Assembly (NCBI GenBank): GCA_014380365.1
Contig: JACMJZ010000025.1
Span: 124,001-188,000 of the forward strand
Direction of reading: 5' to 3'
DNA from: Pyrinomonadaceae bacterium
GTDB lineage: Bacteria; Acidobacteriota; Blastocatellia; Pyrinomonadales; Pyrinomonadaceae
Length of the DNA stretch: 64,000 bases
Both the position numbers and the translations under genes were made by a program. The stretch's first letter is position 1. Each line of letters starts with the position of its first letter. This document shows positions 1-64,000 of the stretch, in pieces. The notes beneath the pieces are model-generated. The model was not told the origin of the DNA. It did no database searches and saw only the letters and a program-made list of their open reading frames with translations.

Positions 1-110
1 TCAACGATGTCGAAGGACTGGTTGGTTCAGAATCAGAATCAATAAAGTTACACCAGATATTCCTCACAATTGCAGAATTCAGGCCTCGTTAAATATCGAA
101 GGAGATATAG

Positions 111-335
111 ATGGCAATCGTTAGAAAACTTGAACGAATAACTCTTGGTAAGACCAAGCAGACTGAGGTTGAGAGTTGTACCTACTCGATTATCCAAAGC
201 GATGATGGTAAGTACTTACAGATCGACTCCTACGGATCGGCTCAGCGCAAGGTGCGTGGCGGAAAGAGTCAGTCGATACGTTTTAGCCCCGAAGCAATAA
301 TCCAACTACGTGAGATCTTATCGAAGGAGCTTTGA
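111..335 (+). CDS. small conserved hypothetical protein (74 aa)
   Basis: The product has no signal peptide and no membrane segment. It is rich in charged and polar residues, with a LERITLGKTKQTEVES start and a KSQSIRF segment near residues 52-58. I recall similar small proteins from other bacteria, sometimes next to restriction or helicase genes, but no function is established to my knowledge and none is assigned. The ATG at 111 is preceded by a good ribosome binding site (GAAGGAGA, about 5 bases upstream), which supports a real gene despite the short length. Any upstream partner lies outside the window. It is followed by 845 bases without a gene. Confidence 0.7.
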   Translation: MAIVRKLERITLGKTKQTEVESCTYSIIQSDDGKYLQIDSYGSAQRKVRGGKSQSIRFSPEAIIQLREILSKEL

Positions 336-1180
336 GGTGACGCAATGCCCTGAAGCAGGTCAGACCGTACGCCCAATGATCGGTTGCGACAGCATGTTCT
401 ATTGAGCAGCCACCTTAAAAGCTTCTTCCCACAACCCACTCTCGAACAAAACTTCCTACCCTTCGAGGGCAAATCGATTCGAATGCCAGAAAAGTTAACT
501 GAGCCGAGTAGCGAGTTTCTTTCCTACCATCGCCGTAGGATTTTCGTTAGGTAGAGGGTTGGTTCTGCAACGCCGCAGCGGTCTATGTCCCGGTGGTGGA
601 CCAGCACCCCACGCGGGTTGCCCGCGCGGGGACCCCGCGCTTTGCCCCACCAGCAACGCTCCTTTAGTCATTCGGGCTGCGCCCCGACTAATGGGGCGTA
701 GCCACGGGGCAAATTCGAAATCGCTGCGGAAGGTCGGAGACCTTCCGCACATCAGACGGCGGAGCCGTCTTCAGCCAGCGAGCAGACAGTTAGGGTGAAT
801 GGAAATTGGTGGCATTGCGGCTCGGCCGCGGCACAGTGCGGAAAGGCTACGCCTTTCCGGGAACGAGTGTCTCTATTTCTTTCCTGAGGCTGAGCCTCAG
901 GAATGTGTGGGACGGAGCGGAACGGAAAGCCATAGGCTTTCCGCACGGTGCAGCGGCGGAGCCGTTCTCACGATGTAACCGGTGTCGTAAAGACTATCCA
1001 TTCGGACCGTGCCGGCGTCCAGCGAGTTCGCGTGCCGGCGTATCGGGGAATTAGACGAAAAACAGATCAACTCGCTCACCCTTGCGAAGTCCGATAGAAT
1101 CGGTTCGCGGCGAGTCGCTCCCACGACGGTGAGTATTGGAGAGCTTGAGCGCAAGTAGTCAGTAATCAGCCGAAACTCTC
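336..1180. other. gene-poor stretch with hairpin cluster
   Basis: No open frame here has a convincing start, codon pattern or recognisable product; the frames present arise from the palindromes. Bases 336-590 show nothing recognisable. Bases 613-964 hold the hairpin cluster listed separately. Bases 965-1180 are the probable promoter and leader of the next gene, with no clear motif. Confidence 0.6.
613..964. repeat. cluster of nine triloop hairpins
   Basis: Nine perfect or near-perfect inverted repeats, each with exactly three loop bases, lie in 352 bases: 613-625 (loop TTG), 624-640 (GAC), 726-748 (GGA), 755-769 (GGA), 817-829 (TCG), 839-859 (TAC), 883-901 (TGA), 923-943 (ATA) and 954-964 (GGA). 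Stems are 4 to 10 bp. Most close with GGC/GCC next to the loop; one example is CGGAAAGGC-TAC-GCCTTTCCG. The stems differ while the architecture is constant. An imperfect larger hairpin sits at 675-703. No T-run follows any of them, so they are not typical terminators. Confidence 0.8.
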
Positions 1181-2206
1181 ATGGCATTGTCGCTTCAATC
1201 CAGCACCAATCAATTCAGCAGCAAACGGGGCATCGACAAAGCGTTTTCGACGGGCAGATGGTTGACCGTGTGCAAGACGCTCGTCCTCGTTGTCGCTGTG
1301 GTAGTCAGTTCGATGTCAGAGGTTGTAGGGCAGCGATCACCGACCCTGTCGCTAACGCTGCCGGTTCTGACAACGCCCGCGGCGCATCGATTTCAGAATC
1401 CTCCCGCGCAACTTGATGCGCAGGCGATTCAAACGCTGTTGCGTGAGGTGGAGGCCAAACATAAAGAGGCCAATGCGAAACTCGAATACTACTCCTACAT
1501 TCTGAAGCGAACGGAACATGAGCTGAATGACAAAGGTGAGGGGAAGAGGTATCGGGTGCATGAGTATCGAGTGTTTCCGCGTCGGGAAGGACTTCAGATA
1601 GCCGCAACGCTTAGTGAGAACGGAAAAGAGCTATCGCCGGTGAAGTTGGCGAAAGAGAAAGCGAGAGCAAACAAGGAATGGCAAAAGCATAGGAAGAAAT
1701 CAGAGGCCAGAGGTCAGAAGTCGGAGGTCACAAAGAGCGATGAGGGCAAGGCATTTCCCTGGTTCGACACGCTCGACTTCACCGCGATGCCGCCCGAGCG
1801 TATCGAGGATCGAGAGGTGGTGATCCTTAGCTTCCGGCCACGCGCGAAGCGTTCGGACGATACGCCTCAAAAAAACGTGGACAAATTCGTCGCGAGCCTG
1901 AAAGGACAGGTTTGGATCGACCCGGTAGAGAAGATAATTCTGAAGTTCCAGGCTGAGCTGACGAGGGATTTCAGCGCCGGCGGCCTCTCGGGTTGGCTTT
2001 CCAAGGCTAAGCCAGGCACCGCATTCACAATTGAGAATATGCGGCTGGCGGACTGTCGGTGGGTCGTCAAACGCGTCGACTCCTACGCGATAGGGATGGC
2101 GCGCGGCCCTCTTTGGCTGCCGCATACTTATCGCTTTCGTGTCGTCGACGAGATGAGCGACTACCGCCCGTTTGATCCAAACGCGACGGATCTGTTTGCG
2201 AAGTAG
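1181..2206 (+). CDS. secreted LolA-like hypothetical protein
   Basis: A 341-residue exported protein. A hydrophobic segment at about residues 31-45 (TLVLVVAVVVSS) followed by a small-residue stretch looks like a signal peptide with a long N-region. The mature part starts with a helical stretch (about 80-115) followed by alternating beta-like segments including LKGQVWIDP, a pattern I associate with periplasmic LolA/LolB-like lipoprotein-carrier folds seen in many Acidobacteriota secreted proteins; this is inference. The C-terminal domain of the metzincin gene near 60 kb has a comparable segment (YGYVWVEES). At residues about 173-186 a repeat-derived insert (SEARGQKSEVTK) is read in frame. The ribosome binding site is weak. 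A later start would lose the signal peptide. Confidence 0.75.
   Translation: MALSLQSSTNQFSSKRGIDKAFSTGRWLTVCKTLVLVVAVVVSSMSEVVGQRSPTLSLTLPVLTTPAAHRFQNPPAQLDAQAIQTLLREVEAKHKEANAKLEYYSYILKRTEHELNDKGEGKRYRVHEYRVFPRREGLQIAATLSENGKELSPVKLAKEKARANKEWQKHRKKSEARGQKSEVTKSDEGKAFPWFDTLDFTAMPPERIEDREVVILSFRPRAKRSDDTPQKNVDKFVASLKGQVWIDPVEKIILKFQAELTRDFSAGGLSGWLSKAKPGTAFTIENMRLADCRWVVKRVDSYAIGMARGPLWLPHTYRFRVVDEMSDYRPFDPNATDLFAK
1700..1733 (+). repeat. purine-rich simple repeat inside a gene
   Basis: A run of degenerate AGAGGTCAGAAGTC words within the LolA-like gene, resembling the GGCAGAAGGCAGAAG repeats found between genes at 2213-2253 and 39118-39164. It is translated in frame as a lysine/serine-rich segment. 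Confidence 0.55.
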
Positions 2207-2212
2207 CAAAAG

Positions 2213-2253
2213 GCAGAAAGCAGAGGGCAGAAGGCAGAGGACAGAAGGCTGAC
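2213..2253 (+). repeat. GGCAGAAG simple repeat
   Basis: Degenerate tandem copies of a 7-base word (GGCAGAA and variants) directly after the stop codon of the LolA-like gene. The same word in the opposite orientation forms the array at 39118-39164. Confidence 0.75.
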
Positions 2254-2292
2254 GTTGATTGTGAATCAGGGTTGAGCACCGGGACCGAAGAT

Positions 2293-2317
2293 GCCGGCAG
2301 GATGCCTGCGCTCCCAG
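2293..2317 (+). repeat. GCAGGATGCCTGC palindromic repeat, copy 1
   Basis: Carries the core GCAGGATGCCTGCGCTCCCA, a palindromic half followed by a constant CTCCCAG tail. Further copies lie at 10960-10987, 15986-16014 and, inside thiC, 33375-33399. Confidence 0.85.
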
Positions 2318-2345
2318 CGAACGGAATTTCAGTTTCCTTTGAGCG

Positions 2346-2434
2346 TCCTCTGTGTCTCTGTGGTGAATGTTTGGTGTTGACTGCTCACCACAGGGACAGG
2401 GACACAGAGACACAGGGACACAGAGAAGGCACAG
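2346..2434. repeat. CACAGAG-word inverted repeat
   Basis: CTCTGTGTCTCTGTGG at about 2346-2362 pairs imperfectly with ACACAGAGACACAGGGACAC-type words at 2400-2434. A related inverted repeat lies at 33959-34034 in the thiC leader. Confidence 0.65.
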
Positions 2435-2554
2435 AGATTAATACAAAAGCAGGACACTATCCCTACCATCCAGTCTCTTGACTTCCATGGCGGCAATGCT
2501 AAAACTTGTCCGACTTCATTCCTTTGAGAAATCACTAAAACCGTGAGGTGGCTT

Positions 2555-5500
2555 ATGAAACGCTTTGAGAAAGTGTCGCGCCGGAATCTCGTGTTCCGAC
2601 GAAGCGCGTCGTTGATTTGTGTGCTCGCGCTCGTGGCGACGACGCTCGGGTTTGTTCCCTTGCCCGCCGTCCACAGCGCAAACGAATCAGCTCAGCACTG
2701 GACCCAACAGGCGGCGAGCAGCAAGCGTCCGATAAACCATCAGGACTACGACTCCTGGCGTTCGATTCAGGCGTCACAAATATCGCGCGACGGCAAGTTC
2801 GTCGCCTACGCCTTCATGCAGCAGGATGGCGATGGTGAAATTATTGTCCGCAACGTGGCGACCGGCGTTGAGTGGCGCGCGCCGCGCGGCTATCGTCCGC
2901 CCGTGCCGCCGCCAGACGATCCGAGTGTGAATATCGCCGAAGTGCTGGCGACGCAGGCGCGTCTGGTTCGTCCAGTCTTCACCGCCGACAGTCGCTTCGT
3001 CGTGTACAGCATCGAGCCGACGAAAGCCGAAGTGAACAAAGCAAAGAAAGAGAAGAAGAAACCCGAAGAGATGCCCAAGACCGGGCTCGGCATCATGGAT
3101 GTTTCGAGTGGCGTCGTAACGCGCATCGAGAAGGTGAAAAACTTTCAGGTTCCCGAAGACGGCTCGGGCTTCATTGCGTACCTGCTGGAACCAGTGGTCG
3201 AAAAGAAATCGGAAGAGAAGAAACCAGCAGCGAAGAAACCTGAGGCTGCGAAACCGGAAGCCTCACCAGAGGAGACCTTACCGGCCGAGCCGAAGGAACC
3301 AAAAGCCGTCCCGACACCGGTCGCCGCCCCTGCGCCTGCAGCTTCTTCGATGCCTTTTCCTCAACCCGGTGAAACCCCGGTCCAACCGACGGGCTCTCAG
3401 CCAACCGGCGTCCCTCCCACAGCAGGCGCCGCGGACAAGAAGAAAAAGGAATACGGCAGCGAGCTGGTCCTGCGGAATCTGGCGAACATGAACGAGCGCA
3501 AGTTTGTCGACGTGCTTGACTACACTTTGAGCAAAGACGCGAAGACGCTGGTTTTTGCAGTTTCCGCAAAGAAGGAAGACGCGAACGGAGTTTATGCGGT
3601 TGCAACTCAAACCGACGGCGCGCCCCAGATTCTGTCTCGCGGTAAGGGGAAGTACCAAAAACTTACCTGGGACGAAGACCAGACGCAACTGGCTTTCATC
3701 ACCGACAAAGAGGACGCGAGCGCGAAGCAGCCAAAGTCTCGTCTCTACCACTGGCCACGCAACAATGCTCCGGCTGCAGAAGTTGTCGCCGCTTCGACGC
3801 CGGGTTTCAGAAGAGAATTTGTTGTGAGTGATAAAGCGAATTTGAGTTTCTCGCTTGATGGTTCTCGCTTGTTCCTCGGCGCTGCGCCGCCGCCGGAACC
3901 GGAAAAGAATCCGGACGAAGAGCCGCTCGCGGATGAGAAAGTGTTGGTCGACCTTTGGCATTGGAAGGACGACTACGTGCAGCCGATTCAAAAGGTGCGC
4001 GCGGAGCAGGAGCGAAACAAATCCTATCGCGGTGTCTATCACGTCAAAGAGAAGAAGTTTGTCCAGCTCGCCGATGAGACGATGGAGACGATCTCGCCTT
4101 CAAACGATGGGCGTTATGCAATCGGCACGGACAACCGGCAATTTCGCACGATGGCCGACCACGATCCTGGTTACACGGATTACTATCTCGTCAACACAAT
4201 GACTGGCGCACGAAAGCTGATTGCGCCCCGACAGCGTTCCGGCGTTTCACTTTCGCCAAATGCGAAGTATGCAATCTACTTCGACGGCAAAGACTGGAAC
4301 TCCTATTCAGTTTCAGATGGCAAGGTCGTTAATCTCACCCGCGCTCTCGGCGTGAAATTCTTCGACGAAGACAACGACACGCCTTCCGTACCCGGGCCTT
4401 ATGGTTTTCCCCTCTGGACCAAAGACGACGCGCAGGTTTTGCTCAACGACCGTTTCGATATTTGGCAGGTTGCGCCTGATGGAAGCGGCGCAAAGAACCT
4501 GACTGATGGTCTGGGGCGGAAAGAAAAGACGGCGCTTCGCTACGTTCGTCTTGATCCGAAGGAGCGCTGGATCGATCCGGCCAAGCCAATGTTGTTGCGG
4601 GCCGTCAACGAAGAGACACGCGACTCCGGTTTCTATCGCGACAAGGTGAATGGTGTTGTGCCGGAAAAGCTGGTAATGGCGGCGAAGGATTTCAACAATC
4701 CCACCAAAGCGAAAGACGCGGACGTGTTGGTGCTTACCGCTTCGCGCGCCGACGAGTTTCCCGATCTGTTGGTCACGTCCCCCGGCTTCAAAGAGTTCAA
4801 GAAAGTCAGCAGTGGCGACGCGCAACGCGCGCAGTTCAACTGGATCAGCGCGGAGCTGGTCAGTTTCAAAAATGCCGACGGCGTTCCCTTGAAAGGACTA
4901 CTCCTCAAACCGGAGAATTTCGATCCGAAGCGTAAGTACCCGATGATTGTTTACATCTACGAAAAACTTTCACAGGGCTTGCACAACTTCCGCACTCCCG
5001 GACCGGGCACTTCGATCAATGCGACTTACTACGCCAGCAACGGCTATCTGATTTTCATGCCTGACATCGTCTACGACATCGGCTATCCCGGGCCGAGCGC
5101 GTTGAAGTGTGTGCTGCCGGGGGTTCAGGCGGTCGTGGATAAAGGTTTCGTCGACGAGAAAGCGATTGGGATCCAGGGACACAGTTGGGGCGGTTATCAA
5201 ATCGCCTACATGGTCACGCAGACGAATCGTTTTCGCGCGGCGGCGCCCGGTGCGTTGGTTTCAAACATGACCAGCGCCTACAGCGGCATTCGTTGGGGCA
5301 CCGGCTTGCCGCGGCAGTTTCAGTATGAACATTCGCAGTCGCGCATCGGCGGGAGTCTCTGGCAGTATCCGATGCGCTTTCTGGAAAACTCGCCGGTGTT
5401 TCGCGCCGACCGCGTCGAGACACCGATGGTCATGATTCATAACGACGAAGACGATGCGGTGCCCTGGTATCAGGGTATCGAGTTTTACCTCGCGCTGCGC

Positions 5501-5728
5501 CGACTGAACAAAGAGGCCTATCTGTTCAGCTACAACGGCGAGAAACATGGCCTGCGCAAACGAATTAATCAGAAAGACTACACGCGGCGGCTGCAGGAAT
5601 TCTTTGACCACTTTCTGAAAGGCGCTCCCGCGCCCGAGTGGATGCAGAAAGGAATTCCCTACCTGAAACGCGAACAGGAGAAAGAAAAATACCGCGTCGC
5701 GGACCAGGCGCCGAAGAGCGATCAATAA
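2555..5728 (+). CDS. secreted S9 family (prolyl oligopeptidase-like) serine peptidase
   Basis: A 1057-residue exported serine peptidase. A signal peptide (ICVLALVATTLGF, about residues 24-37) precedes a large beta-propeller-like region with repeated strand patterns such as SKDAKTLVF and SPNAKYAIY. A lysine/proline/alanine-rich insert occupies roughly residues 215-305. The C-terminal alpha/beta hydrolase domain carries the nucleophile motif GHSWGG with Ser877, an acidic DEDDAVP segment (964-970) and the histidine in EKHG (His998), the expected triad order for family S9. The start at 2555 is preferred over GTG 2543 because GAGGTGG lies just upstream. The protein is probably periplasmic or surface-exposed and acts on peptides; the M14 peptidase gene follows in the same direction. 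Confidence 0.9.
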   Translation: MKRFEKVSRRNLVFRRSASLICVLALVATTLGFVPLPAVHSANESAQHWTQQAASSKRPINHQDYDSWRSIQASQISRDGKFVAYAFMQQDGDGEIIVRNVATGVEWRAPRGYRPPVPPPDDPSVNIAEVLATQARLVRPVFTADSRFVVYSIEPTKAEVNKAKKEKKKPEEMPKTGLGIMDVSSGVVTRIEKVKNFQVPEDGSGFIAYLLEPVVEKKSEEKKPAAKKPEAAKPEASPEETLPAEPKEPKAVPTPVAAPAPAASSMPFPQPGETPVQPTGSQPTGVPPTAGAADKKKKEYGSELVLRNLANMNERKFVDVLDYTLSKDAKTLVFAVSAKKEDANGVYAVATQTDGAPQILSRGKGKYQKLTWDEDQTQLAFITDKEDASAKQPKSRLYHWPRNNAPAAEVVAASTPGFRREFVVSDKANLSFSLDGSRLFLGAAPPPEPEKNPDEEPLADEKVLVDLWHWKDDYVQPIQKVRAEQERNKSYRGVYHVKEKKFVQLADETMETISPSNDGRYAIGTDNRQFRTMADHDPGYTDYYLVNTMTGARKLIAPRQRSGVSLSPNAKYAIYFDGKDWNSYSVSDGKVVNLTRALGVKFFDEDNDTPSVPGPYGFPLWTKDDAQVLLNDRFDIWQVAPDGSGAKNLTDGLGRKEKTALRYVRLDPKERWIDPAKPMLLRAVNEETRDSGFYRDKVNGVVPEKLVMAAKDFNNPTKAKDADVLVLTASRADEFPDLLVTSPGFKEFKKVSSGDAQRAQFNWISAELVSFKNADGVPLKGLLLKPENFDPKRKYPMIVYIYEKLSQGLHNFRTPGPGTSINATYYASNGYLIFMPDIVYDIGYPGPSALKCVLPGVQAVVDKGFVDEKAIGIQGHSWGGYQIAYMVTQTNRFRAAAPGALVSNMTSAYSGIRWGTGLPRQFQYEHSQSRIGGSLWQYPMRFLENSPVFRADRVETPMVMIHNDEDDAVPWYQGIEFYLALRRLNKEAYLFSYNGEKHGLRKRINQKDYTRRLQEFFDHFLKGAPAPEWMQKGIPYLKREQEKEKYRVADQAPKSDQ

Positions 5729-5740
5729 GCGCGAAGGACT

Positions 5741-5889
5741 ATCCGCAGATTACACAGATCACGCCGATTCAAAACCGGGAAACTTTAAACAGGTACGTCT
5801 GAGGAAACTCTAAAGCGCTTTCGGCCAGTTTCTGGTGCATCGGTCTATCTCGTTTTTGAATCTGTGTAATCGGCGTAATCTGCGGATAG
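5741..5889. repeat. ATCTGCGGAT word-shuffled inverted repeat
   Basis: The left arm 5741-5774 begins ATCCGCAGATTACACAGATC and the right arm 5853-5889 ends GGCGTAATCTGCGGAT. The arms share outer ends, but the internal words ATCTGTGTAATC and GGCGTAATC are in different order. The 78-base spacer holds no gene. The family recurs at 30776-30877. Confidence 0.8.
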
Positions 5890-5967
5890 CCTTTACTCTC
5901 GCAACCAACAACTCGTAAGATGCCCGCGCACGCCCCTGAATTCAAATTACAAGTTCGGAGTGAACCC

Positions 5968-8900
5968 ATGAATCGACTACGTCTCTCGTTGTTTGCCTGT
6001 GCTCTCTTCCTGACGCTTGGCGTTGCCCCCAGCATCTCTGCTCAACAACGGAAGGAACCCGCACCGAAGAATCCCGCCCCGAAGAATATAGCCACCGACA
6101 ACGAGTACACGATCAAGATCAAGGAATACACGACCGAATCCTACTTCCGCACCGAACTCGTAGATCATCTGCCCATGTCTGACCGCGTGCCGTCGCCTGA
6201 CAAGGTGCTTGGTTACATTGCCGGCACACCCAACAAGCTTACGTACACGAAAGATCAGTATCGCTATTATCGCGAACTGGCGCGCACCTCGCCGCGCGTG
6301 CGCGTGTTCACCGCTCCGGAACGTTCCGAAGAAGGCAAGGAACAAATCCTCGTCGCTGTTGGTGACGAAGCAGCGCTGGCCAAACTCGATCGTTACAAAG
6401 CAATAACCGCGAGGCTCGCCGATCCGCGCAAGACCAGCGATGCGGAAGCGCAAAGCCTGATTGGTGAAGCCAAAGTTTTCTACTGGGCCAGCGGAGCGAT
6501 TCATTCCCCCGAGACCGGCTCACCCGAAATGCTGATGGAGTTGGCTTATCGCCTGGCAATAGAGGAAAGCCCGTTCATTCAAGCTATTCGCAAAAACGTC
6601 ATCGTGCTGATTACGCCCACGCTTGAAGTTGATGGACGCGATCGCATGGTTGACCTTTACAACTATCGCAAGGCCAACCCGGACAAGAATGCGCCGCCGC
6701 TGATTTACTGGGGCAAGTACGTCGCGCACGACAACAACCGCGACGGACTCGGCATGGCGCTCGCGCTCACGCGCAACATGATGAAGACGTTTCTCGAGTA
6801 TCACCCGCAGGTTCTTCACGACCTGCATGAGTCAGTCCCTTTTCTCTACACCTCCACCGGCACAGGTCCATACAACGCCTGGCTCGATCCGATCACGATT
6901 GATGAGTGGCAGCTGCTGGCGCATCACGAGGTGGAGGAAATGACGAAGCGCGGCGTACCTGGCGTTTGGACGCACGGGTTCTACGATGGCTGGGCGCCAA
7001 ATTACATGTTCTACGTGGCGAACGGCCACAACTCGATCGGGCGATTTTACGAAACGTTTGGCAATAACGGAGCCGACACGCTTGATCGGACGGTTAACCA
7101 GCAGGCCACCCGCGACTGGTTCCGGCCCAACCCGCCCCACTCGCGCGTGCGTTGGTCTTTGCGCAACAACGTCAACCTATCGCAGTCGGGCGTTCTCCTG
7201 GCGATGAACTTCGTCGCGAATAACAAAGAGCGTTTCCTGCAGAATTTCTACACCAAGAGCAAACGCTCCGTAGCCAAGGCGTCGAACGAAGGCCCGGCGG
7301 CTTATGTGTTGCCGGCGAACCAGTCGCGGCCTGTGGAGGCGGCGGAGACGGTGAACCTGCTCCGGTTGATGGGCATTGAGGTGCACGCGGCGGACAAGGA
7401 AATCACTATCAAGGATCAGAAGTACCCGGCGGGTTCCTACGTCATCCGCATGGATCAACCTTACTCGCGCATGGCCGACATGTTGCTCGACACTCAGTAT
7501 TACAACGCGAACGACCCGCGGCCTTATGACGACACGGGCTGGACTATGGGCGCGATGCGCAATGTCAAGACCGCGCGCATTACAGATCGCGCTGTACTCG
7601 CGTCGCCGATGACTTTGCTGACGGCGGACGCGCGGGTGACAGGGAAGTTGACGGGAGATTCGTCCCCGGCCGCATACGTTATTAATCACAACACCGACAA
7701 CACACTCGCGACGCTTCGTTTTCGTTTGCAGGATGTGAAGATTGCGGCGGCCGAAGAAGCGTTCAAAGTGGGCGACCAGCAGTTTAATTCCGGCTCGTTC
7801 ATTATTAAGAGTGACGCCGTCGCGGACTTGCGCGACCGGCTGCGAGCCGCTGCGACTGAACTCGGCATATCAGTCCTCGGGGTCGACAAATTCCCGACCG
7901 TGAAAACCCACGACCTCGCCGTCCCGCGCATCGCCATCCTGCACACCTGGACCAACACCCAAAACGAAGGTTGGTACCGGATTGAGTTTGATCGACTGCA
8001 GATTCCTTATGCGTACATTTCCGACCAGGTAGTGCGCAACACGCCAAACCTGCGTGAGAAGTACGATGTCATCATTTTTCCGCCGCTCAACGGCACGGCG
8101 CAGGCGATAGTTAATGGCATTCCGATGCGCGGCGCTCCGATACCGTGGAAAGAGTCCGCACTCACGCCAAACATGGGCGGGTCACCCGATCAGACGGACG
8201 ACATTCGCGGCGGCATGGGCCTCGGCGGTGTCGTGAACCTGCAGAAGTTTGTCCAGGATGGCGGCACGTTTATCGTCATTGCCAACAATTCGCGCATTCC
8301 GATCGACTTCGGCATCACCTCAGGCGTCTCGATTCAGGAACCGCGACTCCTGAATGCGCGCGGGTCGATCTTCAACGCGACCTTCAGCGATCGCAAGAGC
8401 CCGATTGCCTATGGCTACGACGAGACCCTGCCGATTTATTTCAATCAGGCGCCGCTGTTTCAGGTGGCTTCGGGTATTCCAGGCGGTGGGGATGGAGGTC
8501 CCGGCGGCGGCGGCGCCGGCGGAGTTCGCCCAACCGGCCGCGGGAGTGCGACTGATCCGGACATCGTGCAGGGAATGCCCCTCGCCGCCCCGAGACCATC
8601 GCCTTCACCACTCAAACCAGGCGAGGAACGACTCACTGAAGAGCAACGCCTCCAGCTCGGCGCGTTCTACACTCCGCTTGCGCAGCGTCCACGCGTAGTC
8701 CTTCGTTTCGCCTCCGATGAAAAGAATCTCTTAATTAGCGGCATGCTGGCCGGCGGCTCCGAACTCGCAAATGCACCGGCAGTCATTGACATTCCCGTCG
8801 GAAGCGGTCACGTGATCATGTTTGCCAACAACCCAATGTGGCGCCACCAAACGCAGGGCAGCTTCTTCCTGATCTTTAACGCGGCTTTTAATTTCGATTC

Positions 8901-8976
8901 ACTCAACACCGAGCGCGCGGTTCCCGCTCCACGTCCCCGGCCTACGACTAACCCCGCCGACGACGCTCAGGAATAG
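5968..8976 (+). CDS. secreted M14 family zinc carboxypeptidase-like protein
   Basis: A 1002-residue exported metallopeptidase. Signal peptide LSLFACALFLTLGVAPSISA at the N-terminus. The M14 zinc signature is visible as His179 and Glu182 in IHSPETGS, with the third ligand probably His287 in DLHES. The family cleaves C-terminal residues or peptidoglycan peptides in a zinc-dependent reaction; the substrate is not predictable. The C-terminal 500 residues resemble a class I glutamine-amidotransferase-like fold often attached to these proteins (RIAILHTW, then a YDVIIFPPL strand), which is inference. A glycine-rich linker lies at about residues 842-862. Start at 5968 has CGGAGTG upstream and leaves a standard signal peptide. 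It probably works with the preceding S9 peptidase in extracellular protein breakdown. Confidence 0.88.
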   Translation: MNRLRLSLFACALFLTLGVAPSISAQQRKEPAPKNPAPKNIATDNEYTIKIKEYTTESYFRTELVDHLPMSDRVPSPDKVLGYIAGTPNKLTYTKDQYRYYRELARTSPRVRVFTAPERSEEGKEQILVAVGDEAALAKLDRYKAITARLADPRKTSDAEAQSLIGEAKVFYWASGAIHSPETGSPEMLMELAYRLAIEESPFIQAIRKNVIVLITPTLEVDGRDRMVDLYNYRKANPDKNAPPLIYWGKYVAHDNNRDGLGMALALTRNMMKTFLEYHPQVLHDLHESVPFLYTSTGTGPYNAWLDPITIDEWQLLAHHEVEEMTKRGVPGVWTHGFYDGWAPNYMFYVANGHNSIGRFYETFGNNGADTLDRTVNQQATRDWFRPNPPHSRVRWSLRNNVNLSQSGVLLAMNFVANNKERFLQNFYTKSKRSVAKASNEGPAAYVLPANQSRPVEAAETVNLLRLMGIEVHAADKEITIKDQKYPAGSYVIRMDQPYSRMADMLLDTQYYNANDPRPYDDTGWTMGAMRNVKTARITDRAVLASPMTLLTADARVTGKLTGDSSPAAYVINHNTDNTLATLRFRLQDVKIAAAEEAFKVGDQQFNSGSFIIKSDAVADLRDRLRAAATELGISVLGVDKFPTVKTHDLAVPRIAILHTWTNTQNEGWYRIEFDRLQIPYAYISDQVVRNTPNLREKYDVIIFPPLNGTAQAIVNGIPMRGAPIPWKESALTPNMGGSPDQTDDIRGGMGLGGVVNLQKFVQDGGTFIVIANNSRIPIDFGITSGVSIQEPRLLNARGSIFNATFSDRKSPIAYGYDETLPIYFNQAPLFQVASGIPGGGDGGPGGGGAGGVRPTGRGSATDPDIVQGMPLAAPRPSPSPLKPGEERLTEEQRLQLGAFYTPLAQRPRVVLRFASDEKNLLISGMLAGGSELANAPAVIDIPVGSGHVIMFANNPMWRHQTQGSFFLIFNAAFNFDSLNTERAVPAPRPRPTTNPADDAQE

Positions 8977-9046
8977 CCGCATTTGGCAGCCTCGATGGTG
9001 ACGCTGGTTGGGATGAGGGTACGACGATTGTTATAGCGGAAGAGCC

Positions 9047-9114
9047 CGCGAAGCGTGGCGACAGGCCCTACCGAGTAGTTGGAGCTGTTCAGTTCAACTA
9101 TCGCACGCTTCGCG
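9047..9114. repeat. CGCGAAGCGTG inverted repeat
   Basis: CGCGAAGCGTG at 9047-9057 and CACGCTTCGCG at 9104-9114 are perfect 11-bp arms. They lie just before the sulfatase remnant. A related word pair (AGCGTG-GAA-CACGCT) forms a triloop hairpin at 13863-13877. Confidence 0.7.
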
Positions 9115-9132
9115 CGCTCGGTTTTCTGTCCT

Positions 9133-9330
9133 TCATTCTTCTGGCGCAATTCGAATCAGGACGCAGTCGTGAGGGGGCCCTGGAAGTATCTCAACGACGG
9201 CACGCGGGAATATTTGATGAACCTCTCAGTCGACCAGCGGGAACAGGCCGACTTCCGCGAACAACGCCCGGAAGTGTTTGCGGAACTACGAAAAGCATTC
9301 AAGGCCTGGGAAGCCACCGTCCTCCCCCGC
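9133..9330 (+). pseudogene. C-terminal remnant of an arylsulfatase-type gene
   Basis: The plus frame in this stretch reads FFWRNSNQDAVVRGPWKYL, then EYLMNLSVDQREQADF, and ends near KAWEATVLP. This matches the C-terminal module of bacterial sulfatases (family S1), where an FWR...AVRxGxWKYL strand precedes LxNLxxDxxExxNL. The catalytic N-terminal domain and the CxPxR formylglycine site are absent. No start codon with a ribosome binding site precedes it, and the frame runs on into an inverted repeat. It is therefore a decayed fragment, placed between the M14 gene and the repeat at 9375-9461. Confidence 0.7.
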
Positions 9331-9374
9331 CCGCCCGCCCGCCCGCTCAAGATAATTCGTCTTAAATGTCGGAG

Positions 9375-9461
9375 ATTAGCCGCGGAGGAACGCGGATACA
9401 GGCAGATCTGAAATAAGGAGTTTTTCTGATCTGCGCTCATTGGCGTTCCTCCGCGGCTAAT
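9375..9461. repeat. long inverted repeat with 19-bp perfect outer arms
   Basis: ATTAGCCGCGGAGGAACGC (9375-9393) pairs perfectly with GCGTTCCTCCGCGGCTAAT (9443-9461). An inner CAGATC/GATCTG pair (9403-9408 and 9429-9434) extends the structure around an AT-rich loop. It may stop transcription from upstream, but there is no T-run after the outer arm. Confidence 0.85.
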
Positions 9462-9615
9462 GTACTAGGTCATGGCCATTGTTCGATCTCCGTCATTTTC
9501 TGCACGATATGGGTTCGCTTGCAAGCGGAAGTTTGCACGTATTTTCGAAGTTTTCAGAGTAATCCTATTGGCATAATGGTTGCTAAATTCTATCTCGAAA
9601 GGGAGGGAATCAGAT

Positions 9616-10245
9616 ATGAAAAAGACACTTGGCGGCGCTCTGTTAGCGCTCGCATTCGTTTTCGGCATCATTGCTACCACGAGCACAACGGCCGACGCCC
9701 AGTGGCGCAATCGAGGCTACGGCAACAATAACAATCAACAAGTACAGCAAGGTTACCAGCATGGTTTGAGCATTGGATCCAGCGATGCCCAACGGCGGCA
9801 GAGCTATAGTCCACAGCGTTCGCGTTACTACCGCAACGCATCATCGCAGGCGTTTCGTCAGGGCTTTGTGCGCGGTTACGACCAGGGGTATCGCCAACAA
9901 GCGGCCTCGTCGGGAAATGGTGGTTACCGAAATGACGGCTACTACGGAAACAACGGACGCAATGATGGTTATGGAAACCGTGGGGGCTACGGAAACGGCG
10001 GTTACAACAATCAGGAACTCAACCGCGGTTACCAGCAAGGTGTGAACACGGGCGCAAGCGACGGCCAAAAAGGTCAAAGCTACGATCCTCAGCGTTCACG
10101 TCACTTTAAGAACGCTTCGACACAGGCTTTTCGTGAAGGGTTCGTCAGAGGGTACGACGAAGGCTTTCGACAGTACTCCAACAATGGTACTTACAGACGA
10201 AGCAACACGGGTAGCATCCTGGAGCAGATCTTCGGTCGCCCGTAA
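9616..10245 (+). CDS. secreted Gly/Asn-rich protein with a duplicated domain
   Basis: A 209-residue exported protein of unknown function. Signal peptide MKKTLGGALLALAFVFGI is followed by a cut site near TADAQ. Two copies of an about 50-residue module lie at roughly residues 45-97 and 142-193. Each reads GYQxG, then SYxPQRSR, NASxQAFRxGF and VRGYDxGxRQ. The linker between them is almost pure Gly, Asn, Asp, Tyr and Arg. The start at 9616 has GGGAGGGAAT upstream and gives a clean signal peptide; an upstream in-frame ATG at 9580 does not. The composition suggests a surface or matrix role, but this is not established. A strong terminator follows. Confidence 0.8.
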   Translation: MKKTLGGALLALAFVFGIIATTSTTADAQWRNRGYGNNNNQQVQQGYQHGLSIGSSDAQRRQSYSPQRSRYYRNASSQAFRQGFVRGYDQGYRQQAASSGNGGYRNDGYYGNNGRNDGYGNRGGYGNGGYNNQELNRGYQQGVNTGASDGQKGQSYDPQRSRHFKNASTQAFREGFVRGYDEGFRQYSNNGTYRRSNTGSILEQIFGRP

Positions 10246-10272
10246 CTAACTGAAGGTAACAGCAAAAGGCGA

Positions 10273-10303
10273 GATGCCGCGATGAACGTCGCGGCATCTT
10301 TTT
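10273..10303 (+). terminator. rho-independent terminator
   Basis: Perfect 10-bp stem GATGCCGCGA / TCGCGGCATC with a 6-base loop, followed by TTTTT, 27 bases after the stop codon of the duplicated-domain gene. Confidence 0.92.
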
Positions 10304-10342
10304 CTGTGCGCACTCGCCGCTGACACAGGCGGTCTGACAAGA

Positions 10343-10837
10343 TTACGTGGGGCGGAAGATGATGCAGGTGGTGGTAGCGTGGGCGTAGAGTTTGCCACGT
10401 TCGTCGACAATCTTTCCCTCGGCCGTAGCGGTGCGGCCGCCAACGTGAATCACTTTTGCTTCACAACGGACCAGGCCCGTCTCCGACGACATCGCGCGGA
10501 TATAGTTGACCTTGATCTCCAGCGTCGTGTAGCTCGCGCCGGCAGGCAGAGTTGAATGGATGGCGCAGCCCATCGCGGAATCGAGCAAGGTCGCGGCGAC
10601 TCCGCCATGCACTACGCCAATCGGGTTGTAGTGATACTCCGCCGGCTCGACGACAAACACCGCGTGGCCCTCGCTCAGCTCGGCGATGCGAAAGTTCATA
10701 AGCACGCCGATGGGAGGCGGCGGGAGTTCGCCGGCAATAATCTTTTGCAGGTATTCCATACCGGACAAACCGGCGGCAGACTTTGCCAGGGCGCGCGGGT
10801 CTTCCCAGGTTATGGTGCGAGTTCGCGGGTTGGTCAT
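10343..10837 (-). CDS. PaaI-family hotdog thioesterase
   Basis: A 164-residue cytoplasmic protein with the single hotdog domain of the PaaI/YbgC-like thioesterases. The NPIGVVHGG segment followed by a LLDSAMG helix is the family signature: the HGG turn lies at the start of the long helix that lines the acyl-CoA pocket. These enzymes hydrolyse acyl-CoA or aryl-CoA thioesters; the substrate cannot be told. The ATG at 10837 is chosen over a TTG nine codons upstream because the extra residues look non-conserved. The ribosome binding site is weak in both cases. It stands alone and is convergent with the duplicated-domain gene. Confidence 0.85.
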   Translation of the reverse strand: MTNPRTRTITWEDPRALAKSAAGLSGMEYLQKIIAGELPPPPIGVLMNFRIAELSEGHAVFVVEPAEYHYNPIGVVHGGVAATLLDSAMGCAIHSTLPAGASYTTLEIKVNYIRAMSSETGLVRCEAKVIHVGGRTATAEGKIVDERGKLYAHATTTCIIFRPT

Positions 10838-10959
10838 GTGTGGATAGTAAACTGCGAACCGCAAACAGCAAAAACCAGGCGGCAGTCGGCGGGGGCAGTC
10901 GGCAGGAAGAGCAGGCCGGTTTATTAAACGCCTTTGGCGTTGGTTCGCGCTACGCGCTC

Positions 10960-10987
10960 ATTGCAGGCAGGATGCCTGAGCTCCCAG
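10960..10987 (+). repeat. GCAGGATGCCTGC palindromic repeat, copy 2
   Basis: ATTGCAGGCAGGATGCCTGA followed by GCTCCCAG. A second CTCCCAG tail follows within 13 bases. Beside it, AACGCCTTTGGCGTT (10926-10940) is another triloop hairpin. Confidence 0.8.
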
Positions 10988-11068
10988 GTCTGTGCTCCCA
11001 GCAAACCAGGCAACTTCCTGCGCCTGCCGACTGTAAGGCGCGGGAATTCGGTAAGCGGCTTTTTGGCG

Positions 11069-12238
11069 CTAGGACGTGGTGGACCGTTTCTTAAAGCTGA
11101 GCCTGACCCAGTTGATCAAAGCTACTTCCAAGCCAGAGAACAATAGCGCGATCAATGGATTCATCTTCATCCACTTCCAGACGTCGAAAGTAACGATGTC
11201 TTTCCCGTTTTCCTGCACCATCGCCTTGCCGGAGATGCCCAGTTGTAACTCCTCCGCCCCTATTTTGAAATGGTTTAGCAGCAGCGGCTGCTCGCCGGCA
11301 ACGCTGCTCGCTTTCAAAAATGGAAACGCCGGCGCTGAGCCGCCCTGGGAAATCTTGCTTACCCCGCTTGCGCTCACGGGAGGAACAACTACCAATTTGA
11401 ACGGTTCGTGGACGTCGCCGGCGCTGGGCCAGGGATTCTGTTTCGGCAAAGGCGAAAACCAAACCTTGAAGCTCTCCCCGGCAGGGACGATCACCTCAAG
11501 CTGCGTTGGGCCGGTGAAGGAGCGCTCCCACTCCCCCACTGAAACTGTCTTACTACAACCCGGCCCCAAAGGTTTCCTGGATGGATCCGGACTGGCAGGA
11601 TGCGTTGCATCTACAACCGACAATTGAACCATGAGGTCGGCGCCGACCGCTTTGACTTCAAGGGTCCGCTCTCCGACGCTCGGGTCGGTCGGCTGAAAGA
11701 AATGGAGCTCTCTTAACGGTTTTGTATCATCCGCTAAGGCGAGCGCAATAGCAGCACTGCATGGTTTAGTCGTGTCTTCACGGCCCGCACGCGGCAGCGG
11801 TTGAGAGTCTTCCTCGGGCTCGTCTGTCGTGTAATCAATTTGCTGAAGACCATCCGGCGGTGGTGGTTTTTTCTCCGGAACGCTTTCGCTTGCGCGCCGG
11901 AGTCTTTCCATATTGCCGTCGCTCAGGCGCGCAGAATCGAAGTGGGCCGCGATTGAGATACCCTTCGTCGTGTCGTCGGCCGGCAACAATTCTGTTCGAA
12001 GTCCGCCCACACTCTGACCAACCTCTCTAAAGGGATTATCAACTACCAACACTTCACCTTTAATGAGAGCAGCCCTGACTGGACTAATTGTTTTGTCCAC
12101 TTCAATGGGTAAAGCTATGTTAGCGAGACGATACTCACCGAAGATAGCTGCAGCCAGCACGGGAACCGCGACCAAAACACGCACCCAGCGTTTCCGCCAG
12201 TACACCATTGCTTGTTGTTTGCGATCTGACACGGACAC
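11069..12238 (-). CDS. membrane-anchored hypothetical protein
   Basis: A 389-residue protein that I do not recognise. One membrane segment lies near the N-terminus (VLVAVPVLAAAIF, about residues 20-33) and another at the C-terminus (MNPLIALLFSGLEVALINW, about 360-378), leaving a 325-residue periplasmic part between them. That part has a proline- and acid-rich linker around residues 120-155 and beta-rich segments after it. A GTG start at 12238 with AGGAG upstream is used; an ATG at 12208 is an alternative. It lies 97 bases downstream of the next exported protein on the same strand and is probably in one transcript with it. Confidence 0.65.
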   Translation of the reverse strand: MSVSDRKQQAMVYWRKRWVRVLVAVPVLAAAIFGEYRLANIALPIEVDKTISPVRAALIKGEVLVVDNPFREVGQSVGGLRTELLPADDTTKGISIAAHFDSARLSDGNMERLRRASESVPEKKPPPPDGLQQIDYTTDEPEEDSQPLPRAGREDTTKPCSAAIALALADDTKPLRELHFFQPTDPSVGERTLEVKAVGADLMVQLSVVDATHPASPDPSRKPLGPGCSKTVSVGEWERSFTGPTQLEVIVPAGESFKVWFSPLPKQNPWPSAGDVHEPFKLVVVPPVSASGVSKISQGGSAPAFPFLKASSVAGEQPLLLNHFKIGAEELQLGISGKAMVQENGKDIVTFDVWKWMKMNPLIALLFSGLEVALINWVRLSFKKRSTTS

Positions 12239-12335
12239 CAGGGTTCAACTCCTGCGGCAGTCCCTCGACGAACTACCCCCAACTCTGTCGAGGCGGTTGA
12301 GAATTCCGCGCGGTAACTTCAGTCGAGAGGTTGGC

Positions 12336-13739
12336 TCACTTGATTACGACCAGATGGGCGGGAGCACGCGCTATGACAAAGGCCCTGGTAGCATCCCCGC
12401 GCCAGGCGGTCACCTTCAAAGAGTAATCGCCGGGCAAGACTCTTGCCAAATAAGTTATTTTTCCGTCCCACTTCTCCGACTTTGTCCTGTTCTCGATAAT
12501 GCGTCCAGTCTTTTTGTTCCAAACATGGGTTTCATCGAGGCCGTTTACTGCTAATAGTTCCCAGCGGCCATTGTCGAAAAGAGAACGCGGAGTAAAGCTA
12601 AAGCTGATTTCCTGTTTTGGCTTCTTCCCGGGGGTGATAGTTGTCGGTTGCCTTACGATAATCCGGATCACGGAGCTGCCTTGCGGCGGGTAAAGGGCGA
12701 CTAGAGGAAATGGTTCATACCTCTGGGCCGGCTCAAACCTGTGGCTGGTCATGGCAAGTTCAGCATACGGAGGAACTGCGATCAATTTGTCGAGGGCTTG
12801 TGCTCCAATCTCGCCCATGGCGATGCCGTACAGACGAAACCTTGCGGGTTCCTTCTTGCTGGTCAGCGCCGAGATGCGCAGCTTACCGACTTGCGGCTGT
12901 TTGCCGAAATCATCGGGCAGCATGATAGTCCGCTGGGTGAGCTTGGCAGGCTCAAGACTGACGACCAGCGGTTTTGCCTCTCCTACGCCGATCGTCAAAT
13001 TGGCAGGCGCGTCGGAATCAAGTTGGTAATCTATCACCAGGGGAGCGCCACCCTTGACGAACACCCGCATGTCAAAGTCGCTTGCGTTGTATTGCTTGGG
13101 CAGCCGCGGCCCTCTCTTGATTAGCGACTTCTCCTGTTCGGCCTTTGGCAATTCGTCGAACGCTTTGAAGCGATCCGCATCGTGGTCGCTTGAGAGGCCC
13201 CTGTCCTGCGGAGTTGTGCCTCCAAGAATGGCGCCGAGCAAATCCAGCGGAATGCCCTGCGGGTTGGAGGACTGGCCTGATTGAGTCTTACCCGGCGGAC
13301 AAACCCAAAGTGAACTGTCCATCGCGCTATTGTTGTAGAAGAAGCTAATGGCGATCTCATGCCTGGCAGGGGAAAGAGTCGCGGAAACAGTTCCACCGTC
13401 TCCCTTTTGCTCCGGCCTCCATTCGCCCGTGAGCGTGTCGCCGGTTATCTTGCCTGCAAACCTTCTGCGCGCGTTTCCCACTGCGTACATGCCCTCAGCG
13501 TAGTCGCCTTGTACGGAGATGGTCAGCGTTGCGCCTGGCTGAGGGGAATTGACTTCGACGTCCAACCTCCAGTCACCGGCAAATGTTCCACTGCAAGGCG
13601 CTGCCAGGCCCGTCTGCGCAGGCGTCGGGGGTTGAGCAAACTGGTGCGGAAGCAGAAAGAAGAGAGCGAGGAAAACCGCCGAGAGAGAAGCCAGTGTTCG
13701 ATGTCGCAAGCTGAGACGGACGTGCCGGTGAGAAATCAT
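12336..13739 (-). CDS. secreted hypothetical protein
   Basis: A 467-residue exported protein that I do not recognise. The signal peptide (LASLSAVFLALFFLLP, about residues 16-31) is followed by a beta-rich domain with the pattern FAGDWRLDVEV... GDTLTGEWR (about 50-110), as in small secreted beta-barrel domains that test a binding or packing role. Two cysteines (in APCSGTF and WVCPPG) could form a disulfide. The C-terminal part (about 200-467) is also beta-rich, with an EPAQRYEPFPLVALYPPQ stretch. ATG 13739 has AAGGAAG six bases upstream. It is probably the first gene of a two-gene transcript with the membrane-anchored protein downstream. Confidence 0.7.
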   Translation of the reverse strand: MISHRHVRLSLRHRTLASLSAVFLALFFLLPHQFAQPPTPAQTGLAAPCSGTFAGDWRLDVEVNSPQPGATLTISVQGDYAEGMYAVGNARRRFAGKITGDTLTGEWRPEQKGDGGTVSATLSPARHEIAISFFYNNSAMDSSLWVCPPGKTQSGQSSNPQGIPLDLLGAILGGTTPQDRGLSSDHDADRFKAFDELPKAEQEKSLIKRGPRLPKQYNASDFDMRVFVKGGAPLVIDYQLDSDAPANLTIGVGEAKPLVVSLEPAKLTQRTIMLPDDFGKQPQVGKLRISALTSKKEPARFRLYGIAMGEIGAQALDKLIAVPPYAELAMTSHRFEPAQRYEPFPLVALYPPQGSSVIRIIVRQPTTITPGKKPKQEISFSFTPRSLFDNGRWELLAVNGLDETHVWNKKTGRIIENRTKSEKWDGKITYLARVLPGDYSLKVTAWRGDATRAFVIARAPAHLVVIK

Positions 13740-13923
13740 GGGGAACTTCCTTTCGTTGAAAGTTGAAGGGTCCAACTTTCGTTGCAAGTGAGAGGCTGCG
13801 GGAGTCGTGAACGCGAGCTACCTTAGCGAGGAGGTTGAAAAAAACTGACTAGGGCTGCAGGTAGCGTGGAACACGCTTCGCCTACTGACGAAAACTTTGA
13901 GTCTTCAGGATGACTTTCTATTC

Positions 13924-15045
13924 TTACTCAACCACCCAGGTGTCACCGCTGTTGATGAGTTTGTCCAAACTGCCGGGGCCAGACCTGGCGATGGCCGCAT
14001 CGATTTGTTCCACCATCATGTCTTCATAAGTCGGCCGTTCGACGGCGCGGAAGATGCCGACGGGCTGCGGGAAGTCAGGCGCTTCCATGCGCGCGAGCAT
14101 GAATGCCACCGAAGGATCTGCCAGGTAAATATCGTGAACCAACAGATCATTTTCAGTGACGCCGTTTTCGCCGATAGTTACAACTTCCGGGAGGGCGCCC
14201 TTCATGCGAATGCCGCGGTTCCGGTCCTTGCCGAAGATCATTGGCTGGCCGTGCTCGAGATAAAGTACCCGATCCGTGCGCACGCTGCGCTCGGCAAATG
14301 AATCAAACGCATGGTCGTTGAAGATGTTGCAGTTTTGATAGACCTCGATAAACGAGATGCCTTTGTGCCTCGCGCCCGCCTGGACCACCGTGCCAAGATG
14401 TTTGACGTCGATATCGATTGTGCGCGCGACGAAGGTTGACTCGCTCGCGATCGCCAGCGACAGGGGATTGATCGGATAGTCGATGGCGCCCACGGGAGTA
14501 GACTTCGTTCGCTTCCCAAACTCCGAGGTCGGGCTGTACTGGCCTTTCGTCAAACCATAAATGCGGTTGTTAAAAAGTATGTAATTAAGATCGAGATTGC
14601 GGCGGATGGCGTGCATGAAATGGTTGCCGCCGATGGATAGCGCGTCGCCGTCGCCGGTGATCACCCAGACGCTCAGATCAGGATTCGCGCACTTGATGCC
14701 GGTGGCCACTGCGGGCGCGCGCCCATGAATCGAGTGGAAGCCGTAGGTGTTCATGTAGTAAGGAAAACGCGACGAGCAACCGATGCCGGAAACGAAAACG
14801 ATCTTTTCGCGCGGGATGCCGAGTTCGGGCATGACCTTCTGCACGTTGTTGAGGATCGCGTAGTCGCCGCAGCCGGGACACCAGCGTACTTCCTGATCGG
14901 AAATAAAGTCGGCCTTCTTCAGGAGGCCCGGAGGCGGCGCGACCTCGCCGGCAACCGCGCCAACTTCGCTTTCGACTGAAGCGGCTTCGACGATCGGCTT
15001 GTTGCCGTTTCCGTTGCCACTATGACCGTTGCCAGTTGTACTCAT
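13924..15045 (-). CDS. korB: 2-oxoacid:ferredoxin oxidoreductase, beta subunit
   Basis: The thiamine-diphosphate-binding subunit of a 2-oxoacid (probably 2-oxoglutarate) ferredoxin oxidoreductase, which oxidatively decarboxylates the 2-oxoacid to acyl-CoA and reduces ferredoxin. Seen in the 373 residues: WCPGCGDY near residue 54, an SGIGCSSR segment, and the cofactor motif GDGDALSIGGNH with a downstream NN at the metal site. The first 45 residues are a low-complexity Gly/Asn/Glu/Ala extension. AAGGAG five bases before ATG 15045 is a strong ribosome binding site placed inside the preceding gene, giving a 4-base overlap. Its alpha subunit gene is korA at 16032-17894, but two unrelated genes intervene. 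Confidence 0.92.
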   Translation of the reverse strand: MSTTGNGHSGNGNGNKPIVEAASVESEVGAVAGEVAPPPGLLKKADFISDQEVRWCPGCGDYAILNNVQKVMPELGIPREKIVFVSGIGCSSRFPYYMNTYGFHSIHGRAPAVATGIKCANPDLSVWVITGDGDALSIGGNHFMHAIRRNLDLNYILFNNRIYGLTKGQYSPTSEFGKRTKSTPVGAIDYPINPLSLAIASESTFVARTIDIDVKHLGTVVQAGARHKGISFIEVYQNCNIFNDHAFDSFAERSVRTDRVLYLEHGQPMIFGKDRNRGIRMKGALPEVVTIGENGVTENDLLVHDIYLADPSVAFMLARMEAPDFPQPVGIFRAVERPTYEDMMVEQIDAAIARSGPGSLDKLINSGDTWVVE

Positions 15046-15320
15046 GAATGCTCCTTGAACTTTAATTCCGCGATTGCTGCATTCCAGTCTTCGACGTTTC
15101 CAAGCTGAACGGTCTTATCGATTCCCAGATTCTCAAGCAGCATGGCTAGAACGGTGAGTCTCTGGCGTTCGTCGACAAAGATTCCGCCAACATATTCTAT
15201 CTTCTCGGGCGCCTGGTAGATTCGCTTGTCGAACTCCTCGCCCTTCCATTCGCGACCTTCCCGCTCAATCTTCCATTCAGCGGGATCAAAATCTTCGACG
15301 TTCAGAATGCTAGCTGCCAT
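15042..15320 (-). CDS. small conserved hypothetical protein (92 aa)
   Basis: A soluble acidic 92-residue protein without signal or membrane segment. It has the pattern EWKIEREGREWKGEEFDKR, then EKIEYVGG and LLENLGIDK; I recall similar small proteins of unknown role in other phyla, such as cyanobacteria. The start codon overlaps the stop of the nucleotidyltransferase gene (TAATG) and the stop overlaps the korB start by 4 bases, so the three are translationally coupled. Whether it partners the nucleotidyltransferase or modulates KorAB is not visible in the sequence. Confidence 0.7.
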   Translation of the reverse strand: MAASILNVEDFDPAEWKIEREGREWKGEEFDKRIYQAPEKIEYVGGIFVDERQRLTVLAMLLENLGIDKTVQLGNVEDWNAAIAELKFKEHS

Positions 15321-15988
15321 TAGTCCTCGTCCTGCGGACTTTGCTTGACTGCCTCGTACAACTCGAAAAACTTATCCCTTACGTAGGGATCAAGTCTTTC
15401 TGCAAAGTCCTTTTGAAGACCCCGAAACTTGATCAGTTCCTGCACGTCTGCCAGATCCTTAAGCCTATGTGGCGCTGTCATGCCTGAAGCCAATTTCAAT
15501 TCGATCAGCTTTTCAAAAGTCACTACCTGTACACCCGCAATTTCCGTCGAGGCCGTGGACGGCTCAGGAATACTCACGGGCTTAGGTTTTCCATCACCCG
15601 GATACTCCCCCGTAGTCATTACTTCAATAATGACCCCGTCTCTTGTCGAACGCAGCCTCTTCCTTGCTCCTGGAAATGCTGGAACATAACCAAGACCGAT
15701 CAACTCTCGATGAAAGGCTTCTAATCCCTCTGGCGTAAGCACAAGATCGATGTCCTCAGTGAAGCGGGGATAACCGTGCGCCAGGAGAGCGACCGCCCCG
15801 ATCACCATGTAGTCAATTCCATGTTCCTTCAGATCGGTAGTGAGCCGCGCTACCGTGTTGTTGAGGCTCCCTTGTCCCATAAAGTAACGTTGGCCTTCTG
15901 CGTAAAGATCCAGGAAGGACTTAGTTGAGTGCGAATCTGCTAACTGAGTTTCGAGGTTACGCATTGCTTGCGATCCATTCCCGCTCAT
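15320..15988 (-). CDS. nucleotidyltransferase-fold protein
   Basis: A 222-residue soluble protein of the minimal nucleotidyltransferase fold. The segment YMVIGAVALLAHGYPRFTED followed by IDLVL (about residues 56-80) matches the G[GS]-x(n)-R-x-[TS]-x-D-h-D pattern of this fold, with the two acidic residues that would bind the metal. The C-terminal half contains a helical segment with FEKLIELKL and HRLKDLADVQELI, typical of AbiEii/MNT-like relatives that act as toxins, antitoxins or resistance enzymes. The substrate is unknown. ATG 15988 lies inside a palindromic repeat and has no ribosome binding site; ATG 15964 is an alternative. It lies between korA and korB. Confidence 0.75.
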   Translation of the reverse strand: MSGNGSQAMRNLETQLADSHSTKSFLDLYAEGQRYFMGQGSLNNTVARLTTDLKEHGIDYMVIGAVALLAHGYPRFTEDIDLVLTPEGLEAFHRELIGLGYVPAFPGARKRLRSTRDGVIIEVMTTGEYPGDGKPKPVSIPEPSTASTEIAGVQVVTFEKLIELKLASGMTAPHRLKDLADVQELIKFRGLQKDFAERLDPYVRDKFFELYEAVKQSPQDED

Positions 15989-16014
15989 TGCAGGCAGGAT
16001 GCCTGCGCTCCCAG
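15986..16014 (+). repeat. GCAGGATGCCTGC palindromic repeat, copy 3
   Basis: CATTGCAGGCAGGATGCCTG plus the CGCTCCCAG tail, followed by a second tail copy at about 16020-16028. It separates korA from the nucleotidyltransferase gene and supplies that gene's furthest upstream ATG. Confidence 0.85.
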
Positions 16015-16031
16015 GAACGCGCTCCCAGGGT

Positions 16032-17894
16032 TTACAAATACTCTTCGACCTTGCGGACGATTTCGCGGATCTGGAAGGGGCGTCCCTTCACTTTCGAAAA
16101 CGGCACAGCGTCGACTAAATATTTCGCGCGCACCATCGTGGCGAGTTGGCCCAGGTTCATCTCCGGAATGATTACAGTTTCAAAACCCGCCAGCACTTCA
16201 CCGAGATTCTTCGGGAAGGGATTCAGGTGGCGGAGGTGCGCTGACGAAACGCTCTTGCCTTCACTTTGAAGTTTTTCCACTGCCGTACTGATCGAACCAT
16301 AGGTTGAGCCCCAGCCGAGTACGAGCACCTTGCCAGTCTTCTCTCCGAAGATTTCCACCAAAGGAATATCATTAGCGACCCGGTCGATTTTTTCCTGGCG
16401 CAGTTTAACCATCAAGTGATGATTTTCCGGATCGTAGTTGACGTTGCCGGTGATGTGTTGTTTTTCGATGCCGCCGATGCGGTGCTCAAGTCCCGGCGTC
16501 CCCGGAATCGCGTAAGGCCGCGCAAGTGTCGCTTCATCACGGGAATAAGGCATGAAGCTCTCAGGGTCGGTGGTAAATTTGACGTCAATCTTTGGCAACT
16601 CGTCGATAGCCGGAATGGCCCATGGTTCGGCGCCATTCGCTAGATAGCCGTCAGACAAATAAAACACCGGGCTCATGTACTTAAACGCGAGGCGCACGGC
16701 TTCAATCGCCATATCGAAACAGTCAGCCGGTGTCGAGGGCGCAATCACGATGGCTGGACACTCGCCGTTTCTGCCCCACACCGCCTGGAAAAGATCTGCC
16801 TGTTCAGTTTTCGTCGGCAGGCCTGTTGAAGGACCACCGCGCTGGACGTTAATGATCACGAGCGGCAATTCGGTCATCACTGCGAGCCCGATTGCTTCCT
16901 GTTTGAGCGCCACGCCGGGACCGGAAGTGCCGGTCAATCCAATTTGACCGGCGAAGCTGGCGCCGATGGCGGAGCAGACTGCGGCAATCTCATCCTCGGC
17001 CTGAAATGTTTTCACGCCAAAACTCTTGTGACGCGCCAGCTCGTGCAGGATGTCAGACGCGGGCGTGATTGGATACGAACCATAGAACAAGGGCAGGCCG
17101 GCGATCTGCGAGGCTGCTACGAACCCGATCGCAGTCGCTTCGTTGCCCGTGATCTTTCGATACTTGCCGGGAGCGATCTTCGCCTTCTTGATTGTGTAGT
17201 GGGTGGTGAACACTTCCGTCGTGTCGGCAAAGTTGTAACCGGTCCTCAGCGCAATTTCATTTGCCTTGGCCAGCTCAGGAGTTTTGCCAAACTTGGTCGT
17301 GATCCAGGACAACGTGCCTTCCAGCGAGCGATCGTAGAGCCAATAGAGAACGCCGAGCGCGAAAAAGTTTTTGCAGCGATCGATCTCTTTGCGCGAAAGC
17401 TCAACATTGCCTTTCAACGCATTCATGTTGAGCGTCGTTACCGGTAGCTTGTGCACGCGATAGCCGGCGAGTGACCCATCATCCAAAGGATTTGTTGCGT
17501 AGTTCGCATACTTCAAATTCTCTTTGGTGAAGCCATCCGTGTTGATGATGATGGTGCCGCCGTCTTCCAAATCGGCAAGATTAACTTTCAACGCGGCCGG
17601 GTTCATGGCTACCAAAACGCTGGGCTGGTCGCCGGGTGTTTTGATGTCCTGGCTTGAGAAGTTCAACTGAAAACCGCTAACGCCCGGGAGACTGCCGGCA
17701 GGAGCACGAATCTCAGCGGGGAAGTCTGGCAACGTGGAAATATCGTTGCCGGCCACGGCCGACGTGTTCGTAAACTGCGTGCCGGTTAGCTGCATGCCGT
17801 CGCCAGAGTCTCCGGCGAAGCGGATGGTTACGGTTTCCAGTTCTTCGAGGTTCTTTTCAAGCTGTTGGATAGGGGGTTCGATAAGAGTGCTCAT
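16032..17894 (-). CDS. korA: 2-oxoacid:ferredoxin oxidoreductase, fused gamma-alpha subunit
   Basis: A 620-residue subunit with the gamma domain first ([15 protein letters not shown] near residue 24, about 1-190) and the alpha or pyrimidine-binding domain after (about 215-620). Visible signatures are [14 protein letters not shown], the [19 protein letters not shown] segment and the [17 protein letters not shown] loop that contacts CoA or substrate in this family. With KorB it would convert a 2-oxoacid and CoA to acyl-CoA, CO2 and reduced ferredoxin. The length and fusion order are usual for the KorA type. No separate ferredoxin-like delta subunit is seen nearby. It is the first gene of the operon; ATG 17894 has only a weak ribosome binding site. 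Confidence 0.93.
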
Positions 17895-18045
17895 GATGGT
17901 TCGCGATTAGTCCTTTGCCTGGGTTTCCAACAACGGATGATTACTCCGGAAAAACCGACTGGAGAGTAGCGGCGCAGATTGTTTTCAAACCAAATGGATT
18001 CTACCAGTAAAGCGGAGCCGACTGAAGTACGTGCACGCTGAAGAA

Positions 18046-18120
18046 GTGGCACGGGCGTCCCGCCCGTGATTCCTCAACAAGACTGCCTCGCCGTAAACAC
18101 GTGCGGGACGCCCGTGCCAC
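18046..18120. repeat. GGCACGGGCGTCCC inverted repeat
   Basis: GTGGCACGGGCGTCCCGCCC (from 18046) and GTGCGGGACGCCCGTGCCAC (18101-18120) are facing arms around a 32-base spacer, immediately after the nifS stop codon in the korA-nifS gap. Confidence 0.85.
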
Positions 18121-18122
18121 AA

Positions 18123-19307
18123 TTACCGCGGCGACATTTTCAACGCCTGCAGTTCGCTATCGTAAGGCGACATCTGCACGAGTTTGTCGATGATCTCGGG
18201 CAGGACCTTCAGCGCACGGTCGATCTCTTCCGCCGTGTTGTACCGGGAAAGGGAAAACCTGATTGCGCCCTGGGCTGCTGAGTAAGGAACATTCATCGCG
18301 CGCAACGTCGGAGAAGATTGCTTCGTCGTCGAGCGACAGGCGGAACCGGTGGAAACCGCGATGCCAAGGTTATCGAGGTGCGCCAGAATGTTTTCGCCTT
18401 CCACGTATTCGAAAGAGATGCTCGACGTGTTAGGCAAACGCTTTGAGCGATCGGGCGTGCCGTTCAGCCGCGCATTCGGAATGTGCTGCAGAATCTCGTC
18501 TTCCAGTTTGTTCCTAAGCCTTTCTATTTCGTCATGGCCGTCGAACGATACCGCCAGCTCGCAGGCAGCGCCGAGCCCGACGATATTCGCAACCGCGGAG
18601 GTTCCGGCGCGGCGGCCTCTCTCCTGGCTACCTCCAATGATGAACGGCGGCAGCTCAATGCCGTCGCGAATGTAAAGTGCGCCGACACCCTGCGGCGCAT
18701 GCAGCTTGTGACCGGAAAGCGCGAATAGATCTACTTCGATCTCTTTCAGACTGATCGGAATCTTGCCCACTGCCTGCACGCCGTCAACATGGAAAACCGC
18801 GTCGGAATGTTCTCGAATAATCTTCCCAATCTCTTCAATTGGGAAAAGCACGCCGGTCTCATTATTGGCAAGCATTACCGAGACAATTCCCGTGTCTCGT
18901 CTCAGGGCCTGGCGCAGATCGTCGAGATTGAGTTCGCCATTTCCGTCTACTTCGAGCCACGTTACCTCGAAGCCGATTTGCGACAAGTGCTCGCAGAGAT
19001 TTCGCACGGCTTCGTGTTCCACGCGGGTCGTAATAATGTGACGCCGCGCCGGGTTCTGTTCGAGGTATCCGCCGATGGCCCAGTTGTCCGATTCGGATCC
19101 GCACGATGTGAATACGATTTCACTCGTCTCCGCGGCGCCAATCAGTTTAGCTACCTGTTCGCGAGCGCGCTCGACGGCGGCTTTCATCTTTCGGCCAAGG
19201 GAGTGGGCAGACGACGGGTTGCCGTAATGTTCAGTCAGGTAAGGCTGCATCGCTTCGAAGACCTCCGGCGCGACGCGGGTAGTGGCGTTGTTGTCGAGAT
19301 AGATCAT
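18123..19307 (-). CDS. nifS: cysteine desulfurase (NifS/IscS type)
   Basis: A pyridoxal-phosphate enzyme that removes sulfur from cysteine as a persulfide for Fe-S cluster assembly. The 394 residues show YLDNNATT at the start, the HVEHEA-like segment (RVEHEAVRN) that contacts PLP, the Asp/Gln pair in HVDGVQAVGK, the Schiff-base lysine in LSGHKLHAPQG, and the catalytic cysteine in STGSACRS (near residue 322). The RGRRAGT-like loop (ERGRRAGTSAV) is also present. The short loop around the catalytic cysteine is of the NifS/IscS class, not SufS. It lies downstream of the nifU-like scaffold gene on the same strand, 87 bases apart, with a repeat between. Confidence 0.94.
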   Translation of the reverse strand: MIYLDNNATTRVAPEVFEAMQPYLTEHYGNPSSAHSLGRKMKAAVERAREQVAKLIGAAETSEIVFTSCGSESDNWAIGGYLEQNPARRHIITTRVEHEAVRNLCEHLSQIGFEVTWLEVDGNGELNLDDLRQALRRDTGIVSVMLANNETGVLFPIEEIGKIIREHSDAVFHVDGVQAVGKIPISLKEIEVDLFALSGHKLHAPQGVGALYIRDGIELPPFIIGGSQERGRRAGTSAVANIVGLGAACELAVSFDGHDEIERLRNKLEDEILQHIPNARLNGTPDRSKRLPNTSSISFEYVEGENILAHLDNLGIAVSTGSACRSTTKQSSPTLRAMNVPYSAAQGAIRFSLSRYNTAEEIDRALKVLPEIIDKLVQMSPYDSELQALKMSPR

Positions 19308-19310
19308 CTT

Positions 19311-19400
19311 AGTGGGACAGACATTCCTGTCTGTCAGTTTTCTTTCCCTGGAATTAGATTCCGCTGCGACATGTGACAGGCGGGAATGCCTGTCCTACTT
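19311..19400. repeat. GACAGACATTCCTGTCTGTC palindrome pair
   Basis: Copy A at 19311-19336 contains a near-perfect GACAGACATTCCTGTCTGTC palindrome. Copy B at 19373-19400 (GTGACAGGCGGGAATGCCTG plus TCCTAC) is in the opposite orientation. Together they fill the nifU-nifS gap, and copy B overlaps the end of the nifU-like gene. Other copies: 26329-26386 and 63668-63692. Confidence 0.85.
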
Positions 19401-19970
19401 TGTTCGCCAATAGTCGTCCATGATGTCTTCAATCAGCGGGTAGCACGAGCGGCATCCGGCGCCGGCATTACACGCCCGCGTTACTTCCGCAATCGTGCTC
19501 AAATGATTCTCTTGAATCTCGCGTTCGATAGTTCGTTCCGAGACTCCAAAGCAAGTGCAGACGAGCGCCTCATCGCCATTCCACTCGTTTCTGACTGTGT
19601 CGCTGTACCTAGCAATAGCGGAAAGCAAAGCCTCGCAGACAAGGGCAGCACAATCAATACGATCTTCCGCAAACCCGCAAAGGAGATTCTCTATAGCCCC
19701 AGGCTGCTGTCCCAACTCCGCGGCTTCTCCGGTGGTTTTGCCAATGACCTGATCAGTCAATAGCGACGCGGAAGCCACCAGGGCGCTACAGCCTGCCGCT
19801 TTGAACTTCGCCTCAATAATTCGCTGAGACCGATCTACCTGCAACGAAATTCGCAGAGCCGCGCCGCAGTTGAATGATGACGACCGGCCGATGAAGCTTG
19901 GCTGGGCAGCGTCGCCGACGTTCCGCGGATTTAAAAACAGTTCGGCTGCTGGCTCTGAGTTGAGTTGCAT
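19395..19970 (-). CDS. nifU: NifU-like Fe-S scaffold with C-terminal BFD-type domain
   Basis: A 191-residue protein with an N-terminal IscU-like scaffold (about residues 8-125) and a C-terminal bacterioferritin-associated-ferredoxin-like [2Fe-2S] domain (about 135-185). The scaffold keeps FLNPRNVGD, NCGAALR, AGCSALVASASLLTD and a third cysteine in DCAAL, the three cysteines that hold the nascent cluster. The second domain shows VCTCFGV and then ACNAGAGCRSC, giving four cysteines. The NifU C-terminal (Nfu) domain is absent, so it is shorter than classical NifU. It probably receives sulfur from the cysteine desulfurase encoded just downstream. Confidence 0.87.
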   Translation of the reverse strand: MQLNSEPAAELFLNPRNVGDAAQPSFIGRSSSFNCGAALRISLQVDRSQRIIEAKFKAAGCSALVASASLLTDQVIGKTTGEAAELGQQPGAIENLLCGFAEDRIDCAALVCEALLSAIARYSDTVRNEWNGDEALVCTCFGVSERTIEREIQENHLSTIAEVTRACNAGAGCRSCYPLIEDIMDDYWRTK

Positions 19971-20089
19971 ATATTAATGAAACCGAGTTGGCGTTCGCGG
20001 CAAGTATAGACAAATGGTTCAAAGTGGCCTAGTTCCCGCCGCTGAGCCAGAGGGCGCTGGAGTAACCGAAGGGAACGATCCACTAAACG

Positions 20090-20130
20090 ACACGAAATGA
20101 CACCAAAAAATCAATTCGTGTGATTTCGTG
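20090..20130. repeat. CACGAAATGACAC inverted repeat
   Basis: CACGAAATGACAC (20090-20102) and GTGTGATTTCGTG (20118-20130) are near-perfect arms in the divergent region between the nifU-like gene and the methyltransferase gene. The rest of 19971-20260 shows no clear promoter. Confidence 0.65.
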
Positions 20131-20260
20131 GACCGTTTTCCTTGCTCCAATAAAGGAGTTGCTGGTTTATTTCTGCGGGATACAAAGGTTCGCGGAAAGG
20201 CACATCATATGACCTGGATGCTTAAGACCGGTCGATGGGCTGCTATGATGCTGGGACGCT

Positions 20261-20974
20261 ATGTTCGAACGGTTTCGCCAGCGCAGTTTAGAGCTTGAGC
20301 ACCTCGACAAAGGTGACTACACCGCCGAGGAGTATGAAGGCTGCCTGGTCGAGCTGCGACGAGTCAACCGATGGTTGGGCGACGCAACTGCGTTGCGAGA
20401 ATCTTTGCTCGCGGAGATTGAGAAACTAGATTTGCGAAACTTTTCGGTAGTCGATGTGGGCGCGGGCTCAGGCGAGCTATTGCGCGTGATTGCCAACAAC
20501 GCGCGAAGGCATGGACGAAAAGCAGAACTGGCCGGAGTGGAACTTAATCAACGGTCAGCCACCGCGATAATCGAGCAGTCCAGAGACTTTCCTGAGATCA
20601 CTGCCGTGCGCGGCGACGCCTTCCAGCTTCCCTTCGTTGACAATCAATTCGATTACGCCATCTGTTCGCTCTTCACTCATCATTTTAAAGACGCAGACGT
20701 GGTAGCGATCCTGAGGGAACTGGGTCGCGTAGCGGCGCGCCGGCTTTTCGTTATCGATCTTCAACGTCACCCTGTGGCTTACTTCTTTTACACGACAGTT
20801 GGGCAGCTATTTCTGCACAATCGCTTGATTCGCGAGGACGGAGCGCTTTCCATCCTGCGAAGTTTTACTCCCGGAGAATTGGAGAAGCTGGCGGAACGTG
20901 CTGGGTTGAAAGGAAGCAAGGTAGTGAGACGCTTTCCCTACCGGCTGGTGCTTGCGGCTTCTGCCTTAAATTGA
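20261..20974 (+). CDS. class I SAM-dependent methyltransferase
   Basis: A 237-residue soluble Rossmann-fold methyltransferase. The SAM-binding motif I is VVDVGAGSGELLRVI (about residues 65-79), the acidic end of strand 2 is GVELNQR, and motif II/III is RGDAFQLPF with FDYAICSLFTHHF. The C-terminal part has a hydrophobic segment (VAYFFYTTVGQLFLHN) seen in methyltransferases acting on lipid-like substrates. The stop codon overlaps the start of the FAD reductase gene (TGATG), so they are translated together. In other bacteria this pair often accompanies a type III polyketide synthase for alkylresorcinol or alkylpyrone quinones; none is present here. Confidence 0.87.
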   Translation: MFERFRQRSLELEHLDKGDYTAEEYEGCLVELRRVNRWLGDATALRESLLAEIEKLDLRNFSVVDVGAGSGELLRVIANNARRHGRKAELAGVELNQRSATAIIEQSRDFPEITAVRGDAFQLPFVDNQFDYAICSLFTHHFKDADVVAILRELGRVAARRLFVIDLQRHPVAYFFYTTVGQLFLHNRLIREDGALSILRSFTPGELEKLAERAGLKGSKVVRRFPYRLVLAASALN

Positions 20975-22248
20975 TGAACTATCCAGACAGTCACGACGTG
21001 ATTATCGCGGGCGGTGGTCCTGCCGGCACGAGCGCGGCAATCCAGCTGGCCGCGTTCGGAGCGCGTGTGCTGCTTGTCGAAGAGAAGAAGTTTCCGCGCG
21101 CCAAGTTGTGTGGGGAGTTCATCTCGCCTGAGTGCCTTACGCATTTCAAACGTCTGGGAGTTTTGGATCAGATGACTTCCGCGGGCGGCGCCGCCCTAGC
21201 TGAAACGGTTTTTTATTCTCGCCGAGGACATCGCGTGTCCGTGCCCAGCGAATGGTTTGGGTCCGGCGCGTCCGCGCTTGGGCTGAGCCGCAGCGAGATG
21301 GATGACAAGCTTCTAAAACGCGCTAAAGAGGCGGGAGTTGTCGTGATGGAACAGACGCATGCGTCAGGACTAATTCAGGAACGCGGCTCCGTCCTGGGCA
21401 TCAGCGCAAAAAATGCGGATGGTGTCAAAGAATACCGTTCACTGCTAACCATCGACGCCACTGGGAGAGCCAGGGCCCTGGCCCGTCACATTGCTACTCA
21501 GGTAGCCCGGGCAGGCAAGCAGCAACCGAAAACTGCGAAACATCCTTTTGTTGCTTTTAAGGCGCACCTTGAAAATGCCAGAGTGGCCCGCGGCGCCTGC
21601 GAAATCTATTTCTACCGCGGTGGTTATGGTGGGCTGAGTAGTGTTGAAGGCGGAGTTAGTAATCTGTGCTTCATTGTCTCCGCTGATGAGGTTCGTCTTC
21701 ATGAGTCTGATCCGGAGGTTGTGATGCGCGAAGTGGTCATGAGAAACGCGCGGGCCAGTTACACCCTCGCGCAGGCGCACGCGAGCACACCCTGGCTCAG
21801 TGTTTCCTTTGAAAGGTTTGGACCGCGGACGCTGACGCCCGCCGATGGACTGTTAACGATCGGTGACGCGGCATCTTTCATTGATCCTTTCACGGGTAGC
21901 GGGATGCTGATGGCCCTGGAGAGCGGACAGATTGCTGCTGAGATTATCGGCCGTTACCTTCCGCGGCTCAGACATGCTCAGGGATCCGACTTGCCCGAGT
22001 TTGAGACACTGGCCCGCGACTATCGAACCGCATATTCGAGAGGGTTTAACTCACGCCTCCGTTTCTCGGGATTGCTTCGACGCGCGGCGTTTGTACCACT
22101 GTTTGCCGAGACTGCCATGCGGCTTTTTGGCACAAGTGCACGCCTGCGGCGGAGACTTGCGCGCGCAACCCGCCAGCAGACGAGGGTCTTGTCAGAACCG
22201 CTTACGGCACCGGGCGAGTCGCCGCGAAGCAAGGGCCTCCATCGGTAA
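20974..22248 (+). CDS. FAD-dependent oxidoreductase, geranylgeranyl-reductase-like
   Basis: A 424-residue flavoprotein. The N-terminal dinucleotide fold is DVIIAGGGPAGTSAAIQLA with an acidic strand-2 end (LLVEEKKFPR), followed by the KLCGEFISP segment characteristic of the geranylgeranyl reductase and halogenase-like branch. The second FAD motif is IGDAASFIDPFTGSGM (about residues 296-311). It probably reduces or hydroxylates a polyprenyl or polyketide substrate using FAD. The ATG at 20974 overlaps the methyltransferase stop; a TTG one codon upstream is less likely. The last 30 residues are arginine-rich. Confidence 0.88.
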   Translation: MNYPDSHDVIIAGGGPAGTSAAIQLAAFGARVLLVEEKKFPRAKLCGEFISPECLTHFKRLGVLDQMTSAGGAALAETVFYSRRGHRVSVPSEWFGSGASALGLSRSEMDDKLLKRAKEAGVVVMEQTHASGLIQERGSVLGISAKNADGVKEYRSLLTIDATGRARALARHIATQVARAGKQQPKTAKHPFVAFKAHLENARVARGACEIYFYRGGYGGLSSVEGGVSNLCFIVSADEVRLHESDPEVVMREVVMRNARASYTLAQAHASTPWLSVSFERFGPRTLTPADGLLTIGDAASFIDPFTGSGMLMALESGQIAAEIIGRYLPRLRHAQGSDLPEFETLARDYRTAYSRGFNSRLRFSGLLRRAAFVPLFAETAMRLFGTSARLRRRLARATRQQTRVLSEPLTAPGESPRSKGLHR

Positions 22249-22564
22249 TTCCGCACCTGCGCTTCCTATCCTCCCCTGGTCAGTTCTTAACGGAAAGTAG
22301 ATATATGCTTGCCAGACAGGAGCTTTTGGAGTAAAAAGACGGAGCATTTTAATTTAAATGCTCACGGCACATTCTCCGCAGGTCGCGGTTAAAATTTCCG
22401 GCGACCAATCGCTCCCCAAGACATGCCGTGGACCGTGGGAACTTTTTTAGTATCAAACCTGGCTTTTGTACTTTTCAAATCTGGTAACTTTGGTCGTAAG
22501 TGTCGATTGATGTAGCCAGTTCTTACCTGGTCGGCTCGAGTCTCTATTTGCTAAGGAGAATCAG
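22249..22564. promoter_or_regulatory. leader of the TonB receptor gene
   Basis: The 316-base gap carries a perfect 8-bp hairpin, GAGCATTT (22342-22349) with AAATGCTC (22356-22363) around TAATTT, which could be an operator or a weak terminator. The ribosome binding site AAGGAG (from 22552) is strong. No promoter can be assigned with confidence, and no open frame is credible. Confidence 0.5.
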
Positions 22565-25500
22565 ATGATGTTTGCGTCCTCTAACGAGTGGCTTAAGGCC
22601 TCGCTGCGAATTACTACTGTTTTGTTCGTGGCGCTTTTTTGCGGCCAACTTGCCGTCAGCAATGTTTACGGTCAGGCGCAATCAAACGCCGCCGACCTCC
22701 GAGGTGTCGTCCGCGACGCGACTGGCGCGGTAGTAGGCTCTGCAACCGTGACCGCGCGCAACCCCGCGACTAACACCACCAAAAACGCCACCACCAACGA
22801 CGAGGGCTTTTATCAGATTGTTAGTCTCCCGCCGGGCGTTTATGAGGTAACCGTTGAAGCCGCTAACTTCAAGAAAGCGGTGTTGCCGGCGGTTACGCTC
22901 ACTGTCGGCCAGAGCGCTGACTTGGATGTGGCATTGGAAGTGGGCCAGGTTAGCGAGATAGTGACTATCACGGGCGGCACGACCGAGCTGGTGGAAACTT
23001 CGAAGACAGCCATTTCGACAACCGTCGACCAGCAGCGCATCGAAAATCTTCCGATCAACGAAAGAAATTATCTTTCCTTTGCGTTGACCACATCCACAGT
23101 TGGTCGTGACAACGGACGGCCTATCGGCCCAGCCCCGACCACCGGGTTAAATTTTGGCGGCCAGCGCGGACGCTCAAACCTCGTCCAGGTTGACGGAGCA
23201 GACAACACCGACAACTCAGTCAACGCTTCACGCTCAACTGTTTCCCAAGAGGCCGTGCAGGAGTTTCAAGTCGTTACCAACTCTTTCGCCCCGGAGTTTG
23301 GACGTTCATCCGGCGGTGTCGTCAATGTCGTGACCAAGAGCGGCACAAACGACGTTCATGGAAATGTATTTGGGTTTTTGAGAGACAAGAGTTTCCAGGC
23401 GCGCAATCCATTTGCGCCGATCGCGAAGCCGGATTTCAGGCGCACCCAGTATGGCTTTACCCTCGGTGGGCCATTCAAGACCGACCGCACGTTCTTCTTT
23501 TTCGCTTTTGAACAGCGGCGTCGCGACGAGTCGGGGTTCTTTACGAGTAATGTAGCGAAGGATTTAGGTAGTTCGGTATCAATACCCATCACGGGACTTG
23601 GAACACAAACATTCCGCAACCTGACGTCCGCGCAGGCCGCGTACATTAACGGCCTGTTGGCTACCGGCAACGCTGGAGCAATCACCTTAGCGGTAAACTA
23701 CGCTTATTTGGCGTCCGGTGGCGGCAGTACGGGGCTGACGGGAACCAACCCACTTCTGAGCCCCGGTGGGACGATCCCCGCAGGGCAGGTAGTTGGCAGC
23801 CGCTTTTTCCTGACGGGAGCCCCCATCCCGCTCACAGCCATCGCCTTTCGCCCGCTCAATGACCTGCAGAAAGTATTTCCAGTAACTGACAGATCCAGTT
23901 ACAACTCGTTCCGGCTGGACCACAAGATCACCGACAATCATCAGTTCAATTTCCGCTTTGGCTACAATCCGAGTCGAATCACCGGGATTCAGGTTGAATC
24001 GCAAAACCAGTCTCTGGGCCAAAACGATTTTTCGCGCACTGGAATTCAAACATTGCGGGATTTTTCAGCAGTTACAACCCTGGTTTCGACCTTCGGAAGC
24101 AAGGTAGTTAATGAAGCGAGAGTCAATTTTGGCGAACGGCGCGCCACCTTCACATCGGAGAATGGTGCTGCCGTTGCCTCCAACGTCTCGGGCAGGGCGT
24201 TTTTTGGACGAGAGCTCTTCTCGCCTGTGATTCGTACCGAAACGCGTTACGAATTCACCGATAGCGTAAACGTCATCGCCGGTAACCATACATTCAAATT
24301 TGGCGGTGACATCGCGTTTGTAAGAATTCCGGAAGCCATTTTCGAACTCAACTTTGCCGGCCTTTTCAATTTTGGAGGTCTGTCCGCCACCACACTCAAT
24401 GCCGCGTTCGCCGGCGCACCCGATTTTACGCAGGTGCAGCAGTATGGGCTCGGCTTCCCGACCAGCTTTATCCAGGGCTTCGGCAATCCGGTCAGCAAGC
24501 TGACCAATACACCCATTGCTTTCTTTGCCCAGGATTCATGGAAGATGCGCCCTAATCTTACCCTCAATTACGGTGTTCGTTACGACTATGAATTGACGCA
24601 GGCGATTTCTACCGTGGGCGTCAGGGATCCTTTGTCCGGAATCAACCTTTCTGCGGCTGACATTCTCGCCGCGCAGAACGCAGTTAATGTGCAGCAGGGT
24701 TTCCCGCGCGATAAGAACAACTGGGCGCCGCGTCTCGCCGTTGCCTGGGATGTGCGCAACAATGCGAAGACCGTGATTCGTGCGGCCTTCGGCATTTTTT
24801 ACGATCACCCGCTGTTGGCGGCCGCGTTCAACTCGGATATAGCCGATGCCTCACAACAGCAACAACTCATTCTGACTGCTGGTAGTCCTGCGCCCACCTC
24901 TTTGCTAAACGCCGCCCAGGTATTTCAGGGGACCGTTTGTACGGCCGCTTCGGCGAATCCGTTGTGTCCAGCGGGCTTCACAACGCCGGGCGCTTCTCCA
25001 ACTGCGCAATATCAATTTGGTCGCCAGCGCTTTAACGATCAAACTTTCCCAGGTTTTGGCCCAGTGCTGCCCTTCACACTTCATGTGAACAAGGATTTTG
25101 AGTACGCCTACGCTAATCAGGGAAACTTTACGGTCGAGCAACAGTTAGGTAAGGACATGAGTCTGTCGGCGAGCTATCTATTCGTCGGCGCCCATCATTT
25201 GCCTCATCCGCTCGATGTCAACGCGCCGCGCACGGATTTGCAGATTCAGAACTTCCAGCGCTTCTTTGGCGGCACGCTACCGGCAAATACGACCGCGGCA
25301 GTCGCATTTTCGATCCCGACAACGGCGCCCGGCTCTGCTGCCGGGGTCGGCTGTGCAGTGGTCATCCCGGGCATGGTCGCCGCGTGTCCCGGAGGTCGCG
25401 TAGTTGCTCCGGCAATCGCGAATTTCTTCCGACCTAACGCTCCAAACTACTTTTTGGCGCAGGCCTTGTCGGGTGGAGCAGTGACTAAAGCTGTGCTTGA

Positions 25501-26317
25501 TTCGCAACTCGGCGGTTCACTCCGAACGCCGGGCGCGATTTCGCCTTTCGGTTCCGTCAACGCGCAAACATCAGACGGCAATTCACTTTACAACGCTCTC
25601 AATGTGGATCTGAAGCGGCGTTTCGCAAACAACTTCCAATTCCTAACGTCGTACACGTGGTCGCATTCCATTGACGACTCGTCCGACCTGCAAACACTTC
25701 TGCTTCCGCAGGACAATCGAAACTTCCGCGCTGAGCGGGCTGACTCGCTCTTCGATCAACGCCACCGTTTCGTCTTCAGTGCGGTTATCGCTTCGCCCGC
25801 AGCCTGGCGTTCGGGCAGCGGAGTGCAGCGCTTCTTTTCCGACTTCACGGTGGCCCCGATCTTCGAAATGTCTTCCGGGCGGCCCTTCAACATTCTGAGC
25901 AATCAGGATACGAACAACGATCAATCGAGCCAGACGGATCGTCCCACGGTCTTGGCTGATGGAACTCTTTGCGTTGCGGGAGCAAACATTCCGGGAACGA
26001 CGACTCTCTGTGCTCCATTGATAACCAATGGTACTTTCACAGCGGGTAGCCTGGGACGCAATGTCGGCATTACGCACAGCTTCCAGGCGTTGGACCTGCG
26101 GGTGAGTCGCGCCATCCGTTTGGGTGAACGCGTGCGGCTCGATCTCATTGCCGAGGGTTTCAACCTCTTCAATCGTTTCAATGAAGGATCCGCTTCGCCC
26201 TTTATCGATGATGTGCGGGCCTTCAATCAACGTGCAGGCAATGGTCGCTACTATAGCCAGCCAACTGCCTCGTTTGACCCGCGACAATTCCAGTTTGGCG
26301 TAAAGCTGAACTTCTAG
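22565..26317 (+). CDS. Oar-type TonB-dependent outer-membrane receptor
   Basis: A 1250-residue outer-membrane protein. A signal peptide (VLFVALFCGQLAVSNVYG) precedes a carboxypeptidase-regulatory-like Ig domain (about residues 42-135: LRGVVRDATGAVVGSATV, then EGFYQIVSLPPGVYEV). A TonB plug follows (about 140-260, with GGQRGRSNLVQVDG and GGVVNVVTKSGTND) and then a long beta-barrel with many aromatic-rich strands. The last residues FQFGVKLNF end in phenylalanine, the usual signal for outer-membrane insertion. Acidobacteriota carry many such receptors, thought to import oligosaccharides, peptides or chelates; the ligand is unknown. No TonB box is obvious. Good ribosome binding site and a following terminator suggest a single-gene unit. 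Confidence 0.93.
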   Translation: MMFASSNEWLKASLRITTVLFVALFCGQLAVSNVYGQAQSNAADLRGVVRDATGAVVGSATVTARNPATNTTKNATTNDEGFYQIVSLPPGVYEVTVEAANFKKAVLPAVTLTVGQSADLDVALEVGQVSEIVTITGGTTELVETSKTAISTTVDQQRIENLPINERNYLSFALTTSTVGRDNGRPIGPAPTTGLNFGGQRGRSNLVQVDGADNTDNSVNASRSTVSQEAVQEFQVVTNSFAPEFGRSSGGVVNVVTKSGTNDVHGNVFGFLRDKSFQARNPFAPIAKPDFRRTQYGFTLGGPFKTDRTFFFFAFEQRRRDESGFFTSNVAKDLGSSVSIPITGLGTQTFRNLTSAQAAYINGLLATGNAGAITLAVNYAYLASGGGSTGLTGTNPLLSPGGTIPAGQVVGSRFFLTGAPIPLTAIAFRPLNDLQKVFPVTDRSSYNSFRLDHKITDNHQFNFRFGYNPSRITGIQVESQNQSLGQNDFSRTGIQTLRDFSAVTTLVSTFGSKVVNEARVNFGERRATFTSENGAAVASNVSGRAFFGRELFSPVIRTETRYEFTDSVNVIAGNHTFKFGGDIAFVRIPEAIFELNFAGLFNFGGLSATTLNAAFAGAPDFTQVQQYGLGFPTSFIQGFGNPVSKLTNTPIAFFAQDSWKMRPNLTLNYGVRYDYELTQAISTVGVRDPLSGINLSAADILAAQNAVNVQQGFPRDKNNWAPRLAVAWDVRNNAKTVIRAAFGIFYDHPLLAAAFNSDIADASQQQQLILTAGSPAPTSLLNAAQVFQGTVCTAASANPLCPAGFTTPGASPTAQYQFGRQRFNDQTFPGFGPVLPFTLHVNKDFEYAYANQGNFTVEQQLGKDMSLSASYLFVGAHHLPHPLDVNAPRTDLQIQNFQRFFGGTLPANTTAAVAFSIPTTAPGSAAGVGCAVVIPGMVAACPGGRVVAPAIANFFRPNAPNYFLAQALSGGAVTKAVLDSQLGGSLRTPGAISPFGSVNAQTSDGNSLYNALNVDLKRRFANNFQFLTSYTWSHSIDDSSDLQTLLLPQDNRNFRAERADSLFDQRHRFVFSAVIASPAAWRSGSGVQRFFSDFTVAPIFEMSSGRPFNILSNQDTNNDQSSQTDRPTVLADGTLCVAGANIPGTTTLCAPLITNGTFTAGSLGRNVGITHSFQALDLRVSRAIRLGERVRLDLIAEGFNLFNRFNEGSASPFIDDVRAFNQRAGNGRYYSQPTASFDPRQFQFGVKLNF

Positions 26318-26328
26318 TGGTTGGTTTA

Positions 26329-26386
26329 GGGCAGGCATTCCCGCCTGTCCCTGCATCGATTCCGACAGACAGGAATGTCTGTCCTA
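26329..26386. repeat. GACAGACATTC-type palindrome pair
   Basis: GGGCAGGCATTCCCGCCTGT (from about 26329) and GACAGACAGGAATGTCTGTC (26364-26383) are two diverged copies of the family at 19311-19400, here in inverted arrangement right after the receptor gene. Confidence 0.8.
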
Positions 26387-26390
26387 CGAA

Positions 26391-26424
26391 GCGACCGGCG
26401 AAACTACCGCCGGTCGCTTTCGTT
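26391..26424 (+). terminator. rho-independent terminator
   Basis: Perfect 10-bp stem GCGACCGGCG / CGCCGGTCGC with a 7-base loop, followed by TTTCGTTT, 73 bases after the receptor stop codon. The remaining gap to 26645 has no feature except a weak AGGGAAAT ribosome binding site before the next start. Confidence 0.88.
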
Positions 26425-26645
26425 TGCAGCCCCCCGTTTGGAGTACCGCCTTCAGTCGGTCTTGATCTTTATGACTCGCATGGCTAAACCGTCAGCAAAT
26501 TAACCTCAAACTTTGTCGGACGAGGTCAACTTGGGCTACATTGAGGCCGGGCGAACCAAAGACTCGGAGCAGGCATCCGAAAACATGCCTTTGGCAGTCT
26601 TTCGGTAACCAACAACAAACTAGCCCTCCCCAGGGAAATTTCTTT

Positions 26646-27887
26646 ATGAGCAGTCGAAATATCAAAGCGATTCTTTTCATTGCCGCTTTCGTCGTTAGCC
26701 TGGGTGGTGTCGCGCAGGCGCAGTCGAGCCGGCCACGTCGGGTCAAGCAGCCGGTCACCCCGGCTGAGGAACCGCTGTTGCGGCCGGAGCCGAAGCCCAG
26801 TCCGCTGGCGCGCAGTAGTGCAAATCGGCCGCTGATCGACGTGCAACCTGTGAAGCCGGTTGTAAACACTGTCAGCGCCGGAGACACCGCCCACGCTTTC
26901 CAGCTTCTCGAACAAAAACAGTTTGCCGCCGCGGCCAAGGAAGCCAAAGCTATCGCCGCGCAGTTTCCCAACGACGCCGAAGCCTGGAAGATAGCCGGGT
27001 TTGCGGAGTTGAATCTCAAGCAATATGAGCTGGCGATAAGCGACCTGGAGAAAGCCTGGAACCTGCAACAGGTATCGAAGCGCGAAGATGCGAACACGGT
27101 AGACGCGTTGGCCCAGGCCTATGTGCTCTCGGAAAAATTTGCGCAAGCCTTGCCATTGCTCGTTATCGCTACCACGCGTCCCGGCACGCAGCCCGATCCC
27201 TCGATGCTCTACTATCGCGCTCTCGCTGAATACAAAACCGGAAAACTAGTCGAGGCCGAAAAGTCGTTCAATGCGGTAGTCAAAGCCAATCCGAAGGATA
27301 CGTTGTCATTGTTCTACTTGGGACAGATGGCAGTTGCGAAAAACGATCTTGACGGAGCGATCTCCGCGCTTAACCGCGCGACTGTAAACGATCCACGCCT
27401 GGCCGCTGCCTGGACACTCCTGACGTCAGTTTATCTGCGTCGCGCGGCGTCGAGCACGGATGAGGCCAAGGCGTCCGCTGATTATCTAAACGCGGTGCGC
27501 GCCGGCGAAGGCTTAATAAAAGTCAGGACTGACACCGAAGCGGTAACACTTTTTGGACAGGCGCTGATCGGGTCACAGCAGTACGCGCGCGCGGCTGCGG
27601 CGTTGGAGCGGGCCACCCTCGGGACGGACGCCAAAGGAGTCACATTTTACTTATTGGGTATTGCCCACTCGCGCGCAAAGAATTTCCCCAAAGCGATTGC
27701 CGCTCTGCAAACGGCTACGCGGAAGTCACCGGATGACGTGAACGTCTATCGCGAACTTGGCTACGCTTATGAGATAACAAAACAGTACGCGAAAGCGCTG
27801 GGCGCTTATCAGAAGGGACTTAGCCTGGCGCCGGGCGATGTGGATTTCAAGGAAGCAGTGGAGCGAGTGGGGCCATTCGCGAAATAG
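26646..27887 (+). CDS. secreted or periplasmic TPR protein
   Basis: A 413-residue exported protein with signal peptide ILFIAAFVVSLGGVAQA and a proline/arginine-rich linker (about residues 24-70). At least eight tetratricopeptide-type helical hairpins follow (about 80-413). Clear units include AWKIAGFAELNLKQYELAI, TLSLFYLGQMAVAKNDLDGA and VYRELGYAYEITKQYAKALG. Such proteins act as scaffolds for other proteins; the partner is unknown. ATG 26646 gives a clean signal peptide, whereas an upstream frame extension to 26541 does not. The small secreted gene 44 bases downstream is probably in the same transcript. Confidence 0.85.
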   Translation: MSSRNIKAILFIAAFVVSLGGVAQAQSSRPRRVKQPVTPAEEPLLRPEPKPSPLARSSANRPLIDVQPVKPVVNTVSAGDTAHAFQLLEQKQFAAAAKEAKAIAAQFPNDAEAWKIAGFAELNLKQYELAISDLEKAWNLQQVSKREDANTVDALAQAYVLSEKFAQALPLLVIATTRPGTQPDPSMLYYRALAEYKTGKLVEAEKSFNAVVKANPKDTLSLFYLGQMAVAKNDLDGAISALNRATVNDPRLAAAWTLLTSVYLRRAASSTDEAKASADYLNAVRAGEGLIKVRTDTEAVTLFGQALIGSQQYARAAAALERATLGTDAKGVTFYLLGIAHSRAKNFPKAIAALQTATRKSPDDVNVYRELGYAYEITKQYAKALGAYQKGLSLAPGDVDFKEAVERVGPFAK

Positions 27888-27931
27888 ACTCGATTAAAAC
27901 GCGCAGGCTTCCTCAGGTGGAGGTTATTCGA

Positions 27932-28498
27932 ATGAAGTTAATTGGAATCTTATTCTTAGTAGCGACAATGGGTGTGGTGGTTTGCGCGCAGCGTCCTCGC
28001 GCCATCGAGACAACTCCGACCGATGCCTCAAAGGCGACGCCCGCTCGCGCTCCGCAATCAATGAAGGCGAAGTATGAAGGCGGGATTTTCGGGTACAACA
28101 AAGCGATGGAAGGCACGCTGCTCTTCGACGACACGAATAAGCGCCTGCTTTTCCGCAACAAGCAACAGAAGGACCTCTTCTTTGTTCCTTACAATGCAGT
28201 AGTTGCGGCCTTTGGCGACACGCAGAAACGCCGGCCGGGTGCGGCTTCCGTGGCCCAGCATGTTCCTATCTTTGGGGCTGGCCTCCTCGGCTTGATAAAG
28301 ACCAAGGTCCGTTATCTCACCCTGCAATTCAATGACCCGGACACTCACGTGTCAGGAACGACCAGTTTTCGTTTGGCGAGTAAGGATCTGGTGGACTCGG
28401 TCGTTTATGCGCTGGCGAACAAGGCTGGTCTAACACCGCGAGGTGAGATTTACGTGCGCAAGAAAGACACCGCTGAGGTCATGAAAACGACACCTTAA
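27932..28498 (+). CDS. small secreted hypothetical protein
   Basis: A 188-residue exported protein. The signal peptide is KLIGILFLVATMGVVVCA. The mature part has a compact beta-rich pattern (GTLLFDDTNKRLLFRN, then DLFFVPYNAVVAAFGD, then VRYLTLQFND and a C-terminal helix) that resembles PH-like or GRAM-like small domains, but this is only a visual impression. No function can be assigned. ATG 27932 has GGAGG eight bases upstream; the upstream GTG at 27917 would overlap that site. It follows the TPR gene closely and may be its partner. Confidence 0.72.
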   Translation: MKLIGILFLVATMGVVVCAQRPRAIETTPTDASKATPARAPQSMKAKYEGGIFGYNKAMEGTLLFDDTNKRLLFRNKQQKDLFFVPYNAVVAAFGDTQKRRPGAASVAQHVPIFGAGLLGLIKTKVRYLTLQFNDPDTHVSGTTSFRLASKDLVDSVVYALANKAGLTPRGEIYVRKKDTAEVMKTTP

Positions 28499-28513
28499 TT
28501 TCCACTCGGAGCG

Positions 28514-28536
28514 GTAGCCCGACCGTAAGGGAGGGC
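28514..28536 (+). repeat. AGCCCGACCGTNAGGGAGGGC repeat, copy 1
   Basis: GTAGCCCGACCGTAAGGGAG plus GGC in the convergent gap between the small secreted gene and the DUF1697 gene. Other copies: 36233-36263 (inside hyuA) and the inverted pair at 40573-40649. Confidence 0.85.
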
Positions 28537-28611
28537 GTCGCCGTCATCAACATCAACATCAACTCTCACGAGCCAACCGCCCTTGCTTACGCGCGGGCTA
28601 ATGACGCGAGT

Positions 28612-29160
28612 TCAGCTCTTCTCAGCCAACTCCAATATTTTCGTCACCGTGTTCCAGTTCCTGGTAGTTGCGGCTACGCTCAATTCCTTTTCGAAGAAAG
28701 CATTGGGGAAACCAAACATTCCATTCTGCTTGCGCCGGCAAACGACAAAGGCAGCGCGATTCTTAATGGCCAGCACCTCAACATTCTCTTTGGCGATTAC
28801 AAATGGTAACCGCGGCTGATTACTTGGCTCCGCCGACATGAAGGTGACAAACTTCGTTACATCTTCGCCGGATTTGATTCTCTTGAAGGGATCGCCTTTC
28901 ACACACGCTTTCAATTCCGCCGCCGTCCGCAGGATGACCGTTACCTGGTGCCCCAGCGACTGGTGAATTTTCTTCTCGATCTTCCTGACGACTGCATCAG
29001 CGTCAGTTTCCTTTGCGTCAAAGATCACGTTGCCGCTTTGAATGTAGCTGCTGACATTCTTGAAGCCTGAGTGTTCAAACACTTCCCGCAGGTCCGCCAT
29101 CTTGATCAGCTTGTTTCCGCCAACGTTGATTCCGCGAAGGAGTGCGATGTACTTGATCAT
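28612..29160 (-). CDS. DUF1697 family protein
   Basis: A 182-residue soluble protein. The N-terminus KYIALLRGINVGGNKLIKM followed by DLREVFEHSGFKNVSSYIQS and GNVIF is the diagnostic start of the DUF1697 family. The fold is alpha/beta; the biochemical function is unknown. The length is normal for the family. The ribosome binding site is weak. The GNAT acetyltransferase gene lies upstream on the same strand, about 40 bases away. Confidence 0.88.
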   Translation of the reverse strand: MIKYIALLRGINVGGNKLIKMADLREVFEHSGFKNVSSYIQSGNVIFDAKETDADAVVRKIEKKIHQSLGHQVTVILRTAAELKACVKGDPFKRIKSGEDVTKFVTFMSAEPSNQPRLPFVIAKENVEVLAIKNRAAFVVCRRKQNGMFGFPNAFFEKELSVAATTRNWNTVTKILELAEKS

Positions 29161-29199
29161 TTGCGTGCGCCTCTCAAACCAGGTTTTTGGCGTCTGAGG

Positions 29200-29724
29200 T
29201 TAGGCCACCTCTCCCAGACTGTCTGCCGCGAATAGCTTCACATCAGGCGCGTCTTCCGACAATTTAGTCAGGCGTTCAAATTTCATCCCAAGTTTTTCCA
29301 GCAAAGCGATAGAAGCATCATTCTCGGGAGAAGTGATCGCTACAATGCGGTTTAGTCCGAGTACATCTCTGCCATAAATCATCATTGCCTTCGCCGACTC
29401 AAACCCGTAGCCCTTGCCACAGAATTGAGGAAGAAGAGCGAAGCCAATGTCGACGTCAGGCAAAGTGTCGCGCCGGAGGAGTCCACAGATCCCGATAGGC
29501 ACTGATGATTCCTTCAGTTCTGTCAGGTATAACCCAAAACCAAAGCGTTCGTAACTGGCGATCGGTCCGCTCAGAATATAGTTGCGGGCGTCGTCGAGCG
29601 TTCTGACCTTCTTGTCTCCGATGAAACGTAGGAAGGAGGGATCGTTAAGCAGCTCCAGAATAAACTCTGCATCCTCGACCGTAAGCCGGCGAAGGACCAA
29701 GCGATCTGTTTCAAGAACTTTCAC
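29200..29724 (-). CDS. GNAT family N-acetyltransferase (RimJ/RimL-like)
   Basis: A 174-residue acetyl-CoA-dependent acyltransferase. It starts with LETDRLVLRRLTVEDAEFI, typical for the RimJ/RimL-like branch, and shows the acetyl-CoA loop region IGFALLPQFCGKGYGFESA with the Q/RxxGxG/A pattern, then the helix and strand LNRIVAITSPENDASIALLEKLGMKF. Substrate: an amino group on a protein or small molecule, not predictable. The GTG at 29724 with GGAG upstream is preferred because family members begin just before LETDRL; a TTG at 29775 would add 17 residues without similarity. Confidence 0.85.
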   Translation of the reverse strand: MKVLETDRLVLRRLTVEDAEFILELLNDPSFLRFIGDKKVRTLDDARNYILSGPIASYERFGFGLYLTELKESSVPIGICGLLRRDTLPDVDIGFALLPQFCGKGYGFESAKAMMIYGRDVLGLNRIVAITSPENDASIALLEKLGMKFERLTKLSEDAPDVKLFAADSLGEVA

Positions 29725-29801
29725 GATTACAATCAGCTCCGTTTCTAATCCAAGCAGAAGCCTGCGCGTCAGCAAGGGCTCTTCAGACTGCTCTCATCGG
29801 C

Positions 29802-30745
29802 TCATCTACCCAGCTCGATGAACTTAGTAATCTCTTCCACAACTCGATCGGGCATTTCCTCCTGTGGAACGTGGCCGCACTTCTCGATTATCACCAGCTT
29901 CGAACCTTTGATCAGCGAACTTATCTTCCGTCCCGCATCGAGAGGAATTAACTGATCGTCCGAACCCAGATAATTAATGTCGGCGCATTGATCTTGCTCA
30001 GTTCCGGTTCAACTGGAAACTGTCCTGACTGCGTCCGCGCCCGCAGCGCCGCCAGTTGTCCGTCGCGCGTCTTAAGGGGACGATGATAATAAGCTACGCG
30101 CTCGGCGGTCACTTTCGCATCGTCGTAAAAACTTTTCTCCAGTCCTTCACGCACTAGTTTGTCTCGGGTCAAAGCCAAAGCCGTCAAAACCCGACCGACG
30201 ACGGGAACCAGAAGATAGCCGGGCGCGAGCGAGCCGCTGCCTTTCACGTCTACGCCTGCGCCGTCAATCAGAATCAATCCGGCAACACGTTGAGGATTTT
30301 GAAATGCGAGATTGAGTGCCACTTCGCCGCCCATTGAGTTGCCGCCGAGCCAAGCCTTTTCAATCTTCAAGTGATCCAGCAGGTGGCCGACCAGCACCGC
30401 TTGTGCGCGTCTCGTGTAATCACCGTCTGGCTTGCCGGAGAAACCGAAGCCCTTCAAATCAACTGCGATGACGCGAAAGCTTTTCGATAGGGGTGCGAAG
30501 ACTTCCTTCCACGAATAGGTTGACGAGGTGAACCCGTGCAGCAGTACGAGCGGAGTGCCTACGCCTCTTTCCTGATAGTGAAGGCGTACGCCGTCGATGT
30601 CGGCGAAGCGGCTATACTCCGAGTTCGGAACGCTCGCCCGTACCGCTTCAAAAGAAACGTCGGCGGGCCGCGCAAACCAAAAGACGGTTAACGCAATCGC
30701 TGCGACAACCGCCAGCCCGAGCAGAATTTTCAGTAGCTTTTTCAT
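29802..30745 (-). pseudogene. alpha/beta hydrolase broken by a single-base frameshift
   Basis: The first 265 codons encode an N-terminal membrane anchor (ILLGLAVVAAIALTVFW) and an alpha/beta hydrolase with LVLLHGFTSS (oxyanion region) and the nucleophile elbow GNSMGG. The frame ends as TLIIWVRTIS at 29948. Adding one base at 29964-29966, where TGGGTTCGG probably was TGGGGTTCGG, restores WGSDDQLIPLDAG and EKCGHVPQEEMP, which carry the catalytic Asp and His, and the frame then runs to a TGA at 29802. The loss is in a G run, so it may be a true mutation or a sequencing error. Restored length is 314 residues, normal for the family. Confidence 0.85.
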
Positions 30746-30775
30746 CAAGTGTTGATATATGGCCCGGAAGAAGCT

Positions 30776-30877
30776 GTCCGCAGATTACGCCGATTACACA
30801 GATTACCGTTACCGATGAAGGCGTGATGCAGTGCTGTGATGTCCTTTCTAATCGGCGGAATCTGCGTAATCTGCGGA
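30776..30877. repeat. ATCTGCGGAT word-shuffled inverted repeat, copy 2
   Basis: GTCCGCAGATTACGCCGATT (from 30776) faces AATCTGCGTAATCTGCGGA (to 30877). The family is the same as 5741-5889, with internal words again rearranged. Confidence 0.8.
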
Positions 30878-30889
30878 TTGGTACTGTAC

Positions 30890-31318
30890 TTATTTTTGTG
30901 CTTTCAGCTTGGTGGGTTTTGTGTTCTTCGATCCCTCTATCAAGCTGTGCCATTTTTCCGGAGCGATCAACAGCCACGCTTCGCGCAGATGCAGCGCCAA
31001 CTCTTTGTCTTTTACGCGCGGAAGTTCGATGCCCACCCAACCGGCTGGTCCCACATACGGCGGCCGGTAAAACTTTTTCGGATCGGCTTCGATCAACGCC
31101 GCCTGAATGCCGATCGCCGCGGGGACGGTAACCGCATAGTGCCCATCGTTGTGATGGTTGGTAGAGCACATCGCAAACACCCGCTTGCCGACAAAGAATG
31201 TCGGTTCACCATGCGAAATCTTCTCCCACGTTTCCGGCAACGCGAGACAAATCTGCCTCACCCGTTCCACGTGCTTCTCACCGTCAACCGGCTCTCGACG
31301 GCTTCTCGTTGATGTCAT
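30890..31318 (-). CDS. MmcQ/YjbR family protein
   Basis: A 142-residue soluble protein of the MmcQ/YjbR (CyaY-like fold) family. Seen: [20 protein letters not shown] at about residues 20-39, [12 protein letters not shown], then [19 protein letters not shown], the typical order of the family. E. coli YjbR binds DNA non-specifically; a specific cellular role is not established. The length is normal. It stands between the hydrolase and GxxExxY genes with repeats on both sides and no sign of an operon. Confidence 0.88.
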
Positions 31319-31340
31319 AGGGATCGAGAGTAAACGACTG

Positions 31341-31370
31341 TTGACAGGATTTACAAGACTTACAGGATGG
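31341..31370 (+). repeat. GACAGGATTTACA repeat, left copy
   Basis: TTGACAGGATTTACAAGACT followed by TACAGGATGG. It overlaps the 3' end of the GxxExxY gene and provides its stop codon and last residues. Confidence 0.75.
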
Positions 31371-31752
31371 AATGCATTAATGCTTTGGACTTGTACTCAC
31401 GGAACTTTCGTTTCACTTGCACTGAGGGCCCGAAGTTTAGCAACAGGCCACAGTCAATGCCTGTGGCGGTCAAATAGTTCACTAGCTGGACTTCATGCTG
31501 CTTCACCAAAGTCTGAGCAGCCTTGAGCTCGATGACTACGGATTCATCGACCCACAGATCGGCGTAATACTCGCCAACAACTTGACCTTCATAGCGAACG
31601 CTAATCGGCTCCTGCTGTTTGACCCTCAGCCCCTGTTTTTCCAGTTCGATTCGAAGTGCGTTCTCGTAAACCTTCTCCAGAAAGCCGGGACCGAGCGTAT
31701 TGTGGACTTTGTAGGCGCACCCAATGATCTTCCGCGTGAGGTCATCCTTCAT
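31360..31752 (-). CDS. GxxExxY protein
   Basis: A 130-residue soluble protein of the GxxExxY family, named for the GFLEKVY motif seen here at about residues 23-29 ([15 protein letters not shown]). The later part contains [19 protein letters not shown], whose D and ExK residues suggest a PD-(D/E)XK nuclease-like core; activity is unproven for the family. A strong ribosome binding site (GGAGG, four bases before ATG 31752) is present. The final residues and the TAA stop lie in a repeat copy, and a direct repeat copy sits just upstream at 31771-31800, so the gene looks like a cassette bounded by repeats. Confidence 0.88.
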
Positions 31753-31770
31753 AAAACCTCCAACACAACA

Positions 31771-31800
31771 CTAGACAGGATCTACAGAATTAACAAGATA
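31771..31800 (+). repeat. GACAGGATTTACA repeat, right copy
   Basis: CTAGACAGGATCTACAGAAT plus TAACAAGATA, in the same orientation as 31341-31370 and about 430 bases from it. Confidence 0.7.
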
Positions 31801-31925
31801 TTACGGAGAAGCGTTGAATTGAAGCCAACAGGAGACTGAGGGCTCGCAAGAACGATACTAGAGTTTTTTCATCGGGGAAAGACAAGACTGTGAGGACATG
31901 TCTCAATTCATACTTGCTTCCAAGT

Positions 31926-31952
31926 ATCTTGTAAATCGAATTAATCCTGTCC
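31926..31952 (-). repeat. GACAGGATTTACA repeat, inverted copy
   Basis: ATCTTGTAAATCGAATTAAT followed by CCTGTCC, an inverted relative of the copy at 31771-31800, lying between the GxxExxY and thiC genes. Confidence 0.65.
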
Positions 31953-31979
31953 AGCTATTCTGTCCCTCCTTTTGAGGAC

Positions 31980-33950
<1,971 letters not shown>

Positions 33951-33958
33951 TTACTGTG

Positions 33959-34034
33959 ATCCTCTGTGTCCTCTGTCGTAATGCAAACTTACTTACCACA
34001 GAGAACACGGAGGAATTACAGAGTTACACAGAGA
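33959..34034. repeat. CACAGAG-word inverted repeat in thiC leader
   Basis: ATCCTCTGTGTCCTCTGT (33959-33976) faces ACCACAGAGAACACGGAGG and a further ACAGAGTTACACAGAGAGG (to 34034). It lies between the riboswitch terminator and the thiC start and will be present in the full-length mRNA leader. Confidence 0.75.
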
Positions 34035-34042
34035 GGAAAACT

Positions 34043-34079
34043 AAAAAACCGCTCCACACCTAACAAAGGATGGAACGGT
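34043..34079 (-). terminator. riboswitch-linked intrinsic terminator
   Basis: On the minus strand ACCGTTCCATCC pairs with GGTGTGGAGCGGT around a 7-base loop and is followed by TTTTTT. It lies about 10 bases after the TPP aptamer and about 120 bases before thiC, so it is the likely expression platform. Confidence 0.85.
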
Positions 34080-34084
34080 TGCTA

Positions 34085-34176
34085 CCTGCGTTTCTCCCTT
34101 CGACGGTGTTAACCGTATCAGGTTCCAAGGGTCTCACTCGATGTGACTCTCAGCCGCTTCGGCGGCTCCCCCGAAA
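34085..34176 (-). promoter_or_regulatory. TPP (thi-box) riboswitch
   Basis: The minus strand shows the conserved aptamer blocks in order: GGGGGAGCC, GCGGCTGAGAGT, AGACCCTTGGAACCTGAT, CGGTTAACACCG and GAAGGGAGAAACG. These are the CUGAGA and ACCUGA signatures that bind the pyrimidine and pyrophosphate parts of TPP. It precedes thiC and a terminator, so thiamine pyrophosphate should cause early transcription stop. Confidence 0.96.
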
Positions 34177-34235
34177 ACTTTAGTTTGCGACCGCTAGTTT
34201 ACTACATCAGAGCTAATTGCCTATAGCAGCTGAGA

Positions 34236-35900
34236 CTACCTGGTCTTCCCAAAACCGCCGCCGCCGGGAGTTTCAATTCTCACGCGGTCGCCTGCTGCGA
34301 GTTCCCAACTGCCCTTGGAAGCGATGGTCCGTTTGCGCCCGCCTCTTCGAGCGCCGCAGCGCGCGCTTTTGGAAATAATCGCAGCGCTGCCGGGCTTTCC
34401 GTCTTCGCCTCCCGCAAGTCCATAGGGGCCACGCTTTCTTCTATCCGCGAGCAGTGACATGCGTGCCGGCACGAGGGATTCAATTTCACGAATCACACCA
34501 TCGCCGCCTCTCCGTTTTCCTTTTCCTCCTGAGCCACGGCGAATGCTGTATTCGCGAACGCGCAACGGATAGGCATACTCGAGCGCTTCGGCGGGCGTGT
34601 TCAGGCTATTTGTCATGTGCGTATGGACTGCGCTCATGCCGTCAAGCGCCGGCCGCGCGCCCATGCCGCCGGCAACGGTTTCGTAGTAGGAAAACTCGCG
34701 CGCGTTGTCGCCGGGTCGCGAATCGATTCCGCCGATCGTGAGGTTGTTCATCGTTCCCTGGCTGGCGGCGGGAATTCTATTCGGGAGACCTTCGGACAAC
34801 GCTTTGAAGAGAACATCGACAATCCGTTGGGAAGTTTCCACGTTGCCGGCAGCGACTGATGCAGGGTGAACAGCATTAACGATCGTTCCCTCGGGCGCGA
34901 TGACCTCGATCGGCCGCATCAACCCCGCACTCGCAGGAACGTCATTGCCGAGTAGACAGCGGAAAACGTAGCTCACCGCCGAGACAGTGATCGCCGCGAC
35001 CGCATTGATTGGGCCAGCTACCTGAGGCGCGCTGCCAGTGAAGTCAACGCGCGCGCGAGAGCCGTCAATAGTGATTCGCACCCGGATGGGAACCGAGTCG
35101 TCGGTGACCCCGTCGTCGTCCAACACGTCTTCGGCTTCGTATGCCCCGTCGGGAATCGACTCTATTGCACGCCGCATGAGGCGGGCGGCGTATTCAATCA
35201 GATGCGCTGCATATTCAGTTGCTTCCGGGGCGCCACGACGTTCGACGATCTCAAGCAAGCGCACGGCGCCAGTCTTTAGTGAACCAATCTGTGCCTGGAA
35301 ATCGCCGCGACGCTCATCGAGACCGCGAACGTTGGCGAGAATCAGACGCATCAGGTCTTCGTCGAGCTCACCATTTCTCACGAGGCGAACGGGCGGAATG
35401 CACAGACCCTCGCCATAGATGTCAGTAGCTAGTCCCATCGACCCTGGCGTTGCGCCGCCAATGTCGGCATGGTGAGCGCGGTTGGCAACGAAGAAAAATG
35501 GGTGTCGGGTATCGGGTGTTGGGTTTCGGCTGTTCTTCCCCGGCCCCCGGCCCCCGGCCCCCGACACCGAGGTAAAGACTCCCATCACCAACGTCACATC
35601 AGGCAGGTGTGTGCCGCCGGCGAAAGGATCGTTGACAGCCACCACGTCGCCGGGTTTGAGATCAACTTGCCTTAAGACTGCGGCCACAGCCATCGGCATT
35701 GAACCGAGGTGAACGGGCATGTGATCGCCCTGCGCGATCACGTTGCCCAGCGCGTCAAACACGGCGCACGAGTAGTCGCGGCGCTCTTTGATGTTTGGCG
35801 AAAACGCAGTGCGCCTGAGCGCGACACCCATCTCCTCCGCGACGGACGTGTAGAGCGCGCGATAGATTTCCAAGGTGGTTGGATCGAACTGCTTCATCAT
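34236..35900 (-). CDS. hyuB: hydantoinase B/oxoprolinase-type subunit
   Basis: A 554-residue subunit of the HyuB family, which with HyuA carries out ATP-dependent opening of hydantoins or 5-oxoproline, or acts in related carboxylases. Blocks seen: RRTAFSPNIKERRDYSCAVFD, QGDHMPVHLGSMP, NDPFAGGTHLPDVT, FVANRAHHADIGG and the C-terminal IETPGGGGFG. Between VMGVF and FFFVANRAHH an extra GAGGRGPGKNSRNPTPDTRH is read from a GC-rich repeat (35500-35570) that does not break the frame. The upstream hyuA gene is on the same strand, 150 bases away. The substrate cannot be predicted from sequence alone. Confidence 0.9.
   Translation of the reverse strand: MMKQFDPTTLEIYRALYTSVAEEMGVALRRTAFSPNIKERRDYSCAVFDALGNVIAQGDHMPVHLGSMPMAVAAVLRQVDLKPGDVVAVNDPFAGGTHLPDVTLVMGVFTSVSGAGGRGPGKNSRNPTPDTRHPFFFVANRAHHADIGGATPGSMGLATDIYGEGLCIPPVRLVRNGELDEDLMRLILANVRGLDERRGDFQAQIGSLKTGAVRLLEIVERRGAPEATEYAAHLIEYAARLMRRAIESIPDGAYEAEDVLDDDGVTDDSVPIRVRITIDGSRARVDFTGSAPQVAGPINAVAAITVSAVSYVFRCLLGNDVPASAGLMRPIEVIAPEGTIVNAVHPASVAAGNVETSQRIVDVLFKALSEGLPNRIPAASQGTMNNLTIGGIDSRPGDNAREFSYYETVAGGMGARPALDGMSAVHTHMTNSLNTPAEALEYAYPLRVREYSIRRGSGGKGKRRGGDGVIREIESLVPARMSLLADRRKRGPYGLAGGEDGKPGSAAIISKSARCGARRGGRKRTIASKGSWELAAGDRVRIETPGGGGFGKTR
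35500..35570. repeat. CGGGTGTCGGG / CCCCCGGC repeat inside hyuB
   Basis: GGGTGTCGGGTATCGGGTGT and GGGTTTCGG words are followed by three tandem CCCCCGG units and CCCGACACC, which closes a large imperfect hairpin. It is translated in frame as a Gly/Pro/Arg-rich insert. Confidence 0.75.
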
Positions 35901-35954
35901 ATTTCTAACAGCCGAGATGCCAGGAAGCCATATTCAACTTGGGAACGTGCATTC

Positions 35955-36039
35955 GGGAAGGTGGGCTTGCCCCCGCCTGTTTGCATTATTGAGCAGCATT
36001 CGTTTTCAGCGTTTACTGCGGGGGCAAGCCCGCCTTCCC
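35955..36039. repeat. GGCTTGCCCCCGC inverted repeat
   Basis: GGGAAGGTGGGCTTGCCCCC (from 35955) faces GGGGGCAAGCCCGCCTTCCC (to 36039). It fills the gap between hyuA and hyuB and may fold in the mRNA between the two genes. Confidence 0.85.
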
Positions 36040-36050
36040 AACCTGCAATT

Positions 36051-38129
36051 TTAGGTTACTTGAATAATTAAGTTTCCGTGCTCATCAACTCCAGCGCGCG
36101 TGTCCGGCGGGATGATGGTCGTCGAAGAGTATTCAGTAACAATGCAGGGAGCGTAGAGTCGCATTCCAGGCTTCAGCTCATCTCTTTGATAAACTGCCAC
36201 ACGAAGTTTCTTTCCCTCGAAATTAGCAAACTGAGCCCTCCCTGACGGTCGGGCTACTGCCCCGGTCGAAGCACGCAGCCTTTGCCGGGGAGCCCCGCGC
36301 TTGATCGACAACTTCTCGACAATTCCAGTTGAGCGCAGGCGCGCGCTCACAATCTCCACAGTGTTCAACTCCTGGGCGTAGCCGTAACGTTTCAAATGCG
36401 CCCGGTGAAAAGTCGCATCGATATTGCCCGTCTGTTTGATCTCCAATTCGAACGACTGACCTTTGTAGCGCGCTGCGAGTGAACGCTCGTGCAGCTGTTT
36501 GGATCTGTCGAAACCTTCGCGCGTCAGAGCGACAGCGGCCACCTGCTCCATCAGTTTGAAGTGGCTATTTAGTTTCTCTTTCACTCGTTTTTCCTGCATT
36601 TCAGGCGAACATTCCAACATGACGGTCCGGCTCTGGCTCTTCACCACATCAGCGGCGAGAACGCCGATCGCCGATAGCACTCCGGCAGAGGATGGAACAA
36701 TTACTTTAGGAATGCGCAAGGCTCTGGCCAGTTCAACTGCGTGCAATCCGCCGGCGCCGCCGAACGGTAGCAGGACAAACTCGCGGGGGTCGAAGCCTCG
36801 CTCGACCGAGATGAGCCGAAGCGCACGCTCCATATTCGTATTGGCAATCGACAACACACTCTGTGCCGCTTCAATTGTCGTAACCGGGCGGCGCGCCGCT
36901 TTGGCCAACTCGCGCGCAAGTTGGGACAAAGCTAATCGAGAACGTTCTTCATCAATCGCAAACTCGCCGCCAAGTAATCCAGCGTCGGCGAAGTGGCCCA
37001 GCACGAGATGAGCGTCAGTTACAGTCGGCAAAAGCGCACGACCGTAACAGGCCGGACCGGGGTCAGCCCCTGCCGACTCAGGCCCGACCCTTAGCGAGCC
37101 ACCCTCGTCCAGCCTCGCGATCGAACCGCCACCAGCGCCGACCGTGTGGATGTCCATCACCGGCACGGCCACGGGTATACCAGCAACCGAGGCTTCGTTT
37201 GTGAGCCGCAAGCCATCGCGTCCGCAAAGCGCGACGTCGGTAGACGTGCCACCCATGTCGAAAGTGATTACCCGATCAAAGCCGGCGGCGCGCGCCATTC
37301 GTAGTGCGCCGACAACGCCGCCGGCAGGCCCGGAAAGAATTGTGCGCACCGGCTCCTCGGCCGCGACCGTCGCCGAAATGCTGCCACCCGAAGACTGCAT
37401 CACGCGCAGCCGAGGCGTCTTCGTGGACAGACGACTTAGATAACTACCCATCAAGGGCTGCAGGTAAGCGTTGATTACCACAGTTGAGGTGCGCTCAAAC
37501 TCTCGATACTCGGGCAGGATGCGATAGGAGACTGAAAGAGGAATGTTCAACTTCGCCAGAGCGCGCGCGATTTTCTCCTCATGCGCAGAATCGACGAACG
37601 AAAACAACAAGCAGATCGCTACCGATTCGACCTTCGCTTTTCTTAACCGCTCAACCAGCGCCGCGAGTGCGTTCTCGTTTAGCGGATCGAGTATTTCACC
37701 CGTAGCTGTCACCCGTTCACTTACCCCGAAGCGCAGCTCATCAGGCACAAGCGGAGGCGGCTTCACGGCGTTGAGATTGTAGAGTTCAGGGCGTGCTTGT
37801 CGTCCGATTGCCAGCACGTCTTCAAAGCCTCGCGTGGTCACCAGCGCTGTGCGCGCCCCGCTTCTTTCGAGCAGCGCGTTTGTGCCGACCGTCGTGCCGT
37901 GCACCACTTCAAGGTTTTTGAGCGCCACTCCGGTCTTGTCTGAAACGTGCTTCAGACCGGCGCTGATGGCGAGCGAAGCATCGAGGGGCGTGGAAGCTAG
38001 CTTGAAGATCTCAAGCCGGCCGTTGGATTCGAAAACGAAATCGGTGAAGGTGCCGCCCGTGTCGACGCCAACGCGAACCTTGCGATCTTGCTTAAGTGAT
38101 CGCCGGTTCGTGATTTTGTTTGTGACCAT
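36051..38129 (-). CDS. hyuA: hydantoinase A/oxoprolinase-type subunit
   Basis: A 692-residue ATP-binding subunit of the HyuA family (ASKHA-like fold). Blocks: VRVGVDTGGTFTDFVF near the start, VVHGTTVGTNALLERSGART, SGPAGGVVGALRMA, ITFDMGGTSTDVALC and PFGGAGGLHAVELAR. The late region ends with YAPCIVTEYSSTTIIPPDTR as expected. Just before it, a GAVARPSGRAQF segment is the in-frame translation of a palindromic repeat (36233-36263). ATG 38129 is preferred, giving a short N-terminal tail before the first block. It is the first gene of the hyuA-hyuB pair. Confidence 0.92.
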   Translation of the reverse strand: MVTNKITNRRSLKQDRKVRVGVDTGGTFTDFVFESNGRLEIFKLASTPLDASLAISAGLKHVSDKTGVALKNLEVVHGTTVGTNALLERSGARTALVTTRGFEDVLAIGRQARPELYNLNAVKPPPLVPDELRFGVSERVTATGEILDPLNENALAALVERLRKAKVESVAICLLFSFVDSAHEEKIARALAKLNIPLSVSYRILPEYREFERTSTVVINAYLQPLMGSYLSRLSTKTPRLRVMQSSGGSISATVAAEEPVRTILSGPAGGVVGALRMARAAGFDRVITFDMGGTSTDVALCGRDGLRLTNEASVAGIPVAVPVMDIHTVGAGGGSIARLDEGGSLRVGPESAGADPGPACYGRALLPTVTDAHLVLGHFADAGLLGGEFAIDEERSRLALSQLARELAKAARRPVTTIEAAQSVLSIANTNMERALRLISVERGFDPREFVLLPFGGAGGLHAVELARALRIPKVIVPSSAGVLSAIGVLAADVVKSQSRTVMLECSPEMQEKRVKEKLNSHFKLMEQVAAVALTREGFDRSKQLHERSLAARYKGQSFELEIKQTGNIDATFHRAHLKRYGYAQELNTVEIVSARLRSTGIVEKLSIKRGAPRQRLRASTGAVARPSGRAQFANFEGKKLRVAVYQRDELKPGMRLYAPCIVTEYSSTTIIPPDTRAGVDEHGNLIIQVT
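36233..36263 (-). repeat. AGCCCGACCGTNAGGGAGGGC repeat inside hyuA, copy 2
   Basis: The coding strand carries GCAGTAGCCCGACCGTCAGG plus GAGGGCTC, in frame as AVARPSGRA. It matches the intergenic copies at 28514-28536 and 40573-40649. Confidence 0.88.
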
Positions 38130-38304
38130 GTGATTAGAGTGGAGAACGTAACGCGCGCCTGTTAGTTTGCGGTTTTGCCGATGCATCTACCGAAGCAAAC
38201 CAACAGTTTGCTTTACCGCGCCAATATAGTCACAAGTAATAATGTTGACAAGAAACGCGCAGTAACTAATATAGCCACGAATTTTCAGAAGAGGAGACCC
38301 CCAG

Positions 38305-39039
38305 ATGAAACAGAACTCATGGCTCAGCTCATTAATCGCGCTCGTACTGTTTGTTGCTTGCGTGATGGGTTGCACGAAGACCGGCGCCGATGTGCCGACG
38401 ACTGAATCCGCCGAGAAGAACAACACTGAGCCGCAGGTGGTTGTGCCGACAACTACCGATATAGCCGGCGACTATGCAATCGTCGGCACAAACGAGGATG
38501 GCAGCCCCTACAAGGGAGCACTGAAAGTCATCAAGCGTGGGGATGTTTACCAGTTTCGCTGGGACGCAGGCAAACAATACGACGGCATTGGCATTCCCAA
38601 CGGTAACGCCGTGGCAGTGTCTTTCACCGGCGGCAGCAATGGCGAGGGTTGCGGTGTCGTGATCTACCAGGCACTTGCTGGCGGCAGGCTCGAGGGAAAT
38701 TGGGGCTACTGGGGAAAGAACGAGATGGGCACTGAGCAGGCAGTACGCACGAGCGGAACGGGACTGGCCGGTGATTATCATGCCACCGGAAAGAATCCAG
38801 ACGGCAGCGGTTACAAGGCCGAACTTTCGATCACTCCGAGGGCGCAAGGTTACCAGTTTGTCTGGAGCAACAACTCATCGGGCTTCGGGATCAAACAAGG
38901 GAATACCGTTTCGGTCGGAATCGGTGGGCCACGCTGCGCTTTTGTCGCCTATGAAATCAAGCCGAATGGAGTGTTAGACGGCGTCTGGGGAGGTTACGGC
39001 AGCGACAAGACCGGCACGGAAAAAGCGACGAAGAAATAG
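38305..39039 (+). CDS. putative lipoprotein with duplicated domain
   Basis: A 244-residue exported protein. The N-terminus LIALVLFVACVMGCTKTG is a signal peptide with a lipobox-like VMGC, somewhat atypical at position -2. Two homologous modules of about 85 residues follow (about 53-145 and 152-240), each with AGDYxxxGxNxDGSxYKxxL, YQFxW, G(I/F)GI and GxLxGxWGxxG. The pattern suggests small beta-barrels. The function is unknown; location is probably the outer membrane facing the periplasm. GAGGAGA upstream of ATG 38305 is a good ribosome binding site. It is convergent with the Gfo/Idh/MocA gene. Confidence 0.8.
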   Translation: MKQNSWLSSLIALVLFVACVMGCTKTGADVPTTESAEKNNTEPQVVVPTTTDIAGDYAIVGTNEDGSPYKGALKVIKRGDVYQFRWDAGKQYDGIGIPNGNAVAVSFTGGSNGEGCGVVIYQALAGGRLEGNWGYWGKNEMGTEQAVRTSGTGLAGDYHATGKNPDGSGYKAELSITPRAQGYQFVWSNNSSGFGIKQGNTVSVGIGGPRCAFVAYEIKPNGVLDGVWGGYGSDKTGTEKATKK

Positions 39040-39117
39040 AAACCAGAAGGCAGTAGGCGGAAAGCACAAAGCAGAACGCTTCAACCCGAACAAAACAATT
39101 CGATCGAGCGTATTTTT

Positions 39118-39164
39118 CTGCCTTCTGCCTTCTGCCTTCTGCCTTCTGCCTTCTGCCTTCTGCC
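39118..39164 (-). repeat. CTGCCTT heptamer array
   Basis: Six tandem copies of the 7-base word CTGCCTT plus a partial copy, with an inverted relative at about 39041-39070 (CCAGAAGGCAGTAGGCGG). It sits between two convergent genes and ends just before the oxidoreductase stop codon. Confidence 0.88.
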
Positions 39165-39170
39165 CACTGC

Positions 39171-40265
39171 TTACTCGACACGCACCCAAACACCATTCTC
39201 ATTTGAAGCGCGCGCCGCGTCGAGTACGAGTTGAATCCTGTATCCATCTTCAAACGTCGCAGCGCCTGCGACAGTCTTTCGGCCCGCTTGCAGCGCGTCC
39301 ACTATCGCGGCTGAAAACGCCGTGAACCCTCGCGACCAACTTCCTTCACGCATTCCCGGAGCCATCGACCCTTGATCAACCTCTACCCGTTTCCAGATCC
39401 CGGAGCCTGCTGGTGAATGAGACAGCTCGCCATTCTCCTCCACCATCAATGCCCCCTTTGTCCCAAACACCTCGAGCCGATTCTCATACTTCCCTGATTC
39501 AACTACGGAAAGAGAGGCGGTGCCCGTAGCATTTTTCCCGAGCGACGAATCAGCAAAACGAAACATCAGCTTGGCCTCGTCGTCAGTCGTGACCGCGCGC
39601 ACCTGGCCGGTACTCTTGTCAGGACGTTCGGCAATGTGCGTGGCGAGCATGCAGCAAACTTCGCTGACTTCAGTGCCAAGAATCCAACGAAACGAATCAA
39701 TCGCATGCGAGCCGATGGCTCCCAGCGTGCCGCCGCCCATCGCCGCGTCGGACCACCAGTCCCACTGGCGATCCAAAACGCCGCGATAGTCGGACCGGAA
39801 AAGATAGTTGCAATGCCGCACGCTGCCGATTTCCCCATTGTGTAGCATCGTGCGCATTTTCTGACGGCTGTTCAGGAACCGCAGCTCATGATCGATCAGT
39901 GCGAGCACGCCGGCAGCATGCGCACTTTCGTTCATCTGCTTCGCTTCGCCGGCATTCATCGCCATCGGCTTTTCACAAAGCACTGCCTTGCCTCGCTCAA
40001 GCGCAGCCAGCGTGATTTCCACGTGAGTCGCCGGAGGCGTCACGACGCTGACCAGATCAACATCATCACGTTCGACCAGCTCGCGCCAGTCGGCGGCGAC
40101 GTGCTCGATGCCAAACTCCTGCGCCACCCTTTCGGCATTTTCACGATGCCGGCTGGTAATCGCCACCACGCGCGCGCCGGGGCAATTTTGAAATCCGGGA
40201 ATCTGCGTCGTGCGAGCAAACCCCGCGCCTACGATGCCAATACCAATGGTCTTTCCGTTAGTCAT
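39171..40265 (-). CDS. Gfo/Idh/MocA family oxidoreductase
   Basis: A 364-residue NAD(P)-dependent oxidoreductase. The N-terminal Rossmann domain shows GIGIVGAGFARTTQIPGF and the conserved ALERGKAVLCEKPMAMN, where EKP carries the catalytic lysine. The C-terminal alpha/beta domain includes GGGTLGAIGSHAIDSFRWIL, with the active-site GxxxDxxH-like region. The family oxidises or reduces sugars and inositols; the substrate is unknown. The start has a GAAGAAAG site upstream. A degenerated copy of this gene's first 45 codons and leader lies at about 47672-47848, beyond the helicase-nuclease pair, which hints at a past duplication. Confidence 0.92.
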   Translation of the reverse strand: MTNGKTIGIGIVGAGFARTTQIPGFQNCPGARVVAITSRHRENAERVAQEFGIEHVAADWRELVERDDVDLVSVVTPPATHVEITLAALERGKAVLCEKPMAMNAGEAKQMNESAHAAGVLALIDHELRFLNSRQKMRTMLHNGEIGSVRHCNYLFRSDYRGVLDRQWDWWSDAAMGGGTLGAIGSHAIDSFRWILGTEVSEVCCMLATHIAERPDKSTGQVRAVTTDDEAKLMFRFADSSLGKNATGTASLSVVESGKYENRLEVFGTKGALMVEENGELSHSPAGSGIWKRVEVDQGSMAPGMREGSWSRGFTAFSAAIVDALQAGRKTVAGAATFEDGYRIQLVLDAARASNENGVWVRVE

Positions 40266-40372
40266 CTTTCTTCACTTCTCGCGAGAAGGTTTCGCAGAGA
40301 TCTAACTTGCACGAGCACCAGTCGATTCCGTTATCGTAACCGCCGACTGCCGACTGCCGACTGGAATTGGTG

Positions 40373-40445
40373 TGCCCCCGCAGGGATTTGAACCCCGAAC
40401 CAACAGATTATGAGTCTGCTGCTCTAACCGTTGAGCTACAGGGGC
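40373..40445 (-). tRNA. tRNA with anticodon CAT (Met elongator or Ile2)
   Basis: A 73-base cloverleaf reading 5' GCCCCTG, TAGCTC for the D-arm start, GCAGA-CTCATAA-TCTGT for the anticodon arm, CGGGG-TTCAAAT-CCCTG for the T-arm and CGGGGGC closing the acceptor, then A73. The anticodon is CAT. G1 pairs with C72 and the anticodon stem lacks three G-C pairs, so it is not the initiator. It may be elongator Met or the lysidine-modified Ile tRNA. CCA is not encoded. Confidence 0.96.
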
Positions 40446-40776
40446 ACATTTGGAGTTGGTGATTGCCGGGAGATTCTAGCGGATATTCGAGCGTCGCCAA
40501 AATCCGTGCTGTGTGTAACGCAAAACAGATTACAAAAGCACGTAGCGGGGCAAAAGTGTGGTGCGAATCTCCGGGGCACTAGCCCGACCGTTAGGGAGGG
40601 CTCCGACTTGCATGAAGGGAGCCCTCCCTGACGGTCGGGCTAGTGCCCCACATCGCAACGCGACCGGATGATATTTGTTGTGCGAAACCAGAGTGCGACG
40701 GGTTAATCGACGGAATGAGCCGGGCGACGGAATGAGCCGGGTGGGGAAATGGAGCCGGGGCCGGGAAATGTCGCTC
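40446..40776. other. repeat-rich gap between tRNA and addA
   Basis: The 331 bases contain no credible gene. They hold the large inverted repeat at 40573-40649 and a perfect tandem duplication of CGACGGAATGAGCCGGG (40708-40724 and 40725-40741). No promoter for the tRNA can be named with confidence. Confidence 0.6.
40573..40649. repeat. AGCCCGACCGTNAGGGAGGGC inverted pair
   Basis: Two 31-base copies face each other around a 15-base spacer: GGGGCACTAGCCCGACCGTT (from 40573) against ACGGTCGGGCTAGTGCCCC (to 40649). The arms differ at a single base, so the DNA or RNA can form a long hairpin. Confidence 0.92.
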
Positions 40777-43700
40777 TCAAATCCTGAGAAGGACTCCTTC
40801 GGCACGCTGCCCGGTCGCCTGCGAGATGGCGAGCCCGTAGAGCCCCACCTGGTGACGATACTCCTCGAGCCTCCCTTTCACCTCAAAGTCAGTTTTGTAA
40901 TCAACCACGATCCAGGCACCGTCGTCGGCGCCTTCCCGAAACGCGAGGTCGATGATTCCTTCAATCATGGTGCCGTCTTCAAGCTGCAGCGCCGCCGGGA
41001 CCTCTCGTCGGCAGTTCCCTGAAGACGCCGCGGCAGCCGCGCGCTTTAAGAGTGGATGTTCAAGTGCGCGACTTATGGTCTCGACTGCAGCCGCAACTTC
41101 CTCCTCGGTCGCGCCCAACACTCGCCTCTGGACGCTCGCCATCTCCTCAATGCCGGCACGATCCGAGTTCAGCGCCACGACGGAAAGCACGGCGTGGACT
41201 AACGTGCCAAAGCGTTTTCCGTGTGGTCGCGAGAAATCGATATCCGTAGTTTCCACCGTCACCTCAGGCAGAAGGGAAGTTTTCCCAGCGTCAACCGGCA
41301 ACACCTCAGGTGCAATCTCAGCTTGAACTCCCACCGCGGCGGCGTGCGCGGTTGCAGTAAAGACCGTCCATTCCGGTTTGCCGGCCACGACGCGAGTGTT
41401 CGCGCGCTGCTCACGCCACTGTTCATGAGCGCGAATCCCTTCCTCAGAGCGAAGCTTGGCTTCATCCTCTTTGAGATACTTCGTCAGACGGGAGCTTGAA
41501 CGCGCCTGACTGGTCGGCGCAGCCAGCACCGCAGGATCCCACCACACAACTTGATGTTCGCCTTCCTGCGGCTGATGCAGTCCCGGACTTACTGAATGTC
41601 TTCCGCGATTGGCGTTTTGCCGCCGTGCCACCACAGTATCTTCGCCGAACGTCGGACATCCCGGAGGTTGTTTTGTTTCCGGACTGAATCCGTCGCCGTC
41701 CGGGGGGTACAACACGGGATTCAAGGTCGCTAACCATCCCTGGTAAGGATGGTCTCCAACCGCGCAGACAACCAAAAGGTCGCGCGCCCGCGTTGCGGCA
41801 ACATACAGGACTCGCGCTGCTTCTTCCTGTTCAACTCTCAACTCGTCGCCCGCATGCTCCTGAACCTCTATCGGCGTACAACCGGCAAGCTTCGTAACGC
41901 TTAACCCCGCCGCCTGGTCAACCCACTTCGACGGCTCGCGCGTATCCTTGGCCGTGATATCGACCAGCAGCACAACGGGAAACTCGAGTCCCTTCGCTTT
42001 GTGCACCGTCATGATCCGCACGCCGTCGACGCCCTCCTCCATGATCGGCGCATCGCCCACGTCGCCCGACTCGGCCTGTTCATCAAGCCAGTCGACAAAC
42101 GCGCGGAAGGAAATCAATCCGTTTCGCTCCGCGCGCCGAGCCATGTCCGTGAGCCGCATAATGTTTGCCAACGCCTGTTCGCCGGTGGACCAGTTGGCAA
42201 AGCCTGCGTGGGCGCGAGTGGCGGCGAGCAGTGCGCCGACAGTCTCGGCAATCGGAAGGCGATTTCTTTTACGGTGAAGCTCGCGCAGGATCGTGAGTGC
42301 GGCAACAACTTCAGCCAGCGACTCCGGCAAATCATCCGGCGGTTGCTTGAATGGATGCAGCGTCCCGCAGGTGGTGCGAAAGGCGAGCAACTCCGAGTCG
42401 GTGAACGCGAAGAGCGGGCCGCGCAAGGTTGCAAAGACGGCGAGTTCATCATCTGGCCACTCAACCGCGGTGAGGGCGTTGCGAATCGCTTCCACTTCTT
42501 CGCGCGAATGGAAGGAGCTGCCGCCGACCAGCAGGTGGGGAATTTGCGACGACTCCAAAGCCTGCACATATGCCCTGGTCACATCGGTTGCGTAGTGACG
42601 TAAACGACGAAACAACAGACAGACGTGTCGCGCCTGCAAAGGCACGCGCTCTTCGGAGCGTCCGCGCTCTGTGACAGTCCAACCACTTTCGTTGATCAGC
42701 CAGTTTACAAACGCCGCGACATCGCCGGGCAGCGACTTGTCGATCTTCCAGTCGACAACTTTTCCGTAGTCGCCATACGGTTGGGAAACAGGCAGAGCGA
42801 CTATTGCCGGTTGAGTTTCAGAACCTGTCCTGTTCGGCGCGAGAGGGACATACGTGGCCTGGGTCAATGAGTCGTCCGCCATCACTGGGGCAAAGGCGGC
42901 GTTAACAGCCTGCTGAATTTCCGGCACCGCGCGAAAACTAACGTTCAGGTCTACGAGCGCCCCGCCCGACGCAATCACCCGTCGCTTAACCTCCTGGTAA
43001 AGCGCAACGTCAGCTCGCCGGAAGCGGTAGATTGATTGCTTTGGATCGCCCACGATGAAGAGCTTGCCGGGAACTGGCCGCGCCTGGCGCCAGTCCAGTT
43101 CGTCTGGATCATCCGAACCGAGCAACATGAGAATCTCGGCTTGCAGGGGATCGGTATCCTGAAATTCGTCCACGAAGAGATGAGTAAAGCGCCGCTGCAA
43201 CTCAACTCGGATGTCGCGGTTGTCGCGCACCAGGTTGCGGGCACGCAGCAGCAGGTCAAGAAAGTCGAGATAGCCGGCACGCTCCTTCAATTGCTCGAAG
43301 TCAACGACGACCTGCCACAGTTCCTCGCGAAGTCGCGGCGCCAGATCGGCGCCGGCCTTATCGACAAATTCCTTGACGCGCGTCTTGAATACGTCGCGGC
43401 GGTTTCTTAACTCATCCGCGGGGAAGTCGTCTCTTCCGTAGTAAGCCTTCCAATCCTTCCCTTTCCAGCCTCCCAGCAGGCCGAACAGGCGCGCTTCGAT
43501 GCCGTCGTAGTCGCGCGGCTCACCGAGCGACTCAACCCGCGTTGCTTCCGCTGCGAAACTCTTGAGGAAAGCGAGCGATTTGGTCAGCCACTGATCTGGC
43601 CGGCCGGCGTCTGACCAATTACCCAGGTGCTGCATCTCGCTGATCAGCTCGTCAATCCGGGAGTCGCGTTCGAAACCCTCGCCGCGTTCCCACGGAGCGT

Positions 43701-44334
43701 TAAAGTCACGATCTTTAACCAACTCAAGAGCGGCCTTTCGCAAAATGGGTTTGGGACCACTCTCCCGTGGCCGCCGGGCGAGCGTGGCGCTGCGTCCGCC
43801 GCCGAAACCTTTTCGTTGCGGCAACCGAAGAATGCGTCGCACACCCTCGCCGGGGCTCTCGAGCTGCTTTTCAAACCAGCGTTCGAAAGCCATATCAAAG
43901 AGCGGATAGGTCATGTCGTCGGGTGCAACTTCAAACAGCGGATCGATGCCGGCTTCGACCGGATGCTCCCGCAAGAGGTCGGCACAAAACGAATGAATGG
44001 TGCCGATGCGCGCCTCTTCAAGTTCCTCCACGGCCTTTCGCAGAAACTTCGTTATTTCTGCCGAGCCTTCATGCTCCTGGCGCGCGTCCTCGATTTCGGA
44101 CCTGAGTCGGAGTTTCAGTTCACCCGCCGCAAACTCAGTGAAGGTGACGGCGACGATGTTTGCGAGCCTGACGCGTCCGGAAGTGATGCCGGAACGAATC
44201 CGGCCGACGAGCGCGCTGGTTTTCCCGGTACCAGCCGCTGCTTCAACTACGAGGGTGGTATCCAGGTCCTCACGTATTCGATCACGCGCCGCCTGATCCG
44301 CGAGCGATGGATTTGTTGTGACACTCTTATTCAT
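40777..44334 (-). CDS. addA: AddA/RecB-like helicase-nuclease
   Basis: A 1185-residue SF1A helicase with a C-terminal nuclease. Helicase motifs in order: Walker A EAAAGTGKTSALV (about residues 32-44), FTEFAAGELKLR (motif Ia), LFVDEFQDTDPLQ (Walker B), IVGDPKQSIYRFRRAD (motif III), NVSFR (motif IV), TVHKAKGLEFPVV (motif V) and VAATRARDLLVV (motif VI). The C-terminal PD-(D/E)XK nuclease shows EGIIDLAF, VVDYKTD and QVGLYGLA. It would resect double-strand breaks together with the AddB-like partner, whose gene overlaps by 4 bases upstream. Length and order fit AddA. The gene ends shortly after the last nuclease helix. Confidence 0.9.
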   Translation of the reverse strand: MNKSVTTNPSLADQAARDRIREDLDTTLVVEAAAGTGKTSALVGRIRSGITSGRVRLANIVAVTFTEFAAGELKLRLRSEIEDARQEHEGSAEITKFLRKAVEELEEARIGTIHSFCADLLREHPVEAGIDPLFEVAPDDMTYPLFDMAFERWFEKQLESPGEGVRRILRLPQRKGFGGGRSATLARRPRESGPKPILRKAALELVKDRDFNAPWERGEGFERDSRIDELISEMQHLGNWSDAGRPDQWLTKSLAFLKSFAAEATRVESLGEPRDYDGIEARLFGLLGGWKGKDWKAYYGRDDFPADELRNRRDVFKTRVKEFVDKAGADLAPRLREELWQVVVDFEQLKERAGYLDFLDLLLRARNLVRDNRDIRVELQRRFTHLFVDEFQDTDPLQAEILMLLGSDDPDELDWRQARPVPGKLFIVGDPKQSIYRFRRADVALYQEVKRRVIASGGALVDLNVSFRAVPEIQQAVNAAFAPVMADDSLTQATYVPLAPNRTGSETQPAIVALPVSQPYGDYGKVVDWKIDKSLPGDVAAFVNWLINESGWTVTERGRSEERVPLQARHVCLLFRRLRHYATDVTRAYVQALESSQIPHLLVGGSSFHSREEVEAIRNALTAVEWPDDELAVFATLRGPLFAFTDSELLAFRTTCGTLHPFKQPPDDLPESLAEVVAALTILRELHRKRNRLPIAETVGALLAATRAHAGFANWSTGEQALANIMRLTDMARRAERNGLISFRAFVDWLDEQAESGDVGDAPIMEEGVDGVRIMTVHKAKGLEFPVVLLVDITAKDTREPSKWVDQAAGLSVTKLAGCTPIEVQEHAGDELRVEQEEAARVLYVAATRARDLLVVCAVGDHPYQGWLATLNPVLYPPDGDGFSPETKQPPGCPTFGEDTVVARRQNANRGRHSVSPGLHQPQEGEHQVVWWDPAVLAAPTSQARSSSRLTKYLKEDEAKLRSEEGIRAHEQWREQRANTRVVAGKPEWTVFTATAHAAAVGVQAEIAPEVLPVDAGKTSLLPEVTVETTDIDFSRPHGKRFGTLVHAVLSVVALNSDRAGIEEMASVQRRVLGATEEEVAAAVETISRALEHPLLKRAAAAASSGNCRREVPAALQLEDGTMIEGIIDLAFREGADDGAWIVVDYKTDFEVKGRLEEYRHQVGLYGLAISQATGQRAEGVLLRI

Positions 44335-47300
44335 GGCAAGCCTCGCAACGCTTTGATCTGCACCAGCCGATCGCGCGGCTTCATGCTCGTTCGCTTTTCT
44401 TCAAACGCTCCGCAGACTGCCAGGAAGTCGCACCAGGTACACGCGTCCTTGTCCGGAGCGGCGGGGAGAAACGCGTCCGCGAGTGCCTGGCGAATCGCAA
44501 TCAGCACGGAATTGAGTATGGGCAGGTTGTCTTCATCGAGCGGAACAATGCGCTCCTCATAACCTCCATCGGCCGTGCAGTAGTAGAGCCGGCCCGACTC
44601 CACGTGGCCATCGAGCAACTCCTGACACGCGAGCGCGTAAAGCAGAGGTTGCAGGTATCTCCCGCCTCCGACGATGGTGTCCTTTGGCGCACGCGCTTTT
44701 CCTGTTTTGTGATCGGTTACGCGATATCTGTCTCCCTGGCGTTCGACCATGTCGATCGAGCCGCGCAGTTTGAGATCCCCGATAATCGCAACCGGATCGT
44801 CGACGCTGGCCGGATCGGATTCTCTTGGCCCACGATCGCTCAGTCCAAACGACAGCTCAAACTTGTCGGGTATCCATCCTTCATCACTGTCCGCCATGCG
44901 GCGCAACCACTCGCGCAAGTCCACCCGGATGCTGTTGATGCCGTCCTGCCAAACACGCGGAATCGCGGGCGCCAGCCGATCTTCGTAATCACCGGCTAAA
45001 CGACCCAACTCCTGGTCAACTAAATCAAACGCTTTCCCCAAAGAGCCCGTCTCGAGCGGAAGCAGGCCGGCGGCCTTCAACTTCGTCAGGACTTCAAATT
45101 GGGTTTCGTGAAACAACGAACCGCGCGTCAAGGGATCAATCGCTTCGATGGCCGCCGGCTCCTGGCGCAAGTCGAGACGAAGGATCGCGCTCAGAAAGAA
45201 CCGGTAAGGACAACTCGCGTAATTTTGCAATGCCGTTGCTGAAAACGACCGCGCTGAGAATTGATGTTTGGCCAGACTCTGGCGGCCGAGGTCGTCCACG
45301 TCGACCAGCCCATCGTTTGGCGTCCAACGGCGCAGCCAACGACGACTGCGTGCGCGCAAGGCTCGAGCGAGGTGTGTGTTCGCAGTCAGCAGATAGTGCG
45401 CCGCGCCAGTCGCTTCCTCCTTGCTTGACTCAACCAGATTTGCGAGTAACGCCAGGTCATACTCGGCTTCGTCTATTGCCGCTTCCGGACGTTTGGGCGC
45501 AGGCCAGCCCAGACGCGCACGCGTCGTGGATTCCGCTCGCGATGCTATTTCCTCGAAACCGGGCAACTTGCCTTCGGCGGCTCGAAGGGCTTCCAAAGCA
45601 TAGAACGACGGAACTCGCGGTCGCGATTGCTGCACATCAATACGCGGGTAAGAAAGATAAACGCGTTCGCGCGCGGCGCCGACAGCGATGCGCAAGGCGA
45701 GTCGCTCCGCTTCCAGCTGATCGCGTCGCGTCGTCAGCTCGGTGTCCTTGCGTTGGACATCCGGCAGGATCGGATCCTCGACAATCTTCCTCGGAAAAAT
45801 CCTTTCCGCGAGGCCGGGAATAAACACGCTGCGAAACGAAAGCCCGCGCGCAGCGTCCACCGGTCCGATGAAGACGCGGCCATAGCGGCGTTTCGGCGGC
45901 TCCACCCCGAGGTCATGAAGCCGCGCCTCGAGGACGAGCTGCACTTCATAAAGATCAACCGGCCCGACCGAACTCATCGGGTCGAGTTCCGCCAGCGTGG
46001 CCATAACGCCTTCGGGCTGGCGCAGAGCATTCACCGCCAACTCTCGCAGGTGCGCGAGCCACTCGTCCCAGTTTGCCCTGGCGGGAAGATCAGCCAGACG
46101 CTCGATCAGCGGCAACGCGTATTCTTGTAAAGCGTCGAGGTCCCGGATTTGTTTTCTGATCGAACCAACTCGAGCTTCATCTTCCGGCGCCGCTTCTTCC
46201 ATCCGCAGGCGAAACTCATTGGCAAGTCCCTCGAGCCGTCTAATCCAGCGCTCCTTGCCGCCGATGACGGCGGAGTCGACGAGCAGGCGTTCCCAACGGG
46301 CCGGGGCGCGCAACGCTCCATCAACCACCGCGGCGTCTTCAGGTTTTGCAACTGCCGAGGAGCCGACAAGCTCCGTTACCGCCTCGCTTTCCGCCTCCGT
46401 CGCGCCGGCGATTAGCTCGTCGTTTGGCGCGACCCATTTGCTTTCGACGTCTTTGTTCGCTTCGGGCGCCGGCACCTGGCCCAGCGACAAGTACTCAGCA
46501 AAGCGTTTCGCCGATAACCCGTCGGCGGCGCACGCCAGAAGCGCGAGCATGGCGCGGCCGGCCGGATCAGGCGCCGTTGTGCCGCGAACGAAATACGCCG
46601 GAATCTCGGCTCGACTGAAAGCTTCTTCCAGGTGTGATCGGTATTCCCCGGGAGAGTTGAGCAGCACCGCCATTTGATCGAAGGGCACGCCTTCAGCCGC
46701 CTGGGCCTGAATGCTTCTGACGATCTCAACGCATTCGCGCGGTTCGCCCGGCCAGTTCTGAATTGTCACGCTGGCGTCGAGCGGAGTAACCGGCGGCGCG
46801 GAGTTTTCGAAAAGATGTTGCTTGGCGAAGGAGAGAGAGGTTGAACTTGCGTCGTGGTCGCCCGCCGCGTGGTTTCGCTTACAACCCAGCGCGGCTTCAA
46901 ACGCCGCAATCGTCCGTTCGTCACCCTTCGGCATTGTTGCCAACACACGCGGAGATGGCGCCGCCAATTCCTGAATCAACCTGGTTTCCAACCGGCTGCG
47001 CGTGGCAACGTCGAGGAACAAGATCGGAAGCCCAACGTAGGGAGTGTTCTCTGGCGAGTTGATCGAATCAATTGCCGCTCTGAACAAAGCAGCGCGGTCG
47101 TTGAGTTTTGATTCCTGTAGCTGCTGCTCGACAAGGTTCGCAATCGCAGCCAGATCTTTGCCACCGCGTTCCAATCGCGCGATTGAGTCGACATCGACTT
47201 CATTCATGCGCAGCTCTTCGAGTGTCCTGGCAACTGCCACCGGAAAGCCCGGTCGAGTCGCCACCGGTTCGAAGTAACTCAGCTTTCCTTCCGATTGCAG

Positions 47301-47606
47301 CGAATGAATCGCGCGGGCCACTACGGCAGTGAAAGAAAGATTGCTGGCGGGCGCACGCCCCGAATCAGCCAGCGCATGTTGCGCGAGCCGTGCCGCCAGA
47401 ACATTCAACGTGAACCGCTTCATGCCAAACCATGAGCCCGTCGAATTCACCACGCTCATCTGAAGATCTGAAGCAGCTTCAGCGGAATGAGCAAGAACCA
47501 AAACTTCAGTGTCCGGGGAATAAGCCTGTATCCATTCGCGCGCCACTTGCACGCGCCGCCCCGCGTCACTGAAAACGTCGATTCTGCTCTCCGATACTTT
47601 GCTCAT
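44331..47606 (-). CDS. addB: AddB-like nuclease subunit
   Basis: A 1091-residue partner of AddA. The N-terminal region has the helicase-like fold but no P-loop: where AddB proteins usually carry GxxGxGKT there is VFSDAGRRVQVA. The C-terminal nuclease has RGSIDMVE and VTDHKTGKA (the D...DxK active site), with GRYLQPLLYALACQ after it. Cysteines in NYASCPYRF and in CTWCDFLAVCG would form the Fe-S staple typical of AddB nucleases. It starts at ATG 47606 and its stop overlaps the addA start. It probably supports end recognition and cutting of one strand during recombinational repair. Confidence 0.85.
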   Translation of the reverse strand: MSKVSESRIDVFSDAGRRVQVAREWIQAYSPDTEVLVLAHSAEAASDLQMSVVNSTGSWFGMKRFTLNVLAARLAQHALADSGRAPASNLSFTAVVARAIHSLQSEGKLSYFEPVATRPGFPVAVARTLEELRMNEVDVDSIARLERGGKDLAAIANLVEQQLQESKLNDRAALFRAAIDSINSPENTPYVGLPILFLDVATRSRLETRLIQELAAPSPRVLATMPKGDERTIAAFEAALGCKRNHAAGDHDASSTSLSFAKQHLFENSAPPVTPLDASVTIQNWPGEPRECVEIVRSIQAQAAEGVPFDQMAVLLNSPGEYRSHLEEAFSRAEIPAYFVRGTTAPDPAGRAMLALLACAADGLSAKRFAEYLSLGQVPAPEANKDVESKWVAPNDELIAGATEAESEAVTELVGSSAVAKPEDAAVVDGALRAPARWERLLVDSAVIGGKERWIRRLEGLANEFRLRMEEAAPEDEARVGSIRKQIRDLDALQEYALPLIERLADLPARANWDEWLAHLRELAVNALRQPEGVMATLAELDPMSSVGPVDLYEVQLVLEARLHDLGVEPPKRRYGRVFIGPVDAARGLSFRSVFIPGLAERIFPRKIVEDPILPDVQRKDTELTTRRDQLEAERLALRIAVGAARERVYLSYPRIDVQQSRPRVPSFYALEALRAAEGKLPGFEEIASRAESTTRARLGWPAPKRPEAAIDEAEYDLALLANLVESSKEEATGAAHYLLTANTHLARALRARSRRWLRRWTPNDGLVDVDDLGRQSLAKHQFSARSFSATALQNYASCPYRFFLSAILRLDLRQEPAAIEAIDPLTRGSLFHETQFEVLTKLKAAGLLPLETGSLGKAFDLVDQELGRLAGDYEDRLAPAIPRVWQDGINSIRVDLREWLRRMADSDEGWIPDKFELSFGLSDRGPRESDPASVDDPVAIIGDLKLRGSIDMVERQGDRYRVTDHKTGKARAPKDTIVGGGRYLQPLLYALACQELLDGHVESGRLYYCTADGGYEERIVPLDEDNLPILNSVLIAIRQALADAFLPAAPDKDACTWCDFLAVCGAFEEKRTSMKPRDRLVQIKALRGLP

Positions 47607-47671
47607 GAGAATTTCGAGTTCTTCAAAGGGTGGTTCATTCTATCTTCAATCAACTCGTTCATGGCGGAGAC

Positions 47672-47804
47672 TCCGCACGTTCACGATGCCGGCTCGCGAT
47701 TGCCACCGCCCGCGCGCCCTTACAGTTTTGGAAACCGGGAATTGGCGTGGTGCGGGCGAGCCGGCTCCGACGATACCAATGCCGATGATCTTTCCGTCCG
47801 TCAT
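47672..47804 (-). pseudogene. remnant of a Gfo/Idh/MocA gene start
   Basis: From ATG 47804 the minus strand reads MTDGKIIGIGIVGAG, then after a one-base shift LARTTPIPGFQNCKGARAV and AIASRHRERAE. This matches codons 1-45 of the intact oxidoreductase starting at 40265, with close DNA similarity, and the bases before both ATGs are also alike (to about 47848). After about 47672 the similarity ends. No catalytic domain follows. Confidence 0.85.
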
Positions 47805-47843
47805 CTTGGTTTACTTCTTCCTGTCGCGAAGAATTTTCCGAGA

Positions 47844-48635
47844 TTATATGACCGGCAGACCCTCCGGGCTGGAGATAGTTCTGAGATATTCTGAGATCAC
47901 CATGCTGGGCTCTCCGTCTTCACGTAGCCGGCCTCCTTCTATGAGAAGTGCGCGTCCGCATAGTTGTTGAACAGACGTCAAATCGTGGCTGACATAGAAC
48001 ACAGTCCTTCCGCCGCGACTAACTTCTCTCATCTTCTCAAGACACTTTTCGCGAAAGGCGGCATCGCCCACAGCCAGGACTTCATCAAGGATCAATATCT
48101 CCGGTTCGAAGTGTGCGGCGACTGCGAAGGCCAGCCGCACGTACATGCCTGAAGAATAGTATTTGACAGGGGTCTCGATAAATCTTTCGACTTCAGCGAA
48201 GGCGACGATCTCGTCAAAATTGCGCTTAATTTCTTCACGTCTCATTCCAATGATTGCGCCATTGAGATAAACATTCTCCCGACCCGTAAGTTCGGGATGA
48301 AAACCCGTGCCGATTTCCAGAAGGCTGCCTACCCGACCAAAGATGTCTGCTTCGCCGGTTGTCGGTTTGATAATCCGAGAAAGAATCTTCAGCAACGTAG
48401 ACTTGCCGGCGCCGTTGCGCCCGATAATGCCCACGACTTCGCCGGGCAATACTTCAAAGCTGACGTCCTTAAGCACCCAAAGAAGCTCATCATTGCCCTT
48501 TGTGTTCCCGTTGTGGCGACGAAAGGAAGACTTCGCGGCTTTGACGACAGCGTCACCCAGCGTGGGATTCATGCGGGAGAAGCCGCGAACCCGGTACTGC
48601 TTGCCCAGCTTTCTGACTTGAAGAATGGGTTGCAT
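47844..48635 (-). CDS. wzt: polysaccharide ABC exporter, ATP-binding protein
   Basis: A 263-residue ATPase of the Wzt/TagH/KpsT type. Walker A GIIGRNGAGKSTLLKIL, a LLEIGTGFHPELTGRENVYL segment typical of polysaccharide exporters, signature YSSGMYVRLAFAVA, Walker B EILILDEVLAVGD and the switch histidine VSHD are present. There is no C-terminal carbohydrate-binding domain such as Wzt of O9a-type systems has, so the exporter probably does not recognise a terminal cap through this subunit. The permease gene lies 7 bases upstream, giving a tight operon with the glycosyltransferase. Confidence 0.93.
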   Translation of the reverse strand: MQPILQVRKLGKQYRVRGFSRMNPTLGDAVVKAAKSSFRRHNGNTKGNDELLWVLKDVSFEVLPGEVVGIIGRNGAGKSTLLKILSRIIKPTTGEADIFGRVGSLLEIGTGFHPELTGRENVYLNGAIIGMRREEIKRNFDEIVAFAEVERFIETPVKYYSSGMYVRLAFAVAAHFEPEILILDEVLAVGDAAFREKCLEKMREVSRGGRTVFYVSHDLTSVQQLCGRALLIEGGRLREDGEPSMVISEYLRTISSPEGLPVI

Positions 48636-48641
48636 TGGTAA

Positions 48642-49520
48642 TTAGAGAATGTCTATCAGATGCTCTTCCCAGCGACAGAAGACGTAGATGAAGTAAGCGA
48701 ACAAGACAACGGTCACCACCGCCGAAATGGCCAGGCCCGTCCAGTCAAACGGAAGGCCAAATAGAGAAGCGCGGAACGCTTCCAGCATTCCTGATATCGG
48801 ATTGAGTGAATAAATAGGCCTCCATCGAATGGGTACCAGACTCGACGGGTAGATGACTGGTGAAATGAACATCCATAGCTGAATAAGCACGGGCAGCAGA
48901 GTGCCAATGTCACGATACTTAACGTTCAAAACTGAAAACCACCAGCTGATGGCAAGGCTAAACAGCGCCATCTCCGCTACCAGCAAGGGCAACAGTAAAA
49001 TGCCGGACGTCACGCTGACGCCGTAGCCGAGCATCAATCCGATTAGGACGACCGACGCCACGATAAAGTCGACCAATCGCACGCCTACGATGGCCGCGGG
49101 AATAATCAAACGCGGAAAATAAACCTTGGTAATAATGTAGCTGTTGCTAGTCAAGCTATAGGTGCTGGTTGAAACAGAGTTTGAGAAAAACATCCACGGC
49201 AGGAGCCCCGCATAAGCGAAGAGCGGATAGGGCAAGCCATCAGAGGGAACCCGCACCAGCATGCTCAAAAAAACCGTGAAGACAATTGTGGTCAAGAGCG
49301 GCTGCAAAATTACCCACCCTGCTCCCAAGAGAGTCTGCCGGTATCTGACTTTGAGATCGCGCCAGATCAGGAAGTAGAGCAATTCGCGGTGCGCCCACGC
49401 GTCTTTTAGTTGAGAAATAACGGGCGACTGGCTGGCCCTGATCTTGATTGCGGGTTTCCTCGGAAAGCGGGAAAGAGAGGGGGCGGGAACTTTCGGCATT
49501 GTCACATCTCTCATTTCCAT
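48642..49520 (-). CDS. wzm: polysaccharide ABC exporter, permease
   Basis: A 292-residue inner-membrane protein of the ABC-2 type. A basic N-terminal tail and amphipathic helix (RELLYFLIWRDLKVRYRQTLLG) precede about six membrane segments, including ILQPLLTTIVFTVFLSML, PLFAYAGLLPWMFFSNSV and VSGILLLPLLVAEMALF-like stretches. The WMFISPVIYP and LNPISGMLEAFR motifs are typical of Wzm/TagG permeases. It forms the channel for an undecaprenyl-linked glycan. Start choice is uncertain among ATG 49520, 49514 and 49499; none has a strong ribosome binding site. Confidence 0.92.
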   Translation of the reverse strand: MEMRDVTMPKVPAPSLSRFPRKPAIKIRASQSPVISQLKDAWAHRELLYFLIWRDLKVRYRQTLLGAGWVILQPLLTTIVFTVFLSMLVRVPSDGLPYPLFAYAGLLPWMFFSNSVSTSTYSLTSNSYIITKVYFPRLIIPAAIVGVRLVDFIVASVVLIGLMLGYGVSVTSGILLLPLLVAEMALFSLAISWWFSVLNVKYRDIGTLLPVLIQLWMFISPVIYPSSLVPIRWRPIYSLNPISGMLEAFRASLFGLPFDWTGLAISAVVTVVLFAYFIYVFCRWEEHLIDIL

Positions 49521-49578
49521 CTTTCGTTTGACTCTGGATACGGATGAAGGCAATCAAAGCTGGATTCGACGACTCGCT

Positions 49579-51048
49579 TCAGTGAGGGTCTCCTGATGGC
49601 AATCGATCGACTGCAAACGCAGGGACCTCTTGCGAAGCGCGCGCAGAAGGCACGAGACGTCTCATCCTGGAAACGAGCAGTCGAAAAACCTGACACGGGA
49701 AAAGCAGAGCTCCTGTCAGCAGTCTCAATAAAGAAACCCGCGAATTATAGAACTCCCGTTGCTGCGATGACTCAGAGAAAAGTTGATGGTACAAATGGGA
49801 CAGGTCGTCCACCGTTCGACGAAGCGTGAAACGGTCGAGCATCAGTTTCCGCCCGGCGTGTCCCAGAGCCCGCGCACGTTCGGGATCGCGCAGTAGCTGA
49901 GTAATGCCGCGGGCCAAATCGGATGGATCCGACGGATTAACCAGAATCCCGGTTTCTCCGTCTCGCACCGCGTCAACCATCCCTCCCACCCGAGTCGCTA
50001 CCATCGGACATCCGATCATCAGGGCTTCGATGGTGCCGCCAAGGTTTTCGTTCAAGGAAGCGTGGACCGCCACGCTGGCTTCGCGCAGGATTCTGTTCGC
50101 GTCGGCTCGGTATCCGGTAAAGATAACACTCGATTGAAGACCCATGCTCAGAACCAGGTCTTTAACTTCCTGCATGTGCTCGTCACCCTCAGGTCCCCAG
50201 CCAGTACCCACCAGCAGAAATTTCGCGTTTGGAAACTCGGTCAGCACCTCAGGAGCTGCTTTGACCAGGTCTTCATGTCCTTTGTGTCCGCGTCCATGCA
50301 CTTCTGGAGGTATCCAATCTGAAGTCCCCATGCGGTGATAGAAATAAGCAACCTTGCAGATGAGGGGTGTATCCTGCGGCCAGCCGAATTGGCGCCGTAT
50401 CTCCGCCGGCGATACGCGGTCGGGATCGAAGTTTCGCTGGTCGGGTGCGTAGTAGATAATCGGCGCCAGCCCTCCTTCGCGAATACCAATCTCCCGGCAT
50501 AAGTCTAAGACAGCCAGGCAAGAAGGGATTAGCTTCGTTTCCATCCAGTAAGTTGCGCGTTCCAGGTCGCGCGACAATCGCGCCTGCAAATGGAAGGGAC
50601 TGGCGATCATCGCCAGCCGCACCGGCACATCCGCCAGCCATGCGGCAGGGCGCGCGGTAATCGTCGTCGCAAATACATGGCTCTGTACTATGTCGAAGCG
50701 CTCGCGTCTGAAGAAACGCGCCAATCTCAAAACAGAAAAAGGAAGACGTAAGATCGCGCGAGCCGAGGCCGCACCCGTTGCGAAATGGGTGACATGATAG
50801 GGAATGTTCTCGGACCGAAGCTTGTCGATGAGTTTACCCTGCTCTGCCGAAACAACGGCGGCAACTTCGTAACCATATTTGTCGCGAAGGTCGCGCAACT
50901 GCTCGAACATCCAGGTTGCGCCCTCGGATGAACACACCACGTGACAGACCTTGTGCGGTCGAACACTCTGATTCGAGTCGTTGCGAGGCCGACTTCGACT
51001 CTTCGCGTCCGGGTTCCAGGTCTTGGGTTGTTGGCGTTCAGTTTCCAC
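49579..51048 (-). CDS. family 4-type glycosyltransferase
   Basis: A 489-residue GT-B fold glycosyltransferase. The acceptor domain (about residues 33-220) shows CHVVCSSEGATWMFEQLRDL and a QSHVFATTITARPAAWLA helix. The donor domain shows KFLLVGTGWGPEGDEHM, VIFTGYRADANRIL and the ExxxxxxxE signature ENLGGTIEALMIGCPMVATRVGG (about 355-377). A membrane-associated basic segment lies near the C-terminus (LLTGALLFPCQVFRLLVSRMRR). It is the first gene of the glycosyltransferase-wzm-wzt operon, 58 bases before wzm, and is transcribed away from the next glycosyltransferase gene. Confidence 0.88.
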   Translation of the reverse strand: METERQQPKTWNPDAKSRSRPRNDSNQSVRPHKVCHVVCSSEGATWMFEQLRDLRDKYGYEVAAVVSAEQGKLIDKLRSENIPYHVTHFATGAASARAILRLPFSVLRLARFFRRERFDIVQSHVFATTITARPAAWLADVPVRLAMIASPFHLQARLSRDLERATYWMETKLIPSCLAVLDLCREIGIREGGLAPIIYYAPDQRNFDPDRVSPAEIRRQFGWPQDTPLICKVAYFYHRMGTSDWIPPEVHGRGHKGHEDLVKAAPEVLTEFPNAKFLLVGTGWGPEGDEHMQEVKDLVLSMGLQSSVIFTGYRADANRILREASVAVHASLNENLGGTIEALMIGCPMVATRVGGMVDAVRDGETGILVNPSDPSDLARGITQLLRDPERARALGHAGRKLMLDRFTLRRTVDDLSHLYHQLFSESSQQREFYNSRVSLLRLLTGALLFPCQVFRLLVSRMRRLVPSARASQEVPAFAVDRLPSGDPH

Positions 51049-51220
51049 TGGCTGTGATCACCGGAGTATTGCCTAACAAGATTTCGAATGGCGACGATAG
51101 TTGAATAGTAGCCATCCAATGCTAAAGCCACAACTCGAAAGCCCGTTGTTGTTTTCCCCCCCGCCTTATGCCATCCTCACGTAACAACGACAAAAAATCT
51201 GGGTGCAAACGAATCAAAAA

Positions 51221-52378
51221 ATGAATTTTCTCGAGAAGCTACGCTTCACCCGAGCGCCTGAAGCTAACCTGCTCATACTTGACGACATCTTTCCCCACTT
51301 GCTGTCTGCGTTCAGAATTGCCGAATTCAACGCTTACCTCGCGAGATATGAAAAAGCTTTCGCCTACTCAACCGGGACGGCATTTCCGTTTGTCGGCGAG
51401 CACCGAAGTTTTCGCGAGGTGCGTGATGAGTATCTGAATGTCTATCCGGAATTCGAAGGACGTGTGTTTCCTTTTGGCCGTAAGCTCCCAAAGGCCGAGC
51501 TAATTTGTTTCGTGTTCCTCAATAACGCGGGTTATTTCATGAATGTGCTGGAGACATCAAAGACGCCATTCGTTTTTACACTCTATCCCGGGTTCAGACT
51601 TCACCAACCGGACTCGGACGCGTTACTGCGCAAGGTATGTTCTTTGCCTAATCTTGCGAAAGTGATAACGACGCAGAGAGTCTCTCATGAATACCTCCTC
51701 GATTTTCTGGAACCTCAGAGAATCGAGTTTATTTACGGGGGAGTGTTTCCTTCCGATCGATTGGTGAAGCCCGGCGTGGTGCGAAAATATTACCAGAAAG
51801 ACAAGGGCACGTTTGATATCTGTTTCGTCGCTTTTAAGTATATGCCCCAGGGCAAAGATAAAGGATATGACGTCTTTGTGAAGGTGGCGCGCGAACTCTG
51901 CAAGTTACACGACGATATCTTTTTTCACGTGGTCGGACCGTTTGACAGGGTAGACGTAGACGTTAGCGATCTCAGAGGAAGGATAAGGTTTTACGGGATA
52001 AAGCAAACGGAATTCTTTCCACAGTTCTATGCGGGCATGGACTTAATCCTGGCGCCTACCGTTCCCTTCGTGCTCCGTCCCGGCGCCTTCGACGGGTTCC
52101 CAACCGGTTGTTGTGTTGAGGCGGGGTTATGTGGCGTTGCGGTTTTCTGCACCGACCCACTCGAACTGAATGTTGCTTTTGAAGACGGCGAGGAAATCGT
52201 TATTGTTCCTCGGGACGTTGAAGGAATTTGTCAGTTAATTGAAAAACATTACCGAGACTATGACAGCCTGGTTCAACTTGCTCGCCGTGGCCAGAAAGCA
52301 TTCGAACTGACTTTCGGCCTCGACGCTCAATTGGAAAATAGGTTCAAGGTTTTGGACGAATACTTGCCGACAGCGTGA
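51221..52378 (+). CDS. glycosyltransferase-like protein (GT-B)
   Basis: A 385-residue soluble protein with GT-B features. The N-terminal domain contains FVFTLYPGFRLH and a VITTQRVSHEYLL segment; the C-terminal domain has DICFVAFKYMPQGKDKGYDV, HVVGPFDRVDVDV and RIRFYGIKQTEFFPQFYAGM. A late region (PTGCCVEAGLCGVAVFCTD) takes the place of the usual acidic donor motif. The closest resemblance I see is to family 4, but it is diverged. ATG 51221 is preferred to GTG 51203; neither has a strong ribosome binding site. The acetyltransferase gene follows on the same strand. Confidence 0.75.
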   Translation: MNFLEKLRFTRAPEANLLILDDIFPHLLSAFRIAEFNAYLARYEKAFAYSTGTAFPFVGEHRSFREVRDEYLNVYPEFEGRVFPFGRKLPKAELICFVFLNNAGYFMNVLETSKTPFVFTLYPGFRLHQPDSDALLRKVCSLPNLAKVITTQRVSHEYLLDFLEPQRIEFIYGGVFPSDRLVKPGVVRKYYQKDKGTFDICFVAFKYMPQGKDKGYDVFVKVARELCKLHDDIFFHVVGPFDRVDVDVSDLRGRIRFYGIKQTEFFPQFYAGMDLILAPTVPFVLRPGAFDGFPTGCCVEAGLCGVAVFCTDPLELNVAFEDGEEIVIVPRDVEGICQLIEKHYRDYDSLVQLARRGQKAFELTFGLDAQLENRFKVLDEYLPTA

Positions 52379-52446
52379 CATCGGCGTGGTCATGGTCACG
52401 CGCAAGCGCTGACAACAACGGTTCGCGTTGTCCTTGTAAATCTACA

Positions 52447-53103
52447 ATGCAAACGAAACTTGTCCTCTGGGGTGCATCGAGTCATGCAAGTGTAATTGCT
52501 GACATCGTTCGCCTGAGAGGCGACTATGAGATAGTAGGGTTTCTTGACGACATCAGTGTCCATCGACACAACACTGAGTTCTGCGGCGCCATGATTCTGG
52601 GAGGTGCTGAGCAGCTGGACACACTCAAGGGTCATGATGTGAGCCACCTGCTGATGGCTTTTGGAGCTAACCGAGCGCGATTAAGGGCCGCCCGATTGGC
52701 TCGCCTAAAGGGTTACGCTTTAGCCACGGCTATCCACCCAATGACCGCGATTGCTGCCGGTGTGGAGGTGGGAGAGGGAACGGTGATAATGGCCGGAGCG
52801 GTCGTCAACGCTGGCGTCAGGATCGGAGAAAACGCGATCATCAATTCTTCGGCGATCGTCGAACATGAGTGTGTGATTCAGGACGGCGTTCACGTTAGCG
52901 CCGGCGCGCGACTCGGGGGAAACGTTACGGTAGGTCCGGCAACTACCATCGAAATCGGAGCCATCGTCGGGGCGCGTGTAATCATCGGTGCTGATTCGGT
53001 GATAGGAGCTGGGGCAGTCGTCCTGAGGGACATTCCGGATGGCGTGCTCGCTTATGGAATCCCGGCCCGGGTCATAAGAAAAACCAAGCCTGATGATGGA
53101 TAA
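52447..53103 (+). CDS. NeuD/PglD-type sugar O- or N-acyltransferase
   Basis: A 218-residue left-handed beta-helix acyltransferase with an N-terminal Rossmann-like domain. It begins KLVLWGASSHASVIADIVR, as in the NeuD/PglD family, and continues with hexapeptide repeats from about residue 95 (VGEGTVIMAGAVVNAGVRIG, ENAIINSSAIVEHE, IEIGAIVGARVIIG). The catalytic histidine of the family would be in SAIVEHEC. It transfers an acetyl group from acetyl-CoA to an amino- or keto-sugar intermediate. The start at 52447 gives the family-standard N-terminus; the longer frame from 52375 does not. Confidence 0.9.
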   Translation: MQTKLVLWGASSHASVIADIVRLRGDYEIVGFLDDISVHRHNTEFCGAMILGGAEQLDTLKGHDVSHLLMAFGANRARLRAARLARLKGYALATAIHPMTAIAAGVEVGEGTVIMAGAVVNAGVRIGENAIINSSAIVEHECVIQDGVHVSAGARLGGNVTVGPATTIEIGAIVGARVIIGADSVIGAGAVVLRDIPDGVLAYGIPARVIRKTKPDDG

Positions 53104-53170
53104 GGCCGGGCGGGCGAGAGATAACACTCACTCTCTCTAGTCCGCGCATCGAACACTCGAATATTGCCGA

Positions 53171-54085
53171 CTACTGAATATCATCCCGTAGTAATAACTT
53201 CTTCAATGTTCGTTTCAATCGAATCGGCATAGCAGCCGCCACCCAAGCTCGCAGTTGGCGATAAGGCGCGGAGAGCGAAGCGGGATTTGTGTCTGTCCCT
53301 GCCTGCGATAGCTTCTGCATGAACTCTCGGAATTCCGGGTCGAAGTTGAAATTCAGGTATTTGTTGTAGCTTTCTATGGCTTCCAGGAGGATCGGTCTTT
53401 GTTCCTCCAGGGTTTTCTTAGACGAAATCCCTCCCCAGTGTGCACGGTAGACTGACAGGATCTCGGGGACGTAGCCGAACGGGCCATGGGTTGCTACGAC
53501 AATATTGAACGGCCATTCACGCACCTTCAGTTTCCAAAGTCCCGGATCCAAACTGTCAATAACCTCGCGCCGGTAGGTGCAGGTCGAAAAACCTGCCACG
53601 AAATTTCCCCTGGCAAGATCGCTCGCGGTAAAGACAGTGAAATCCGCAGTGGTATTAAGTATCGGGTGGACGGAGGCGAGATCGGATGTTTCGTCGTGCC
53701 GGATCACTCGGTGGAAACAGAAAGAGCATTCCTGATGCTGGTCAAGAAACGAGGACACCAGGCTCAGCTTGTTGGGCGAGATCCAGAAGTCATCTCCTTC
53801 GAGCATGGCGATGTACTTCCCCTGGCAGGCTGCGAACGCGCGTTGAAGATTGCGAGTGATGCCGATCTTCTCCTCCGACGCCAGTAGGTTAATATTCTGA
53901 GCGCCGGCTTGATATTCTCGTGCGATTGCGAAAGTTGAATCTTGCGAATAGTCATCTGCGATCACGATTTCGATATCGAAATCCATCTGTTGCATGAGCA
54001 CACTATCCAGAGCCTGGCGAATAAACTTCTCATGGTTGTAGGTGAGCATCAGGATACTCATTTTGGGGTTTGTGGTGTCGCTCAT
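53171..54085 (-). CDS. family 2 glycosyltransferase
   Basis: A 304-residue GT-A fold glycosyltransferase. Visible motifs: MSILMLTYNHEKFIRQALDS at the start, IEIVIADDYSQDSTFAIA (nucleotide-binding acidic residues), KIGITRNLQRAFAACQGKYI and the metal-binding AMLEGDDFW (the EGDD takes the DxD place). A charged C-terminal tail (MPIRLKRTLKKLL) could lie on the membrane. The start at ATG 54085 matches family N-termini; the longer frame to 54199 has no similarity. It is divergent from the aminotransferase gene. Confidence 0.9.
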   Translation of the reverse strand: MSDTTNPKMSILMLTYNHEKFIRQALDSVLMQQMDFDIEIVIADDYSQDSTFAIAREYQAGAQNINLLASEEKIGITRNLQRAFAACQGKYIAMLEGDDFWISPNKLSLVSSFLDQHQECSFCFHRVIRHDETSDLASVHPILNTTADFTVFTASDLARGNFVAGFSTCTYRREVIDSLDPGLWKLKVREWPFNIVVATHGPFGYVPEILSVYRAHWGGISSKKTLEEQRPILLEAIESYNKYLNFNFDPEFREFMQKLSQAGTDTNPASLSAPYRQLRAWVAAAMPIRLKRTLKKLLLRDDIQ

Positions 54086-54313
54086 ACGTGATAGGTCCAA
54101 GCCAATCCAAATTGCAGGGGTTGGCGATGACGTTCCAAATTGCGTGACCCGATTGGTAAGGCAAATCCTATCTGCTATGCTTCCCACTCGCCAAGCCAAA
54201 CCTGATGCATACGGTTCCCGACTTGATCCGGGTCGGAGGTTAACGAAGATTCTTGACTGGTTCTGGCGAAGGCTTTGGAGTTTCTAATGTTACGTACTTG
54301 AGGGAAAGTTTGT

Positions 54314-55507
54314 ATGGCTGCCCGACCGGCCCTTCTGGGCCAAGTTCCGATTTTTGAGAAGAAGGTTCCCGTCGCCAAGCCAGTTGTGCCTGAGTTTGAT
54401 GGGTTAGCCCAGGAGCTTACGCAGATTCTCCAGAGCGGAATGCTGAGCAAGGGCCCTCACGTCAGCGCCTTCGAACAGATGGTAGCTGAACACCTCGCCG
54501 TTAAGCACGCTTTGGCCGTCTCGAGTTGCACGTCCGGTCTAATGCTCACTTATCAGGCTCTCGGTTTGACTGGGGATGTAGTTGTCCCCAGTTTCACGTT
54601 CATGGCAACGGTCGGCGCTTTGAGATGGGCCGGGCTGCGCCCGATTTTTGCAGACGTCGATCTGGCTACTACCAATCTCGATCCCTCAGCCGCGGAGGCG
54701 GCAATCACTCCGGAAACCTCGGCCATCGTAGCAGTGCATAATTTTGGCAATCCGGCCGACCTGGAGGAATTGCAGCAAGTTGCTGACAAGCATCAGGTCC
54801 ATCTCATTCTCGATTCGGCGCACGGCTTTGGCTCCTTATACAAAGGAGAAGCTGTTGGGCCACAAGGCGCGGCCCATGTTTTCAGCCTTAGTGCAACCAA
54901 ACTACTGGTCGTTGGCGAAGGCGGCATTGTGGCGACAAACGATGACGAGATCGCCGCAAGGATTCGGATAGGGAGGGAATTCGGCAACTGCGGGGATTAT
55001 GACAGCGTCGTTCCAGGTATCAATGCACGAATGCCCGAGTTTAATGCGTTGCTGGGGCAACACGGATTGCGGCGCCTCGAATCGGCGGTCCGCCACCGTA
55101 ACAGTATTGCCGACCTTTATCGCGCACAGCTCAGTTTCCTACCGGGCATTGGGTTTCAGAAAGTGCGCGATGGAAACCGTTCTTGCTACAAGGATTTCTC
55201 GATCACGATTGATGCGGATGCGTTTGGTCTCACTCGCGATGAGCTAAATGCTGCGCTGACGGCGGAAAACATAGAAACGCGTAAGTACTATGATCCGCCC
55301 GTTCATCGTCAAATTGCCTATCGACGCTTTGCACCGCCTGATCTTCCGCTGCCTAATACCGAACTCCTGGCGTCCCGCATTCTCAATCTGCCAATCTGGT
55401 CGGATATGGATCCCTCAGTTGCGTCGGGTGTCTGCGTGGCCATTGAGAGAGCACACGAATTCGCTGACGCGGTCAGAGCCGAGATCAAACAAGAGACCCT
55501 CGTTTGA
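54314..55507 (+). CDS. DegT/DnrJ/EryC1/StrS sugar aminotransferase
   Basis: A 397-residue PLP-dependent enzyme that aminates keto-sugars. Seen: GMLSKGPHVSAFEQMVAEHL, VSSCTSGLMLTYQAL (phosphate-binding), VVPSFTFMATVGALRWAG, DSAHGFGSLYKGE (the D and H ring-stacking region) and the Schiff-base lysine in SLSATKLLVVGEGG near residue 195. The C-terminal TRKYYDPPVHRQ is the usual substrate loop. It probably supplies an amino-sugar for the polysaccharide, and the NeuD-type acyltransferase nearby could acetylate the product. The gene ends 4 bases before a convergent methyltransferase gene. Confidence 0.93.
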   Translation: MAARPALLGQVPIFEKKVPVAKPVVPEFDGLAQELTQILQSGMLSKGPHVSAFEQMVAEHLAVKHALAVSSCTSGLMLTYQALGLTGDVVVPSFTFMATVGALRWAGLRPIFADVDLATTNLDPSAAEAAITPETSAIVAVHNFGNPADLEELQQVADKHQVHLILDSAHGFGSLYKGEAVGPQGAAHVFSLSATKLLVVGEGGIVATNDDEIAARIRIGREFGNCGDYDSVVPGINARMPEFNALLGQHGLRRLESAVRHRNSIADLYRAQLSFLPGIGFQKVRDGNRSCYKDFSITIDADAFGLTRDELNAALTAENIETRKYYDPPVHRQIAYRRFAPPDLPLPNTELLASRILNLPIWSDMDPSVASGVCVAIERAHEFADAVRAEIKQETLV

Positions 55508-55511
55508 GCCA

Positions 55512-56243
55512 TCATGTAATGGGTAAGCGGATGTAAGTGACATAGGAATGCCACTCCCGTTCGTTGTATATCTCCTGCAGTTCCCTCTCAATTGGAAATC
55601 CCATTCCGTCTACTTTAATACGGAGCGTGTCGTTTAAGAGGGCATCGACGTCCCAGAGGGCTGGGAATATTTCGTAGTTGTCTACCTCGCGCTCGAGTAC
55701 TGCCATTGACTGAGGATCCATCCTATCCTCTTCCAATGTCCGGTGACTGCCGACTGACGGATCGTTGTCGTCGAAGATGATGTCCCGAATGCCGAACTGT
55801 CTAGCCTGTAGCAAGCGCGCGAGCTTGTTCTGATGATCATCGAAGAAGACGAGCGGCCGAGGAGACTTGGCGGCAAGCTCCTGGATGTTCGCGCAGGAAA
55901 AGTCCTGATGAGAATAGGAGGCGCGTGCGGAGCGATACGTCGGCCCGACCTTCCGCGGCTCAAGCAAGTGTTCAATGAGGAATATCGGGTCGAAGCAGAA
56001 AACTTCAGCATCGGGAGCTGCCTGCTGAATGACCCACGTGCTGAACCCTTTCCACACTCCCACCTCAAATACAATAGTCGGCTTTACCTGCTTGATAAAC
56101 CAGTAGAGCGCAAAGGCACTCACTCCCCGGACACCTTGCTCATTCTGGAAAGGCCGATGTTTCATCACCGAAGCGAATTCTCGCAGCCCTTCAAGTAAGA
56201 GCGGCCGCTCCTTTTCCCAGTCTGCCTTAGTCTTTATTATCAT
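55512..56243 (-). CDS. class I SAM methyltransferase, CmcI-like
   Basis: A 243-residue soluble protein with a Rossmann-like methyltransferase core. The SAM motif reads VFEVGVWKGFSTWVIQQAA (about residues 58-76), followed by EVFCFDP as the acidic strand end and PLVFFDDHQNKLARLLQA, whose DDHQ may bind a metal as in CmcI-type or sugar O-methyltransferases. The assignment as methyltransferase rests on these motifs; the acceptor is likely a sugar in the surface glycan, by context only. It is convergent with the aminotransferase gene and nearly touches it. Start choice is ATG 56243 with a weak site. Confidence 0.75.
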   Translation of the reverse strand: MIIKTKADWEKERPLLLEGLREFASVMKHRPFQNEQGVRGVSAFALYWFIKQVKPTIVFEVGVWKGFSTWVIQQAAPDAEVFCFDPIFLIEHLLEPRKVGPTYRSARASYSHQDFSCANIQELAAKSPRPLVFFDDHQNKLARLLQARQFGIRDIIFDDNDPSVGSHRTLEEDRMDPQSMAVLEREVDNYEIFPALWDVDALLNDTLRIKVDGMGFPIERELQEIYNEREWHSYVTYIRLPIT

Positions 56244-56416
56244 CGTTAGAGACCTTCACTTACACATAGGTTCATGATGACCTTTACCGTCTTCAATTCC
56301 AATCGGCGTTTTGTGAGGCGGCGGCTTGACGCCCATAGGATTGCCGGCGCGTATGCCTTATTGATGCGGGCAGTTTGCAAGACGAAGGTCAACCGTCAAA
56401 CGTTACTCGCCGGCTA

Positions 56417-57271
56417 TCAAAGCCCTTGCCGTTGCCGTCTCATCGCTCTTAATTTACCCACCTGAAGCCGTGCCATTTTGTTCCAGGCAAGTAGAGGCGC
56501 CACGGTGGCTTCACGAAGGTCGCCAGTCTGCCCTTCGGGCGAGCCGGTGGGAGGGTATTCTCCTTTTTGCGGGGCATAGTAGGTTCCAAAAAGAATGTCT
56601 ATGAAAGGGAAGAAGGTGGCAAAGTTCCGGTTTAAGTGTTGAGTTTGGATGGAGTGGTGTATGCGATGCCACTGCGGACCGGCAACGACGGGTGTCAACG
56701 GTCCAAAATTGAAACGAACGTTCGCATGATTCACAAACCCCCACAGTCTGAACATCAGAAAGGCAGCGACAAAGTGGGGCTGCTGCGGCCCGAAAAGTAG
56801 AATGATTGGAAGATATCCAATGAGGACAGGAAGGTTATGCAGAGCGTGGTGCCGAGCCTGCGTGGTAGAATTGAGTGCCGTATCAGTGTGATGAAATTTA
56901 TGTGTCTGCCATAAAAAGTTGTTGGTGTGCTGCAGCCGATGTACCCAGTATTGCCAAATGTCCCAGACCACAGCAAAGGCAACAGCAAAAATTAACTGGC
57001 CTGCCAGACCCCTTTGCTCACTTATGAATTTAGAAAGCAAACCTCCACCAGACGACGTCAACGCCAGGGAATACACCGGACCAAATAGTGCTTGCAAAAG
57101 AAATATGATGGCAATGGCGACCGGCGTGTAAACAAGGTTGACGATTCGCTTAGCTCTCGGTTGACCTTCCTCCGCCGGTGCTAAACGCTCGGGCAGGTAA
57201 AAAACCAACGGTAGCAGGAGCGCCCATATTACCGTACTGAGATACAGGTGAAAGTAGTCTTCCAATCCCAC
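56417..57271 (-). CDS. sterol desaturase/fatty acid hydroxylase superfamily protein
   Basis: A 284-residue membrane di-iron oxygenase. Four to five membrane segments surround the histidine motifs HRLQH (about residue 113-117), HKFHH (125-129) and WHRIHHS (about 204-210), the arrangement typical of the superfamily. It uses O2 to hydroxylate or desaturate lipids. A role in modifying a membrane lipid or the lipid part of a surface glycan is possible from the context but not shown. The last 40 residues are hydrophilic. The TPR gene upstream on the same strand is 33 bases away. Confidence 0.9.
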   Translation of the reverse strand: MGLEDYFHLYLSTVIWALLLPLVFYLPERLAPAEEGQPRAKRIVNLVYTPVAIAIIFLLQALFGPVYSLALTSSGGGLLSKFISEQRGLAGQLIFAVAFAVVWDIWQYWVHRLQHTNNFLWQTHKFHHTDTALNSTTQARHHALHNLPVLIGYLPIILLFGPQQPHFVAAFLMFRLWGFVNHANVRFNFGPLTPVVAGPQWHRIHHSIQTQHLNRNFATFFPFIDILFGTYYAPQKGEYPPTGSPEGQTGDLREATVAPLLAWNKMARLQVGKLRAMRRQRQGL

Positions 57272-57304
57272 GATGAGTGACCTGGCCCTAACGAAAATCG
57301 TTAT

Positions 57305-58684
57305 CTACAACTTCTCTAAAGAGAAACCATCAACCCACGCGTGGCCAATAGCTGCGCACGGCACCGTTTCGCATTTTTGACGACGAATCACGATGCGCAC
57401 CGCTCGGGTTGTCCCTGGTGTCGCAAATTCAACCGCATAGCTTTGCCACCCGCTCGTTCCTCGCGAAAATGAGTCCGATTGCTGCAGGATGACTTGATTG
57501 TCACTGCTTGGGTCGGCAATAGCAACGACGGGCAATCCGATAGTGAGTAATTCATGAGTACGTGCAGCGAAACTCAACCGGTAGCGCGTGTTCGGTTCAA
57601 CTAAAACGAGTTGTGAAACTATCGGAGCCAATGGATCGGAGTCGCCGCTCCAATCAAGACGCAGGCTATAAGAACCGGAGTGTGGTGCAGATGGATCCAA
57701 AGTCGTTTGCACCGTTTCCGGATCAATGCCAACCTGCCATCCGAATCCACGGTCATCGAGGCTGATTGTCTCTTCAAATCCGGCGTTGGCAATCGCTGAG
57801 AGGCCTTCCGGGTTACCGGCCTTTCGCCCACTCGACCAAACTGTGTAAGCCTCCGAAAAGTTTCTGGTCGCCAACAATTCGTTTAGCAGAGTGCGTCGTT
57901 GCTCGTTTGAGAGATCACCGGCAGCGCGAACGTGGTTGATAGCTTCGGCAGCCTTTCCGTGTCTAGCGAAAAATGTTGCCAGCGCCAGATGAGCGGCCGG
58001 GTCCCCCGGTTGCAGAGCTTTTTCGACGGCTCGCGGATCTTTGTTGAGTACGCCCCAGGCGAGACCAATCGCAGAAGGCAACAGTGTTGGATTACTCGCA
58101 GCCGCGCGACGCAACTCTGCCAGCGCTTCATCACGCCGGCCCGATCGCAATAGCGTGTTGCCAAGTTGCCAGTGCGGTTGAGCGTAGAAGGGGGCCAGAC
58201 GCATAGATTCGCGAAAGGCTGCGAGCGCGCCCTCCACATCGTTTACTTGATCGCGCGCGCGCCCAAGTTCCAACCAGAGCACATAGTCACGTGGCCTGAG
58301 CGCCGCTGCTTGCTCATAAGCTCGAATGGCCTCAGTGCGTAGTGAGTTGTCAGAGAGCAACCTGGCGCGAAGATAATGCGCTTCGGAACTCGAGGGGCCG
58401 AAGCGCACCGCTCTATCCGCCGCATCGAGCTGATTAGTCGCCGCCGCATAACTCGTCACGAATATCGACAGTCCCTCGCGTCCAGAACTCCAGATGCCCC
58501 AACCGCAGATTATCAGGCCGACGATCAAGACGGCATAGTGTATCCATGAGCGGGTGTCTTGCTTTCGTTCCGTGGATGGCGATGTTTGGTTGGTCAAAGC
58601 AACGGATTGACTGATAGTTAGTGGAGGCTCTTCTTCAGGAACTGGCGCCGGGAAAAAACCACATGCCCTTGCGACGAAAGACAT
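57305..58684 (-). CDS. membrane-anchored TPR protein with C-terminal beta-sandwich domain
   Basis: A 459-residue protein with a membrane segment (YAVLIVGLIICGWGIW, about residues 51-66). Several tetratricopeptide units follow (about 85-260: SSSEAHYLRARLLSDNSLRT, YVLWLELGRARDQVNDVEGA, AQPHWQLGNTLLRSGRRDEA). The C-terminal 170 residues are a beta-sandwich of carbohydrate-binding type (NAGFEETISLDDRGFGWQVG, then SYSLRLDWSG and TRYRLSFAAR). TPR proteins beside O-antigen ligase genes are common in export loci. ATG 58684 is used; upstream codons are arginine-rich and without similarity. Confidence 0.83.
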   Translation of the reverse strand: MSFVARACGFFPAPVPEEEPPLTISQSVALTNQTSPSTERKQDTRSWIHYAVLIVGLIICGWGIWSSGREGLSIFVTSYAAATNQLDAADRAVRFGPSSSEAHYLRARLLSDNSLRTEAIRAYEQAAALRPRDYVLWLELGRARDQVNDVEGALAAFRESMRLAPFYAQPHWQLGNTLLRSGRRDEALAELRRAAASNPTLLPSAIGLAWGVLNKDPRAVEKALQPGDPAAHLALATFFARHGKAAEAINHVRAAGDLSNEQRRTLLNELLATRNFSEAYTVWSSGRKAGNPEGLSAIANAGFEETISLDDRGFGWQVGIDPETVQTTLDPSAPHSGSYSLRLDWSGDSDPLAPIVSQLVLVEPNTRYRLSFAARTHELLTIGLPVVAIADPSSDNQVILQQSDSFSRGTSGWQSYAVEFATPGTTRAVRIVIRRQKCETVPCAAIGHAWVDGFSLEKL

Positions 58685-58721
58685 GTGGCGTAGAAAACTT
58701 CCAATGAAAATCCTCACCCGT

Positions 58722-59384
58722 CTAGATGCATTGACCAGCAGGTGTATCCGGACTCGTATCCTGCCCGCGGCTGCAGGGCGAGACAAGCGCAACAGTGGTC
58801 ACCACCGCAGCAGCGCTGCCAATAGCGCCCCAAACGATGGGCGCCACGCAGTTTGGTCTGAAGTCTCTTCTTTCTTCTAGTGGAAAACAGATTTCGGCAC
58901 GCTTGCGATCCGGGGTGGCCGCTAGCGTGGCTGGCGTCACAGTTCCATCAGGCAGGGCTATAGTTGCTTCAGTCTCACGAGCGATTTGCACTCTGCCGCA
59001 ACCCTTAACAAGATTCAGGTTTACCTTGCCGGCGCTGTAGTTGATTACCGCTTTGGTGTTTGTGGCCACTTCGACGGTGCCAATTTCATTCGCTGCGCCA
59101 CCGAGCATGACCGGCAGCAGATGGACCGTTGCGCTGGTACAGTCAGAGGTCTCGAGCGTCTGGCCGTCAAGGATTGTGAAACCGGATTCCGCGTCGTTAC
59201 CATCGACCCGAATGTGCTTCCCTCCGTGGACTTCCAGTCTGCCGACCATCGGCACCGCGGAGACGGGCACGTTTTGGGCCGTCGTGCTCCGGGTCACCAA
59301 ACTGGCGAGCATATAAAGAGGCAAGAGCGCAAAGATGAGCAATGGAACGATCGATCGCACCACGTTCTTTCGAATGGAAATCAT
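58722..59384 (-). CDS. hypothetical exported protein
   Basis: A 220-residue protein. An N-terminal hydrophobic segment (SIVPLLIFALLPLYMLASLV, about residues 10-29) is a signal anchor or signal peptide. The mature part is beta-rich (GRLEVHGGKHIRVDG, SGFTILDGQTLET, ATVHLLPVMLGG, LNLVKGCGRVQIA) and resembles FecR-like or decorated beta-helix domains; this is a visual judgement. A second hydrophobic stretch (IVWGAIGSAAAVVTTVALV) lies near the C-terminus. ATG 59384 has GGAGG seven bases upstream. It precedes the TPR gene, 37 bases away, and probably shares its transcript. Confidence 0.7.
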   Translation of the reverse strand: MISIRKNVVRSIVPLLIFALLPLYMLASLVTRSTTAQNVPVSAVPMVGRLEVHGGKHIRVDGNDAESGFTILDGQTLETSDCTSATVHLLPVMLGGAANEIGTVEVATNTKAVINYSAGKVNLNLVKGCGRVQIARETEATIALPDGTVTPATLAATPDRKRAEICFPLEERRDFRPNCVAPIVWGAIGSAAAVVTTVALVSPCSRGQDTSPDTPAGQCI

Positions 59385-59680
59385 CCGGGAAACCTCCATC
59401 AACACGACTATCCGGATAGTAAAAAATCAGGCCGCCTCTGCAGGAAAACGCTTTGTCAGAAATGAAGCCCGATCTTACTCCCGACCGGTACCCCGGTCAA
59501 CGCGATCCGGGCTAAATTGGGCCGAAAACGCTATAAATGCCGCTGGCCAACTCTTCAGGACTACACCGTCCTGGAGCTCGGGTATGGCGTCATCGGACGA
59601 CGTTGGCAGGATATTTCGCGGTGGTTGAGAAATTCTTGAGACGCGAGCGAACAGGGCCACTTTCGGGCAGGTGGAGAGGT

Positions 59681-61612
59681 TCAGTCGTCAACTTCAACTA
59701 CCTTGACCCTGCTCTCAAATCTCTTGTAGTTGGAATAAGTGATTAACATTCGTACGTGAACTTTATGGGATGAGAACACCAGATAATCGTCGGCGATAGT
59801 GTGTAAGGGAAACACGTGTTTACCATCAACGAGCGCACGCTCGGTTTCAAACAATGGAAATCTTTGCTTTCCATCAGGCAGAGCGCATCCGCCAATTTTC
59901 ATGATTCTGCCAGTGCTTTCCTCGACCCAAACGTATCCGTAAAAAACGCGCGTCTGAGCCGCTCTTTCGGCGTTGAGGTTCAGCGGAGTCATTCTATAAA
60001 CCCGCATTCTGATTCCATCCACGGTTTCCGTCATAAAGGGTTCGATACGGTAGTGGTCGCGCTTTGATAACTCGAAGCCTTTTAGCTGTACACCCGAAAA
60101 GTCTTCGACATACTCAGGACTAATCTTCAAACGCCGCAGGGTGGACTTCGAAAACGACAGGCCGCGTTCGATGCGCGCGCCCGAGTCGTCAAACACGATA
60201 TCGGAAGTGCGACGATACTCCCCCGACACACGGCCTTTGTGGTCGATGGTTTGAATCCGCACATCACGCGTGAAAGTGTAATTATTCAGCTCGTCCATCG
60301 TCTCGGCTTCTTTTCCGAGTAACGCCGGGATGTGCGACTCAAACTCGATCTTCTCGGCTTGGGTTAGAACGCGCTGATTGCCTGGACTAACTGAAACCAC
60401 TTTGGCCTCCGTTGCGGGTGACGCTTCGAGTGGTGATTCAATGGAGTTCACACGCGCCGGACGTAGGGAGGCGACTTTGAGATCTGAGGAAGCAGATGGA
60501 CGGTCGGACTTTTCTGCTGATGCAGGTTGAGGCGGAGGCATCATCCACCTAAAGCCCTCAACCGTCGGCGCGGATTTAAAGTAGGGAGCGAATCTTAAGA
60601 CGAAGGATCTCTTTGCAGCAGGCGATTTGAAATAGGGTCCACCTGAAAACGTATGGAACTGATGTGCCAATGTCGGGTTGGAGTATGGGCCAAGTGCAAA
60701 CGTGTAGACCTCTTGTACTGCCGTTGATTGGAAGGATGGAGCGATAGCCTTCATTTCATTCGCAGCCTTCGCTATTAGATACTGCGCAATAATATTATTG
60801 GCCCCAGCTCCGTCCACATCGCCTCGCGTTGCACCCACCACACCCATCGTTTCATCTGCCATTAGAGTTCGTGACGGTTGCCACTCTTCGGTTGGATTTG
60901 CGGCCAACGCCGGCGGGCTTTGCCGATAACCATTTGCAACTGCGGCAATGTCGCAGCCGGTTGGTTTATCAGAAATCCGTCGTCCAGCCTTGCCGATGTT
61001 GAATCCCACAACCGACGGTTGCGAAAAGTAGTTCATCACCGTGGCGCCGCTACGACAGTTTGGACAATCTTTCAGGCCGAAGGCATGCCCCAGCTCGTGT
61101 AGCATTGTCTTCCGCAGACTATTTCGTTTACGGAGAGACCCGTTAATCAAAATGAAGGCGCGGTCCAGGTAATTATCCGGGCGCGTGGCACCCTCGATTT
61201 TTCCGTAGTGACCGGAATCCATTGAATAGTCACGCTTGACTATTATCTGCGATTGGCCTGGCTTGGCGTCTTTTTCTATTTCTCCGCTCTCCTTCAGGAC
61301 GATTCCCAGCTTCAACTCCAGCAAGGCCTTTTGCCACAAACTGATTGCCCCGTGAAATGCAGTCCGTTCAGCTTCAGTGAATTCTCCGCGCGCGTAATTT
61401 ATCGTAATGGTGCTGTGTGGCAACCATCTTACGTTGGCCGTCGAAGCGCACTCCCGACGTTCCGCTGAAGGATCAGACGCAAGGTCAGAAGTGTTTGCTT
61501 CCGCAGTGATTCGTCCGGCGGTCGCAAGCATGAAAAGGAACAATGCGGTGAAGGAGATCACCACCGAATAAATTGAGCGGTCAGCTACGGAAAGAGAGAT
61601 TCGCGTGGACAT
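59681..61612 (-). CDS. secreted metzincin-like metalloprotease with LolA-like C-terminal domain
   Basis: A 643-residue exported protein. Signal peptide about residues 15-38 (VVISFTALFLFMLATAG). The matrixin-like domain (about 60-215) carries HELGHAFGLKD, with zinc ligands His172 and His176, catalytic Glu173 and an aspartate (182) in the third-ligand place, and a Met-turn TVMNYF (Met193). The middle (about 240-420) is a low-complexity linker with GPYFKS-type repeats. The C-terminal domain (about 425-643) contains FYGYVWVEESTGRIMKIGG and is similar in pattern to the LolA-like protein at 1181-2206. The role may be processing of surface proteins. The fusion is unusual. Confidence 0.78.
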   Translation of the reverse strand: MSTRISLSVADRSIYSVVISFTALFLFMLATAGRITAEANTSDLASDPSAERRECASTANVRWLPHSTITINYARGEFTEAERTAFHGAISLWQKALLELKLGIVLKESGEIEKDAKPGQSQIIVKRDYSMDSGHYGKIEGATRPDNYLDRAFILINGSLRKRNSLRKTMLHELGHAFGLKDCPNCRSGATVMNYFSQPSVVGFNIGKAGRRISDKPTGCDIAAVANGYRQSPPALAANPTEEWQPSRTLMADETMGVVGATRGDVDGAGANNIIAQYLIAKAANEMKAIAPSFQSTAVQEVYTFALGPYSNPTLAHQFHTFSGGPYFKSPAAKRSFVLRFAPYFKSAPTVEGFRWMMPPPQPASAEKSDRPSASSDLKVASLRPARVNSIESPLEASPATEAKVVSVSPGNQRVLTQAEKIEFESHIPALLGKEAETMDELNNYTFTRDVRIQTIDHKGRVSGEYRRTSDIVFDDSGARIERGLSFSKSTLRRLKISPEYVEDFSGVQLKGFELSKRDHYRIEPFMTETVDGIRMRVYRMTPLNLNAERAAQTRVFYGYVWVEESTGRIMKIGGCALPDGKQRFPLFETERALVDGKHVFPLHTIADDYLVFSSHKVHVRMLITYSNYKRFESRVKVVEVDD

Positions 61613-61914
61613 AGTAGGAAGAGAAAGAGGCGGTTGCCTCTATGAGGTGATCAGGGCGTGGAGATGCCAGCTGCTGCCGGCTCGGAAAGTCTTTGGCTTA
61701 GAAAAAGTGAGGTGAAGGAGCTGGAGTTCTGTCGATTACTTGCTGGGTGGTCTTGTTAGCCGGAAAGGGGTTTGGCCAACGGTGTTAGTATACGGCCAAC
61801 GGTGAGCCTTGGCAATCGCAGAGAGTGGGTGTGAAGCTGGCTTGAAGAGGGTATCCAGGAGAACCTGCGTTTCTGGAACTTTAGGACGGGCAGACGGGGA
61901 AATAGCTTGCGGTT
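61613..61914. promoter_or_regulatory. gap with a 20-base-spaced direct repeat
   Basis: The 302 bases hold no credible gene. GGCCAACGGTG occurs twice, at 61774-61784 and 61794-61804, exactly 20 bases apart, about two helical turns. It lies upstream of the metzincin gene (minus strand) and could be a regulator site. Nothing else recognisable is present. Confidence 0.4.
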
Positions 61915-63303
61915 CTATTGCGAACCACTCCGGGAGGAGGACACTTGCTTTTCCGGAGCGACATCCGCCGTCGCGATTGCCAGGAGGACGATAGCGATAA
62001 CCGCGTTGATAGTTGTGTGTAAGCCAAAGTCAACTAAGCTGTGAACTGCCACTCCACAAAACCCAACGAGAGCCCCCAAGGTTGCCGCCCGCCGGAATCT
62101 GTCATTAGAGCGCAGCCGCCGACGCACTGGTCGTATTAGTCCGACGACAAACCATGCGGCCAGCGCCACACCGATCAGGCCACCGCTGGCGAGGAGTTCA
62201 AGATAATCATTATGCGCCCTCTGCGGTGTCATTTCACCTGAGGCATCGTGATGTGCTGTGATGGCGGTCCAGTAACCGCCCATTCCCACTCCGGCCACAG
62301 GCTGCGCCTTGACGAGTTGCCAGCTGGCGCGCCAGATATCGATCCTCCGATCCCCCCAACGCGCGCCGGCATCGCGCGAGCTGACTTCACCTGGAATAAC
62401 TTCCAGGCGACCCAATAGAGAATCACCCCCTACCCAAACGATACCAATACTGACGGTGGCAACCAGACAGACCACGAGGAGAGTCCGAAGAACTCGCGAG
62501 GTTCCAACGAGCCGTACCCATTTGCTTGAAGTCGCCCGCACAGAACTCACCGTGGGGAACAGGACGGCGACGAAGATTACCTGACAGAGCATGCTCAAAA
62601 TTCCGCCGCGGGAGTTTGATAGCACGAGCGACATTCCCAACAGCAGGGTCACTCCCAAATAAATGAGCAGCCGCTCGCGACGCACACCGCCTGCAGCCAT
62701 CAACCCCAGCAACAAGCCGACAGCAATTTCCATCAGGAAAGCGAAATGGTTGTTGTTGATAAACTGCGCGTAACCAAAGCCCGGCAGGAGATGAGGCAGG
62801 ATGAAGCCTGCGTCGTGTTGTATCGTCTTCCGCGCGAGACCAAAGAGCGCGCTCGCCACGGCAATCGCAATGACCAGATAGATGAGCGAGCTCAAGCGGC
62901 GATGGGTCGACGTGTAACGCAGCAGCATGGCCGCGACCAAAACCAGGGAAAGCATGCGGGCCACCCAGAGGCGGGTCCCGTGCGGGTCAGCGCTCAAAGT
63001 CTGCCACACTTTGGTGCCTACCCCGAGCGACGGATCGCCATCGCCTCCAATGGGTATTGTTTGAAGTAGACCGAAGAGAGCGAGAGCAACAAGTGGCAGA
63101 AGAATGCGGTAAGCGGACCACTCGTACGAGCTGCTGAGAAATCCTTCGATGAGCCATAACGCCGCCAGGCCGAAGACTGCACACTCAAACAGAGCTTGCC
63201 ACCATGGCTCAACGGTCCCGTATGGCACGGCGCTCAACGCGATGAGCGCCAGCAAGGCGAAATAGATTCCCCGGTCGAGTCGACGCGCGGCAGATTGAAT
63301 CAA
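61915..63303 (-). CDS. O-antigen ligase/polymerase family protein
   Basis: A 462-residue inner-membrane protein with about ten to twelve hydrophobic segments, e.g. GIYFALLALIALSAVPYG and LLIYLGVTLLLGMSLVLS. The large periplasmic loop near residues 320-385 ends with HNDYLELLASGGLIGV, the conserved Wzy_C/WaaL motif with the histidine and aspartate region. Such proteins ligate or polymerise undecaprenyl-linked glycans on the periplasmic side. With the Wzm/Wzt exporter, ligase activity is more plausible than Wzy polymerase, but both remain open. The start is ATG 63303 with a weak site. Confidence 0.9.
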   Translation of the reverse strand: MIQSAARRLDRGIYFALLALIALSAVPYGTVEPWWQALFECAVFGLAALWLIEGFLSSSYEWSAYRILLPLVALALFGLLQTIPIGGDGDPSLGVGTKVWQTLSADPHGTRLWVARMLSLVLVAAMLLRYTSTHRRLSSLIYLVIAIAVASALFGLARKTIQHDAGFILPHLLPGFGYAQFINNNHFAFLMEIAVGLLLGLMAAGGVRRERLLIYLGVTLLLGMSLVLSNSRGGILSMLCQVIFVAVLFPTVSSVRATSSKWVRLVGTSRVLRTLLVVCLVATVSIGIVWVGGDSLLGRLEVIPGEVSSRDAGARWGDRRIDIWRASWQLVKAQPVAGVGMGGYWTAITAHHDASGEMTPQRAHNDYLELLASGGLIGVALAAWFVVGLIRPVRRRLRSNDRFRRAATLGALVGFCGVAVHSLVDFGLHTTINAVIAIVLLAIATADVAPEKQVSSSRSGSQ

Positions 63304-63570
63304 AGTGTTGACCTTCGATCAGACCATCTCAAAGGAGCTATTCAGGCACGACCAATATACTCCAAGCCCGCTTAGTGGAGACTGTCGGGAAGAATCCCGG
63401 AGGGGCGAAATGTTTATAGACAAGAATAAGCCTCAATCATCCGGCGCCCATTTTAATGGAAGACCAAGGCAGCGGTTCGCTAACCCGGCGGAGGAGTGTG
63501 TTCGTGGTGGGTCATTTTGAGATCTCATTCACACCGCACTTCTGCGGTGACTAGTTGGCTACTACCGTCC

Positions 63571-63616
63571 TTAACCGTTTCAACGGTTTCACTGGTAAAC
63601 CGTTGAAACGGTTCAA
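63571..63616. repeat. AACCGTTTCAACGGTTT inverted repeat pair
   Basis: TTAACCGTTTCAACGGTTT (63571-63589) faces AAACCGTTGAAACGGTTCAA (63597-63616). Each half is itself palindromic around TTTCAACGG. Confidence 0.85.
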
Positions 63617-63635
63617 GGATCAATCGCGCCCTGTG

Positions 63636-63692
63636 ACACCTGGCTAAAGCCAGGTGTTAATGAGATTGGACAGACAAGAATGTCTGTCCTAC
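63636..63692. repeat. CACCTGGC hairpin and GACAGACATTC copy
   Basis: ACACCTGGC-TAAA-GCCAGGTGT at 63636-63657, then GGACAGACAAGAATGTCTGT plus CCTAC at 63668-63692. The latter is the fifth copy of the family at 19311-19400 and 26329-26386. Confidence 0.82.
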
Positions 63693-63698
63693 TTGCTC

Positions 63699-64000
63699 TT
63701 ACTGGCCTGGAGCGCCGTAGCACTCAAGCTCGACGATGCGCGAGTAGTGTGCCCGGCCCATGTTGACGACGATGCGAATTCCCGTCGTCGTGACGGGCGA
63801 GCCGAGGGAAATCACACGCATCGCTTTCGTGTTACCGGTGATGGTTCCACCAGGCACGGTTACCCACAGCACTCCGTTCCAGGTTTGGATCTCGAAATCC
63901 TGAATGCCGTAGACACTGGCGTCCGTGTTCTCGTCAGGTACGACTGGATTGCGGTAGTCGTTTTGCAGCGTGTAGACATGAACCTCGCTGATAGTCTTCG
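63699..64000 (-). CDS. partial gene, C-terminal surface beta-sandwich domain
   Basis: The gene enters from beyond the window end and stops with TAA at 63699-63701; 99 residues are visible. They read as a beta-sandwich: TISEVHVYTLQNDYRNPVV, YGIQDFEIQTWNGVLWVTVP, TGIRIVVNMGRAHYSRIVEL and a final ECYG. The order (strand pairs, then a terminal RIVELE strand) is typical of discoidin/F5-8 type C or similar carbohydrate-binding domains at the end of secreted enzymes. The N-terminal function is outside the window. No terminator is visible after the stop codon. Confidence 0.8.
   Translation of the reverse strand, partial: KTISEVHVYTLQNDYRNPVVPDENTDASVYGIQDFEIQTWNGVLWVTVPGGTITGNTKAMRVISLGSPVTTTGIRIVVNMGRAHYSRIVELECYGAPGQ

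Follow-up and report, generated by a model that had tools for sequence, protein, structure and literature searches.

The hyuB gene of a soil bacterium belonging to the Pyrinomonadaceae, the product of which is a hydantoinase-like enzyme, carries within its reading frame a hairpin assembled from tandem 7-nt units, and comparison with relatives established that such arrays are resident at this site and that the repeated word is swapped from lineage to lineage. Arrays are present there in 23 of the 37 loci compared, their two arms agree within a genome, their words differ between sister loci and tend to match those dispersed in the same genome, each word keeps its strand order, and the reading frame is kept. 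The route that we infer for this exchange, and which is probably the correct one, is that a tandem-heptamer hairpin with arms of ~32 nt (4.5 units), resident at a tolerant tip of HyuB, would have been overwritten repeatedly by templated copying from a genome-wide pool.

The window, by which is meant the whole stretch of 64,000 nt that was analysed (G000:C34:124001-188000), forms part of a genome totalling 4,977,406 bases (~4.98 Mb), and the nearest named loci were those of Pyrinomonadaceae and other Blastocatellia within the Acidobacteriota. HyuB matched PF02538 (Hydantoinase_B) with 683.9 bits (E 1.6e-205), and the closest solved structures by sequence match were N-methylhydantoinase 7hk5 and hydantoinase 6yra. 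Relevant features are collected in Table 1.

Table 1. Features in and around the hyuB insert (positions are those of the window).
Feature	Position	Strand	Remarks
TPP riboswitch RF00059, before thiC	34078-34182	minus	72.1 bits
hyuB, Hydantoinase_B/oxoprolinase family	34236-35900	minus	554 aa; frame uninterrupted across insert
Stretch between predicted strands 100-107 and 135-141	35496-35576	minus	AlphaFold; coordinates derived from model numbering
Hairpin arm 2, CCGAAACCCAACACCCGATACCCGACACCC	35500-35529	minus	30 nt
Hairpin loop, AAGAACAG in hyuB sense	35530-35537	minus	8 nt, A-rich
Hairpin arm 1, GGTGTCG then GGGGCCG x3 + GGG in hyuB sense	35538-35568	minus	31 nt
hyuA, partner subunit, upstream of hyuB	36051-38186	minus
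In-frame repeat in HyuA, peptide AVARPSGRAQ	about 36233-36263	minus	about residues 642-652
TTCTGCC x7 array	39116-39164		complementary partner about 90 nt away
GCCGACT x3.1 array	40342-40363		another heptamer word of the window; TRF

Read in hyuB sense (35568-35500), the full insert consists of GGTGTCG GGGGCCG GGGGCCG GGGGCCG GGG, the loop AAGAACAG, and CCG AAACCCA ACACCCG ATACCCG ACACCC. The initial annotation had reported a GC-rich repeat at this point, and its existence was borne out by TRF (a 7-nt array at 35500-35533 and CCCCGGC x3.7 at 35538-35563), by inverted arms at 35501-35523 and 35546-35568 (74% complementary in an ungapped match, 22 nt apart), and by the recurrence of CGGGTGTCGGGT, with 17 occurrences in the 4.98 Mb genome and 0 in the reversed control. 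Equally sound were the descriptions of the repeat as inserted in frame between two blocks that are conserved and that in more distant HyuB proteins are often connected by a short link, and as a family unlike that in the partner subunit: the HyuA peptide AVARPSGRAQ was found, among the HyuA alignments listed, only in this genome's HyuA, the same peptide is present in what is presumably its transketolase, and similar ones are present in relatives. The part of that interpretation which had to be abandoned was the division of the insert into two separate repeats, CGGGTGTCGGG and CCCCCGG, these being instead the paired arms of a single heptamer hairpin, alike in their 7-nt rhythm; the reading of the insert as a single entry fared no better (see below). 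CCCCCGG was also rejected as a genome-wide family of its own, since the genome search that had been proposed for it located the tandem only at the hyuB insert (2 overlapping matches; reversed control 1), making it a local variant of that heptamer, with its phase unchanged.

The arms of the hyuB insert are only moderately self-complementary (score 11; 2 of the 26 other loci score as high against its first half), the folding energy predicted for the single strand is not exceptional for a composition so rich in GC (z 0.02), and no Rfam RNA family was detected at the insert. Counted with one mismatch in the window only, GGGTGTCGGG occurred 8 times as against 4.1 expected, with as many in 6 of 100 shuffles, and is thus not clearly above chance. 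Given the z value of 0.02 and the low own-arm score, the case for an element rests on rhythm, relatives and genome-wide recurrence, and not on energy; a chance origin is ruled out for the heptamer period, a result to which neither the folding energy nor the window-only motif count contributes. Two further repeats were observed nearby: ThiC contains at about 33351-33410 (minus strand, about residues 176-195) a stretch which spans a short palindrome, GCAGACAGGATGTCTGC, and looks like another in-frame repeat, and between hyuB and hyuA (about 35956-36040) lies an inverted repeat, GGGAAGGTGGGCTTGCCCCCGC / GCGGGGGCAAGCCCGCCTTCCC.

In the AlphaFold model of HyuB (mean pLDDT 76, pTM 0.79; numbered without the first Met), residues 113-130, with pLDDT below 50, fall between strands 100-107 and 135-141, from which it would follow that the element extends a predicted beta-hairpin at its tip, where additional residues are probably well tolerated. 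If perfect, a second arm of GGTCAGT, GGTGTCA or GGGGTCA would give an in-frame TGA every 21 nt, and in L032, L036 and L060 the would-be TGA codon reads CGA or AGA. The effect of the insert on HyuB is probably that of a disordered loop selected only for maintenance of frame and freedom from stop codons, there being no sign that HyuB needs it. Since the insert peptide is unlike between species, the segment is not one conserved at the protein level through different codons, the alternative that the initial annotation had envisaged.

Of the 59 genomes, 44 contained a HyuB match. The measured set of 37 loci consisted of 30 aligned at the site (this genome's copy, L020, and 29 relatives) plus seven picked from 80 named species-collection loci, 65 of which were read at the site, the other 15 having no frame (3) or no site match (12). 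The distance between the HyuB anchors was at least 75 nt in 27 of the 37, and 33 to 69 nt in 10. Typed by eye, with this locus included, the arrays, of period 7 or period 8, were accompanied by 8 other inserts and 6 short sites, a distribution with words changing between lineages that runs counter to a one-off entry. Heptamer words at the site comprised GGTGTC(R), GGGGTCA, GGTCAGT, GGGCAGT, GAGCAGT, GGCAGAA, GGCAAAA, GCGGATT, GGCGTCC and GGGAAAA, so at least ten different words are represented among the 37 loci, and octamers were present in four rows. Self-matching of the long inserts reached 0.461 at lag 7 and 0.333 at lag 8, as against 0.26 to 0.31 at the remaining lags between 4 and 12. At the same tip in the Acidobacteriaceae HyuB loci L070 and L071 there is another GC-rich palindrome, of GCGCGGGCG type, an indication that in another class this tip is occupied by repeats of different kinds.

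The agreement of the two arms was assessed over the 27 long inserts by scoring each first half against the second halves of all inserts, taken as reverse complements. The mean self score was 17.1, compared with a permuted mean of 7.9 and a permuted maximum of 11.4 (0 of 10,000 permutations as high), and only L040, L043, L046 and L059 lacked self-complementarity above that with the others. On a HyuB tree built with the insert left out, to which words were assigned by eye, sisters L022 (GGGCAGT) and L023 (GGTCAGT) were joined with support 100/99, L024 (GGTGTC) stood beside the octamer pair L025/L026 (100/100), sisters L046 and L047 differed in word (100/98), and so did sisters L036 (GGTCAGT) and L062 (GCGGATT) (93/89). 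The short sites of L030, L031, L033 and L034 formed, together with L039 (type other), one same-genus clade which, being nested among insert-bearing rows, reads as loss; short sites were also recorded in L041, L048, some Terriglobia and the Chloroflexi read.

Were turnover purely local, with one ancestral HyuB hairpin altered by 7-nt polymerase slippage and quasi-palindrome correction and receiving no input from other loci, then neighbours only one base apart, such as L022 and L023, and the likeness of loop and flank in L025 and L026 would be accommodated, and 7 nt is indeed the unit length that Mrazek, quoted in PMC4692102 and PMC4679880, proposed to be prone to slippage. Such an origin is nevertheless considered unlikely: sisters L036 and L062 have unrelated words at one site, as do this genome and G004 at an intergenic site (C34 106820), strand order is fixed per word across loci, and the words at the HyuB site track the genome pool.

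This last point was addressed by counting, in 59 genomes, dimers of three words (GGCAGAA, GGTGTCR and GGTCAGT) that were chosen after the HyuB site had been read. GGCAGAA dimers were most numerous in the two genomes with that HyuB word (87 in G043 and 52 in G051, the next highest count being 19), and GGTGTCR dimers numbered 67 in G019, 21 in G009 and 19 in this genome, all with that word at HyuB; G012 has 33 of the latter but GGTCAGT at its HyuB site. For genomes with GGTCAGT at HyuB, the corresponding counts were 81 in G032, 45 in G018, only 10 in G017 and only 6 in G012. G007 is rich in GGTCAGT (64 dimers) yet has octamers at HyuB, and G030, G022 and G048 contain 126, 95 and 111 respectively, the HyuB site of these three not having been typed. 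Over the nine genomes whose HyuB site was assigned one of the three words, the matched share was 0.71 as against 0.34 expected, 3 of 1260 labelings being as good, with G012 as a misfit and G017 as a weak fit.

The combined dimer load of the three words was 0 to 97 in 20 genomes with heptamer or octamer HyuB inserts and 0 to 8 in 11 without (p 4e-4), L021/G006 being counted for this purpose as heptamer-bearing and labelled other on the tree. That presence of the insert follows the load of three common words bears on whether the hairpin is retained on account of a role in HyuB or in the hyuB mRNA, be it pausing, folding or regulation, a proposal with which the retention of hairpin shape while the sequence changes and the altered would-be stop codons both agree. 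It is regarded as very improbable, however, in view of that dependence on load, of the same-genus clade without an insert and the other short sites listed above, and of the comparable exchange of words in an unrelated gene and at sites between genes.

Strict arrays were surveyed in 1.6 Mb, made up of 800 kb of this genome, 400 kb of G043 and 200 kb each of G017 and G015, and yielded 94 arrays at period 7 and a total of 20 over the remaining eight periods between 4 and 12, thereby identifying a dispersed 7-nt unit. This genome contributed 49 period-7 arrays in its 800 kb, corresponding to 39 merged elements, mostly intergenic; in 400 kb of the contig of the window there were 23, as against 2 for the other periods between 4 and 12 together. 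No period-7 array was detected in the 200 kb of G015, a genome with a short HyuB site, and 400 kb of G004 contained 35, with 1 array at other periods. An inverted partner was present within 250 nt for 67 of the 94 arrays, compared with 1 of 94 at random places, the other 27 being single. With genes called only roughly, 15 of 73 merged elements, the 39 from this genome included, fell inside ORFs, and the others were distributed as 47 in tandem, 7 in convergent and 4 in divergent gaps. Divergent gaps were depleted: under the same rough calls they held 4 of the 58 non-ORF elements, compared with 24% of positions drawn at random from gaps of 60 nt or more. A Nostoc edaphicum plasmid, read over 250 of its 265 kb, contained 13 period-7 arrays, 7 of them partnered, and 11 at other periods, its pairs having GGCAGAA and GGGTGTC first, as in Acidobacteriota.

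The second arm measured 31-33 nt in 33 of 101 pair rows, a set that leans towards pairs because the elements added to it were picked from listings of three words and were mostly paired, and this peak of arm length corresponds to 4.5 units; detection required one arm of at least 28 nt, which partly shapes the length distribution, although the partner could be much shorter and few were. Taking one row per picked locus left 93 pairs, and of the 161 arms between 20 and 60 nt long, 83 had a length of 3 or 4 modulo 7. Words containing GG or CC (68 elements) and words with neither (25 elements) gave the same median arm of 32 nt, and arms of 29-34 nt accounted for 18 of 50 and 64 of 136 in words without and with these dinucleotides, respectively. 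A G-tract (quadruplex-capable) feature consequently fails for the element set, 25 of the 93 having no GG or CC, even though the hyuB copy itself has G-tracts; and since words without GG or CC share the median arm length, a run of four units cannot be fully accounted for by four G-tracts.

Strand order was fixed per word in 67 of 69 pairs from the 13 word families that were represented by two or more pairs. In the survey alone, where neither the 94 arrays examined for partners nor the 56 pairs had been picked, it held for 36 of 37 pairs in 11 families, and in a larger count (99 pair rows, with some loci repeated and the same lean towards pairs) for 74 of 76, random strands giving a mean of 50 and a maximum of 62 in 20,000. 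In the two exceptions, L203 and a place in C5, the pairing seems to be between arms of adjacent elements. A rule by which the G-rich or the purine-rich strand comes first was rejected, because GTAGTCC and GATTGCC come first and break it. Flank composition, in a count that again leans towards pairs, was A-rich before arm 1 and at the loop start, and T-rich at the loop end and after arm 2. Two unusual arrangements were observed in the course of this work: L203 (G043:C33:48200-48800) has a tRNA-like stretch between two GGCAGAA-type arrays, and in L178 (G019:C429:1600-2500) several hundred nt of unrelated sequence separate paired GGTGTC arms.

The palindromic shape, characteristic arm length and fixed strand order are also features expected of a non-autonomous REP/MITE-type transposon moved whole by an IS200-like (Y1, RAYT) transposase, for which 48 of the 59 genomes have Y1_Tnp matches, G011 and G015, both with the short link, having none; the nearly identical loops of L194 and L198 likewise fit copying of a whole element. 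These two are the exception, loops being mostly unlike within a family, and the arms vary from genome to genome. The empty sites encountered have diverged so far that a MITE-type target site duplication is not legible in them by eye. In G025, the assembly of which is in 390 contigs, a heptamer insert is present without any Y1_Tnp match, and, unlike RAYT-mobilised REP elements, no arrays flank the Y1_Tnp genes here: 0 were found in 59,426 nt around 20 such genes which, with just 3 to 4 expected at the density of this genome, constitutes moderate evidence. Transposition of this kind is accordingly rated improbable.

Word swapping was not confined to HyuB, but was also recorded at another protein-coding site and at two intergenic sites. 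The enzymes concerned in what follows are named from our own reading of their sequences, which we take to be those of a molybdopterin oxidoreductase and a transketolase. At one in-frame site of the former, for which 8 of 20 loci were read and 12 had no site match, the word was GGTGCCG in this genome, GAGTTTC in L304 and GGTCAGA in L306, and no array was present in L309-L313. A sequence like the GGGAAGGTGGGCTTGCCCCCGC / GCGGGGGCAAGCCCGCCTTCCC repeat is contained in the L306 insert. At the transketolase site, read in 24 of 30 loci with 6 lacking a site match, GTCCAAA was present in this genome and in L280, other repeats in several loci, and none in others. Microhomology was apparent here in one case, in which host AGTCCGCAACTC directly borders the GTCCAAA array in L280, and L281, a close relative with no array, already reads AGTCCGCAACTC. 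When contig C34 of this genome was compared with G004, both flanks could be mapped for 5 of 20 and 7 of 29 elements, respectively; of the shared sites, transketolase had the same word, HyuB and the intergenic site at C34 106820 had different words, and the remaining mapped sites had no strict array on the other side. At the second intergenic site (C34 near 108020 compared with G004), reading of the pairs revealed hairpins of different words.

It is the fixed strand order, the typical arm length and the sharing of words by elements with unlike loops that point to copying of the arms from the genome-wide pool. Elements would increase in number within a genome by being copied from a template with strand order preserved, the simplest route being template switching at replication forks, whereby a 3' end that has stalled would, through microhomology of a few bases, copy ~30 nt from an array elsewhere, after which quasi-palindrome correction would match the second arm to the first. 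The HyuB tip, as a tolerant place, could then have its resident hairpin rewritten again and again by whichever words were active in the genome at the time. Transfer in trans is suggested by the pool matching in nine genomes with three words chosen after the site was seen, which records the presumed outcome of copying and not a copying event as such. No enzyme of the RVT_1 type seems to be needed: telomerase-like use of a known reverse transcriptase was rejected because RVT_1 was present in 26 of 59 genomes and had no match in the word-rich G030, G022, G019, G017 and G007, absences to be read in the light of varying assembly completeness (78% for G019, 89% for G007). A quite improbable variant would invoke an undescribed trans-acting writer common to Acidobacteriota, Cyanobacteriota and Xanthomonas, acting in a telomerase-like manner at breaks or stalled forks with a short template that varies with lineage, and producing ~32-nt arms with a fixed strand first; were this so, the HyuB tip would record the word active in each lineage.

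Among known systems, the Rickettsia palindromic elements are in-frame palindromes in protein genes, in families of one sequence each; the present elements are like them in their in-frame insertion in protein genes, and unlike them in having tandem-heptamer arms and different words in different lineages. The Rickettsia elements are mentioned in the discussion of PMC6649704, the subject of which is nematomorph mitochondrial coding palindromes with arms in step, gained and lost, for which its authors propose template switching. These too are inverted repeats within coding genes but they encode conserved protein parts in both arms and are devoid of tandem heptamers (PMC6649704). Heptamers are reported to be the most abundant longer simple-repeat class in most bacterial genomes surveyed (Mrazek 2007, quoted in PMC4679880), and TAACTGA direct repeats occur in Beggiatoaceae, Cyanobacteria and Bacteroidetes (PMC4679880), resembling the present arrays in being dispersed across phyla and in lying in some cases within ORFs. 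In the literature covered, which left most subscription journals outside, there was no established account of how heptamer repeats arise or spread, no match for Pyrinomonadaceae with tandem repeats, and no counterpart to an in-frame resident site with many words, a pool match and an arm length independent of G-tracts.

The kind of element is itself already known, as is evident from the convergent pairs and four units of Xanthomonas and from class replacement in the Nostoc trnL intron. In the latter, the P6b stem of a group I intron is formed by one of two 7-nt motifs, and the classes have been repeatedly replaced (PMC4476775); the likeness to HyuB lies in a heptamer stem swapped for another class at one site, the difference in the present site being protein-coding, with no group I intron, at least ten words and a tendency to match the genome pool. 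In Xanthomonas the pairs are of inverted GGGAATC heptamers, with 70 and 75 cases of two convergent sites in two genomes, and in Nostoc of GGGGA(C/T)T, with only a few pairs in PCC 7120 (Rehm 2015, PMC4692102). Shared with these are the 7-nt unit, a dispersed and mostly intergenic location, convergent pairs, a preference for about four units (the hyuB arms being 31 and 30 nt) and rarity between divergent ORFs. The quadruplex idea put forward there for four units (PMC4692102) does not cover words with neither GG nor CC and an equal median arm length. The present observations suggest that conserved enzymes tolerate disordered, repeatedly rewritten segments that would otherwise be annotated as ordinary protein evolution. 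Unlike the Xanthomonas and Nostoc pairs of PMC4692102, the elements reported here comprise many words per genome, retain the same median arm length in words without GG or CC, and lie in frame in conserved enzymes at a site where the word changes between species, and a fixed codon position with its word swapped between sister species provides an orthologous record of repeat spread and replacement.
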